Shown here piece after piece: positions 1-64,000 of a DNA stretch of 64,000 nt; position 1 is the stretch's first letter, and each line of letters opens with the position of its first letter. The notes below the pieces were generated by a model, which saw only the letters and a list, made by a program, of their open reading frames with translations, had not been told where the DNA came from and did no database searches. This DNA comes from Tigriopus japonicus (lineage: Eukaryota; Arthropoda; Copepoda; Harpacticoida; Harpacticidae), in contig CM021313.1 in NCBI GenBank assembly GCA_010645155.1, forward strand, positions 1,116,904 to 1,180,903, given 5' to 3'. The position numbers were made by a program, and so were the translations under genes.

Positions 1-629
1 TCGATTTGCAATTTTAGGTTCGCCTCAGGCAAAGCCTGCTTTTTTTTTTAATTGCTGAATTGTTGAGAATCAACAATTGCTTACAGTAACATTATGTCAT
101 TAAGGTATACCAAATATTTCATGAAGAAATCACCTATCTGAATTATTTAAATGGTTATTTTCATATGTTAACATTTGATGTTTTCAGTTATCTATCCATG
201 GATGAGTATTACAACTGTATTAAAATTATGAAAATCCTTTATAGGGGAGATGTGGAGACTGGAAAAAAGCTAGAGAAAAGATAAGTAAGTTGTTAACATC
301 TAACATAAGTCTGAACTAAGTAACGTAGCTTCCTGAGCAACATGACGCTTACAGAAAAGGTTTCGTGGCCGTCAGCCGTCCAGAAGCTCCGTGGTCTATG
401 GTCTACGAGACACAGATACAAATAGGTTGTTATAGATTAGAGCGTCTCTTTTATTGATTGACTAGAGTGGAGCACGAGCATTTAAAGAAGAGCAAGGCGG
501 GAATACTACAACTTTATTCTCTTATGTTCGTTTTTTAGCCTGATCTGTTCCTTTCATATCAAGTTCATGGTTTCAATTTGTGTGAACTAGAAATTTACGG
601 AAGCAATAAAAAAAAGCGGTAAAAAAAAC
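1..629. other. No gene seen
   Basis: AT-rich sequence without a convincing open frame or a repeat I can pair. The LINE remnant starts near the end of this stretch. Confidence 0.5.
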
Positions 630-1458
630 GGAACTAATAGTGTTAGTGATTTACATAGGATATACCAATGGGTACCTGAAAATAACATGGAGCTTAATGG
701 AGAGAAATTTAGGACAATGACTTTTAATCCCTCAGGATTAAACCATCCTACGTACATGGATAATCGTCAATGCCCAATAACACTTGCACACTCTATTAAA
801 GACCTGGGCGTGATAATAGAAGATAATGGAAAGTTTAAAGACCATGTTCAGGTCAAAGTGACCAAAGCATTTCAGACGTGCGGATGGATATATCGAACAT
901 TTCATTCTAGAGATCCTTTTACTATGAAGACTCTGTATAAATCTATTGTCCAGCCACATCTTGCATATGCTTCCCCCATTTGGGCTCCAACAACTGCGGC
1001 TGGACTTAATAAGATAGAGAGGGTGCAGCGTTGTTTTACGCGTCGTATTGCCGGTATGACACACCTAAACTATTGGTCAAGGCTCCAAATTCTCGAAATG
1101 TATAGTGTACAACGTAGGTACGAGCGATACCTCATCTTATACGTGTTCAAATATCTTCATGATCTCTGCCCAAACCCAGGAATTGAATACACACTTAGTG
1201 ATAAGCGAGGCATTACTTGCATCCCGCGACATAAGCATGCTTTGTCAGACAAGCTCTTAAAGAGCTTGACTTTATTTGTCTTCCGTTCTAAACAGAGCCC
1301 CAAATCTATATAATATTTTGCCAGAGCATCTCCGACGATTCTACTTATTAGATGAACCCTTGTTAAGTTTTAAACGAGAATTGGATCAGTTTCTGCAATC
1401 CATCCCCGATCAGTCATGTGTCCAAGGTTGCCCAAGGGCGGCAAACTCGAATACATTA

Positions 1459-2746
1459 CAGAGTGGGGACCCAAAAACGAGCTGTCATGTTTTTTTAATT
1501 TGACACCAAAACCAGGCGCCAAAACCGGTTTTTTGTTTTGTAAACAATATCCGCTGATTAAAGAGCTTTCAATTGGTGCTTTTTAAGACCCTCTACGACG
1601 AAAAATGAGTGACTAAGAGCGGAAACGCGAGAAGATACACGTTCTCCTCGGTGCCCAATGCAGCCAGATTTTCATTGCCAAGCAGATCGGCGTGAATTTC
1701 AGCTCCGTGAGGCGCATCCAGCATGCCCGAACGTCCGGCAAAGGTCCTGAGAGAGCTGAAGGAAGTGACGGACACAACCGGAAGAGGACCCACAACTTCA
1801 TTGAGGACCTCAAGATCAAGATTGACAGCGACCCCACCACCAGCATGCGACGCCATGCCAAAGAGTTCCAGGTCGACTCCAAGACCATGAGGAAGGCCGT
1901 GCACCAAGATCTGGGTCTCTGCTCCTTCGTCAGGCAGCCCAGGCACCTCCTCACCAATGCCCTGAAGCAGAAGAGACTCGATCGATGCAAAAAAATCTTG
2001 TCGCATCTAAGGCATCATGGCTCCACTAGAAGATTTTCAGCGACAAGAAGATCTTCACCGTGGACCAAGTTTACAACCGCCGCAATGACCGCTGGCTTGC
2101 GGAGAGCAAGAGCGATGTCAAGGGAGTCTTCCGGACCAAGCACCCGACCCAAGTCATGGTTCTGGGCATTCTCGGATCTGATGGACAGCGGATGCCTCCG
2201 TACTTTTTTGGACCCAATGAGAAGATCAACACTGAGTGCTACTACAAGGTCCTGCGCTACACCGTCCTGCCGTGGCTGAAGGTCACATACCCGCAGGGCA
2301 ACTATGTCTTCCAGCAAGATGGTGCACCAGCCCACATGTCGGCTAAAGTCCAAAAGTTCTGCGCCGACAACATGGCGGAGTACTGTGCTAAGACCATGTG
2401 GCCTCCAGGGTCACCGGATTTGAATCCCTTGGATTTTCTTTGGTGGGGCACCATTGAAAGGAAGACCAATGCCACCCCTCACCCAAATCTTGAGTCCCTG
2501 AAGCGTTCCATCGCCCAGGTGTGGGCCGACGAATCCGCAGATGGAATCCGCAAGGCCTGCGCAAGCTTCCGCCCCAGGATCGAGGCTGTTATCCAAGCCC
2601 AGGGCGGTCATATTGAGTGACAGGCATCCTGACCCATCACTCTTGATGTTCGAAAAATTTTGCAGCGATATCTTATTCCAATAATAAATTATCCTGATTT
2701 ACATTCTAAAAAATCTGCAACAGCTCATTTTTGGGTCCCCACTCTG
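1459..2746 (+). mobile_element. mariner-family DNA transposon (DD37D, maT-like), 1288 bp
   Basis: About 28-bp terminal inverted repeats begin CAGAGTGGGGACCC at both ends (1459-1486 and 2719-2746) and differ by a single base (A/G). They are flanked by TA duplications at 1457-1458 and 2747-2748, the Tc1/mariner target. The length is normal for a complete mariner. It carries one transposase gene on the plus strand (see next entry). It landed inside the LINE reading frame, so it is younger than that LINE. Near-identical repeats and few coding lesions suggest fairly recent activity. Confidence 0.93.
1605..2620 (+). pseudogene. mariner transposase, inactivated
   Basis: The frame starts at ATG 1605 but meets TAA after three codons (1614-1616). 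It then runs on with a helix-turn-helix type N-terminal part containing IAKQIGVNFSSVRR (DNA binding), and SDPTTSMRRHAKEFQV. A one-base frameshift near 2030-2040 switches frame just before the first catalytic aspartate (IFTVD, D at 2063-2065). The catalytic part shows QQDGAPAH (second D) and SPDLNPLDFLW (third D). There are 37 residues between second and third aspartates, so the triad is DD37D, the signature of the maT/mariner DD37D group. It ends at TGA 2618-2620. One stop and one frameshift make this copy non-autonomous unless they are sequencing errors. Confidence 0.9.
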
Positions 2747-2775
2747 TAATTGGCCAAATATTTTATAAGAAATGA

Positions 2776-3217
2776 CATTTTGTAAATTTACCCATAAATT
2801 TCACCATTCTCTTGTATCGGTTAAAAATCCGAGGATTAAAAAAATACGAGCAAAGTCTAAAAATGGATTTTTGCAAAGAAAAAAGAAAAAAACAGATTGC
2901 ATTGAAAAATCCATCACTTCCGATAATTGCAATTCACTCGCAAACAGGAAAAATAAAAATTATAATTTTGAGATATTAGTTGTTTTCTGTCTATCTCTTA
3001 AAATCAGAAATACTTTAAGTATACTTTTTTGTTTGCCACTTTGAATTTTATTTAAACCTTCTTTCTCGAGACAATTTTGGTTTAATTTTGTGACCGAAAG
3101 TGGCTGTGGGCCTTGGTTCTTGATTAGGTTTCTAGGTCAGAAAGCCTATCTCACCTAGAGCGCTTTTTATTATAGCGCTCTAATCTCACCCAGATTTTTC
3201 CAAAGAGAAGTGACAAC
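2776..3217. other. No gene; possible LINE 3' tail and a short palindrome
   Basis: AT-rich, directly after the LINE stop codon, so the first part may be its 3' untranslated tail. At about 3155-3183 a short palindrome (TAGAGCGCT ... AGCGCTCTA) can form a 9-bp stem; a related palindrome lies near 31600. Confidence 0.35.
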
Positions 3218-3446
3218 TACAGTGTGGCCCAAAATTGGCTTTACACAGTTTTCCAAATTTTTCTTATATAAAAATTTGAATTTGGCACCTTTTCTTATAT
3301 GGATTGAACGTGCAAAACAAAGCTGAATCAAACCGTGTCAAAAACAACAACATCAAAGCATCAAGTCCCAAGGAGTTATTCCTCGACAAAGAGGACAACA
3401 AATACCCCTTGTTCTACGCCCGATTCATCAATTTCAAAAAAGGACT

Positions 3447-3806
3447 TCAATGTGTCCAGACAGACTGCCTGGCCAAGAAGGGCTTGGAGATGATCCCAGC
3501 GTCCATTGCGAGCCACTGGGTGGTGGACTTGGACAGGTTGAGGGCCTTGGACACGTTCCTGATGCTCCGGTTGTCCTTCCACCTGACCATCTCCTGCAGC
3601 CTCTTCCGGTTCGCCACTATCCTGACCGTCCTCTTCCTTCCCTTGCCCTGGGCTGTCTTGACCATGCCTCTCTCCTGATACCTCTTGAAAACACTCGACA
3701 CAGTCTGTCTGGACACATTGAAGTCCTTGGCAATGGAGATGGCACTGTGGTCTGCTTCCCAGAGGGCCACGATCTTGATCTTGGTGTCGTCATCAAGGTT
3801 GGCCAT
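3447..3806 (-). pseudogene. Tc1/mariner-type transposase, N-terminal DNA-binding domain only
   Basis: The 119-residue frame opens MANLDDDTKIKIVALWEADH and contains two helix-turn-helix-like segments: ISIAKDFNVSRQTVSSVFKR and IRNVSKALNLSKSTTQWL. This is the paired-type layout expected at the N-terminus of Tc1/mariner transposases. The frame ends where the left inverted repeat begins, and no DDE/DDD catalytic domain follows. Such a fragment could at most bind the terminal repeats. It lies inside the 3220-4699 element and reads toward its left end. Confidence 0.82.
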
Positions 3807-4012
3807 GGAGTCAGAGGTTTGCGTCGAGGTCGAGTCAAGGTAAGTATCACGATAGTCTGGATAGTCATTTCATTTGCAATGTTATTTAGTGAAAAAAAGG
3901 CTGCAAATTGCCCTAATTGATGAGGTAATTACTTACTGATTGGAATTTATGAATCGGGCGTGGAACAAGGGGTATTTGTTGTCCTCTTTGTCGAGGAATA
4001 ACTCCTTAGGAC

Positions 4013-4552
4013 CATTGACTTCTATTAATACTAGACGGAGTGTAAGCCTAAAAATGTGTCTCCGGTCGCCAATTGTTGAGCGGACGAAAATGCGGGAACA
4101 TTTGAAATGAGTGACCAGGCAAATGACAACTATGAAATTGATGAATCAAATGTGGAGTTGAGTAATGGTTTTGGGTCATTTTTTGCTATTGCTAGTGGTC
4201 ACTTTCTCGGAAGAACCGATGACGTCACCAGGTGACCATACCTTAGATCTGAAAACTTCAACTTGGAACTTTTTTGCCAATACATTGAATAAGTCATTGG
4301 TAGGAAGAACATAAATTTAAGCTTTTGCGTTATGTAGGGTTAATCCAATGCATATATGGACAAAAACCAACTTGTAGCTTCAAGAAAGAGTTTAAAAAAG
4401 TTGGTCTTGATTCACATGTTTGGTCACACTAACTGTCCGCTCAACAGTTGTGAGGGCGACATTTTCCTCATAAATTCAACGCATTCCGCCCCGCTTGCCA
4501 AATCAGCCGGACTAAAGCTTGCACGCTATCTAGTGATTATAATTGATCTAAG
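4013..4552. mobile_element. Non-autonomous DNA transposon nested in the Tc1-like right arm
   Basis: The octamer CTTAGGAC occurs at 4005-4012 and again at 4553-4560, exactly bracketing this 540-bp segment. The left arm of the host element has the uninterrupted equivalent near 3365-3372. The segment ends are imperfect inverted repeats: a shared ACTAGA-xxG-GTG-AAGC pattern lies within 40 bp of each end. An 8-bp target duplication fits hAT or P-type elements; no transposase frame is seen, so the superfamily is unresolved. Confidence 0.78.
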
Positions 4553-4701
4553 CTTAGGACTTGCTATGATGTTGTTTTTGACACCGTTTGATTCAGCTTT
4601 GTTTTGCACGTTCAGTCCATATAAGAGAAGGTGCCAAATTCAAATTTTTATATAAGAAAAATTCGAAAAACTGTGTAAAGCCAATTTTGGGCCACACTGT
4701 A

Positions 4702-7379
4702 CTTGGAAGCTTAACAAAATCATTTTCTCCCCAATTTTCTTCGTCTATTTTTTCTTCCGGAAAGTGCTGATGAATTGGAGAAATATGAATCCATTTTCAG
4801 TGTTGAATGTGTTCAGTGTTTCTTTAACTAGTTTGTTAAAGAAATAGGAAGCAAATGCGGTGATGTTGCGAAATTTTTCCATAAGACATTAATGAACCGA
4901 ATCTGATCTGATTTGGATTTCAATGTTTTCACATATTTATTTTACTTTTTTCACTTCGGTTTTTTGTATTTCTTTACTGCTTTAATAATCAGTCAGAAAA
5001 ATTGCCTACTGCAAGGCAAATTTTGTTACAAATCTGCTATAAAAGTGAGGAAAGCATATTTTACGAAAAGAAACGTTTGCACTATTGTTGTTAGGTTATG
5101 TCGAAGAAGATATCATTAAAAAAGGTACAAAATAAAGATTAAGTGTACGAAACTTGGCATAGACCGTGAGTGAAGAGATTGCCATCCCTGGATTTTCCTT
5201 CATAGCGGGTTTTGAAAAGAGACTTCTAAAGATAAAACTGATAAGAACTGCTACGATAATAAACACGCCAATTCTTAAATAATTGCAAAAGTAGGCTAAA
5301 CCAGCAAAAATCGTGGCAAGTGACCATGAGATGGTTTAGATATGGCAAAAACAAAAAAAGTTCTGTCATAGCCCTTAAACTTTCATTCATGAAAGTTGCA
5401 GCCCTTGAAGTCAAGTCATATCGAAACGATGATGTCCCCATGTAGTTGAATCGGAAGATGGTAGTAAACTTGTTTATTATCGAGAAATACGATACATTCA
5501 TAGTAGGTGTTAACACACCACAAATGACATTGATTGTGGGAATTTTATCCCTTACAAAACCTTTCTTATTTTTGAACGAGTTTACTCTTCGGTATGTACG
5601 TGAAATTGATAACAAAACCTTTTTTTGGGGGAAAATTGAGTTGAGACAGTTACCATATCTCGTCATTAGAAAACGGGCGTAAGTTGGTTTTTTGCTTGAT
5701 AATGAATACTGAGTCAGGTTTTTTTTTTCTTATCCTCGCGCGGTGCGCAGTTTTGACGTTTTTTAAATCTTTTAAAGGGGCGGAAGCTAAAATCTCATTT
5801 GCTCTCGTTAATTTTGTGGCAACTATCAGTCCTCCCCTCCTCAAGTTGAGCTCATGTTGTCTGTGTCTTGGATCACGTTATTGGAAACCAATATTTTACA
5901 GTCAAGTTACTTAAGCAAGAGAATGCTCCTTTACGTCGTAGAAGGCATCTCTTGTTCCAATCTAAACCCCATCCAATAAGAGTCAGTCAAAGTGAGGAAC
6001 AGCCCTGCCTCTAGAACACATAGACTAATTGAAATTGGTGACTTCCCAACCAAAGTGGGTTGGTTCGCTGTCTTGTACGTACAGTACAGTGTGGACGAAA
6101 TTGAATGTGGTTTGCGATTGCCCCTTCCGATGAGATGCACACGCACAGGCGTTTCCAAAATCCTGCAATAAATTATGTCTCGGCGTTCCAACACTTGAGC
6201 GTCGTTCAACGCTGGAAATGTGACTCGTTGGGAACAAAGAGATATGGGGTCCACAGTAATTTCTTTGACTTAGACAAATTGAAAGACGAAATTTGTTAGT
6301 TGGGTCGAGGGCGAGTCTGTCTGGGGAGAATCTAAAGGCAAGGGAGCCATCTCTTTGTGGCAAATATTTGGCCTTTCAAATGGCTTTAGGCTCATTTATC
6401 AAAGTCTGTCTGCTCGTCACGAGGCCATCGAGAATCAGGGTTCTATTTGAAAGGCTCTTTGCGTCCTTGCCATCTTTTGATTTTTTTCGTTTCTTGCCGA
6501 GTTTACTTTTCGAAAGAACTTGTTGTTGTTGTTGTTGTTGTTGTTTATTCTGGGTAACTCATAAAAAAAATATAGTGGTATATGATCGAGTATCCCCAAG
6601 GTGACCCGTAAGCCAATGGCTTTTTTTCAGGGTGACCAATATCTAGCTAGATGTGGGCTTCTATGAAAGACCAGACTCTGTAAGACATGTTTAGGTCCAT
6701 AGTCCCTTCGACCATTTGGTGGAGGGCTACTCAAGTTGGAGATATAGCTGCTTTAACACTTTCTGCATGAGTAACAATCTTTTTCAGTGCAAGTTAAGAG
6801 GTATGATGAAGTGATTAGTTCGGTCAAATGAGAGGTCCATTGCTTCCTACCTATTTGAATATATACATTTGATTTGTTGAAAAAATAAAAGTCATTCCAA
6901 GCTTTCAGGAACGTATACCCTGGGAGCCGCTGAAACCAGTTTAATCGGACGAATGGCAGACTAAAATAAATATCCCCACCACGCCTTACCTTGAAGCTAT
7001 ATGTGTTTAAAATCGGAGGAACAGTTTGATTAATACATTGGAATAAAAAACTCATCTGATTCAGCTTTGCCATGTCTTTAACTTTTAGAAGATTGCGAGA
7101 TTTAAAGGTTTGACTTGTATGGGAAACCATACAAGTTCCAAACTTATGTGAGCATGTTGTTTGATTGCACGGCCAGTTTGCTTCTCATTCTTCCATTCAC
7201 TTCCAAACATTGGCTTTAATGGTTTCCAATGTCATCTCTCGTCCTGAAAATCGGTGTTGCAGAAATTCAAGTCAATTCACGAACCCAACTGTGAAATTTC
7301 GAGCACTCGCACTCAAACTTTCCGAGAGGGAACTTTGTTGGAGAGCCAAAATGGTTCTTCATGCATGGTCGGTTGGGAG
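4702..7379. other. No gene seen
   Basis: Open frames here (for example 5226-5666 minus and 6753-7130 minus) have no recognisable domain and read like chance frames in AT-rich DNA. A TTG microsatellite lies at 6520-6544. Confidence 0.5.
6520..6544. repeat. (TTG)n microsatellite
   Basis: About eight consecutive TTG units. Confidence 0.95.
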
Positions 7380-9060
7380 CAGTGATGGCATTTGATAAAA
7401 AACATTTTCTGCCACCTGGCAGAAAATGACTTTCATTCACGCAAAAAAAGTGGCAGAAAATGGTAGAAAGTTGATGAAAATGGCAGATATTAATATTTCA
7501 AAACGCTCCTTTAATTCAACATATTCAATACTATTAAGGATAAAATTAGGTACTTTAAGTGCTTAACTATGGTCTCAGAATCCCTCCAAAAGCTCATTGC
7601 ATCAAAGAAGGGAGATACAAGTTCATAAAATTTATCTTCCATATTTGAATTGACAAATGCAAAACAACAAACATACTTTTTGGGGTGATCAGTTGTAAGC
7701 TACAAACAGTATTTCTTGTTTTGATTTCGCCAGGCAAACCATGGAAATTGACCTTGTCTCAATGTTAAGACGAAACGAGCTTGATAAAGCAACTTATTTG
7801 AGATCAAAGAACACAAACTCTTGGTTTTTGCAAGCTGTTTGAACAACATTTTTCTGTGTTATGATACTGTTGCTCAATCAGCTAATGCAAAGTCAATTCA
7901 CATAAAATGCTTGTGAAGATTTGAGTGTTGTCTTTTGCTATAGGCGCTGCCACGACCTCCACATAGACGTTGCTGTAGGCCAGCCAGCACCATCCCTGCA
8001 TTCAGAAAGAGACAAAACACTTGAAATTTCGGGTAAATTTTTCAAAAAAGTCGCCGCCCAATGTCCTATTTGATGTCCTTAAACAATTATGATGCTTGTA
8101 AATCAGTTCATTATTATACATATTGCACAATAGTTAGAATTATGTTAAATTTTATCTCTTATCAAGTGCATGGATAGTGCTGGTTGGCCTTTAGCGATGT
8201 CTTATTTCGTCCCGAAGATATACCTAAAGTTAAAAATTGATATCTATTTTTTTTCAAAACCAATTGCATCACAAAACATTTGCAACAAATAGTTGCTTTT
8301 TTAAAGTCAAATTTATTTATTCAATTATGAGATAAAGTAAAACATTTTTTCTTTGCTTTTGCAATTGCAACATAATTAGAATATAAATTAAGAGTTAACA
8401 TAGGATTTTATTACAGTCTGATTTGCAGATGCTTGTTTGTCAAAACCTGAATGAGTCAAAAAATGCAATAATTTAAAACCAAATTAGAAACCTAGTCCCA
8501 TACAAGGCATTCTAATGTTTTCTTTTTACAAATGCGACATTGGGGCTTTACATATATTTGTAAACAATATTTCCCAAGACATAATTCATTTATTTATTCA
8601 GTAAAATAAGTTGAATTTGTTTGCATTTATCATATAAGTACGTCAAACATGTGCTTTCCCATTTAACAATATCTAACATATATGTGACGTTGAACTTCAC
8701 TGCATAAATGAATTTATTTTATAACAAATTGAGCATTAACACTATACTAATCAACTAGTTAATTTCGAAAAAGTAAATACGACGTTCCATATGTTTAATA
8801 ACCTATTGTGTTAAACAATTTACTTCTTCATATCTGAAGTATTGTAAATGTAGATTGTAAGAGCTTTTCACTAGTTCACATAATTTTCGTCAGTCTTCCC
8901 GTATTTTTGTCCATTAGCGGCCACTTAATACAATTTTCTGCCAATTTCTGCCATTTTCTGCCACTTTCTGCTCCTACTTCCTGCCATTTTCTGCCATTTG
9001 GTGGCAAACAGTGGCAGATAATGGCAGAAATTCGCTAGAAGCCAAAATTTACCATCCCTA
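7380..9060. mobile_element. hAT-like non-autonomous element with subterminal motif arrays
   Basis: The left end begins CAGTGATGGCATTT. The right end, read on the other strand, begins TAGGGATGGTAAATTT, the hAT-style terminal pattern. The 8-bp flanks GTTGGGAG (7372-7379) and GATAGGAG (9061-9068) match at six positions, compatible with an old target duplication. Both ends carry repeated copies of TTTCTGCCA or its complement TGGCAGAAA: several within 7405-7490 and about eight within 8934-9045. Subterminal short repeats are known transposase-binding sites in hAT elements. The 1.68 kb interior is AT-rich with no transposase frame. Confidence 0.72.
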
Positions 9061-11056
9061 GATAGGAGAAGGGACCCCTGAATGTTGTGAAAGGAATACT
9101 TGGCCTACTGTAGTGAACGCACTGTACTGTATGTGTGTAAGTACATAGCTGTTTATTGCATGAGCACTTTGGCTTTTCATGTTCATTAAACCATATCTAG
9201 CTTGTCTAATGCATTCTCGAGCACTTACTTGGGCACAAAAGCAAAGACAAAATCATGGGAAATGAATGAAGGATGAGCATCTTTGTGTGCAACCGTGGGC
9301 TTGGATGAATAAATCAAAAACCAGTTCAAATTCACAACGATTATGGTCAATTATTACAAAAATAGCACAGTGTACTGGAATTAATAGTGATATGTATTTC
9401 GTAATGAAGGCCAAAACAAACGAATGACTGTCATTTATTGAACATAAAATTGCTGCATCTTGAAATTTTTTAATGTGCAAACCATCTGACAGCCAATTCG
9501 ACTACTGGTAGACTTTAAACTGCCCTTCAAGGATCATTAGTAGTTAAATTTGACCATTGTATTGGTACCCAACCGTACCAACAGTATCCAACATGCATGT
9601 CGTGAAGATGTGACCCAAGGAAAAGTCACCGAGAGAAAGAGAACGGGGTCCATTTGGTGTTGTACGTTACAAAATGAGATTCAATTATCTGATTGCACTC
9701 CTGGCAGAACTATGACTTAAGCAGGGTGAGTTTCTAGGGACTGATAAAGTCACCCACAAGTAGTGAAAGATCGATGTCTGTCCTTTGCAAAGTGTTCCAT
9801 TTTTGAAACTGGCTCTTATTAATTTAACTCTTTTATTGGTCATTCAAGGCTACTGGAGTCGTGACCATTCCTGAGTTTTTCTATCAAGGATTTTCCACAT
9901 GAAGATTCCGGAATTGTTAAGGGTCAACCAGAGTTAACGATGTGCCAAAGCACATCCTCGGTTCATCACCATAATTAAGTTGTTACTAGGAACAATTTGG
10001 CCTTCGTCTTCGTTTTTCCTAGATTACCATTAAAGACTATTGGAAACCAAAAAACATTTTTGGGGCATGGATTTGAGTGTAATCTATTAAAATTTTGCCA
10101 AACTATTGGTAACTTTTAAGGCAGCATTGGACATTTTTTAAATACTTTTCCTGATCAACCCACTATTCAATGGTTGCACAGATCTGCCAACAGTAACACG
10201 CTTGTAGACAAAATACCATATAAATGTTATTTGTTTGCAGTAACGTTAGTGATTAACTTTCTTTATAGGGAATCCCATTCCTTGTTGTGGTAATAAAAAA
10301 ATCCGCATCGAATTACGTTCAAATCCGGTTTCGTTTCTCCGGTACTCTTTATTTTCTTGGTCTGAGATCTTCCAAGATGGCTAAAGGCCAGATCTCAGGC
10401 TATTGGAACACTCCTAAAGGCTGAAAGCCTAGTCTCAATTGCCTGGACAAGAATAGCACCACCAAAGCCCTTAAGGCGCATAGTGCTCAATGAAGTGTTA
10501 TGTTGGTCGATTCAAGATTGTTCCGAAGTCGACAGATCCACCAATGAGTTCGCACATGATTTGCATGCTTAAATAAGTTCTTGCACTGTCAAAGGATTTG
10601 AGATCGAACTAGGTTTTGTCATGCTAAGCAGACAAATCTGTGAGACGTTTTTAAATGCTGTCATTCTTTTGGAGACCCTTCTAAATTTAGTCTTGGTGTC
10701 TCTGAGTCTGAACTTTGAACTCGGATGGGAGAACTGTTGAACAACGAGCAGCTGCCCATTTTACGAAACATGATCAACAAAAGTTGCCTTCGTCAAGAAC
10801 AGGTTAAAGAACTTGCAACCCCTACTTAAGCTGCCATGAGTGAGTTCAAGATAGCTCGCAGGCTTAGTCATAATCTCTAACACGGGGTTAGTTACGAAAC
10901 CTAACACGTCTTGCTCGTTGAAGCCTCAATCCGATCCTTTTGGACTGTGGGCCCATTTTGAGGTTCCGTTTCTTTCGAGATTACGAGCCTTTGTTCCTCA
11001 GTGGTGTGTTCGTTTTCGATCCAGCACGATCGATTGCCCGCTCTGATATCCGCATC
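9061..11056. other. No coding gene seen; upstream region of the PRXL2B-like gene
   Basis: No convincing frame or core promoter motif could be fixed. A roughly 40-bp word at 10268-10307 (GGAATCCCATTCCTTG... then AAATCCGCA) recurs at 33820-33858, indicating an unnamed dispersed repeat. The last few hundred bases should contain the promoter and 5' UTR of the next gene. An in-frame TGA lies at about 10919, before the ATG used. Confidence 0.4.
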
Positions 11057-11362
11057 ATGTCCGCGTGGACCATTGCGTCCAACCGCCTGTTTCCGGTGTC
11101 CTCCAATGATGGGTCCTTGATAACGACCGATCCATTGACCACATTTGCCGATCTGTGGAAGGAACAAACTTGTGTCATCATATTCTTCCGACGATTTGGA
11201 TGACCATTTTGTCGGCTTGCGGCCCGAAAAATCTCGCAAGATATCGGTCCTCAAGCGCGCAAACACGGCATTCGACTGGTGGGCATTGGATTAGAGAAGC
11301 TCGGGGTGGAAGACTTTGTGGCCGGGAAGTTTTTCGAAGGTGAACTTTTCATTGATGCCGAG
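11057..11362 (+). CDS. PRXL2B: PRXL2B-like (prostamide/prostaglandin F synthase; SelU-related) selenoprotein, exon 1
   Basis: Encodes residues 1-102 of a 200-residue thioredoxin-fold protein. In mammals PRXL2B reduces prostaglandin H2 and prostamide H2 to their F2alpha forms with NADPH, in the cytosol; that activity is inferred here from family membership. Visible marks are the strand LWKEQTCVIIFFRRFG, the redox motif U49-P-F-C52, then GIRLVGIGLEKLG and FFEGELFIDAE, all collinear with the family. Codon 49 is TGA (11201-11203), aligned with the first cysteine of the family CxxC; the frame stays perfect on both sides. ATG 11057 has an A at -3 and gives the usual family length. The exon ends in phase 0 at GAG|GTAAGT. 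An old nonsense mutation is the main alternative, but no other lesion is present. Confidence 0.92.
11201..11203 (+). other. In-frame TGA, probable selenocysteine codon (Sec49)
   Basis: The TGA sits exactly at the catalytic first position of the CxxC redox motif (RRFG-TGA-PFC), giving UxxC as in selenoprotein U. The 53 codons to the splice donor and all 98 codons of exon 2 match the family without a break. A candidate SECIS hairpin in the 3' UTR supports decoding as selenocysteine. Confidence 0.85.
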
Positions 11363-12192
11363 GTAAGTTTGTTTCTCACACTCGAAAATTGTGGCAAACA
11401 ACTAAAGCTCAAAAAGCTCATTCAAACTCAACTTTAAGCCCATTCGAAGGCTTTACTCAAGGGTTACATAGACATCATTCTCCTTCCAAATGGGACGCAG
11501 AGAGCAATTTTGGGACTATATCTCTCAATTTGTATGCTAATTTGGATATGCGGACAACGAAAGTCATGCCATGAACGTAAGCCTTGCATGTGTATGGATC
11601 ACTTACAAAGCCGTTTAGTCGGTCCTAGTACTTGGTCCGCATTTATTTTTCCTTCGGCGTTTCCAAGGGCCCTCTTCGAAGTAGACCTCCCTCGGGAAAT
11701 GGCTACACTTTCAATTGCTATTTGCCAATTTCACCAAATGCAAGCCAGAAAAGAACTATAAGTGTCGCTTGTCCTTTTTTCTCCTAGAAATATAGAGGCT
11801 CTTATGATAAGATCTGAACCCAATAGGATTGTGTATATAATGTTGATGTGGGATAGTGACCGGATGAATCCAACAAAGCTTTTGTCTCATGTTAATTTTG
11901 CCGACTGAAGTGACCAGGGCCACCAAACTTGGGAATTTTTTTCTACCAGTTTTCTCATTAAGAGTGGTAGAAACTGACCGTTCCTACACTCGCATCAGCT
12001 TTAAGTCTCATTTCATAGCTTGGAATAGCTGATAAGCTAAAACATACTGTTACAACTGTAATAAATTCTCTCTGCTTCTTTTCTTATTTTGATTTTCCAT
12101 TCATTTTCCACATCATTCTGAACGGAACAAGCAATTTTCCCACATTTGCTTTAAAAAAAATTGTACTAAGGTTGAAGATTTTTGCAATTGCT

Positions 12193-12450
12193 AGGGCTCG
12201 GATAAAGTTGTTAAATGCTACTTGCGCCAAAAATCGCGGCTTTTGGTCATTTTAATCAAAATTAGCAACTTTTCGATTGTTTTCGGGACAAGTGGCACCT
12301 TTTGGGCTTTTTTTCCCTCGATCACTGAAATTCTGCGGAATTTTGCTCGAACTTTTAAATATGTACTTAACTCGTACTTTTCGGGACCTGTTCAAAGAAT
12401 CAATGTCTTTCTTTATTCTAGAATATTTCTAAAAGCTCTAGCACCCCCAA
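12193..12450. repeat. Degraded dispersed repeat, hAT-like end
   Basis: It begins TAGGGCTCGGATAAAGTTG. Similar starts occur at about 34387 (AAGGCTCGGATCAAGTTG) and, on the other strand, at about 60258 (TAGGGCTCGGAGTTGTTG). The shared head resembles a hAT terminus; its partner end was not found, so the boundary is approximate. Confidence 0.4.
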
Positions 12451-13068
12451 AGGCGCAAAGTGACCATACAAAAAGAGGTAGTAACAATTTTAATCTAAAA
12501 GGAATGAGAAATAAATAGGTGAATAAATAAATGTTTAAAAGTTCACAACATTAATACACTAGCGCAAGCACGCACATAGTCAAGGAGTAATGCGAATGAG
12601 GAAGGGTATTTAACTTCAAAGAGCCACCATCCATGATAAGTCGAGTGTTAAAAACATCCTTTACAACAAAAAAAAACCTGCAACTTTATGCCAAAAAACT
12701 CCAACTTCATCCCGGTCCCAGTGATTACGGTACATTGTAAAATGTAATTTACAACCATCTGGTGTCCCCTGGTCATGGCAAATCATGCAAAAAGGTAGTC
12801 TTTTTCGTACGGAGCAAAGAAGTTTGGTTCTAAGCTGCTTATAAAATTAGAGTCGTGTTAGAAATATCGACGTTTCTTTTTCAAATCTGACACGCCCTTG
12901 CCCTAGTTTAGAGAGAAAGGAATGACTCTGGAGAATCAAAAATGTAAAAATTAGAAAGCCTTTTAAAGCAAAAGGCCCTAACCATCGTAGCCTTGGTAGA
13001 GGTCATGATTAGAGTAAGATAGACTCAATGCTTACCAATGACCATAGGAAACCACTGTGAGCCAGTCC

Positions 13069-13226
13069 AGGGACCACTGTACGTCAGGACGAATTTCAAA
13101 AATACACACTGGGTCCGATCATTGTACTAAAATGTGAGGTTTGTGCAACAAATAAATTGTTCCGCTTAATTTTCATTGTACTAATCGGACCCAGTGTGTA
13201 TTTTGAAAGTCTTGAGCCATCCTTGG
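13069..13226 (+). mobile_element. MITE family A, copy 1
   Basis: A 158-bp element with an inner inverted pair: AATACACACTGGGTCCGAT on the left and its complement on the right, around an AT-rich loop. The outer parts CACTGTACGTCAGGACGAA and TTGAGCCATCCTTGG are shared with the copy at 58810-58975, which lies in the opposite orientation. It sits inside the PRXL2B-like intron. No coding capacity. Confidence 0.85.
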
Positions 13227-16200
13227 CCAGTCAGAAGTTGGGAAGTTCGTAAAGACATGCACATCATAAGGGTGCTTGGGGATACTGATAGGGGAAATCT
13301 AGAGTAGCTTGGTGGAGAAACCGGCTGAATTAAGAAGACGAAGAGGACGATGACTAGGAAGGTGAAGGCGAAAAAAGTTCAAATACTAAGTGTTTAGGTT
13401 GCCTAGGCGAGTCAAGGGTTACTTGGAGTAATGAAAGAGGACGATGTCGTTTGTTTGAGGCTTTTTTGGTTGACAACTGAGACCAGCCATCGAAAGTGAT
13501 TCAAGGTCAAATTGGATAATTCTTCCTTACAGTGATCATAAGCTAAGGGCCTTACTTGAGAACATGTTTAGTTTTATCCGTTTAGTTTCACTTTTCATTT
13601 TGAAAAATGTATTTTTGGTCTTTTTGATATACTGTAAATAATCTTCAGACAAGAGACTTTGAACCAAAGTGTTATCCTTTCTTCTTTTGGGGCATCTCCA
13701 AAACATCCCACCTCAAGAATAACATCCACATTTTTTCTGCTTGATATACAATCAATGTTTTGTTAATTCGATTGTTGGAACGATTATTTTGAGATAACCA
13801 AGTATATTTCGCCAGAAATATATATCCTTTTTGACATCTGTCACTCACTACAGCACATTTAACTTAGATCCCTTACACTTGGACTGACATCATTTGTCAA
13901 GGCAATACAAAATCTATTTCAAAGTCATCAAAAATGAATGCAAAATGATTTTCTTTTCTTACGGCAGGTTTCTGGTCTGAATTTGCAAGTTTATAATTCC
14001 CAAATATGGACTGCCATTACTTTAGTGGACTTTTTGTTACTTGATTCAAAAACCATTAAAGGGAAGAAAAAGTGCATATTTATGTAACTCAGAATCTATT
14101 TTTCGTTGGCCACAATTTTGCAAATGATGGCAAAATCCAAACGACTTTCTCCATTAGCTTGGTTTTAAACCAGGCTCTTGATACTATTTTGAGGCACCAA
14201 TACTAACCAAAATTAATTGTGCCAAGGTATCGCAATAGTTTTTGGTCTCTGATGACAAAGTTTTGGCTAGATCATTTTGGCGAACGCCATCTTTCTGCAT
14301 GTGTTAGTAGCAAAACAAAAGAATATGTGATTTTGCAGTTGTGGAACCGCCAAAGATTTGGAGATATTCCACATTGTCTGGTTTTTTGTTTACCATACCA
14401 AGCGATGCATCAAGCATGGAGAACGCCAAGCATTCTTTCAGTTTAGGTACATACTGTATAGTGTATAAACTCATCGAGTTTGGAAGCCGCAATGAAAAGT
14501 GAATTAGTTTGCCTCTCATTCCCAGATCATTACAATATAAATCACGTCGGGATTGTGGGAACAACATCAATACTGGTTGAACCAAAGAGCACACTACCTC
14601 TTTCTATCGGCTCTCATCACTATTCATCATGTTCAAGTGCTTTAGAAGAGAAGAGAACATTAATGAGATCCAATGAAGCTCTTGATGAGTTATTGGTTAT
14701 TTTTTAGGGCGGGTTTTTAGCTAGTGAAAATGCCAAGTTGATAATACATGATAAAATGAATAGAAATAGGGGAAAATGCCAATTGATAAAGGTGCAAGGA
14801 TAGCCATTTTTTGCAAGCATTTGGCTCCATCGGTTATTCATTTTCACAAATTGATTGGGATAAATTATACAAGCAACTGAGAAGCTCTTCTCAATTAGAG
14901 TTTTAATTGCAGAACTATTCCTGGTAAGTAAAACATGCAAAAACTGGAAATGTTCCATTTTGAAGCGATTTACTTGGAAACAATTTTTCATCAAATTCTT
15001 AAATCTCCAACAAACCATCACAGTCTGAATTTTTAACTTTTTGAATTCGAAATTTTGCTTCAGTGCACGTAAGAGTTTGAATGAGTGGAAATTTGGGGAT
15101 ATTGAAAAATTGAAGGGAGTGAATGAAAAGCTGACCAGAAAGAAGGTTCGAAAAACCAATCTTAAATTCAAAGTGAATACATATTCAGAATATTTTTTAA
15201 GTGGATCATCCAATGGGAGGGATTCCCATATCATATTAAGACCAATGGCATGGATTACGTTCGTTGAGGAGTATTGCAAAGTAATTTAGAAACAAAAAGA
15301 GGAATTGAAAACCTCTTTTTAAATAAATTAATTGCTTTCAGGTTTGTTTGCCCCAGGAGCAGGTCTCCTCTTGCCATATTTGCAAAGTCGGGCATTCCTG
15401 ATTCAAAAGTTTGGAAGAACTCTCTCAATTTCAGTGGTGAAATTTTAGATGATAGCGAAAAAAACTTTTCTTTCAAAAAATGTCAAGAATTGCCATTCAA
15501 ACTTCAATTTGTGCAGATGAGAAAGGAATTGTTGCAGTTACCAAGTTAAAATCTCCGTTTTATCTAACATTAACGCTCATCAGAAAAACGTCTTCCGAAC
15601 CTTTTCCCCGCGAAAATAAGCATGGTGAAATGTGACAAAAAGCTGAAAAAGACAAAATCAAATGTTGAATCAAAAAGATCCATCATCCATTGGATGCACT
15701 AATGTGTGGCTAAGTGAAGAATATACCATTGTATAATGTGTCCTTGTGCAAAACGTTAAACATTTAAAATGTTAAAAACATAAAAAAATAATGCAATGAT
15801 GATTTTCAAAATCTGGGAGTGTGGTCTCTTTTTCATAGTATACCAAATCTAACGTCACAATTAATCCCTCCCATAAACAAAAATGCTATACTTTCTCAAG
15901 AAAGACAATTTACTAATCAAGTAAATGTAACTTGGCAATACAAATTAACGCGTCTTGATCTTTTTTTAACTTCCCGATCGCCGTAATTTAAGAGGTTTCT
16001 TCGCTTCCAGTGATTTAAATCCGGCGTGATCCCTTGATTCAAGTGTGCTTGATTTACACCCTAAAACGAAAGTTATGTCGTAATCAGGGCCACCATGTCG
16101 TAATCACACTTTGAACCCAAAAACTACGGCAATGCGTGTGCCCCACAAAGTTTCTAGAATATTTTTGGATTAGGTAGGATGTAATTTTAAGACAAATAAG

Positions 16201-17144
16201 TCTGGCTTTAAGCTGTTGTAAAAAAATGTGAATAGCGGGAATCAAATCTTACTCGGTCTTGGAGAAAGGGGAGTGGTTTAGGCACACCTCCAAGCAAAAA
16301 TGACTGAGATATTTCTGTCCGCCATGATTCATGAGCTCATAGAATCTCATGCGTTCCTCAACAGTTAGACATGAGCATGGGCAAAGGAATGACAACTTAA
16401 AAATTGCAGATAAAATTTCACACTTAATACTTAATACTTCTCATAAAGTCCACACTTTCATCCCAAATGTCATTTCCAAGGATAGAGAGACAAATTGGAT
16501 GTAATTATTGGATGTACGGTCGTTCAAATCTATTCATACATATTGAAACTATTTTGGTTCAAAATTGCGACGAAACTTTCTTGTCAGGATGTACAAAGCA
16601 TTTCCGAGTCATGCAAACACAAAAAAATCCAATCTGCGCTCCATCAAAAACATACATTCTTGAGATGGAACACTTCAGTACAAGCTTTTATACTCCAATA
16701 TTGAGTGGTTTTGATCGATGGTGACATATCTGAACGACTCAAGATCAACAACACCCACTCACTTACATTTGGGAGCACAACGTAACGAGAAGTAGTCCAC
16801 GCACGCTGTTGGAAGTCTTATACAAATTTTGTCCTCGTTGTTGGTGAGTGATCCCATTTGTGCTAAGTTACCCGCTAGAATGCGCTCTCACGGCTTTTGT
16901 TCTTAAGCCACTTGCAAGATGATGCCACCCACAGTATTCATTTTATACTCGTCTTCAACACAGCCTTCTAAATGACTAGTGAGATGTTAAAAGAGCATTA
17001 AACATTCTAAGTTTTGTTGATCAGCTTGCAGGTCTGGCCATATTCAACAACCATTTCATTTCACAAATTAGTTCATGCTTTGGTAGAAGTTTCGTCAAGT
17101 AAATTTTGTTCATGATCATGGATCGAACCAAAAAGCACTGAAAA

Positions 17145-17556
17145 CTGGAGTGGGAGGCTAACGGTGAGAATTATGATTTCCAGAAGGATTAATTTCTTCT
17201 TCTGCAAACGAGACCTTGCTTGTATTCAGTAGACGACGTACTTCAATTTTCAGCTCAATCGAAGGGCGGAGTGAAAAGTTATGCCTTCTCAAACTTATGT
17301 ACTGAAGAGAGCATAGAATGAATGAATTCGCCCTTTTGTGGTAAAACGATTACCAGGAAAAGGGATCGTTCATTCCTTCTCGGTAAGATTTGCACTGAAC
17401 TTTGAGTGAGCATAACTCTTGACTCCGACGTTCGATTGAGCTGAAAATTGAAATACGTATTCTTGTCAACAAAGGTAAGGTCTCATTTGCAGAAAAAACG
17501 TAATTGAATCGTTCCTACTGGAAATCATGATTCCTCTTGCTAGCCTCCCAGTCCAG
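17145..17556. mobile_element. Foldback MITE family B, full copy with long arms
   Basis: Both ends read CTGGAGTGGGAGGCTA-like when turned to the same strand. The inverted arms are about 160-190 bp each, including TTTCAATTTTCAGCTCAATC on one side and its complement on the other. A possible short target duplication GAAA flanks it. A second copy is at 50505-50752 and an end fragment at 22540-22612. No open frame; it lies in the PRXL2B-like intron. Confidence 0.85.
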
Positions 17557-18212
17557 TGAAATTCAGGGGGTTCTTGATCGAACGCTACAGGTTCTAGACT
17601 TTCATGGTCTGCCAATGAAAACATAGGCTTCAGCAGCTGTTCCCGTGCCCTTCCAAAAATGTAAAAAAGGATCTAAACATTGAAACGAATTGTTCCAATG
17701 TGTTTTAAAATGCTGTTTTCAACTTTACTTGGGGTCAAAAGATATTTGAGACTTCATAGTAACAAAGTCTTTGTGCCGAATAGGTGCACTTGATGACTAC
17801 CTTAATCAAAATAGTTCAACCTTCACCATCTCAAAGGCCTTTTGATCAGATGCATTCTCTTTGGTGGTGAGTTTTGAGACATGCACAATAAACGCAAGTA
17901 GGGGATCAAATTGAATTGAAGCGACACTAATTTAATCCCATGCTGAACTCTTGCATTTTCACTTCTTTTGATCTACATATCAAAGCGTGTTTCTCTTTGC
18001 AAAATTTGTATCCTGAGGCCTCGATCACGGTCACTTTGTTCTTCCTGGCGTATCTAAAGCAAAAAGTTGTTAACATCCAACCATTGAGGAATGGACCTGG
18101 CCACAGCCAAGTCATGCCTTTCGAACAACTCAGAAAATATTAAAGCATTATTCCTCGCCTGATTTTCATATTGGTATTGATGTTGTATATCGGTATATCT
18201 TTTTTGACGCAG

Positions 18213-18509
18213 GATTGCCAAAGCTATCGCGACCTTGGCTTCCATCAGATGAGTGCTTTGGATCTCGTGCCTGGGTTATTGTCCCCTCAGGCCCTTTCGG
18301 CTGGCTTGAATGCCACACTTTCCGGTTTGGGCGGTAATATGTGGGGAAACGGAATGCAAAATGGTGGACTTCTAGTCGTGGAACGTGGAGGCAATAAAGT
18401 TCCTTTTTCTTTTCGTCAAAACCAACCGTCGGATCACCCGGATCGTAAAGCTATTTTAGATGCTCTCAACATTCCACAAGGGGAGCTTTCGGATGAGAGC
18501 TCTTCTTAA
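18213..18509 (+). CDS. PRXL2B: PRXL2B-like selenoprotein, exon 2 (C-terminal half)
   Basis: Encodes residues 103-200 and ends at TAA 18507-18509. The order DCQSYRDLGFHQMSALDLVP, SGLGGNMWGNGMQNGGLLVV, ERGGNKVPFSFRQ, SDHPDRKAILDALNI is the family's C-terminal half: a YxxLGF start, the G-N-xx-GxxxQ-GG-LLVV-GG core and the DH...IL-ALxI end. Splicing to exon 1 is in phase 0 and gives FIDAE-DCQSY, matching the family across the junction. The total of 200 residues is the usual PRXL2B length. The Ser/Glu-rich tail ELSDESSS is not conserved in the family as I know it. Confidence 0.93.
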   Translation, partial: DCQSYRDLGFHQMSALDLVPGLLSPQALSAGLNATLSGLGGNMWGNGMQNGGLLVVERGGNKVPFSFRQNQPSDHPDRKAILDALNIPQGELSDESSS

Positions 18510-18637
18510 CCCCATGCCAAGAAGAGCCCTAGATGGGATTCCCTACGTCGAATATAACCAACACGAACCACCAAGATTCTCGCCGTAAAATCCTTCTCTT
18601 TGAACGAATGGTTTACTGCAAAGAAGTTTTCTCGGTA

Positions 18638-18702
18638 CTCTTTATGAAAACAATGGAAGAAAAACTCGAAAGTTTCATTGTCGGATGATTCTGAACAAAG
18701 AG
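18638..18702 (+). promoter_or_regulatory. Candidate SECIS element in the 3' UTR
   Basis: The core begins ATGA (18644-18647). A non-Watson-Crick quartet can form: T18645-T18686, G18646-A18685, A18647-G18684, A18648-G18683. Above it, ACAATGGA (18650-18657) pairs with TTCATTGT (18674-18681) with one G-U. Unpaired adenines (18660-18663) start 12 nt after the quartet, where the conserved AA is expected. A small stem ACT/AGT (18664-18666 with 18671-18673) around CGAA gives a form 2 shape. Below, CTCTTT (18638-18643) can pair with AAAGAG (18697-18702), leaving an asymmetric loop. One A-C mismatch lies next to the quartet. It starts 135 nt after the stop codon. Confidence 0.72.
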
Positions 18703-18781
18703 ATTGCTTTTTTTGCATGTTTTTTTGCTACGTGACACTATTGTCCGCTCTTGGTTTCCAAAAATGTGGAATACATACAAA

Positions 18782-18787
18782 ATTAAA
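18782..18787 (+). promoter_or_regulatory. Possible polyadenylation signal ATTAAA
   Basis: A common variant of AATAAA, 273 nt after the PRXL2B-like stop and beyond the SECIS candidate, so the SECIS would lie within the mature mRNA. Cleavage position not determined. Confidence 0.45.
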
Positions 18788-20547
18788 CTTGACAGCTAAA
18801 TTATTCTACTTGGGTGTGAGCCTCTGGAACCCAAACAAGATTGAGATTGTACCATCATTATGGGGACCATTTGTATTCAAGATGGGCTTAGGGTTGAAGT
18901 GGCCACAACAAGGGACCTACCGTCACAGCAGATTTTCTCCATTATGTGGGTAAGCATTGCATATCTTCGAGCTTCTTCATTCCCCGCCTAAGGTCTGCTC
19001 TACGCAGCAATCGCTTGTTGTGTTGGCACTACTGGTGGACATAAACAACCATATATAGTACACTAAAATGTGTCCGTGGAAGTTGGTGCCACACAAGCAT
19101 ACACACCCACATGGGCCACAGAACACACGTCACCACAGATTCTTCGCACAAATGTCTTCGATGTCCCTGGAATGAGAAAGGACCCTTCACGGAACAGTCA
19201 CTAAGGTTAACCGGGTAAAAGGCCCCATCCTCGTGAGAGTGACCGACTCATCGTATACGAAACGTGAGCCTTGGTGTTATGGGAAAGGATGAAGATTCCC
19301 GTTCCTTTCTTCACTCTTTAAAGTTTTGGGGTTCCATTCGGTGCAAAAGTAGCGCCACCTAAAAATGGCTCCCAATCAAAAGGGAACAAGATGCCCATTC
19401 AGGTCGTCGGCTTGCATTGGGCCGCCTGATGAGGAAACAAATGGGTGCATTTTTTTCATTTCTCAGCGAGCAATCATCTTAATGGCCCCAAATCTCTCAT
19501 TTCAGTGGTCGTTGAAGTGAGTGGCACAATTGTTTTCCCAAGCGAAGATCCGTCCTAGGACAAAGAGAACAATTCTTCTTCAGTTCGTCCTCTTCTCGTG
19601 TGGAAAGAAGAGGTCCATCCATGTTTCTGGATCCCTGGAACCACCCAAGTGCAACCGGTCATAGCCCCCCCCCCCCGCTCCTCCGCCCCATCTTCCGATT
19701 TTAGAGAAAGGGTTGGTTGGTGTGAGAGAGAGGACATTATTTAACGGGAACAATATAACTGTCAGTCCCTATGATGTAGAAGCGCCCTGAACCCATAAAT
19801 TGTTTTCTGTGACATAGCCATGGCTCTCGCTCGATTTTAAAAGAGCGGCCTGAAAGGGTTTGTTATGTTCGTTCGTCTCCCTGTGCAGAGAATCAGGGCA
19901 CGAGTATGCACAAAATATCGTACTTTAACCTGAGTTATGGCCACTAAATCTGCTCTTAATGGTAAGGCTCATTTCAATATTGATTTTCAATCGTGCACGC
20001 AGAGTCTGGCGAGTCGGTCTCCACGGTTGGTTTGCCAAGGGTCTTTGCCGATGGTGGCATTAAAAATTGATGCAAAATACCAAGGGAAAGATAAACCGGT
20101 GGAATGGAGAGAGTTATCAAGCATTGTTTCCTTCTGAGGAAAATGACATGGTGGGAACAAAAGAGCTAACTCAATGATGTACAGTAGTATGTATGAACCA
20201 TGTTGGCTCTGCAAAGCATGGGGACCAAGGGAAAAGTCCTTGTTGGTGAAAATCCGTTCCAATTCCTACTTGTTTCTGTTGACAGAGAACACAGGAGGAA
20301 AAAGACCTCTGGTCTTCTCTGTTACACACTAGGTAGTCAAGCTCATCGCTCACCAGTCAAGCATCCCCCAGCGATTCCAGCTTTTATGAGAGGAACATGA
20401 TGAATAACTGAGCTGACTCTGTCACCATTAAATACAGTGTACAGTATAATATTGTTGTACGCAGTGTTGGTCTCGTACGACGGAACGACCGAGTGGAACA
20501 CTACATACTACTAGGTAAGCATGGAAGCCTTGGAGCGGAGAGTGAAT

Positions 20548-20562
20548 GACGACGACGACGAC

Positions 20563-20593
<31 letters not shown>

Positions 20594-20600
20594 GTGATGA
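20548..20600. repeat. (GAC)n(GAT)n compound microsatellite
   Basis: GAC units run directly into GAT units. It creates Ser-, Met- or Ile-rich chance frames that should not be annotated as genes. Confidence 0.95.
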
Positions 20601-22270
20601 AGCTTGTAATATTTGTTCTGAGAGGCCATGGAAAAGGTTCAACCAATAAAGAGCCGAGGTCTGCCTCACGGCGACGTAATCAACTCCAGATACAAATGCA
20701 GATACCAGACAATGACGAGCTCGTCTGTGACTCTGTGATGATCTCATTTTCTTTCGAAGCTCACAATTCTCGGAATGCAGATGAGTGAGGCTGTGGATAG
20801 GCACTTGTGTCACTTTATCATAAAAAAACTCTTCATTCCCAAAGAAGGTCGGTCCCTAGGGGTCATTTCATGATTCAATATATGAAAACTTCCTCTGGGT
20901 ATTGAGCTCTTCTTGAGGTTTATATCCAAACATATGGCAACAATGCCCTAAGAAGAAACCATGTCGTGTGTATTTTGAATGCAACGTGTTCTTGACATGT
21001 TCGTTCGGGCATGGATTGTCTCCCCGTGTATTTCTAATTGACATAAAGCCACGATTGATTTTGTTTCCAAGGCCTAGCTCTGTAAATCAAGGGCTTGGTT
21101 CCAATCAATGGAACCCACGGATGGCAAATATTGGTGTAAAACCCACTTTGGACACTTTGACAGAAGCACTTTAAACTCGAGCGTGGACTTTCCTCAACGT
21201 TCAACCAATCCTCCCACTAGTGCAGTTTTGAGCCGTTTCCTTCCAATAACATCACGGTCACCTCTTTGGCAAAAATCGGCCACATTCTCGTGAAATGAAC
21301 TTCTTGACGAGATTTTCGCAAAGAACCTGAAATTTGTTCGGGGAACTTACGTGAACGTGGTTTCATAGGCTTGCTGATGATTCTCCCACCCTTTGATAGT
21401 GGGCCGAGGTCATTTAATACGTGCCCTTTGAAGGGAATTTGCTTCTTGCCCGAGTGTCCTTATCATTTGTCAGTCGTTTCCTCGGTTTGGCACCGAAATT
21501 GAGTTGGCCTAGCCTTAGGTTGGACAAGCCTCAGGACATAAAGTTGTAATGAAAATATTTGGGCCGAGCCAAGGAAAGACGAGAGGTATATGAGAGGAAA
21601 ATCTTCTCCCTACGGCTTTTCATTCGGTCAGAGCTACCAAACTACTAAGGATTATTGGCGTGAAAATAGCAAGCGTGAATCCCAAATCCCGTGGGGGATG
21701 GCTTTTGGAGAAAATATCTAGCTAAGTGAGCTTTAATAATAAAACGCTTTTCTGATAAACAACTCCAGGGCCAGAGGTCAGTGCATCATCTAATGGCGGC
21801 AAAATAAATATTTGTCTTGCCCGTTTTCACAACAAGTTTTGAAAAGAGTTAACGCCGCGAAATGGGGGGAAGGAAGGGAAGAAAAGCAGGAAGAAGTGTA
21901 ATAGAGTACCACCTGGCAGAGGCACTTCCCTTCATCTGGTTGATTAGAAATAAGGTGGTTCTTTGGATCGTAACACATGAACTCAGTTCCAGCCTTATGG
22001 GAAAGTTGTGAGAGTGTGAGTGTAAGTAAGGCCGAATGCAAAACTTCCTCAGTTCGGAAATTCCTCTCCGTTGATTTCACACCAAGTTCAAATTCGAAAA
22101 AGATGATGTGCATAATCGACTGGCAGAATGGCACTTTGACATTAATTGCTTACCTATTCATACGAGTTTAGAAACATTTGCCAGTGGCTGAGGGCATTCG
22201 GAAGGAAAGTGGAAGCATGTGTAGAACTATGTCCTGCACTATATTCCAAATACCCTTAACAACTTACCTA

Positions 22271-22366
22271 GGAAGCCAGAGTGGCCACGTGTACTAGCGC
22301 GTTCTTAAAAGTGCCGAGTTTGCTCGTGCGTCCCCAGACGGTGTAGGTTCGAATCCTGTTGGGGAT
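22271..22366 (+). repeat. tRNA-derived SINE-like sequence
   Basis: It carries a perfect B box, GGTTCGAATCC (22346-22356), an A-box-like stretch in AGAGTGGCCACGTGTACTAG, and a variable-arm-like hairpin CGTC-CCCA-GACG typical of Leu/Ser tRNAs. The acceptor strands do not pair, so it is not a functional tRNA gene. It is best read as a tRNA-derived SINE head or tRNA pseudogene; the tail is not defined. Confidence 0.6.
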
Positions 22367-22539
22367 CGGATTGAAGCTATTGGGATAAATCCTAGTATCT
22401 TCTAAAGTCGATATGAACAGCGGAAAGTTCGTACTGAAGTTGGATAAGTGTATCTAAAGACCAATATCTTATTTTTGTAAATACATCTTGTGAATCAAAG
22501 CCTATGTTTTGAGTCAATATTTTACCATTAGAGTTGCCA

Positions 22540-22612
22540 TTTGCGAAAGGATGTAATTGATTTGATCCCACTGGAAATCATCATTTTCATCGTTAGCCTC
22601 CCACTCCAGGCT
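22540..22612 (+). mobile_element. Foldback MITE family B, end fragment
   Basis: The stretch from CTGGAAATCATCATT to GTTAGCCTCCCACTCCAG matches the right end of the 17145-17556 element and the 50505-50752 copy. Only the terminal 70 bp is recognisable. Confidence 0.75.
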
Positions 22613-24198
22613 TCTTGAATCGTGCTATGATTAAATTACAATTCAAGAAGAACCTTCCGTGCCGAGACAACCCATAAGTCCAAAGAATACATCTGAAAGG
22701 GAACAAGACTGGTGATTGTCATTTTTCATCACAAATGGTTCTTATCTTTTCCCAACCTGGTTGAGGCGCTCGAAATGTTCCAATCAGGCAAGCCCATCCG
22801 TATTTCATGAAAGGTACAATACTAGTAGTAAACGTGGTCCGCATTGCAAAAAGGCCAAGAATACCCAAGCTTGTGCATGCACTATGTAATGTTGGGATGA
22901 CCGAGACATGTCAGTGTTCGCACTACTCTGTGCTCATGCAATGTGGGAAAGGCCTTTAAGAAGGCCCTATCCATAAAAAGTTTTCGAGTGACCCACTCGG
23001 GCGTGTTAACGGGGCGGGAACGTGTGAAAACAGACACCCACTGCATTCTCGGATCATCGCCATCGTGACTTATTGCACGCTACCAGAGAAAGCGAGATGG
23101 GTAGTGTGATCAGTAGAGGACGGATTTAAACGTGACTTTCCGTGGTCATAAACAGACCAAAGTGTGTGATCGATGTAATGCATCCAAGAAAAGACAGACA
23201 TTAGTCTTGTGTAGTAATCCACTCGAAATAAATACATGTGTTTTATCACGTCAAACTTCATCCTCTTCCCGAACACTGTTGAACTTTGTTACCTTCTCAT
23301 TCTTTCTCTAATAATAATAATCAAGTTAGTTGCAACAACAACTATAGTAACGCGAACTCGGTTTTATGGTTTGTAACATGCTTGGAAAATGTGTTGCTGG
23401 ATCGTGATGGGGTTGCCTCGAGCTTTTAGTGCACACCGGGCAAAAATAGAACGATCCTTCTTATTTTCATTTTTTTTCAAATACCAATTAAGTAGATTGC
23501 TTACTTCAATTACTAGAAATGTGGCAGGGGTTTTCTAGACCCATTACAGCTGGTTGTTGTAAAGGGATACCTTAAAAATATGATTCACTTCAGCCGTACA
23601 GTAAACCTGCTCGCCCAAAAAAATAGGATTCATTGGCTATGAATGGCCTGCAGGGTATTGGTCTTTATGAATATCATATGAATAATCTCTCCCTGACGGA
23701 GGTGTCGAGGAAACATGCAGTACTGAATCAGAAAAGAAACGAGAATGGAGAGGGGAATGAAAAGGCTCTTAATCCAGCGCCACAATGCGTCTGATCCTGA
23801 TGAACTGGAATCAACGCTCCTTTACTTGTTTGGTTCGCCAAGGCCTTCCTTTGGCCTTCTTCGTCGGGCTAGATTGTGATTATGTGCCTTCTGATCTCGG
23901 CGTCAAGCGTTTCTCTATTCCAAACCAAGTAGTGCCCAGCCAGTTATTCTTAGAGGCTAGTAGATCCACAATTTTGGCGACGATCCTCTCTTCTTCTTCC
24001 TCCTTCTTCTTCTTTTCTTTTGGTACCCGTGCTCGTGGTGGTGATAGTGAGGAAAATGCTTTAGAGAAGGAACTACTAGAGGTAAAACAAGACACTGAGC
24101 CAGACGACGAACGAACGAAGGCCTTAAGCAACGAGGGAGACATTTGGCGACGCTTGCGAAGTGAATCGAAAACACGATCCAAGCAAGAAGAAACTTGA

Positions 24199-24430
24199 GG
24201 AACGAACGAACGAACGAACGATGGAACGGAGGAGCCAGCGAACCAACAACGAGAGAAAGAGACCAAAGGAGAGTGAGCCAGAAAGGACATCGACAGAAAG
24301 CGAGTGAGTGACTGGGTGAGCGAGTGAGTGAGTGAGTCAGTGAATGAGTGAGTCACTCACTCACTCACACGCTCACACACCATAGCGGGTCCAACACACT
24401 CACACACACACTCACTCGCTCATTCACTCA
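24199..24430. repeat. (GAAC)n, (GAGT)n and (CACTC)n microsatellite cluster, partly inverted
   Basis: AACG units at 24199-24221 are followed by GAGT/GTGA units (about 24300-24357) and then by CACTC/ACACTC units (about 24352-24430), so the two latter tracts are complementary and could fold back. It lies about 250 bp upstream of the membrane-protein ATG. Confidence 0.85.
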
Positions 24431-24673
24431 CATATTCACACGCCGGCTCTCTGAGTAGGTCGGTGTGTGCAAACGAAGGCTAAAATCAACGCATGTGGCA
24501 TTTACAAGTTAACTGCCAAAGTGAGAGGATGAACCGCGTTGTGAGAATTGAAATTTTGGAACGGATCCCAAGTTATCCTTTGTAGTCGAAAACCAATTAA
24601 CATTTGTGGATTTTAGTACTTGCTTCGAATCAGAATCAGATCCAAGTGATATTAGCACATCCTTTAAGGCACA

Positions 24674-25330
24674 ATGTCCTATTGGAATACCCGAATGGGA
24701 TGGCTTCCACTTCTCGCCTTGATCCTTGAAGGGCCATGTCTGTGCCAAGGCTTCGGGAAATACTTGCAAGCTCATGCCGATAAAATCAATCGGAACTCAC
24801 AAGCACCCGAAGATAATGTAGCTGCAGTAGTACAAAGTGAAGGTCAACACCAACCGTCCCAAAACGAGCACTCGTCCTCCATCATTCAAAGGTCCACAAA
24901 CTTCAACTATTCCAAACCGGAAGAGACGGATTTGGAGATCGAGGTGGCAGCCGCCATCCTCTTGGCCGGGATCTTTGTTGCTTTCATTTTGATCTACACA
25001 GTGTTCCTTCAATGTTGGTGGCAATTTCGAGAATGTCGTTCCAAGCAAAAGGCCAAAGCTTCCTCCATGTCAGCATCATCAGCCCATTCTAACGGATTCA
25101 TCGTTGGAAGCCAATGCCTGTGTTTGGCACAAAAGGCCTGGGAACCCATGGATGTCAATCAACATTTTCTCGGGAAGATTGAGAGTATCACTAATGGGCC
25201 TGATGGCACCAAAATAGTGACTCTCACCACCGCCGACTCGACGTGTTGTGGAAAAGGCGGGACCGAAAACGATTTGGTCCATGAGCCACACGATGAGGCC
25301 AACCCCAGAGAAGAAAAGGCCACCAGATGA
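24674..25330 (+). CDS. Uncharacterised single-pass type I membrane protein, 218 aa, with likely readthrough extension
   Basis: I do not recognise the family. The N-terminus has a hydrophobic signal-peptide-like run (about residues 9-24, GWLPLLALILEGPCLC). A polar ectodomain of about 65 residues follows, with one N-glycosylation sequon (N78-Y-S). One strong transmembrane helix spans about 91-114 (VAAAILLAGIFVAFILIYTV). Cysteines at its inner edge (C114, C121) precede a basic RSKQKAK stop-transfer stretch, so the C-terminus should be cytoplasmic. ATG 24674 has A at -3; Met8 is an alternative start just before the hydrophobic run. The frame ends at TGA 25328-25330, but the same frame continues open (next entries). 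A single exon is assumed; upstream exons cannot be excluded. Confidence 0.72.
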   Translation: MSYWNTRMGWLPLLALILEGPCLCQGFGKYLQAHADKINRNSQAPEDNVAAVVQSEGQHQPSQNEHSSSIIQRSTNFNYSKPEETDLEIEVAAAILLAGIFVAFILIYTVFLQCWWQFRECRSKQKAKASSMSASSAHSNGFIVGSQCLCLAQKAWEPMDVNQHFLGKIESITNGPDGTKIVTLTTADSTCCGKGGTENDLVHEPHDEANPREEKATR

Positions 25331-25336
25331 CAATCA
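25328..25336 (+). promoter_or_regulatory. Leaky stop context TGA-CAATCA
   Basis: The six bases after the TGA fit CARYYA, the context that promotes readthrough after stop codons in some plant viral and animal genes. With the same frame open for 145 codons beyond, this is a candidate programmed-readthrough site. No CxxU-like setting is present, so selenocysteine is unlikely here. Confidence 0.55.
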
Positions 25337-25768
25337 ACCTCTTTCGGAGAAGATTTCTCCGAACATCAATTCGCCAATCTCTCGAGGCAACTCTCTCTCA
25401 TGGAACTGTTCCAAGACGTGGGCCAAGATTTATCGGACTCAAATTTATCTGGGACCTATATAGATCCCGATCTGGAGGATCTTTTGCCTCTGTCCAACAC
25501 CACGAACGCTTTAGACGAGGATGATTGGTTGGCCTCAAGCGACCGGATCAGCTACAACAGTAATAATGTGGTTATAGTGATCAATGCCAATATCAAGGTT
25601 GTGTTCTGTGACTGTGGAAAAGCATACAAAATGCCATGGCAACCTTGCTCAAGTAACCATGACAAAAAGTCAAGGGATCCAGCCAAACTCCATCTTTTAA
25701 GTGAAACTAACAACAATGAAGTTTGTGTGAGCATTCCTGACGAAAAAAAGGATCTTTCTCGATTTTAA
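25331..25768 (+). CDS. C-terminal readthrough extension of the membrane protein (145 codons)
   Basis: In frame with 24674-25330. It opens QSTSFGEDFSEHQF and continues through an acidic, leucine-rich tail with SDSNLSGTYIDPDLEDLLPL and DEDDWLASSD, then VVIVINANIKVVFCDCGK, ending at TAA 25766-25768. Composition looks like a genuine cytoplasmic tail, not random 3' UTR. Decoded together the protein would be 364 residues. An internal ATG at 25400 could in principle start a 122-residue product. A short intron removing the TGA is possible but no good donor is seen nearby. Function unknown. Confidence 0.6.
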   Translation, partial: QSTSFGEDFSEHQFANLSRQLSLMELFQDVGQDLSDSNLSGTYIDPDLEDLLPLSNTTNALDEDDWLASSDRISYNSNNVVIVINANIKVVFCDCGKAYKMPWQPCSSNHDKKSRDPAKLHLLSETNNNEVCVSIPDEKKDLSRF

Positions 25769-25819
25769 AAGGCGGAGTAGGTCACATGGAACGATCAATG
25801 TGTTTCAAATTGAACAGAC

Positions 25820-25825
25820 AATAAA
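25820..25825 (+). promoter_or_regulatory. Polyadenylation signal AATAAA
   Basis: A canonical hexamer 52 nt after the second stop codon (TAA 25766-25768) of the membrane-protein gene; it fits the end of that transcript. Confidence 0.6.
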
Positions 25826-25850
25826 CCATGACACCCATTGAAACGGTGCC

Positions 25851-25868
25851 ATCATCATCATCATTCCT

Positions 25869-25950
<82 letters not shown>
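25851..25950. repeat. (ATC)n microsatellite
   Basis: About 100 bp of ATC/TCA units with one interruption near 25865. It makes long poly-Ser and poly-Asp chance frames on the two strands. Confidence 0.97.
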
Positions 25951-28366
25951 CCTTTAACACCAACATCACCAAATAATACTGCAAACTTGGTGTCTCGGTG
26001 TTTCACAAGTCACAATTGTCTAGTTGCATATAATTTTCATGAATTTGGAATATATTTTTGTCACGCCATTGATTTTGCTCTAGGAAATCGATACCAAAGG
26101 GTCATCAACGACCTTTCTTCAGAGCTTTCTCATTATTCTGTGATTTCTGAGACTGGAGATTCTCGAAATTCCATTCTTTTTATGGAGTCGATTTGGTGAA
26201 GGGCATGTTCTTGACGAAAAAAGCGACGAAAGTTTCTCGTCCGAGGGCTCTCCTCGGGGTATTATTCTCTAGTCTTCTTGGGTAACAATTAGAGCCGGGC
26301 TCGAGATACTCTTCAAGGCTCATTTGACTTTGAAATTGGGAACTCCTTGACTTGTTTCTCCCTGTTATTCTGTCCGTCTCGTTCTCTTTCCCTCTCACTA
26401 AATGCTGAGTGCAGGAAGTGTGCGCGGGCTCTCATTTATTTATCTTGGTCTGTGAATCAGGTGCACATTTTGTAGCTCTTGGAACTAGATCCGTATTTGT
26501 GGAAATAGCTTCGAATGAGGGGACTTTTTCCCCTTATTTCTTCTTTTGAGCAAGAGCAGAAGGCGTCGACTAAGACGAAAAAAAGAAGGCAGAAGTACCT
26601 CTATCTGTTATTCCATCCACTTGTGTGCTCATGCAGTGAGTCGGCTCTTCCTCTTCACTTCCGTTGTCTAGCCTTTGGACCAAATCTACTTAAGGTGTAG
26701 TAAGCTTCTTTTAGCTTAGAACGCTCTTTGTGAAAGCACCAACATCTTATCAAGGCAATCCCAAGAGTCGTCAAAGGCGACGAGGGATCCTTGAGAGTGG
26801 GAACTGGGAACACAAGCAAACTGTGAAACGGGCCTATCCGAATTACTTCGAAGCCTGAGGTATTACCACAGTTTACACGACTTGTCACCATGCTGTTCAC
26901 GCCGTGGCCTGTCAACAAGTTGGCTGAAAGGAACATCGTCCAACTTAATGCTGCTATTCGGCGATAACGAAGACCGAACTTTCTCAGTTTCTTCAAACTT
27001 GTGCTCAGTTGGGTCAAATAGGACAGCAAGAGACTTAGGGCTCTTGCTTGCCCTCGGAGAGCTACTTGGAACAGATCACTAGTTTCACATTACTTTAGAG
27101 TATGTACCAGGAAGCAAGAAATGAGTTCCAAACTTGCTCCCATAAATTAGCCCTTTTCTCAGGAGTTGCCATCATCCTTTTAGAGAACCATTTACCATCA
27201 TAATCCATTATGGTGTTTCGATCCCAAATACATTATTTAATGAACAGAGTTTTTTGAGGAGACAAAAGAACCTTCTTGGAAATATCACGCACACAATTCA
27301 ATTAGGACAATACAAGGCGTGTAAGATCGCCAATACGCAGGTGTACTAAAGGATGCGAATTTTTGAGTTGAAAAGGTTTTCCTCAATTCATACGCGCGAT
27401 TTTCGAGAACAAAGCAAAACGGTCACAAAAAACTCGACAGTGAAACTCTCAAGTTGACATCAAACGGGACGAAAACCGATTTTCTTCTTCAAATTTTGAG
27501 AAATACGGTGGTCTTTGAAAGTCTGCAACACGCCAGAAAAAAATCAACAGACTTTGAAATTTTCGTGATAATGATCACGGTTTGCCCCCAATCCGGTTGA
27601 TCTCAAGTATTTTAAGATGCTTGTCACCAATTGATGAAAAAAGGACACTCTTTTTCTTATTGTTCGTAATGATTCTTCGGATATTATCTAATGAATCTAA
27701 GAAGTAAAATCACAATCAATGAAGGAATGGATGGATAGTAGAACAAGATCTGTGGTAAATATCATGTTCGTTTAACTAACTAACGAAACAACCAAAATTA
27801 TTAGGGTTGAAAAACCTAAATCATCTGAAGAGTCACGATAAAATTTAGAGAAAGAGACAATTCTCTCGAACTTTCCATTTTGTAATGCGTATTCCATGCC
27901 TCGATTCTTCACCTCTATTAAAAGTTTCATTTCACATCCCCAGTACCAGAAACTTTGCTTTTAACAACTTTGTTAATTGTCGAGAGTGACTGAAAGACAA
28001 TGGAAGTGGTTGTTGAGGTTTTGTCCATTTATCGAGTTAACAAACAACAACGATTCAAGGTCCCTAAAAAGTCTCAAACGAAGCGTATACAATAAATGGT
28101 TGGTCATTCGAAGAGAGAGGTGGTAATTGATGGGAGTTCTCACCCTTTCATACAGGTCAAGCAAGATTCAGTTCCTTAACTACAAAAATACTTGGCTCAT
28201 GAACGAATGAGCTCATTTTCTATTTTCACACAAAAGGAGAAATGGGGTCTTGCAAAAGGCAGACTTTTGAAGGGAAGTACAGTTCTATTTGGACAGAAAT
28301 GTCACTCTAGTTAGGTCAGTGGAGATTTGTTTTGAGCTCATTTCAGGAGTCCAGCAGCAAGGGTGC
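25951..28366. other. No gene seen
   Basis: Short frames only; the 124-codon minus frame at 26655-27029 has no recognisable domain. Confidence 0.45.
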
Positions 28367-28592
28367 CAATGGGGAATACTTAAGGTTGCTTCAAGTGAGC
28401 GTTTTAAATCTTACCGCTAGCGGTAAAACAGGGCCGTTGGCTGTGCTGAGCTGGCCAGCCCATTTTGGCGAATCCAAGTTTTTCGCATTTAAGCGTCCAT
28501 TTGATGATTCTAGGTCTCTGGAGACGATGGATACTTCACATAAAGATGCCCAGGCAGGATTTGGGTCAATAATACGCAAAATTTATTTTTAG
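28367..28592 (+). repeat. Left arm of a 226-bp near-perfect inverted duplication
   Basis: Pairs with 28801-29026 over its whole length with only scattered differences; the spacer is 208 bp. It contains the 16-base palindrome TTACCGCTAGCGGTAA. An open frame runs through the arm (NGEYLRLLQVSVLNLTASGK, then FFAFKRPFDDSRSLETMD). A shared TTTCAGG-AGTC just outside suggests the original unit was longer and that this arm lost about 30 bp at its outer end. Unknown family. Confidence 0.9.
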
Positions 28593-28800
28593 GGTAATTG
28601 AATTAAAAGCAATTAAGCAAGCCTAGCGTTGTTGCAAAAAGTGGACTTGACATTGATCCAGATAAAAATTCAAAGATGCTAAATTGTTCAGTGGATTCCA
28701 AAGGATAAAATTTATTTCTTTGATATGTTGCCCATACAAAGAAATGAAATAGTTTTTTATGTTTCTTTTTGGTAATTATGATTTTTTATATTTCATTTTC

Positions 28801-29026
28801 TAGCAAATAATTTTTGCGTATTGTTGACCCAAATCCAGCCTAGGCATCTTCACGTGAAATATCCATCGTCTCCAGAGACCTAGAATCATCAAATGGACGC
28901 TTAAATGCGAAAAACTTGGATTCGCCAAAATGGGCTGGCCAACTCAGCACAGCCAACGGCCCTGTTTTACCGCTAGCGGTAAGATTTAAAACGCTCACTT
29001 GAAGCAACCTTAAGTATTCCCCATTG
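28801..29026 (-). repeat. Right arm of the inverted duplication
   Basis: Reverse complement of 28367-28592; on the minus strand it carries the same open frame, starting upstream at about 29124 and ending in TAG at about 28840. The outer flank continues with partial similarity to about 29085. Transcribed through, the two arms would form a long hairpin RNA. Confidence 0.9.
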
Positions 29027-29432
29027 ACTTGGTTCATCATACATTGCTCTTGTTCAAGCAAAGCAGTCCATTGACTCCCTGAAATCGCAAATTGAATCAC
29101 GAAACTAAATGTGGCCAACGTCAAATCCCATCACACACACAGTGCAAGCTTGTCGAATCACGAACAATTTGGGATTGACATTTCTATCTCTATAGAACTG
29201 TAAGGGAAAGAACATTCTACGCAAAGGACGTGGAGTTAATAGCTACAAGAATTCCTTATTTTAGTATTCCGTGGTGCTTTACTTTCCCTTACACTTCATA
29301 CTTTTAGCAAATATTTTCACCTTTGAAGCTTCATTTCTTGAAAATAGAGTTGTCATGTGTCAGAGTCTCATACAAAACCAAGAATTACTCTTGAACACAT
29401 TACATTTCTGATTATTTCAAAAAAAGATCATA

Positions 29433-29696
29433 GGATGAGTGTAGTCGGACGAATTCAGCTGGAGATTTGGGGACAAAACTGGCCAGGGATGGGTCAGAAC
29501 TAAGCTCGGGTATTTCATAGTTTTAGTTTGCAACGTGAGGGAAACGTTCTTGTGTCGATTGATTGTCAAAACTAAAAATGGGAATTAGGCTCGAGAATTT
29601 TTCTTGAGTTTTTTGGAGGGTTAGCCTCGACACTGACGCATCCCTAGCCATTTGGCACCAGAATCTCCAGCTGAATTCGTTCGATTACACTCATCC
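29433..29696. mobile_element. Foldback MITE, 264 bp
   Basis: Arms of about 59 bp, 29433-29491 and 29638-29696, both beginning GGATGAGTGTA and sharing CGAATTCAGCTGGAGATT. At the inner edge each arm carries a hAT-like CAGGGATG / TAGGGATG motif, so one inverted pair sits directly inside another. No clear target duplication. Confidence 0.85.
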
Positions 29697-30017
29697 AATG
29701 AGGACAAGATATTTAGACATCTTTAGGCAAATTAGCTATAGAATTATTTCATTCGATGTGAAATTATGATTTTGTATCAAGAACTAAATACCCAGCCGAG
29801 ATACGCATTCTATTCACAAAAGCATCCTTACTTTGAGCGCACATTAGAAAGACTAACATGCCGGGAATTATTTAGACGATTGCAACAAAATGTTTGGTGT
29901 ACTTTTTGAATTATCCTGCATACAAATGAACGACAACGTCTTATTTTGTCACAATCCCTGGTAATGGACCAAAAAGGCTTTTGCCGAAATTTCGGTTCCG
30001 GTTATGCCTGCTGAATC

Positions 30018-30470
30018 TAGGGGTACTTCGATTAATCATTATTCATTTTTTGACGTTTAACGATTGATCGATGTTGATTAATCGCGATTAATCGATGAAA
30101 ACGATTAATTTTGTAAAGAGGCAAAACCTCAATTTCTGAGGTCGAAAATTGCTTAACAAACCGGAAAAGCTTATTTCTTCAGAGCGCTCTGATTGCATAT
30201 CTTGGTCGCTCCCTCACTTGTAAGCTTCAAAAGAAAAACTCAAGATGAAAAAAATCATCTCTGGCTGATGATACGATTGATAACCTTTGTATTTTTGCAA
30301 TCCTTTCTTCTGCGTAAGAATTAAAGTGAAATAAAACGGCGTCTCACTTTCCTTTTGGTCTTTTGAATTTTCCAAAACTAATCGTTTCAGTTGTATAAAT
30401 ATTAATCGATTAATGATTTATCGATATTTTTCTTTAATCGGATTAACTGATTAATCGAAAATCACCCCTA
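30018..30470. mobile_element. hAT-type MITE, 453 bp, with 8-bp target duplication
   Basis: The ends are TAGGGGTACTTCGATTAATC and, reversed, TAGGGGTGATTTTCGATTAAT, a common hAT terminus. The flanks GCTGAATC (30010-30017) and ACTGAATC (30471-30478) match 7 of 8. It is rich in ATTAATCG motifs at both ends. No transposase frame. Confidence 0.88.
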
Positions 30471-31947
30471 ACTGAATCCAAAAGCAGACACATTGCAATG
30501 AATAGAGTTTGAGAGTAAAATTGAAGATTTTGTCAGTCCAAATACCTCTGAAAATATTTTTCCCCATTTTTTATGCGTAGTTGCTCCTTCCAACACATAG
30601 CCAACATCAGCTTTAAATTTATTTTGTAAGTATGAAATTTTGAAGTCAGCTGATTTCAGTTCCGAATAAGAACCCTCTTGGTCCATATCCATGATTCGAC
30701 ATCAAAGTTTTTGGAACTCTAAAATCTAAAATGGCTCTGTAAGTCTTTCACTGAGTGAGCTCAACTATACTAGAAAAATGGCAAGGACTTTAACTTTTTG
30801 AATGAATTCTGACAAGTTTCGTTGTTTGAACACCATTGTTAGTTTCAAAGCGTCTGGGTGGTGCTCATTTGTGCGGTAAACCATGAACCTCTAGATAAAA
30901 TCCGATTGTGAAGTCTTTTTGGCCGAGTTGTCTGCCTGCCCAATTGACCAAGAATCAAATCCTTTAGGTTGTTGCAAAATGATTCGTGGTTGATCCATGA
31001 AAATGAAATTTCAAGCCATGGAGCATAATTGAACGAGGCTGAGAGAAGCGAAAGTAAAATTTGACTAAGACGTAGCGATGCCCTTCCTTGAATTGTGTGA
31101 TCTAAGACCCCAGACAAAAAAATGACCACAAAGCAAGAAGGTGTGTCACTTTTGTCACAATCACTCATAGATCTTACTGGCCACATGAAGTCGAGAGAAA
31201 TAAGACGCCAGAAAAGTATTTTCAAGAAGTCAAAAATTACTTTCCCTTCCCTCCCCAGGAAATGTAACGCGTTACTTTGAAAAAAAAATCCAATTTCAAC
31301 TTGATGTAACTTTTTAAACTAAGTTGCCATTTCATTTTATAAACTAAACATCGTTCTGGCCAAGTTCCAATGTATCAAGGGTCCCATAATCTGGAATCCC
31401 TCCAAATCTATCATGGGATGGCCCTTCATTTTTGGAGAATGGATCATGAGAATATCTTACTTTATTCACAAACTACCCCCAGACTTCTCAATTCTAGCTA
31501 AGCAGGCAGACCGCCGTGACAGTGCGGAGATCCGTGACCTCTAGATGACGTAGGCTGTATTTTCTGAATTGACTCTGAGAATCGAACTTCAAAAAGTAGA
31601 GCACTATATTATAGTGCTCTATCAAAAAGGATATTTGCGTTACAAACACGGTGGCGCACTCTATGACGTTCCTTATGAAACAATCATTTTTACCAATGTT
31701 TTGATTTGATTTTGATGTTTTTTTTGATTTTCATTTTTTCAAAGTTTGTCGACGTCAAAATTGAGATATCTCTATTTTATTTATCTATGCTTTATTGAAC
31801 CAGACTCGTATCAATTGCTTTTTAATATGATTAACGTAAATTCCAATTACATTAGTCACAAAAGTAGTTAGTTACAATTATTTATTTTAAATGTTTAATC
31901 TCCTACCATTTTCAAATTGCAATTGACTTATTGTTCATTGGATTGTT
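30471..31947. other. No gene seen
   Basis: A GTAACGCGTTAC palindrome near 31264 and a TAGAGCACTATA...TATAGTGCTCTA palindrome near 31598-31622 are present; no coding signal was recognised. Confidence 0.4.
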
Positions 31948-32032
31948 GGTGCTAGGGTCGGAGGGTTGAGTCTCGCCCGGCCAGCGAAGCCACTCTCACT
32001 ATAGGAAACTGCGCCAACCACGACGCCACGTC
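31948..32032 (-). repeat. tRNA-derived SINE fragment (internally deleted), minus strand
   Basis: Read on the minus strand it starts ACGTGGCGTCGTGGTTGGCG (A-box-like) and ends CTCCGACCCTAGC. It is a shortened copy of the element at 59723-59943: the two share both ends, but this one lacks about 130 bp in the middle, including the B box. Confidence 0.75.
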
Positions 32033-32055
32033 TCCTCCCTTTTTTTACACATTTA

Positions 32056-33175
32056 CAGTCGAATCTCGATATAAGAAATCTCAGTTTAAGCAATTTTCGC
32101 GATAGAAGCAACCGCGCTGACCAAAATTTTACTACATAAGAATTCTCAATATAAAAAGTTTTCCATTTCCCCTCAATCTCGATATAAGAAACATTTTCAA
32201 AGTTTTGGTGAATTTCTCTTGCTTCACTTGGTCGCAAAACAAAATAAAACAAAACAAAACAAAACGAATCATTTCTAAAAGGATCGACGAAGTGCTACCA
32301 TATCTTGCGCTTTTTGGGGTCCCCTTTGCGCACTTTTTTGGGCTTTCGCGCCTTGCACTTTTTTGACAAAAAACTTGCACTTCTCAAGTTTGAGTCAAAA
32401 GAACGAAAAATTGCATTTTGAACTCTAAAATCACTTAAAAGTGTCCAAAATACCACTCAACGAGAACTATTTTAAAGACATTAAGTTTGCAAAAATAATT
32501 TATCGGCAATTATAAAGTTAGTATAAGCACAAATAAGTTTTATCAACAAATTTGCAATGCTTGAGAGTGAAACAAATTTCTGTGTCTGACAAAGCAAAAC
32601 CTTGTGAAAAATAAGCAACCCAAGGAAGTGTCTTGTCAACTCAGGAAAGCCTCTCAAATTTGAGTTAATTTTTGGTCAAACTGAGAATAGAAGATTTGCA
32701 ATTGAGATTTTCCAAAAAAGATAACAAAAAAACTTCATCATTATGAAAGCGTGGAAGGCTCAATTTAAAAAAATGTTTGTCCCTGTACAAGTTAGATAAT
32801 TTACCAATCATGATGTCAAAATGTCATTGATGTCATTGCTTTTTTCTTGCATTTTTTCTGTCAAACTGAGATTGAAACAAGTTGTTAAGCTTTGCAATAC
32901 AGATATAAATGCATGCACTTATAATGCCAATTTGTGTGTTTTAATGACTATTTTTAAAGCTAAATTTTTAAGTCATTGTCAGATTTTGTTGTAATAAAAA
33001 GTAAGCTTTTAAGGTTATATAAAGGTGAGGTAAACTCCAGTACTAAAAGTCTAGTAAACTCTGGTAGTTTCCTGTATTTTTTATTGTTTCTTGACCCAAT
33101 TTTCTTGAGTCTCAATATAAGAAAAAGCAACATTTTGCCGCTGACAGAAAAGTCGCTTAAAATGAAATTTGACTG
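32056..33175. mobile_element. pogo/Tigger-like non-autonomous DNA transposon, 1120 bp
   Basis: The ends read CAGTCGAATCTCGATATAAG on the left and CAGTCAAATTTCATTTTAAG on the right when reversed, a known pogo/Tigger terminal pattern. TA duplications lie at 32054-32055 and 33176-33177. Secondary copies of the TCTCGATATAAG word occur inside each end. The interior is AT-rich without a transposase frame. A right-end copy of the same family is at 59336-59643. Confidence 0.85.
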
Positions 33176-33177
33176 TA

Positions 33178-36100
33178 TTTGCAAAACTATCCATTTTTCA
33201 GATCTGTGTACGATGTTCTTTTTGGTTATTCAACGTCGCCTTGAAATGTGGAAATACGTGTTTTGCCTTCTGAGAATGTAATCTTGATTTGTACGTAAAA
33301 AAATAATACCAATACTCTCATATGAAATCTGAAATATTTGTATATGATTATTGCTTGTATTTACATCTTTGTCTATGGGGCTCGAATCCCTTTTTGTCAG
33401 GATACATTCATTCGACACAATTTTTTGTTATAGAGTTGACAACCACTTAAGAGCTGCAGCCTACAAAGCGGAATTTTAAATTGTGCATCTATTATTCATT
33501 AAAGATAACGTACTCTCGTTTCATCCAACCATTGTGAAGCATTTTGAAGTCCAATTTTAGTTTATTAGTATTAATGTGTCCTTTGCGTGTTCCATTCACT
33601 TAATAGGCATCAATTTCTGAGGAGTTTGTGAGAAAGGTTGATCGTCAATGTTATAGATTTGTCAACTCTTATGTTACCTGGGATACAATTGTAATTACAA
33701 TCACATTTTCAGCCTATTTGACAACCCTAAAACCCTAATCTTACACGCAGTAATTTTTCAGGATCGAATTCAATATTGTTCAATTGGGAGAGAATTGGGG
33801 AGAAATCCTTAAATTTACAGGGAATCGCATTCCTTGTAGCGGTACTAAAAAATCCGCAAAAAAAAAAATAATAATCAGATTTTCAGGGGGATGTCAATAT
33901 TTCATAAATCCTTACCTGGTTCAGAAGAAAATATTGGTTATTACTTGAAGTGAAGTTTTGGCTCATGTTCTCTTCATGTGTCATGCTCATTATGTAAAAG
34001 AAATCACAAGTTGAAACGTAATGAGTTAAAAATGCCATCAAAGTTTCAGAATTGCTTATTGTTCCAAATAAATTTTGACATTTTTTCTGATCCCAGATTT
34101 GGCATTTTGCACAGGTTATCTCGGGATTGTTAAAAAGGGACGTAAATATATTGATTCGAATGGTACGAAAATTGAATAAATACTAATTGAGCTAGAGTTA
34201 TCATAATCTGTGAACCCATATTTGGACGCTTTGAAGATAATTTGCACCGATGCAAAACCATACAGACCTACTTTTTTGCAAGATCAAGAGAACCAAATAA
34301 ATGTCAAATATGCCCTAGCTTTAGGAGGGGACATCAATTTTTTGACAAGCTGTCGAGTTCATCATACCTGCAACATAATCAGTAAGGCTCGGATCAAGTT
34401 GCAATTTTTCCAGCTTAAAATTGCAGTTTTTATACAACAAAAACTTCACTTTCCCCGAAAGTTGCAATTATTTGACAAAATTTACTGAAGAACAACTGCT
34501 ATCTTGGCAAAATAGGAAAGCCTTTAATTAATTCTTTGTTCTTTGTCAAAAATGTTATCCCAACTCTCTGGACTTCAGCATTACAAGATCAAAGATCTTG
34601 TTGAAATAATGTTCCAGACCTAATTGAAAAAGGATGGATATAATGAAAATTGATTATTTTTAGCGGGGATGTGGGAGCGTCTATAAAAGTGGATAATGGA
34701 TAGAGACTACTTTTCACTTTCATTTTGTAAAGCCGATATTGTTTTTATAAAAGCTTCTCAAGCGGATAGTTCTAATTTTTTTTTTCCTTCTTTCTAGTCC
34801 TTCACATTTTTTCTTTGCAACATACTGAGATCAAGCAAAAAAGAACCTCTACTGTATGCAGCAAACCCAAATAAAATAAAACCACCCAAGATCTGGCGCA
34901 TCTTTAGGCATTTTTTCATGCCAATTCTCCACCTAAACTCTTTAATGTTGGAAAAGGTGGACATAAATTTCAAAGAAAAGAAAAAGAAATACATGAATTC
35001 ATATCAAACGAAAAGATTCGAGTTTGGCGTTCCAGTAATCTACATATATGCATTAAGACTCAAAAAAAAAAATCCATAGGCAAATGAATGAGAATATTGC
35101 TGGGCATTCAATTCGACATGCTGAAAGCTAAGATTTGATCTCGGCTCACAACCACTTTTGGCTTGTGCAAGCAAGCACAAGTGAGCCTTTTTCTGCCAAG
35201 AGAGTTTTGTATAGAGTCTCGTTCATAGAACCTAAACGATTACAATGAATCGTTTTTCTGTCAACTGAATTTTAGGGAGAAACATTTTCCAAGAAATAAG
35301 GTTAAAACTAATATAATTCGACTATCTGATATTGTTTCAAATCCTTTTTTCTTACCCTTGATTGTTCAAAAGAGTGAAAAGTTCCTCTCGACCTTAAGTG
35401 GCACAAGCGTGTTGCAAGGACTTGTTGATTGTTGTCAAGGTCACTTAGCTCACTTTTAAAGCATTTTATTACAACACCATGCAAGTAACGATTTTTCTTT
35501 TATGATAGAACATCCGGCAAATTTGGTCAAAAACGGCCCAACTTAACCTAATCTAGATAATCCCCCTCAATATTCCTTTTCCAATCATGGACGGACGCCT
35601 AATGTAGCCAGGACCTCACCGACGAGAATACGAGTGTCTGAATATGGTTAGGGCTTAAGGGCCAAATTACACAGGCCAAGCAAGAGTTCACACATCCATA
35701 TTTCTCACGTAGCTAACTAAGTAAAGAAAGTGAGAAAAGAAGAAAAAGAAGAGGAGGAGCTCACGATATTCCTTTGATCCCCATGCTACACAGTCAGTCA
35801 GTCAGTCAGACTCAACTGCTACTGGAACATTTTCCTCCCTACCCATGTGTAGTATATGGACATAACTAAGGACGAACCTACATACTGTCTATTCAGACCG
35901 GGAGGTTAATTAATGCAGAGAGAGCGAAAGAAGGAGAGAGCCTTCTAAGATCTGATCCAGATGACCCCCAAGTCATTCCTTCCAACACTAGGGGTCTAAC
36001 AATTTGAACGTACACTCCTTCCATGCGCAATAATACATATGGATAAATGAAAAGATCTTCCTTTTCTTCCCTTGCCAGGATATTTTCGAAGGTACGCCAA

Positions 36101-36990
36101 GTTGTCGATGCCATTGATGTCATAGTGAGGCCACATGTGGGAACATATGAAGAGTGTTCGTTGGGAGATAACGGGTTGACAAGGGCCTTTTGCTAGCTCA
36201 ACTGGCACTTGCTATGTGGACTATTGGTCACACAGCGACCAAGTAACTGGCCTTGGCAAGATAGACACCGTAGATATACGAAGGGTGCCAAATGTGACAG
36301 TTTTTTATCTATTTGACACACTACAGAGCCTTTGTTAGCCTTCCGCTCCTCAAATGAGGCCTGAATTACAACGTTCAGTTTTCTATCTTCCTTAAAATAG
36401 CTTCCATTGATGTTCAGAGTTACACGCATACTTAGGAGGAAAGAGCCTTGTACAGTGGACTACAGAACACGTAAAATTAAAGAACTTCGTGACTGAACGT
36501 ACCAACGTACGTACGTACGTACAACCAGGCAATCTTTTTGTCGTGGCAAATGAGCTCAAAAATAAAAAGAAATCAGTAATTGATTCATGGTATTATGAAA
36601 ATTCTGATTAAAATCCCTCTAATTGGCTTGGGTAGACAATTGGTAGGCAATTGGACAGGCCAAATCCGTTAATAAAAGTTTTGGCAAATCGGTTCTTTAG
36701 GAATAAGAATCCTAGGACTGATTATGGCAGAATCATATTTTTTACACGGCTACTTAAATCTTCGGTAAGGGCACGCAATGGCACCAATAATATGTAAACG
36801 TTTCGGTGGGTTCCCTCATTACAAATTTTCGTTGTACAATAATCCGAGCTACACTATGACTACATAGTTTTATAACTAAGGATTGGCTTGTTCAGTTTCT
36901 TAATTTCGCATTTTTTGAGTTTAATTGTGTTTCAGGCCAATTTGATCCAAAATTAAACAAGCGTTTAAAGTTGTGAGCTCAACGATAATA
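33178..36990. other. No gene seen; minor repeats
   Basis: Includes the second copy of the GGAATC-CATTCCTTG word (33820-33858), a hAT-like end near 34387, a CAGT microsatellite at 35791-35809 and an ACGT microsatellite at 36505-36522. The open frames are short and unrecognised. Confidence 0.45.
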
Positions 36991-37180
36991 GGCCGCATAC
37001 TTTCGCACTTAATTCAAAAGCGAGAGTAAACCAAAATCAAGTCAGATTAATGATCATCGAGTATATACTCTCCCCAGCTCCTGCATTTCAAACACATCAG
37101 TTGTCGCGAGTCAAGGCCGGTTAATCTGACTTGATTTTAGTATACTCTTGCTATTGAATTACGTGCGTTGACATGCGGCC
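36991..37180. mobile_element. Foldback MITE, 190 bp, TA target
   Basis: Near-palindromic: GGCCGCATACTTTCGCAC... on the left and GGCCGCATGTCAACGCAC... on the right when reversed, continuing through AAAATCAAGTCAGATTAA shared by both arms. TA flanks both sides (36989-36990, 37181-37182), so a Tc1/mariner-type origin is likely. Confidence 0.8.
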
Positions 37181-37182
37181 TA

Positions 37183-38470
37183 GTACCGTTCTCTTAGAGA
37201 TTTTGTCGAGGTAAATGACGAACAAGATGGTGATCATTTAAAAGGCTTTAATTTATTTCTATCAAATTTGATTGAAGAAGCCTGCCACTCAATCTTCTAA
37301 GTGGCATTGCTTTTTCAAAATTGTCACCTTACTATGGAAGTTTTCTATTACGTAAGGTGAAGCGCAACCTAACATACAAATTTATTTTATATTTGATTGG
37401 GCTTATTTTCCATGGGTCGAACAATCGCGGCTAGAAAACCATCCAATCAATATTTCGCATTTCTTGGGCTCCACAATCATTGGATTTCGCCAACCCTTAA
37501 CATTTTTTGGAGACGTCAATTTCATTGGTAGTTCATTGGTAGCAAAGATTTAAGAATTTGAACAATCATGAATGATCACAACTTCAAAAGCTACAACGGC
37601 AAAAAACTTGACGGTCATAATGTAAATGTACGTTCGATGTGTTGCGCTTGTTGAGCTGAGAGGAGGAAAATAACAGCTTTTATAATCAAGTAACAAAATA
37701 GCCTCCATCTGGAAAAAGGAGCAAATGAAAATTAGTTCATTATTGTCCCACTTCGAATTAATTGAATGGTTGGAACAACACAATAAAGACTGTTCTACAT
37801 ATACTGTACAAAGCTTCATGGCCTTCGTAAATGATTCAGTATACCAAATAGAGTTGTTGTTAGCGGCATCATACTACTGAATTCATAGCCTAGAGAGCCC
37901 CATTTGCATTTGTTCTGTTCGTACATGTTCAGTATACATCTTACACAATGGAATGCACCTCGAAGAATCACGTTTCATGGTGAAAGGATCTCATTCTGGA
38001 GAATATCCAATGCTTGTATGATTGGCAATGCCTAATTTTCAAGTTGTCTTGGAGAAAGCCTGGTAACTCGTCTCGTAATGGAACCACAACATGCGAATAC
38101 CTCAAAATAAAAATACTAATGCCAAGCATTTTCCTTTCTGCCACAAAAACGGTCCTATCAAATTGATCCATAATTGTGCTCTATATTTAGAACGTTCACT
38201 GCGGAGAGTTTTTCAAAACATACGGATCTTGCGATTTAAAAATTGGTCTCAAATTGGAATATCAGAAGTCAAAGCCATGAGTTATCATAAAAGCGGCCGA
38301 AATTGTGTAATTAAATCACAAATATTCAATTTAAGTATTTTGCTGTTTGCGACAGTATGTAAATATTTGGGCTTTTTTCTAGTACAATTAAAGGAAAATT
38401 CCCGGTTTTCATTGCATTATTTCAAAAAACTGTTTTCCTTATGGAATCGCTTGCATTTTTTAAAAAAGGT
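37183..38470. other. No gene seen
   Basis: AT-rich; no coding signal or repeat pairing recognised. Confidence 0.4.
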
Positions 38471-38545
38471 ATGAGGCATGGCATAGTGCGTACTGCGTCG
38501 ATTTGTTGTGCGGATGTCTGGGGTTCGATCACGGCTGACAGCCGC
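38471..38545 (+). repeat. tRNA-derived SINE-like sequence
   Basis: A B-box-like GGTTCGATCAC (38522-38532) lies about 45 bp downstream of an A-box-like TGGCATAGTGCG. Stems are too poor for a working tRNA. It is different from the 22.3 kb and 59.8 kb tRNA-like sequences. Confidence 0.5.
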
Positions 38546-39249
38546 ACTCAAAACTTACTTTTTGGAGTCAAAAACTTAGCAGTGAACCGTCTTTTAATGC
38601 AAATAATTACCAATATTGGCAAACAAACAGTGGCAAGGAGTGGGAACATTCCTCCAAGGAACAACAATTTTATATTGACTCCTTAATAAGCAAACAAATA
38701 ACCAACGTCTGAAATTTTGACAAAAAATATGTTTTGTCCAAAAAAAATATATTGTCAAAATCTAGTGAGATGGGTTTCTTATGGGAATTGTCAAGCTAAA
38801 ATGGACAAAAACAGTAAATGAAATACATAATTGGCAAGCTTGGCCCGAAAATAACATTAACGGATTTTAATCTAAAATAGAAAACCGTAGCTCCAACCAG
38901 AAAAATATAGAATATGTAGGGTATGAATAAGGACTATCAAGCATATCCATTTTTTCATTACCGAGTAAAAATTTTAAACACCGAAGATTTGTTCAGCCAC
39001 CATCGTCACTTTTTCATAGAAAAAGTTTTTTAAATCATTTTTTTTAAATATCAATTTATTGCCCCTAGCTACTTTGAATTTAAATATCTTTTAAATCTTT
39101 GGGCATGATCAAAATATTTTCTTCAGTTATTTGATGCTTTTTCTTAAATACTATCTAAATATTTAGCCCTCAAAATTTAAAAAAGAATCGGCTGCTCTAG
39201 TTACCATCTTTTTATTGTTCTACTCGATTCAAGTGGAGAACAGAGGGCA

Positions 39250-39410
39250 GAGGCTAGTTTTTTAGACGCAAAGATCGATCTCAAGATCGGACTTAAGCTG
39301 AGTTTATATACCTTGTGACAACTTGAGTTGTTTCAGGGTAAATAAACTCAGCTTTAGAGTACTAAAGTACGATCTTGAGATCGATCTTTTGCGTCTAAAA
39401 AACTAGCCTC
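39250..39410. mobile_element. Foldback MITE, 161 bp
   Basis: Both ends read GAGGCTAGTTTTTTAGACGC when turned to the same strand, and pairing continues through AAGATCGATCTCAAGATCG, with a short loop. No target duplication was recognised. Confidence 0.82.
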
Positions 39411-40308
39411 AGTACTTCAACAATAACCCCGCTGAGCAGGATTTCCTCCCAAAAAGGGAAAAAAAGGGAAAAGTCGGGATCTATTTTTAGAACCACCCAA
39501 GGGACGGCTGAGCCTCTGGACGGTTCAAACATTGGAAACGAGTTTTCAAATTGCTTTTCAGGCCCTCTATATTTTGAAAAGCGCTTGATGTCCTCACCAT
39601 GGTAGCATTTTCCCTAGTGTTGAGTGTTGACCCACTTCTTTGTCTCAAAGGCAATCCCAGAAGGTGTTTGTTCTTTGAAATGAATTTTGTAGACATTATT
39701 TTTCTGGCAGGCATTGCCTTCGTGGGACCTTTTCTCGTTTGTCTGAAACTAGAAGTGAATTTCATTACTTTGCTCTTTGTGTAAAAAAATCTCCGCGACA
39801 GGGAATTTTCAAGTTTTGTATGTATGTAGTATGTACCATTCCGTGTTGGAACAGAAAAGTTTCTGTTTTAACAAAAAGTAGGGAATGGGTCTCAAGTTCC
39901 TGGTGCATGTCCAGGCTTCCCATGCGAGTTTAAAACTGTAAAAACGTAATGAATATCTTGCGCCAGAGAACTTCGAGGAATTTTTGGAGGGTATTGTTGG
40001 GTGCACGTTTTGTAATTAACATACTACTCATGCTCGGCAAGTGAATTGGTGGAAATTGCTGTGAAAGATGATTTGCCTCAATGAATAACATGCTTTGGGT
40101 AATTCGAAAACGAACGGATGAAATGACTTTGGTGTTCCAAATACCCCAAACGTTTGACCAGGAAGTATTGTAGATTGACACAATAACCATCGACATCTGA
40201 ACACCACGACTAGGGATGAGACTTCTGATTTCCAGAACGAAGAAACAAATCAAGTATGTTCTTCTGCACCTGAAACTTTGCCTGTGTTGAGTGTAGGTTA
40301 CGTTTTTC

Positions 40309-40485
40309 AAATTTCCGATCTTTTGTATTCTGAAGTAAAAAGCTCTGTATTCTCAAGATTCTATAAAATAAAGCATAAATCGAATAAGCCTACTTTTATT
40401 TTGCAATATCATTATATGAGAACAAGCTCTTTTATGCCATGTTGGATCATGTACTGAGCTTTGAGAAATCAAACCTTTGATTGAG
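40309..40485 (+). repeat. 177-bp sequence left of the gap, identical to 40931-41107
   Basis: Starts AAATTTCCGATCTTTTGTAT and ends TTTGATTGAG. An exact copy flanks the other side of the N run, which points to an unmerged contig overlap rather than biology. Confidence 0.95.
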
Positions 40486-40930
40486 NNNNNNNNNNNNNNN
40501 NNNNNNNNNNNNNNNNNNNNNNNNNNNNNNNNNNNNNNNNNNNNNNNNNNNNNNNNNNNNNNNNNNNNNNNNNNNNNNNNNNNNNNNNNNNNNNNNNNNN
40601 NNNNNNNNNNNNNNNNNNNNNNNNNNNNNNNNNNNNNNNNNNNNNNNNNNNNNNNNNNNNNNNNNNNNNNNNNNNNNNNNNNNNNNNNNNNNNNNNNNNN
40701 NNNNNNNNNNNNNNNNNNNNNNNNNNNNNNNNNNNNNNNNNNNNNNNNNNNNNNNNNNNNNNNNNNNNNNNNNNNNNNNNNNNNNNNNNNNNNNNNNNNN
40801 NNNNNNNNNNNNNNNNNNNNNNNNNNNNNNNNNNNNNNNNNNNNNNNNNNNNNNNNNNNNNNNNNNNNNNNNNNNNNNNNNNNNNNNNNNNNNNNNNNNN
40901 NNNNNNNNNNNNNNNNNNNNNNNNNNNNNN
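40486..40930. other. Assembly gap (445 N)
   Basis: A run of unknown bases. Open frames spanning it are meaningless. Confidence 1.
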
Positions 40931-41107
40931 AAATTTCCGATCTTTTGTATTCTGAAGTAAAAAGCTCTGTATTCTCAAGATTCTATAAAATAAAGCATAA
41001 ATCGAATAAGCCTACTTTTATTTTGCAATATCATTATATGAGAACAAGCTCTTTTATGCCATGTTGGATCATGTACTGAGCTTTGAGAAATCAAACCTTT
41101 GATTGAG
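40931..41107 (+). repeat. 177-bp sequence right of the gap, identical to 40309-40485
   Basis: Exact copy of the left flank; see that entry. Confidence 0.95.
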
Positions 41108-41211
41108 CTGAAAATTCTTTCATTTCTTCAAAAGATTAATACAAACCCTTTCATGTCATGAAAAATTCGTTTGGCTAATTGTGACAGAATATGATAAGAG
41201 TTTGAGTTCAC

Positions 41212-41678
41212 CAGGGATCGGCAACCAGTGGGCCCAAGCCTACATGTGGGTCCAAGTGTGGTCGTTGGTGGGCTTTGGAGCTATGGGGAAAATCCATAAT
41301 TCGTGGATTGACTTTGCATTAGCTGATCAAGCGACAGTATCAAAACAAAAAGAAAAACTGTTCAAGCAGCTTGCAAGAAATAATGGTTCGAGTTTTCGGC
41401 TCTTGAAAAAACTCGTTTTATCAAGCTTGTCTTCAACTACGATAGAGAGGAGGCAGATTTCATCGCATCATGTGCGATCACTCAAGAAAAAGATGTTCAC
41501 AGCTTACAGCTGATGAACCTCAAAATTTTGTAAGCTGTTTTGCGTTTGTCATGTGGGCCACAAGCTCTTTGATCGGTACTTTGTGGGCCCTTGAACGTAG
41601 CAATTGTCTGTATGATGGGCCCCTGATAACACAACCAAATTTTGAGGGCCTTGATCCAAAAGCGGTTGCCCACTCCTG
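41212..41678. mobile_element. hAT-like element remnant, 467 bp
   Basis: The left end is CAGGGATCGGCAACC and the right end reversed is CAGGAGTGGGCAACC, an imperfect hAT-type terminal pair. Flanking octamers do not match, so any target duplication is lost. The interior has short frames without a recognised transposase motif. Confidence 0.6.
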
Positions 41679-44600
41679 CCATAGACCTTGAAAATGTTTC
41701 TCCCTATACCACACTTGACTGATATCCCATCGAAACTACAGCATTCAAGTTGTTGATGGAACTGGCTCGAAAAATGGTAGTCTCCCTGTTCTTTTCCACA
41801 AACCATTGGAAGCTTTTTAAAACCAGAGAGCAATCTGGCCTTGAACCATTTGTTGGCTGCTTGCTGTGTAATATGGCCGGAAATCCTTAGGGCAATTTTT
41901 TGTACTCTCTCCCCAAGAGACTAACAAAATGGGATTACTCCTTCTTCGTTTCAGGAAGAGACCTTTCGAGATACATTTGTTACCGGCTGCAGCCACAACA
42001 ATTCTGCAAGACTGAAGTTGCTGTCTCGGCCAGCATGTCGTGAACAAGTTCGGTTAAATCCTCCAAAAGATAAATGCTTTCGATCAGACAATGGTTTCAC
42101 TAATAACTTCAAGCTTTGTTACTAGTTTTGCACTGTTAAATTCGCCTTAATTGGTTATATTTTTCCATTTGATTGTGTTGTGATAAACTTTTCCTTTCTC
42201 AAGCCTTGGATATAGAGGAATATTCTCAATTTTGTATCAAGAATGCATGACAAGAATTTTATCCATGCTTCATAAAATAGATGAAGATTTCAGAGTTTGA
42301 CAGCAAAATAAAATTTGTAACAGAAATATGATGAATATCTTGATAATTGTAGAGAGATATAGATTTAATAATAGAATGTTGTTATCAAATTACGCAGTAT
42401 CAAGTTGGTTGGAGCCAGACATTCAGGGATCATATTTGGCCAAGCACAACATAGTTCATGACTAAGAATTCTGGTTGACATGACTTTGGTGCATTGGCAT
42501 ATTTGATTCATTTTAGTAGCTTGAACGAAAGTAACGAAACTGAATTTTATATGGAACATTTCTCTTGTTGACTTTTTGTGCACTTGGAGCTGTACTTTTT
42601 ATAACCCAAAGATGCAGCATCTTTGGTGATTGTTCATCAATGGATGAAAAACAAGATTTGGAGGAGATAGCACAAATAGTCCAATTGGAAGTTATGTTTA
42701 ACATTTGCTACTCTGTTAATTTTCTGTATCCTTGCTTAAAATAAGTATACATTAACATGGGCAACGTAAGAGAGGGAAGAATTGAATTTTCCTGGTGATG
42801 GAAAGATATTTGACCTGGATGTGTAGAGACTGCCAGTCAGTTGAAAAAATGTAGCATATGACTCAAAATGTTTTATTCATAACAACCATGAGTATGGTGT
42901 TCAAGGTTTCAGATTTCAAGCAAAAACATTGTTAGGTAAAAAAGTTTTGTTCAATATTTGCCAGTTTTATAATCACTGCAAAATCTAATGCCACTTTATC
43001 AACTTCAGCTATGAGGCATCAGAATTAATCAGAATGATGAACAAAAGAAATCGACACCCATTTTGGTGAACACGTGATCAAATTTGATAGGCGTTGACCC
43101 AAAGACTGGAGTACACCTTTCGAGGTATCCTTGATTCGTCTCTAGTATTGGGTTAATTTGAAGGAGATATGAGCCACAACCGATGTCAGTCATAAAGCCA
43201 AGAATGAATTAATAACTTATATTAGGAGGTATTAACAATATCTTCTTACCAAATTCTCATTTTTTTCAATTTTAAAAACGAACTGGAAGCGGATGATTTT
43301 TGTGACATGAATCTTATTTTGTCAACTTAAAGTTGAGGTTTGTAGGTCGTAATGGTGGGCAATGGCATTGAAGGCCAAGGCCATATTGTGTCCAAACTGT
43401 CCTTTCATTTATGGCTGACCTTATGAAAAACCAAGCCATTGAATAGTTTCTGCAAATGGTCATGACCATATCTGACGATTTGTTCCATAAACCTGAGTGT
43501 TTAACTCCGTGATCATTTGATTTGAATAATTAAAACTATTTAATTAGAACTGAAGCATGTGGAGGCAAGTTTCATATAAAAAATTCCGTTGATGCCTTCT
43601 AGCTTGTCGTTCAGACCAAATGAAGCCCATTTTTGTGAAACATCCACGCAGTGTTGGCTCAAACGCCTGAATGGTAGGTTGAAATGTGCACAAATCATTC
43701 GAGAGACTTGGAAAAGGGCTAATTATAAAGGTTATGAAACACTCAAGGCTACATTATCTCAGCAGTTCAAGGAAACATGTTGAATGTAATTCAAAAACCC
43801 TTGGAGAATGTGGAGTCAAATTCCACCTACAAAATTTATCATTTTCTTTCTATTTCAGCGAGGAACAAGTTCACCTTTTCGTGAGTAAACTGTGTTAGAA
43901 TCAAGCAAACGTTAGAGTTGAAATTCCTGCCTATTTAAAGCTGTTTTATTGCTATAAATAGCTCGAGAATACAAAAATAGCTACTTTGTCAATGGTCTCA
44001 TTAAAGAAGTTGCGTTTAAAAGGCAGCTTGTGTGCTAGGACTACACTTAAACATGACTATATTTACCCATGTACCCCTGACTCTGTTATGTTCTAGCATT
44101 GAATTGGTGCACCTAACATGTGACCCTACAGTATCGATTGGTCCAGCAACATTTGATGGTTATTTTTCAAATCTGAAAGTCTAAAAATCAAACAATAATC
44201 TCCGCCATCGAATATTTTTATATTGGTACCTAACAATGCAATCCTACGTATGTACGTACCAAAATCCATGAAGGTTGGTAATATTATAGAAACGCCTGAG
44301 TAAACAACATGCAATGGAATGAGTACTCCACCCATAATGGCCAGCAGACCTTTGTCAGCATCTGAACACGGTCCAAGATAACATTAGGATTTAATCTCTT
44401 TCTGTTAGAGGGCAAGTGCACAACAAATTATATCTCGCAGTAGCATCTCCAAAACCTTTGCAGTAAAATTAGTAACAATAAAGAATTCCAAAAACTAGGT
44501 ATACATTTTCGGTTTTGATTTTGGGTTTGAAGGAAAAATAGGGTTTTGATTTATTCCCTTTAACCTTAGAAATGTTTTTTTTGGTTTCAGAAGCAATTGT

Positions 44601-47600
44601 TCTTTATGTTATGTATGAGAAAACGATCGCTTACTTGAGCTGATAGCATTTTCATTGTGAAATAGGAGCCCATCTATTTAAAGTGACAGTTTTCTGTTTT
44701 CATGTTCCCGACCAGTGCATACTCATCACTTTCATTTTAAAAGAAAGGTGGGAGTGGAAATACTCTGCAAACCCATGTTTTTATTTCTCTCCGAATCTTG
44801 AAATCAATGATCCAGCGAAACCTTTAAAATCACAAGGCATTCCTTTCTTTCGTCGGTTTGATGAGGAAACCCACCAGAAAAAGCGAAATAATTTACTTGA
44901 AGGGGTATATTTCTTGTCGCGATCAAATTGAGATACTTTGGAACAAAATTGCATGATTCGGTACTTCTTGAGATTTGTTCCTTGATTGTCACCCAAACTG
45001 ACAATGTTCAATTAGAGTGTTACTTATGACGACAAATGAAGGGATCTGAAGCTGCAATCGAGAATGGAGGTGGAAACGAGTTTGAGAGCCGCAAACTTTG
45101 GAGAGCGAAAATTAAAATGCATATCCGGCTTGCATCCAAAGCGTGTGAAAGCTCCTGAATTAGTAATTGTTGTACGTACCATACACCGCTACGGTTTTTT
45201 GTCCTCAATGCAAATACTTCTTTTGAGGACTGAAATTTTGTCAATGAAGGGACGAATGGAGTCCATCCGTAAAACCGAACTCATTCTTCCTTTTCTTCCC
45301 TCTAAAATGCATTGTCGAGAGAGCTGTCAATACGAGTATTTTTTGTTAGATCCAAATGGAGATGAATTGGAATGAGATGTAGTCCAATCATGGGAGATGG
45401 TATTTGGTCTGATTGTCTGGAACAAGGAAGTTGGAGTTCAATGGCGCATAATGTAATTCCGTTCGATTGGATGGTGCCAAACGGTCTCTCTGAAAATTGT
45501 ACAACAATAGGGACGGTCGATTGCTTATCAATTTCCGATCAAACCATTGGCTTGATTTTCCTTACAATTCTCACCAAAAGCCCACCATTCTCGAGGGATT
45601 TGAAACGTACATCACGGTTTTTCTCTGTTAAATATATTTTCATATTATCCCAGAGGAAATTCGAACCCTTAGTCCCCCTAGATTTTTTTGTCGGATTCAT
45701 TTCTTCACGCTTTGACGACTCGCTCTCGTCACAGACGATAAATTATAAGTGGAGAAGTGTCACACGCAATCCTCTCCGTCGTGTGTCCCAGTCCCAACGA
45801 ATGGGACATGGAACCATTTCGTTGCTCGCTTTGGAGAGGTGCAAGACTCGCGGTGAAAACGGCTAAGGCCATGAATACAACATTACGACCAATGAAATTG
45901 TGACATTCATGACTTGCTTACGTAGCGTGCTGCTGAGATGGATTCCTTGAGCTTTAGAGAGAAATCGACCAAATACTGTACTTGCCAAAGCCCAACCAGA
46001 CCAAGCTTGGTGACTCTTTTTGGGGGTCTTGAAGATCCTACTTTCTTTGTGTGTGCTTGGAATGATGCTCTAGTCACAGTTGGTTCAACATGGCATGGTC
46101 TATCTCATTTTGTCTGCTTCAAAAGAGCTACTTTTTGAGAAAGAAATGAAAAAAGGACCCATTGATCTCATCGTGTAAGAAAGGATAATAAGAAGTTTGA
46201 TCATAGAAGTGATGCTGCCAAAGTCTTTGATCTTTCTAGTCTCGCAATATGATGGAAAGATCCGAGAATGGGAGTTTTAAATTGCCCAGGGAACTTTACT
46301 CATTTCGCCCTTAGTTTTCGCTGAGGAAAGGAACTCATTATGGAAGCAATTCAACGAGGGCATAATAAGTTTATGAAAAGGGCCAACAATCCACAGTAGT
46401 TTCCTCATTTTTGGAAAAACGCCCGTTTTCAGATGGATTGGATCCGTTTCGTCGGTCAATTTCTCCCCACGCCTCATTCATCATTTGTGGCGAGATTTCA
46501 GAAATTAAGACGAGGATCCATCACAAAGTTGTTAGTTCTTGTTCCTTCATCAGTCAACTTCTTCATCGGGTGGTTCCATCGAGTTTCTACGCAGAACGAG
46601 GAGGGGCAACCACGTGGCCATCCATCAATCTCCTTCCAATCCATGGTGGGCGAGGCTCCTTGGAAGGACAGTGAAGACCAAAAGACACAACCAGAAGCGA
46701 AAGACCTTGCTAGTGAAGTAGTCACGAACTTCCAGTCTCAAAATCCAGCTGAACCCACTCGGTCAATCGGCAGAGGAGGAAATCCCTACTCACTTCCTAT
46801 TGCCCGTATCTGGCGAAAGAGTTGGAAATGAAGACAAATGGAGGGCAAGGTTTGGACCTTTATGACCGAACAAGAGCAACAACAAAAACCTCTTTTGCAG
46901 TACAAATCTAAAAATTTTGGAGGGACAATAATATTTTTCCTAGCCGTTCGGAATTTATGAGGCTAGGATTTACTTTTCCAAGTCAGGTTACAAATCATTC
47001 GTACAATGGGGAGCATTGCAGATGAATCGAGCAAAAGAAAAAAAGAGGAAGAGGAGAAGGAAGAGGAGGCGCAGTTTCCGGTTGAGCGCATTAAAGGGAT
47101 CTTAGATTGGCTTGAATCGAAGCAGAATGTCAGGATTAAGATTATGATGATGAAGATGAAAAGGAACCGGTAAAGAAGCAAAGAGAATGAGGGGCCCTTT
47201 TCATGTCTTGTCAGGGTTTATTGAGAATGAAATAGTCCCTTAATATTGGTCAATTCATCAATGAAAGAGCTTGTGCCAAGGTTTCTAGCTCTTTGAAGGC
47301 CCTGGAACTTGCCTAATATCCCAAGGGTACACAAGAACCTTGAGCCTTGTGCCGATTCTGCATGCCAAAGGGAGACTAACGGCCCTCAGATCAAAGAGGT
47401 TGGGGATTTGGCAGCATTCTGTCCAATTTTCATAATGGAGCACGTCAACTTGAGTCACTCAATCAGACTAATTCTCATTTAATGACCATGAACCTCTAGA
47501 ACACAGAAATGAAAAGCAAGACAAACTTGATTAGTTAGAAATTCATATATTTTAAAACTTCTTTAGTAATCTCTGAGGGTCTCCAAATGTAGCGACTCAA

Positions 47601-50504
47601 CCTCGAAAACGATGGAATTAAAAAATGTGGTTCTGATGTTGTTTCATTCTCAACCATTCATGAACTATCTGGAAACTATTGCCGATTCAAAATCTCCTTT
47701 AAAAAGGAGAATGTCATGGGTTTTTTACGTCATTATGGATTGCACCTCTTGATTGGTACCATCAACAATGCTTATCCATTCTTTTAAACTCACATAGCAA
47801 AAGGTCCTTAGCATAAAGTCCCTTAGCAAAATGTTCAAATGGTCATTTCACACTGTATGCTAATTTATTTTCAAATCAGCACTTAAACGTGACAGCTTTC
47901 AATTAATTAGCTCGAGCCACGTTTCTTGGGAAGTCTTGGGAGACATATCAATCAAAAATTAGGAAAGTTTTCTTCTCTATCATCTTCTTTTTCCTTTTTT
48001 TGGCAGGGTTGTCTTTGCTGCTGAAAGTCTACTCCCTCCATCGCAGGGACCTTGAGCATAATAACACCTCCTCCTCCGAGATTTGCAGTCTTTCCTCTCT
48101 AGATATTGGTGTTCTTTGGTCCGACTTTTGATGGCCGACGAGCAAAAAGTCCTTGATTAATTGAATAAGACAGGCAGATCCAACGGGGAAAAGTTGCCAC
48201 TGACGTCAGAGCTGTTCCCTCCAAGCTAGTTCCATCGTCATCCACTTCTGCCACTTCGACTGGATATACATACGTACGAAGTACAGTGCCTTCTTCGTGC
48301 CAAAGGTGCTCGAAGCTTCGTCAACCAACCCGGAATAGAAGAGAAAGAGAGAGAGAGAAAGAGCAAACTTTCAGCAATTTCAGCTCAAGTCATCCGAGAG
48401 TTTCAATGCCACCTTGAGTCAACAACTGAACCTGAGTGGCACACCATTTTCGGATCCATCTCCCCCAAGTCACAAGTGACATGGCAATCAAGCATACCCT
48501 GTATCCACCTCGAGAGCCTCCTTGATCGTTGAGGTTTTCACGTCAAGCAGCCAACCCAACGACAACCGAACTGAAGAACCGTACGTATTTGCTCTTCAAG
48601 AAATGGAACGGAAACACGCAGATGGAAGTCCATGTCTTGTAAACATTATGCACTCGAGGGGGTCAATGGGCCTTTAGTATCGATTATGCCCTAAGTGACC
48701 ACAAGTCTACTTATGAAGTGGAATCTCAAGGTCAACCCGAAAAGTACGGACACGTCTCACTCTACTAAATCGGAACCCACGTTAGCTGGAAATGGCTTGA
48801 GACGAGTTCTATCTTTGGCCTTTGGAGCTTGCTTCCTCGATCAAGAGTAAACTAGGAAGGGGATAAAACATTGGATCGAGTCTTAGCAAGCTCCACGTGG
48901 GAAAGTTTTCCAAGTCTGAGTTTGGTGGGCAAAACAATGGCGCTCTCTAGTTCCTTTGAGCGCAAATGTCTATCAAAGTTCTGGGCCAGATCGAGATCAA
49001 TCTAAGATGGGTGGTTTGATACCGATGGCAATCTTTTGACTACTTCTACTCCCTCGTTTCGGGCTTTTCTCTTTTGTAAACAAATGGACGGAATTGGGCG
49101 GGGGGGAATGCTATCAAAAATGTATAAAAGCCATATTTGGAGTTATCTTTTGGAAAAACCTGGCCCAATTCAACTTTTCTACATTCCATAGAGAAAAAGT
49201 TGGATTCGTCGGAGCACAACTATTCCAATCTTGCATTGGTCCCTCATGGGACATAGAAACCTCGTTTGGAACCATTTGAATTGCCCCTCATCAGAACCAG
49301 AGCCAGACCGGTTATTTGTTACATGCTTGCTCTTTTATGGCAAAGCCGGTTCAAGTTCAACAATGATGGTCGCCATGAAATTGAACGAGAGTCTCTACTC
49401 TCTTGGTCCAAAAGAAAGTGCCTATTTCCTTTGGATGGAGCTCTCCAATTTAATAGGTGCTCGAAGCAAAAAAGGGCACCTTAGGTTGTTCGAGCTTTCT
49501 TCCGTCAAAGAAAACATACTGCTGGGTGTATTCTCAATTAATGGCGATGTTTTTGCTCTCTCACATTTTACCTTTTAAGTGTCTGACCACCTGACACCGA
49601 GGATCGTACAAGGTCTTTGTCGTGCAACTAGCTTACAAAACCCTGACCTTTGAAGAAAAAGAAGATCTCAAGTTCGATGATTAACGTCGTTCATTATGAA
49701 AAGTTTGTCCGACCATGACTGTGTATCCTTCATGGCATTTCAATTAAGTAATCAGGCAGTAGATCAATGTTTTTATGTAAAAATATCAGCAGATCAATAT
49801 TAATTGAATAGAAATGCTCGTTCTGTTTTCATTTATCCTCACCGAATCTTATTAGCAAAGGAGAGCCAACAACTAATGCTCCTCCGAAGTCTTTAAGTGC
49901 AAGAATCATATCCAAGTTTTCGTCTTCTCTTTCCAGAAATGCTTTTTATCGTAATTAGGAGCTCTTTTCAAGGAACGAGTAAAAAGAAAGTTTCAGCCTT
50001 ATTTGGTCAGGTTTTGGTGGCTAAAGCCAAATTTGGACCATCTTGGAGCATGCCTTTGAAATGCCACGGTCAAAAGAATGAAGTTTTCAGGTGAGTCCTC
50101 AAAAGAATTCTGAGCAAAAGCTGAATTGAATACTAAACCTCAGAATGCGTGGCCTTTCTTTCTTCCCAGATGGACTTGAAAAGAGGCTCCTAAAGGAAAT
50201 TGGACTCCTTCGAGCGGAGGCTGTTAAACTCATAGATTTTGAAACGAGATACTAGGTGCTCGAATTCGGAACGAAATACTCTTCGAAACCAGAGCCAGCA
50301 AAGCAAAGGGGACCTTGAGTGTGAAAATGGCCTTGACACACTCTCATTATCAGCTGAAAACCCTGAGCTTGACTCTATTGCAAGAACCATAAGACGAAAA
50401 GAAGAGGACTTCTGTCTCGAAAAATAGTAGGGCCAGTTTTATTTTTTCTTCTTCCTTCTTGGCCTGTTTTCTCTGCCGTAGCTTATCCCAAGAAGCACGG
50501 AAAT
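41679..50504. other. No gene seen
   Basis: Several frames of 100-165 codons (45064-45375, 45372-45866 and 46433-46831 plus) show no domain, no signal peptide plus TM pattern, and no splice logic linking them. They read as chance frames. A GA-rich run lies near 48340-48365. Confidence 0.45.
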
Positions 50505-50752
50505 CATGGAGTGGGAGACTTGCAATGAGATAAATGTGGTAAAACGATTACCACAAAAGGGCAGATCATTCATTCTCGGTAGAATTTGCACTGAATTTTG
50601 AGTGAGCATAACTTTTGTCTCTGACGTTCGATTGAGCTGAAAATTGAAATACGTATTCTTGTCAACATATGCAAGGTCTCATTTGCAGAAGAACGTAATT
50701 GAATTGTTCTTACTGGAAATCATTATTCTCATTGCTAGCCTCCCACTCCATG
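50505..50752. mobile_element. Foldback MITE family B, copy 2 (short left arm)
   Basis: The right part, from GTGGTAAAACGATTACC through TTTGAGTGAGCATAAC and TTCGATTGAGCTGAAAATTG to GCTAGCCTCCCACTCCA, matches 17338-17556. The left arm is shortened to the outer 30 bp or so (CATGGAGTGGGAG). Confidence 0.85.
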
Positions 50753-52080
50753 ATTCCAGTGCTCCTTGCTTATCCTAAGGTTGTCACTCCGAGAAATCGA
50801 GCTAGAAAACGTAGACGAGCGAAGAAAAAAAAGGAATCTGCATTGATCAGCACTCTTTTAACTTCATCAAGGGACTGCCAAAAAACTTGACAACTTTGAA
50901 GGGCCCCTTTCATCGATGAAAAGTGGAAAGCGAGAGAGTAGGTCGAGCAGAAATGCCGCACAAAAAAGGCTTTAAAATGCGAAAAAATGCTTACTTAGCT
51001 CGAATATCGAGGCTGGAATGCCGCCGTTAAATCAAAAACGAGTGTGAGCTTTCCTGAGATCGAGGCGTTTTTACATGGTTGGCAAATTTGTTTCTTTTCC
51101 ACCTTGGAAAGCCTGCTCCAGCCTCCGTCAATCTCAATTGTTGTGTACACAATCCAGGTTCTGGAGAGACTTTGGGATTTGGCGTTGGTGATGGAAAATT
51201 AGACCTCCTAGACCTTGCTCGCTTCTGACAAGGGACGACAAAGAGGATTATGCTGCCACCATGTCTCATTAGGTACCTATTGAAGAGCCTCCTCGCTCTC
51301 GTTCCCTGAAGATTACGACTGGCCCCTATTATCGGACGATGGAACCTCAGAGTCAGACAGTCAGAGAGAAGGCTTCAGATTATTCCTCATTACTTGTCAC
51401 TTCAACGAAACTTATGTCATCGATTGGATTGAAACTAGTCTCTAGAGAGGCTAAGGACGCTCAAAAAGAGACGAGAGAGATGGGATTTTCCCATTAACTC
51501 GGAGAAAACGAACGAAGGTCATCCTCAGTTGTTTTTCGAGGAAGCTCCGAAATAGAATGTAAAGAGCGGCAAAAAATGAGCAACAAGTAGATGTTAGCTT
51601 GTTTCAATTGTACACGTGATGTGGAAACGTGATATCTAGTACTCAACTCATTTTTGGTAATAGCTCATTGGTTCTCCATAACATACGTGCATCCCTTTGA
51701 TTAATACCAAAGCACCTGAGATTTTCCGATTGACAAGGAACTTCAATCTTCTGTCCCTTCAATCCCCGAAAGGTTTCTCTGACCATGCCAAAGGAACCTT
51801 TTTTGTTCCTATTCGAAGGTCTTTTCTGGCCACGATAAAGTGTTGCATTAACAGCGAAAGCCAAGAAGGTGCTCAAGAAGGCAGACTTCAAAGTGTGGAA
51901 AGTATGGTAAATCTCAGATTCCCAAACCTTGTTTCTTGGCCATGTTTATGGCCGCCGAGAACGTGGAAACTAAGAAGTTAGGTCGGTTCGTTTTTCACTC
52001 TCCTACTTTGTCCATTTATTGTGTGGGCAATATGTAGTACCACCACTACCCGACTTAACACCAGGAGCTAGTCTTGGGAG
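50753..52080. other. No gene seen
   Basis: Short unrecognised frames only. Confidence 0.4.
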
Positions 52081-52450
52081 CAGGGTTGGTATAATCTCGT
52101 CTTGTCGAAGAAAGTCCCGTCCTTGGCATCCTGGGGACGGGAAAACCGGGAATTTCGATTTTTCTAAATCCGTGCATAAATATGAAAAGCTGATTGGAAA
52201 CGATTTTTTTGGTAAATTGGTCCTTGATAAACATTTATTTCATATTTCATTTTTGCCATTTCAATTTCTTGAACACATGCAATTTGCATGTGTTTTAGAA
52301 AATGTTTTAGCACATGTTTTAGAAAATCCCGTCCCATGATCCCGTAAAATAATGATTTTTTTGAAAGATATTGAAAATCTCGTTTATCCCGTTTTCAGAG
52401 GTAGAAAATCCCGTCCCGGTATCCCACGCATAATCCCCTGACCAACCCTG
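52081..52450. mobile_element. hAT-type MITE, 370 bp, with 8-bp target duplication
   Basis: The ends are CAGGGTTGGTATAATC and, reversed, CAGGGTTGGTCAGGGGATTA. The flanks CTTGGGAG (52073-52080) and GTTGGGAG (52451-52458) match 7 of 8. Repeated AAAATCCCGTCC motifs occur inside both ends. No transposase frame. Confidence 0.88.
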
Positions 52451-55400
52451 GTTGGGAGTGGTACATTATTCCACACCAATATGGAAAAGCCAGCTGAGCC
52501 CGTGGCTTGTTTTATATTCTTTTCCTTCCTTTTCATTCACTTGGACCACTGGGAACGCAAAAGGGAACGAGAAAGAGAGGGAGGAAAGAGAAGAAGTAGA
52601 AAATAAACAAACCATTTGTTATTCTGTCTCTTTTAAAGTTTCCACGTCTCTCCCCGAAGTTTGTGGATTTCTTTTTCACTTGTCCTTTGACAGTCACTGG
52701 CCCAGCCCAAGTTTCGGAATGCCGCTTAAAATAATGGCCCACTCTAATCCTGTCAGAGTAAACTGGTAATCCGAGCTGACTTCTTCGAGAATGTATATAA
52801 GAGAGACTGTTTGCATTCGACTGAAAACAATGAGATTACCAGACAGTATGAGATATATTAAAGCCATCTTGAAAGGCATCTATTTGCCGCATGATCTCTC
52901 GCCTTGCAATAACACCAGGAATGCTCAGATACACGGTTCACGCGAAATAGCTCAGACTTAATCCATAGCAGGAGGATACATGGCAGTGCAGGAAAGCAAG
53001 GTCCTTTCTCAACATCATCAAGTTGGCCAGAAAGGTGGAAGGAAAATGGACTTTGACTTTGCTTGCCTACAATCCCTGTCCATTAGAACATGTGTGTACG
53101 GATGTTATGTTAGCAATATGCGGTAAGGAAACCCACCCCATTTGTCGCTTTCTTTCTCCCATCATAAATTGTTCCGAAAAGTCAAATACAGTGCAGCAAA
53201 AAAAGAGAGAGGAGATTGTTCACGTTCACTAAGACGAAGGAGCAGGATCCCAACAACGTCGTAACAAAGTGACTTTCATTATTTTTCAAGTCAGTTTGGT
53301 TGGTTGTCGCTGGGTGAAGATGGATGGTAGTGGGGCGGACTGTGAAGAATCTTCTGCTTCCTTCAGCTGTATTGTAGCACAGTATTTCAAGATAGTACAT
53401 GGCTCAGTTGCATCCGCAATTCCATTCGAATGCCACACACTCAAAAGAATGGGACAATTTGTTGACTGCGGCCAAGTGCATCATTTGACTACAAGACACA
53501 ATATACAGTTCGGGTGTTCTCCATGCACCACTTCACATGCGTTGTGTATATCTCGAGCTGAAAATTGGAATTATAAATCGAGCAGATTTGTCACTTGTGG
53601 ACCCGACTCACCAACTCACTGCTTGTGCCTTTTCTGGAGAGAAACTGACTAAAAATGCCACTCTCCTCATGCTCTGAACCAGGTAGAAATATGGGAGGCA
53701 ATTTCTTTTTCGGAAATTTATGCTTATCATTTTGCCCCACTTTCACGTTCCTTGGAGGCAAATGGGCAAACCTTTGCACCATTTCCAAATGACCTTCTTT
53801 TTCTGGTGAAGTAACTTTGTAATCATGAACCGAGTGCCATCTATGTGGAACTGTTCAGCTGGATAACACATGAGCTTGGGTAAGAGTAAGAGGTTCCTAC
53901 AAATTTGGGTGGAAGAAATGGCAGGTTGTCACTTTGCTTCTAATTTAGGTGTCCCTTTGTCCAAACCTTTCATTACATTAAGGGCACAAAGGCGAAGGGA
54001 ATGATGATACGAAAACTGTCAACTTTTATCAAGCTTTGGCTTTAAATGCGCAGTTTCTCTCCACTTAATGGGATTTTGTCTTTTAATCAATCTCCAGACT
54101 CGATTGGTTCATTTCTTTCTTGTCAATTCTGTGATGGAGAAGCCATCCGTGAAGAGCGAAGAGCGAGGTCAGGCCACCCAATTTCAATTGAGGAAACTAG
54201 CACGAGTTCCATTGAAGGATGGAACTACTCGCGAGTAGTAGGGCACAAGAGAAAGAAAGCTCAGCTAGTTTTTCTTTCTTTGAAAGGGTTTGATTCATTT
54301 ACAAGAATAGACCTTCTGAAAGTTCTTCCATGCTCTACTTTTTCTTTCCCTCTATCTCTCTTGATTAGCTCCAAGGAACACCTGGAGTCCACCAAAGACT
54401 GATTGTACGCTTCAACTTCAGCCAAGATTCTTTGGAAGACCACTTGAATGGTTTCGTCTTTTAGGCAGCCTTCCTTTGAAAGAGGACAGATGTTCAAACT
54501 TGAATTTATCAAGATGTAATGATAACATTTGCAATGTCAAATGCCTGGTCTGTAAGAAATGGAAAGTGAATGAAGACTCCAAATGTGATTGATGATTGGG
54601 TTTTGGTAAACGAGGTTCGTCCATGCGCGCTTAGATGTACATCCTCGAGGAGGTTGATGGACAAATTTATATGGAGGGCCTATGTTCACAGCAATTTGGT
54701 TTCATCTAAACTTGACGGACCTTGATGGAAAGGGCCCTCCTTATTGGCTTCTATTACGGTGGACGGACCCTTTTCGAAAGAGGCTTTCAATGCCCTGGGA
54801 TTGCACATCAACGAGATCCTCTCGAGAATCGAGTGGGAGAAAAAAATCTGAATTCCGCTTCTCATTCTTGGTCGTTCGGTGCATTTTCCTTGGTTCTCGT
54901 ATTAGGAAAGGCAGGAAAGGGGTTTGTGTGCAAGCCTTGAATTCCCATTTGCATACTTGCTTGATGCCCAGTAATCTCTGCTCTGGGAATGCAAATCAAC
55001 CTAAATCTGTCAAATCCGATTGTATGCGAGATCTGAGATCCTCGCAGATACATCCACACTTATCGAAGAGCCTTCATGTTGTTATGACAGGATCGCTTCA
55101 AATATGTTTCCTTTCCTCTATACGCAACTCGTCGACACTGGATTCCAAAGGCCGTTGGTGTTCGCTCAAAGTCCCGGTTTAGATTTGAAATCCAGAAAAA
55201 AACTTTGCCATATCTATTCTGAATCTGACAAGCTTCATTTCAAACGACTGACGAAGTCGGAGCAAGAAGAATAATGTCAGGGCCCCGTGGTGGATCCTAA
55301 TTCGTGCGAACCATCCGTAACCAATATGGTTAGTGTGTACACAATTTGGAACTTGACAGGCCTGAAATATTGGATATTTTTTCCTATCCCTCTTTTCTCT

Positions 55401-58400
55401 TTCTCAAGGACCACGTGTGAGTTTGCGGAGGAAGCATGCTCAAATAAATTGCACTACGATTGCTACCGCTGCTGCTTCTGCTGTGACTGTTGTTGTTACT
55501 AGTACCCGTCACTGCTGCTTCTGACTCGTCTTCTGTTGTCTTGTCAAACTTGAGTCTGTACAATATTGAAACGAGCTCTCGGTTTCTCGGCTCTCAAAGC
55601 CTGACGAGCTACATCCTCTAGGTTGGACTCACTTTACGAGTATGGAATAGCATATCTGCATGAGGCATAATGTCATTCCTCCATCCCTGGTCTAAGGATC
55701 TTGCCTTTAAAACAGCGGAGACAACCAAAGTGAAATTGAGCCTGAAGTTTGATGCTGATCCTGAAAGCAAATTGTTGATGCTCGTGTTGTACACAATAAA
55801 GACATTCTGGACTTTCTCAGCGAGAAAGTTCTTTCTTAGGATAGAAATGCGAGAGCGTTTTACATGCCGTATAGACAGAAGCCATTTGAAAAGCATTTCA
55901 AAAATGTCGTGCACGATCTTTTACGATAGCACTTTTTCATTTCTTTTCAGGCGTGCTCTTTAAGATGGTTGTCAAACGAGGCCTCATAGATTTTTTCACA
56001 TGACTTGGCACTTTCAAATGGTTGGCAAGGGTGGCTTTCAAATCCGTTTAGTTGGGACCATAGATGGGTTCAAATGAGCTGTGAAAGCTCTTACACAAAT
56101 ATATGAGTCCAAAATGTAATCGTGCGAGAATGTCGTTCTTTTTACATTTTTGATTACATTCCTTCATTATATTGTTGATCAACCATACCAATTTTTTTTA
56201 GCAAAATTCATGTGAAAAAGGTAAGGTTTTCAAAACAAGCATGGCACTTGATTCATTTCAATAAGTAGTGTTTGCCCTATGACCTACAAACTCTTTTGAC
56301 GAAGATCATCTTTGCCTCAAAAACCCTCCAGTCCAAGGGCCATTCAAGTGGAGACCAAGATCAAAAAGAATTTTTGAGAATGATCATGCCATGAAGATGC
56401 TCGTTGAGCTCTTCCAGCTAAAAGGCTAGCTTGCCCATCCATCCATTCAGTCAGTCAGTCATTAATCCATCCATCCATCCTCATCCATTCCTCGAGCTTT
56501 AAAAAAGGCCGTCAAAGAAATGAGAAAACTCAAGCTCAATGGAGGAGTTTTAGCTTGAGAGTCGATCTACAGTGTCGCACGATTTCACTAATAACCCAAG
56601 TAATTTGAGCACAAATCTTCCCAAGTTTCCTACTTCATGCGAAAAGAGATGGCGACTGCAAGGCAACGGCCAAGAGCCTCGTAATCTTGCCAATTTGGCA
56701 TCTTAGGGACCCTCTCTTCAAAATGACGCTCGCTCTCTCATCCTCTAAAAATAAGTTCTCTACAGTTCTCCTTTTCGGTCCTAAAATAGTAACCAAAAAG
56801 AAGAAGAGAAGGTCCGGTCTTTTGACCTCAGAATGTGACTAAGGGGCTGGTTCGATGCTTGCTCGGGTGGGTGGATGGGTGAGTGAATGTGCTTGGCTTC
56901 AATGTGGTTCCTTTACCATGGACTTCTTCACTTGAACAGACAAAGCAGAAGCTCCGCTTGTCCTTGGCAACGGAACAGAGGCTCTTGTCGGCAATTTCCT
57001 CAAAAAAGTTTTAAAGGATAGAGATAACTTTGAGGGCCCTTTCTTCGGGCTCCTTCATCGTCTCTTCAGTTTTGATGAAACTTTGGGATATGGTAACTAC
57101 TGTTCTTTTTTTCTGTCATTGTGCTACCTATTTGTAATCCTTGAAGAGAGTTGAAGGTCAAGACACTTTTCATTCTTGTAATGAGGCTTTTGATCTTCAA
57201 AGACGGTCATAAAGTTAAATCAGCCGAGACTACAAACCGACGAGAATATCTTGAAGAGGAACATATCCGTGAGAGCATCCGACTGAGAGTTGGCAGAGTC
57301 CTTCACTTCAAAGTTTCTGCCTTACAAACCCTACGAATTATATAAAAGCTCGTTTTCCCGTTTTCTCCATCGGGACAGTTTAGATGTCTGGGTACCCATA
57401 AAAAAGTTCAATGTTCACGGAAGGAGAAACTAAATTTGCCTACGTGGCAATGAACATGTTCCACCTTCTTCCGGCGTCTTCTGCCTGGCATGACGCAGTG
57501 ACAAAGGCCATCTTAAGAAAAGACATGGGAAAGGTTACGGCTGTTGAACCAGGAAGTTCAGTTCTGCACAGAGCAAAGACAAGAAAGAAAAGGATTGTCT
57601 GTTTGAGAAATATGAAAGCCTTTTTGCCAATGCACGATCAAGGAGGATTGTCTCAAAGTTGCAGCTACGTCGAACAAAAAGTTTGAGGATTTGATCCGCC
57701 GTTTCGGCGTCAAGTTCTTCCTTTCAAATTTTGAGATCAAAGCAGTTTCAAACTGATACGACGATCGAAGAAGGGCCTACGAGGGAACTGACTAGTAAGC
57801 AAACATGGATGGATGCAGTGAGGAGAAGAGTTGTCTGAGAACTGAAATTTTGCTAAAGCCCATTCGGGTGTGAGATTGAAAACGAAGAGGAAACAAATTC
57901 AAATCCTTCTCTTCCAGAGCCCCTTTGGACAGGGTTGGCCAGGAAAACATTATTTTCGCGATTGAAACGATAAAAAGGAACTAACAAATACCGCAAAAAG
58001 AAAACACTGTACTAGTTAGGCACAAAATATTTCCTACAATTTCGTAATAATCGAGCAAAGAAAAAAAACATTAGACATCTTGTGACTTTTTTACCTAGGT
58101 TTAGGCACAAAAAGAATTTGACTATTTTTTTGTTGAGCTTTTCATAATAAAATTCACGTACTTCAAGGAAAGAAAATTTTCCTTGTGGCTTCAAAAGTTG
58201 AGTAGATTGAAGGAAACAAAATCAAGCTACGCCCTGTTGACAGATTTGACTCATCATTGGTAAGTGATGCAACCTTTTAGTGGTCCTTTCCTTCATATGT
58301 CATTTTGAATACTCAACATTTTCAGCTATCTCCACATATTCATAAAAAAACAGATTAAATCTAGTAAAAAGATCAAACTCTATACATGATAACATATTTG

Positions 58401-58809
58401 GGAAGCAAAATGACAAACCCCTGTAAAATGGAGAACTCCTTTAGTCCTCTGGGCTCGTGTATGTTGATTGATCTTAAAATCCTGGAAATCCCAATTTTCC
58501 ATCCATCAAGGCAGAATTTTTCAGTGAACAAGCCTATTTTTTGAATACATGGGCAATAAACTTTGATCCACTTATGTGTTTGGTACTTTGAAGCTACGGA
58601 CTTTGATGTTGATGATGATGAAAATGTTGATGCCTTATCAAAACTGTAGCTTTCACATTTTTGTTGGAATTGGCTCAAAAGTAACCACTACAGTCGTTTC
58701 CACAACACGTAGGTAGCTTTTTAATTTTTAGGGGTTTTCAAGGTTCAATGTGAAGATAAAAAAGTACAATTGAATTACATGAATTGGTTGGAAGATTTAC
58801 TGTATCTTC
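52451..58809. other. No gene seen; microsatellites
   Basis: Frames such as 53269-53652 and 54682-55182 (plus) show no recognisable domain. A CCAT/CAGT microsatellite lies at 56434-56490. Confidence 0.45.
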
Positions 58810-58975
58810 CCAAGGATGGCTCAAGTCAGGATTACTTTCAAAATACACACTGGGTCCGATTAGTACAATGAAAATTCAACGGAACAATACATTTGTTGCA
58901 AAAACCTCACATTTTAGTACAATGATCGGACCCAGTGTGTATTTTTGAAATTCGTCCTGACGTACAGTGGTTCCT
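58810..58975 (-). mobile_element. MITE family A, copy 2
   Basis: Reverse-oriented copy of 13069-13226, sharing both outer ends and the inner inverted pair around ACACTGGGTCCGAT. It keeps a few bases (AATCCTGAC region) missing from copy 1. Confidence 0.85.
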
Positions 58976-59335
58976 GATCTTCCCTTCTGACGGACTGTAT
59001 ACGGTCCTTCAACGAACAGCTGACTAGGAGGTCACAGCACGTGAGACTGGGAGGTCACCGTAACAATGCAGCTCCCAAAACTGAACCCTGACTCAAAAGT
59101 TTGACCCAATTTCGAACTTCCCAATAAATATTGGACACGTAAAATCAGAAATTTTGTGTCGCAAACCTCAAAGGTTGCAAGTGTTTTCTACCTTACCGGT
59201 TCCGCTTAAAGGACTCGTGTAGAAGTAGAAGCGGAGAGTTGCACGACCATATCAGTACACTGCGATAATACTATCTTAAAAGTTAAGATTTCAAAAAGTT
59301 GTTGTTGATAAAAATTGAAGGATTTAATCATTTGT

Positions 59336-59643
59336 TCTGTCAAACTGAGATTGAACCAAGTTCTTAAGCTTTGTAATGGAGATATAGATGCATGCACTTG
59401 TAATGTCAATTTGTGTGTTTTGATGACTATTTTTAAAAGCTAATTTTTTTAGTCATTGTCAGATTTTTTGATGTAAAAGTAAGCTTATAAGGCTATATAA
59501 AGGTGATGTAAACTCCTGTAGTAGTTTCCAGTATTTTTTATCGTTTCTTGGGGCAAATTTATTGATTCTCAATATAAGAAAAATCTCGATATAAGCAACA
59601 TTTTGGCGCTGACAGGAAGGTTTCTTAAAACGAGATTCGACTG
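59336..59643 (+). mobile_element. pogo-like element, right-end fragment
   Basis: Matches about 32858-33175 of the 1120-bp pogo-like copy, from TCTGTCAAACTGAGATTGAA through ATGCATGCACTT to the terminal GATTCGACTG, followed by TA. The left part of the element is missing. Confidence 0.82.
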
Positions 59644-59722
59644 TACTTAAATTCTGCGGGATTTTGTGTGAAATACATATTCTTATTTTTCACGTATCTT
59701 CTAAAGAATCTTTTTTATTGTG

Positions 59723-59943
59723 GGTGCCAGGGTCGGAGGGTTGAGCCTCGCCCGGCCAGCGAAGCCAGCCATCACATCGTCCAAATCATTTCCGATAGGC
59801 AATATCGTGTCCGGTATCAGAATGGTTCTCCGTCTGTGGGTGTGGAACAGCGTCTAAAAGTTTCCTTGAGAAAGGTCGAGGAGGATAATCGAACCTGGGA
59901 CCTCTCTCACTATAGGAAACTGCACTAACCACGACACCACGTA
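59723..59943 (-). repeat. tRNA-derived SINE, minus strand
   Basis: Read on the minus strand, an A-box-like GTGTCGTGGTTAGTGCAG is followed about 35 nt later by a B box GGTTCGATTATCC (complement of 59883-59895), then a body ending CTCCGACCCTGGC. A shorter copy lies at 31948-32032. Both copies lie close to ends of the same pogo-like family. Confidence 0.72.
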
Positions 59944-59999
59944 TCTTTTCAAAAACTAATATTTTTTCATTTAAGAACAATTTGTACAAAGCAAAACTG

Positions 60000-60258
60000 C
60001 GTTTTTAAGGAAACCAAAGGCTCAGGGAAAAGGCAAACTTAAGGCTACAAAGTTTTGCCCAGAATTGAGGCATGTATTTGCTTATATTCTACCTTTTTAA
60101 CGAGCAAACGACCTTTTTAAAAAGCAACGCTTTTAGGCATGAAATAGCATTTTTATTAACATTCGTCGAATTGAGGGCAACTTTTGACAAAAATTATTTC
60201 AACTTTAAGGCTAAAAACTGCATAGATTGGCCAAGAAAGCAACAACTCCGAGCCCTAC
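60000..60258 (-). repeat. Degraded dispersed repeat, hAT-like end
   Basis: Its right end, reversed, begins TAGGGCTCGGAGTTGTTG and resembles the starts at 12193 and 34387. Boundaries are approximate. Confidence 0.4.
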
Positions 60259-61671
60259 CAATTACAAACAAATAAGCTATCATATTGCATAATAAGCAGT
60301 ACTTATGCCATTGATTTGATATTTTTTGGGTCAAAGGCCCCTATTGGCTGCATATTTCTCTCTAGCGCCTTTTGGTTTGTTGGGCTTTTTTGAAGCTTCA
60401 TGTTAAAGCCACTTGTCACTAAGATCAAGTTGACGCTTCTTTCCTGACTTTCTTTAGGCAATACCAGTGGAGTGGTCAAAGTAAACACAAGAAAGACGTA
60501 CAACTGTCGGAAGACCCAATCCAACCGTGGCTTCAATAAACATAGAAATGTTTGTGACGAAAAAGATTCATACCTTCAGTTAGACTAATTTCCTTCTGCA
60601 CCAAGATAGAGTAAGGAAAAAACCAAGATAGAGTATTTTTTTTAATGGTGAACATTCAATAATCAGTTTCACTTGGGCCCGGAAATATTGTTTCTTAAAA
60701 TATTAGTCAATTTGCTCCATTTTTTACAAATTTTGGCTGCTTCAAGAAAAAAATTGAATATTTTTCTTGATTTGTTAGGCAGGAATGAAATATTGCAAGA
60801 AAATTTGAGCGAAACAAAAAACCGGGTATCAAAAAATAATGCATCTTTAATTCAAATGCTTACAAAAGGGCATTTGTACTGAAGTTAAACATAAACAACC
60901 ATGACTACTATGTACGCAAGAAAACTTGCTCCACCTATTCCGAATTTGAGAAAAAGCCATGTTTTTGTCACCTAAATGGCTGTCGCACAATTCAACATAT
61001 CATGAACAAACCCTGCTTATGGGCCCGCTCTTGTTCTCAAAATGAACAACTTGCCGTCAGAACAGGCAAAGAGAGCTTGGGCCGATATAATATATCTAAA
61101 GACTCGCATTCTTACCACGACATGTGTTGGTTGAAATTGTTCAAACTGAATCTGGGCGCAGATATGCCAAAAGCCTAGAATGTGCATTTGCTTGCTCACT
61201 CTCGAGTCAATTTTTGTTGCAAGTCTGACCCTAATTTAAAAACCAATACCTCACTGTCGTTTCCAAGGGACCTCTAATCTCAGAACTAAATGATTTTGAA
61301 GACTTGATTCTTTCTCAAATACCATTAAGTAACCTAGAAGATCCTCAATTCTTCAAAGTCAGGCATCTCTAGTTGACCATCGTGAGCCCAACTCCAGGCA
61401 AAACAGAGAAGACATGAGCTGACCGGTAACAATAGTCATATTAAAGCCAATTGTAAGCTACTGGAGGAACAAGAAAAGAGAACAACGAAGGGTTGAAAAC
61501 CTGTTTTTTGACTACCTTCTCCTTTTATGAGACTTCCTCCAAGCCTGATACATCCCAGGCCAATCCTTAATTGGCCTGTGCGTTCTTCTAGTCGAATCTA
61601 TAAATAGCTGTGATAATGTACTAGTCAAGAGGGTCCAATAAATGTGCCAGGGGGCTTCACACCTTCAATCT
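60259..61671. other. No gene seen
   Basis: No coding signal or repeat pairing recognised. Confidence 0.4.
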
Positions 61672-61745
61672 TTTTGATTATTTCTGCGTGCATATCACGT
61701 TGTTTCAATTTTGATTATTTGTGCGTGCATTTCACGTTGTTTCAA
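61672..61745 (+). repeat. Tandem duplication, 2 x 37 bp
   Basis: Two units, 61672-61708 and 61709-61745, start TTTTGATTATTT and end CACGTTGTTTCAA. They differ at two positions. Confidence 0.95.
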
Positions 61746-64000
61746 AGCCCAAGGAGGTCAGGTCAAAAATATTATTGCCCTAAAACTTACTTTAATGCCC
61801 TACAGATCACTTTAGTGCTCTACACTCAGTTACTTCGCTAAAAGAACATCTCATTTGCAGAGTAATCTGTACGTCTGAAGTCATGGTAGGCTTTTATACA
61901 AAGGCATTGAGTAGCCATTACAAAAACTGATGATGGACTGGCTTGATGTGAACAGAGCTCTTAAAATACGTATTGAGCAAGCAAAGCATGCAGGTGCGAA
62001 TGTCCTTGGTTGAACCGATTTTCAGGGTTGAAAATTTCAAACGGAAGTCCCAAAAGGATAAGTTGGTCAACAAAATACCATATGCACCTACAAAAGAAGT
62101 GGGCAATGGCCAAGATCCGACATCACTCATTTCATTTTAATTCACGCTCCTCGGGCGTAGCGTCGAGAAGCAACTCGACCCGGGATCCAACTAAAAAATC
62201 CAACTTTAACCGAAGACGACTTTAACATTTGGACGAGTAAAATAAAGGAATGTGAGTTTCTTCGATTGTTTTATGAAAGGTCACTAGAATATTGTATCTT
62301 GGCCAAACTCGAAAATATTGACCCTGATTTCGCCCTTTGATTGCTAAATCGGTCCAAACAATACAACTGTCCCTGGCCTACCCTTACAACCAGCTAAAAG
62401 AAGGCTACAAAGGGAGCCAACGACAAACCTTGGAAATCCTCTTGGGGATCGAACCTCGAACTCGAACCTCGGCAAACTGAACACTTCTTGGTTCGATCAT
62501 ACGTCCATTTTACGACATTACGGCATGCAAGATTGGTGGGGTCTGCAGAGGGACCCATTAAACTCGAATCGCTATCTCTCGTTGCCAGTTGAGTGGATTC
62601 GCCAGCCAAAAAGGAAGTCCTTAATGCTCACGAACTCCCGCATGTATTGCAACAAAGGCGGTTGTGAACTTGTGCTCTCCATTTTACGAGGCTATGCATA
62701 GCAGAGAAAATAAGTATTCAGGGTTCTTCTCAAGTCTTGGAAGAAAGTTGAGAGTTGTAGTTTTTGCCATTTTTCTTACTAACCTCAACCAGCCAAAAGT
62801 AGTACGAGCTCTATTGGCTAAACGAGCAAAATAAACCTTAGTTTATTTTGCAATCTACGTGCTTCTCCAGGGCTCCACGAATACAATGGCTTAATTTGAG
62901 AATTATATTGACAATAACTTGGGGGAAAAAAGTTTTGGTAGTCCACAACACCCACGTTAAGTAACGGCTTAAAACCGTAGGGAAGATAATGATAATGTTC
63001 ATGAAAAGTTTTTTTACTGGTCTTGGAAACTTGAAAAGGTGCTTCACCTAGCAACAAAAGCCTCAAACATTGGTCACCTGTCATTGTCAAGCTGGTTGTA
63101 AGAGCATGCTACGAATCAAGTTGTCATAGACGTGTTCGGTCCATTAAGATATGTTTCAATTATTCATGAGTTTGTGCTACCAAGAGTTGAATTTGAAAGT
63201 CTCCATTGGATAATTCCACGACAGCAACCAAACTTACTATTTCGGAGCCACTTTTGTTAGCTGACAAGTTTATTTCCTTCACCCAGCTTTATCCAGTCTA
63301 TCATTCAGTCAAGCCTTTCAGTGGGTCTCTTTGGCCTTGCAGCCTCTCACATATTTCCGACAAGTGCATTTAAACTTGGCTCTCCAAATGAAACGAGGGC
63401 CAGAGTGGGTCCGTTGTAATCACGCTCCAAATGACAAGTTTGTAATTATATCCTGAGGGGGTCTTGTGTATGAAAAATGACTATGGTCCCATATCCAGAT
63501 CATGCAAGTCACGGTCGAGTCACTAAAGCTGTTCGAGAAGTAGTATGTTTGCTTGCTTTGCCAAGTTACTTCGTCCGCCCTTAAGAAAAAGAATTTAGAA
63601 GGCAAGGAGGCCGTTAGTAATTCCACTGGCGTTTTTGCCAAAATCTCCACAAGAACTGCTCCTTTTCGTTGCAAATAGAAAAATAAGCATGAGCTTACAA
63701 ACGAACCATGACAGGACTAATCTTCTCCACATATCTTGTTCATCGTTAACGAAAGCAAGCTTGTTTTCGGTTAATAGCTCTCACCAAATAAGGTCTTTGT
63801 TTCACGTGTTTGTGCGTCATAAATCAGTTCTTTCTGACACTTTTCCCCCCTCTGTGGAACAGTTTTGTCGTCTGCCAGGTATAAGGTGAAGACCGTATAC
63901 CACCTTCACCACTACCCCAGTTTCAGTTTCCTCGAGGACAACACCTCAAGCCTGAAAATGTGTCTTGACTGTCTTCTGGAGTGAGATAGTATGCTAATCA
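61746..64000. other. No gene seen to the window end
   Basis: Short unrecognised frames only. A GGTTCGATCCCC-like B box on the minus strand near 62440-62455 has no convincing A box. Confidence 0.4.

What the first reader, a model, noticed from the sequence alone, without database searches (positions are those of the whole stretch)
11057..18509. Probable selenoprotein: PRXL2B/SelU-like prostamide synthase with TGA at the catalytic position
A two-exon, 200-residue PRXL2B-family protein is intact except for one TGA (11201-11203), which replaces the first cysteine of the CxxC redox motif (RRFG-U-PFC). Seen: perfect frame on both sides, consensus splice sites, phase-0 junction and normal family length. 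Known: selenoprotein U relatives use UxxC at this site, and many PRXL2B proteins have CxxC. Inferred: selenocysteine is inserted, which would make this an arthropod-type Sec form of prostamide/prostaglandin F synthase. I do not recall a described Sec form of PRXL2B in such an animal, but it may exist in selenoproteome surveys.
Basis: partly seen in the sequence, partly recalled or inferred. Interest (0 to 1): 0.92.

Follow-up and report, generated by a model that had tools for sequence, protein, structure and literature searches.

The report
Copepod prostamide-synthase-like selenoprotein gene
A two-exon redox-enzyme gene in a copepod-like genome carries one in-frame TGA at its catalytic site that is almost certainly read as selenocysteine, making it another member of a selenoprotein family already known from invertebrates.

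Summary
The finding is right. Exons 11057-11362 and 18213-18509 join in phase 0 into a 200-residue PRXL2B-type protein whose only internal stop, TGA 11201-11203, sits where human PRXL2B has the first Cys of CxxC. New support for selenocysteine: (1) a SECIS-like element at 18636-18697, 126 nt past the stop; at 19.3 bits it is the weakest of four found here and below Rfam's gathering score of 35; (2) tRNA-Sec(TCA), SepSecS, eEFSec and SBP2 in the same genome; (3) a second PRXL2B gene on contig 38 with TGA at the same codon and a 27.6-bit SECIS. Tigriopus californicus models skip these residues, Daphnia and krill models start at the next codon, and 29 of 114 database relatives, all unnamed, show Trp there, as expected if TGA is shared. 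An unnamed database protein, identical over 125 residues, crosses the splice junction. Sec-form PRXL2B ("SelU3") was reported from invertebrates in 2012 (PMC3473315), so this is a new member of a known kind. Sec incorporation is inferred, not shown.

The parts
11057..11362 (+). Exon 1: residues 1-102, holds RRFG-U-PFC
11201..11203 (+). In-frame TGA, codon 49, read as selenocysteine (inferred); first position of the CxxC redox motif
   Evidence: aligned to Cys of human PRXL2B; same codon is TGA in the C38 paralogue
11210..11212 (+). TGT, Cys52, likely resolving partner in U-x-x-C (role inferred)
   Evidence: invariant column in the 14-row alignment A2
11363..18212 (+). Intron, phase 0, GT...AG, 6850 nt
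   Evidence: junction crossed by database protein P0003
18213..18509 (+). Exon 2: residues 103-200 and TAA stop
   Evidence: AhpC-TSA_2 hit in the whole-genome scan
18636..18697 (+). SECIS-like element in the presumed 3' UTR: ATGA 18644-18647, 9-bp helix, A-rich apical loop, GGAT core ending 18686
   Evidence: Rfam SECIS_1 19.3 bits (gathering 35), E 0.37 over 4227 families and 391 bases; own scans
18782..18787 (+). ATTAAA, first possible polyadenylation signal after the stop, downstream of the SECIS-like element

Best explanation
The gene encodes a Sec-containing PRXL2B (SelU3) redox protein. The spliced mRNA carries UGA at codon 49 and a SECIS hairpin in its 3' UTR; SBP2 on the SECIS brings eEFSec with Sec-tRNA(Sec), so the ribosome inserts selenocysteine instead of stopping. 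The product is a 200-residue thioredoxin-fold enzyme with a U-P-F-C active site, in which Sec49 is the attacking residue and Cys52 the resolving one. Shown by sequence: frame, junction, the TGA-Cys correspondence, SECIS-like element, machinery genes, a second Sec-type paralogue. Inferred: actual Sec insertion, the catalytic roles, and the substrate (peroxides and/or prostaglandin H2-type endoperoxides).
For: One internal stop only, TGA, at the catalytic Cys. SECIS_1 match over model positions 1-64 of 64, 126 nt past the stop, on the sense strand; my own scan had picked the same place before that Rfam call. tRNA-Sec 79.9 bits, the only one of 17 listed matches over the cut-off, anticodon TCA; SepSecS, best exon 2.5e-89; eEFSec; SBP2 L7Ae domain, best PDB match 7zjw_B at 1.4e-23. 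C38 paralogue with TGA at the same codon and SECIS_1 27.6 bits. Same genome: a GPX with NTASL-TGA-GTT and SECIS 31.1 bits, and a SelL-like gene with TGA-CTT-CCG-TGA and SECIS 26.0 bits. Of 114 database relatives: 60 show Cys, 29 Trp, 10 begin at the codon after the Sec position; of the other 15, T. californicus P0002 and P0012 and Brachionus P0061 lack the stretch around it. Check on PRXL2A, whose Sec form in fish, birds and reptiles is published: five bird, gar, bowfin and gecko-group models lack the same site, and one 'lgn' protein has Trp there.
Against: The window's SECIS score is below Rfam's gathering score and the weakest of the four seen here. In the first scan 11 other places on the + strand have stronger stems; in the second, 8 other places in 128 kb of strand score as well or better, about 1 in 16 kb, so chance alone would put one within the first 300 nt in roughly 2 of 100 cases. 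The free RNA fold kept helix 2 in only 1 of 4 stretches tried. No nucleotide sequence of another species was available, so TGA in relatives is inferred from how their proteins are cut or read; missing motifs are not specific, since 7 of the 19 PRXL2A rows without the motif are mammals. No protein evidence.
Confidence: 0.95

Rival explanations
1. The TGA is a disabling mutation and the gene is a pseudogene making a 48-residue stub.
For: TGA is a stop in the standard code; the window's SECIS is the weakest of those found here.
Against: No other lesion in 603 nt, intact splice sites; 92% identity over 156 columns to T. californicus P0002; the paralogue has TGA at the same codon; Sec machinery present.
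Confidence: 0.03
2. Assembly or sequencing error: the real codon is TGT or TGC.
For: A single base would do it; raw reads are not available here.
Against: Two separate loci (C10 and C38) carry TGA at the same codon; the T. californicus models of both genes omit this stretch; P0003, identical over 125 residues, starts at the first start-type codon after the TGA.
Confidence: 0.01
3. UGA is read through as Trp or another amino acid without selenium.
For: 29 of 114 database relatives show Trp at this position; UGA followed by C is a leaky context (recalled).
Against: Those Trp rows come from unnamed jgi, lgn and ena sources, fitting gene callers that read TGA as Trp (inference; their DNA was not seen); Trp would remove the attacking residue; the Sec position of PRXL2A shows Trp in one 'lgn' row too; SECIS-like element and Sec machinery present.
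Confidence: 0.01

Closest known systems
Selenoprotein U3 (SelU3), Sec form of PRXL2B / prostamide-prostaglandin F synthase, in invertebrates (PMC3473315, section 8 read, other passages seen)
   Same: Same subfamily by alignment and naming; Sec in place of the first Cys of CxxC; found in non-deuterostome animals
   Different: That section names no arthropod; here the host is a Tigriopus-like copepod (inferred) with two Sec-type copies
Selenoprotein U1 (PRXL2A, Sec in fish and birds; PMC3316567 and PMC2375036, passages seen)
   Same: Same AhpC-TSA_2 family and same Sec position
   Different: Five PRXL2A rows form a separate side of the tree, 100/100; motif RRPG-C-FLC rather than RRFG-U-PFC
Human PRXL2B (PDB 9us9, 9usa; sequences only)
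   Same: Aligned over residues 28-190, E 2.8e-36
   Different: Cys instead of Sec in the redox motif (Ser in entry 9usa)

Membership tests
Eukaryotic selenoprotein | In-frame UGA aligned with Cys or Sec in homologues | tested here: met
Eukaryotic selenoprotein | SECIS element in the 3' UTR | tested here: met
   SECIS_1 aligned end to end at 18636-18697 with AUGA, AA loop and GAU core, but 19.3 bits against a gathering score of 35; three other SECIS of this genome score 26.0-31.1, also below it. Function not tested
Eukaryotic selenoprotein | Host has tRNA-Sec, SepSecS, eEFSec, SBP2 | tested here: met
   selenophosphate synthetase search not answered; PSTK not searched
Eukaryotic selenoprotein | Selenium physically incorporated | not testable with these tools
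   needs 75Se labelling or mass spectrometry
PRXL2B (SelU3) | AhpC-TSA_2 domain and about 200 residues | tested here: met
PRXL2B (SelU3) | Groups with PRXL2B rather than PRXL2A | tested here: met
   35-row tree, PRXL2A set apart at 100/100; midpoint root, long-branch warning, PRXL2C not included
PRXL2B (SelU3) | Prostamide/prostaglandin F synthase activity | not testable with these tools
   needs an enzyme assay

The most novel reading that the evidence does not exclude
Sec is the ancestral state of PRXL2B in crustaceans; copepods keep two old Sec-type copies (window clade and C38 clade), spiders and a mayfly carry Cys forms by separate changes, and standard annotation has hidden the Sec forms across crustaceans and rotifers.
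Probability: 0.6. Interest if true: 0.4.

Novelty: new member of a known kind. Interest (0 to 1): 0.33.

Why it matters
It adds a selenoprotein to what looks like a Tigriopus copepod, a genus used in toxicology and evolution studies (recalled), shows that public gene models of this enzyme in T. californicus, Daphnia and krill are probably wrong at the active site, and suggests that a prostaglandin-family enzyme is selenium-dependent in several crustaceans. It does not add a new mechanism.

Tried and rejected
Rfam on 15 kb around the gene listed no SECIS: a 19.3-bit match falls below the listing limit for that length, so the scan was repeated on 391 bases. A whole-genome SECIS_1 search gave no hit at E <= 0.001 in 195 Mb, which the tool itself says does not show absence. 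A scan of viral contigs gave one spurious match in a contig without a PRXL2B-like gene at the place read. MAFFT misaligned three SECIS elements, so no covariance model was built; a pattern-and-energy scan replaced it. On the gene's strand it ranked the elements of the paralogue, GPX and SelL first in their loci, but it is not very specific. Rfam listed a SECIS near only 1 of 4 GPX loci and not at the Rdx locus on C8; matches under roughly 20-21 bits (my estimate) would not be listed in scans of that size, and the gene ends of those loci were not worked out. The second Rdx hit (C1) was not scanned. NCBIfam's nearest model, SelL_rel_redox, is far below its cut-off (54.2 against 120 bits). Ten paper searches listed no paper that I could recognise as reporting an arthropod Sec-PRXL2B; I opened five of the listed papers (PMC3473315, PMC3316567, PMC5330540, PMC4244043, PMC2375036) and saw passages, in PMC3473315 also one whole section. 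The library lacks most subscription papers and supplementary tables could not be read, so a listing there is possible. No structure was predicted.
Full report
What is there. The window lies at C10:1116904-1180903 of a 194.85 Mb genome in 158 contigs. The gene runs from ATG 11057 to TAA 18507-18509. Exon 1 is 11057-11362, the intron 11363-18212 with GTAAGT and ...TTTTTTGACGCAG, exon 2 18213-18509. The joined frame is 603 nt with one internal stop, TGA 11201-11203 at codon 49 of 200. phmmer against the PDB sequences aligns residues 28-190 to human prostamide/prostaglandin F synthase (PRXL2B, 9us9, E 2.8e-36), and codon 49 falls on the first Cys of RRFG-C-VV-C. The motif here is RRFG-U-PFC.

Whose gene. 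The best named relative is TCAL_00697 (P0002) of Tigriopus californicus, 92% identical over 156 columns. An unnamed 'lgn' protein, P0003, is identical over 125 residues.

Transcription and splicing. P0003 crosses the exon junction and begins at GTG codon 75, the only ATG/GTG/TTG codon in frame between the TGA and that point. This fits a transcript assembly whose gene caller met the TGA as a stop. That 'lgn' stands for an assembly of public read sets is recalled, not shown by a call.

SECIS. My first scan for a non-Watson-Crick core (NTGAN ... AA/CC ... GA) with a helix picked 18644 as the strongest by stem energy of 7 listed rows in 18510-24000, three of those rows being the same place; 11 other places on the whole + strand of the window have stronger stems. 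Rfam on 18510-18900 gave SECIS_1 at 18636-18697, model positions 1-64 of 64, 19.3 bits, E 0.37 for all 4227 families together, or about 9e-5 if only this family is counted (my division). A second, stricter scan found 8 other places as good or better in 128 kb of strand and none other as good in 18510-20510. The minimum-energy RNA fold kept helix 2 in 1 of 4 stretches. So the element is credible by place and form but not overwhelming by score. The first ATTAAA after the stop is at 18782.

Machinery. The genome holds tRNA-Sec at 79.9 bits, the only one of 17 listed matches over the cut-off, anticodon TCA. SepSecS appears in three exon-wise hits, best 2.5e-89; the third hit has one TGA inside, not followed up. 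eEFSec: domain 4 at 2.8e-31, with a GTPase-domain peptide of the same locus matching 5izk at 1.7e-40. An L7Ae-type domain on C6 matches SBP2 (7zjw_B) at 1.4e-23, against 1.3e-4 for the next protein. Selenophosphate synthetase could not be searched; PSTK was not searched.

The paralogue. Contig 38 holds a four-exon gene, ATG 372865 on the minus strand, whose joined frame has one internal stop, TGA at 372681-372679, again RRFG-U-PFC. The raw hit also listed a further TGA and a TAG; these lie in the intron just before exon 2. Its 3' UTR has SECIS_1 at 27.6 bits, E 0.0021 over all families. It is the counterpart of T. californicus P0012.

Other selenoproteins of the genome as controls. A GPX on C4 reads NTASL-TGA-GTT with a SECIS of 31.1 bits. 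A gene on C12, found as the other AhpC-TSA_2 hit, reads LILLRHFA-TGA-CTT-CCG-TGA with a SECIS match of 26.0 bits soon after its stop; U-x-x-U is the diselenide motif of SelL (recalled; one search shows only SelL in a table and the title of a paper on a diselenide selenoprotein family). Three other GPX loci and one Rdx locus gave no listed SECIS.

Relatives. Two searches returned 114 database proteins of this family (P0002-P0115; only 7996 candidates were scored). At the Sec position 60 show Cys and 29 Trp (28 by pattern plus P0027, read by eye). Ten begin with one residue and then FCR, i.e. at the codon after the Sec position; among the named are Daphnia sinensis, Daphnia pulex, Meganyctiphanes norvegica and Hyalella azteca ('partial'). 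The other 15 include T. californicus P0002 and P0012, which lack the stretch, P0004, whose first part is unrelated, Brachionus P0061, fragments starting further on, one fungal row (P0101), and two rows (P0076, P0080) that my pattern caught outside the motif. I read them as TGA translated as Trp by gene callers; their DNA could not be fetched. A caution on the Cys rows: the database may write Sec as Cys, since a grouse PRXL2A shows Cys although bird SelU1 is published as Sec; so 60 is an upper bound for true Cys.

Check of this reading on PRXL2A. That search (best 120 of 548 listed) holds 100 Cys, 1 Trp ('lgn') and 19 without the motif. Of the 19 I looked closely at five, two birds, gar, bowfin and a gecko-group lizard, and all five lack the residues around the site; Sec in fish, bird and reptile SelU1 is published (PMC3473315; PMC2375036). 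But 7 of the 19 are mammals (by the names), whose form is Cys, so a missing motif by itself does not prove Sec. Named rows with Cys in PRXL2B are the spiders Trichonephila, the mayfly Cloeon, two mammals, a rotifer (Didymodactylos), a chytrid-like protist (Aplanochytrium) and many entomophthoralean fungi.

Tree. 35 rows, 206 columns: five PRXL2A rows stand apart at 100/100; the window gene pairs with T. californicus P0002 (100/99) and, with P0010 and P0024, forms a clade (100/98) distinct from the C38 gene and P0012 (100/99). So the two copies are older than the split of the two Tigriopus. The tool warns of long branches between fungi and PRXL2A; PRXL2C was not included.

Comparison with print. 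[quoted passage not shown] this places Sec-PRXL2B in invertebrates in 2012. PMC3316567 (passages) found Sec only in SelU1 among vertebrates. PMC5330540 (passages) counts 17 selenoproteins in Lepeophtheirus salmonis, a copepod, and 16 in Daphnia pulex without naming families in the passages seen. PMC4244043 (passages) gives 20 for a centipede, its table not readable here. The exact gene may therefore already stand in such a table.

Verdict. It is a new member of a known kind, of moderate interest, most of it in the probable mis-annotation of crustacean PRXL2B and in the two Sec-type copies.

Noticed in passing
L038 8131-8166 (C12:7362630 on), SECIS at L038 9139-9201: SelL-like gene with two in-frame TGA in the redox motif (TGA-CTT-CCG-TGA, U-L-P-U) and a SECIS_1 match of 26.0 bits soon after its stop.
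   Followed up: partly
L029, C38:372865-371738 minus strand: Second PRXL2B gene with TGA at the same codon and SECIS_1 of 27.6 bits.
   Followed up: yes
L035 (C4:904780 on): GPX with NTASL-TGA-GTT and a SECIS_1 match of 31.1 bits; three more GPX loci (C1, C2, C22) have hits with one TGA and one further stop each, not worked out.
   Followed up: partly
window 13085-13218: Inverted repeat with arms around ATACACACTGGGTCCGAT in the intron; Rfam shows only miRNA-family matches far below their gathering scores, so it may be a small foldback transposon (inference).
   Followed up: no
P0005-P0008, P0011, P0026-P0034 and others: 29 of 114 database PRXL2B relatives carry Trp at the Sec position, probably TGA read as Trp by gene callers; if so, a cheap way to find hidden selenoproteins in metagenome protein sets.
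   Followed up: partly
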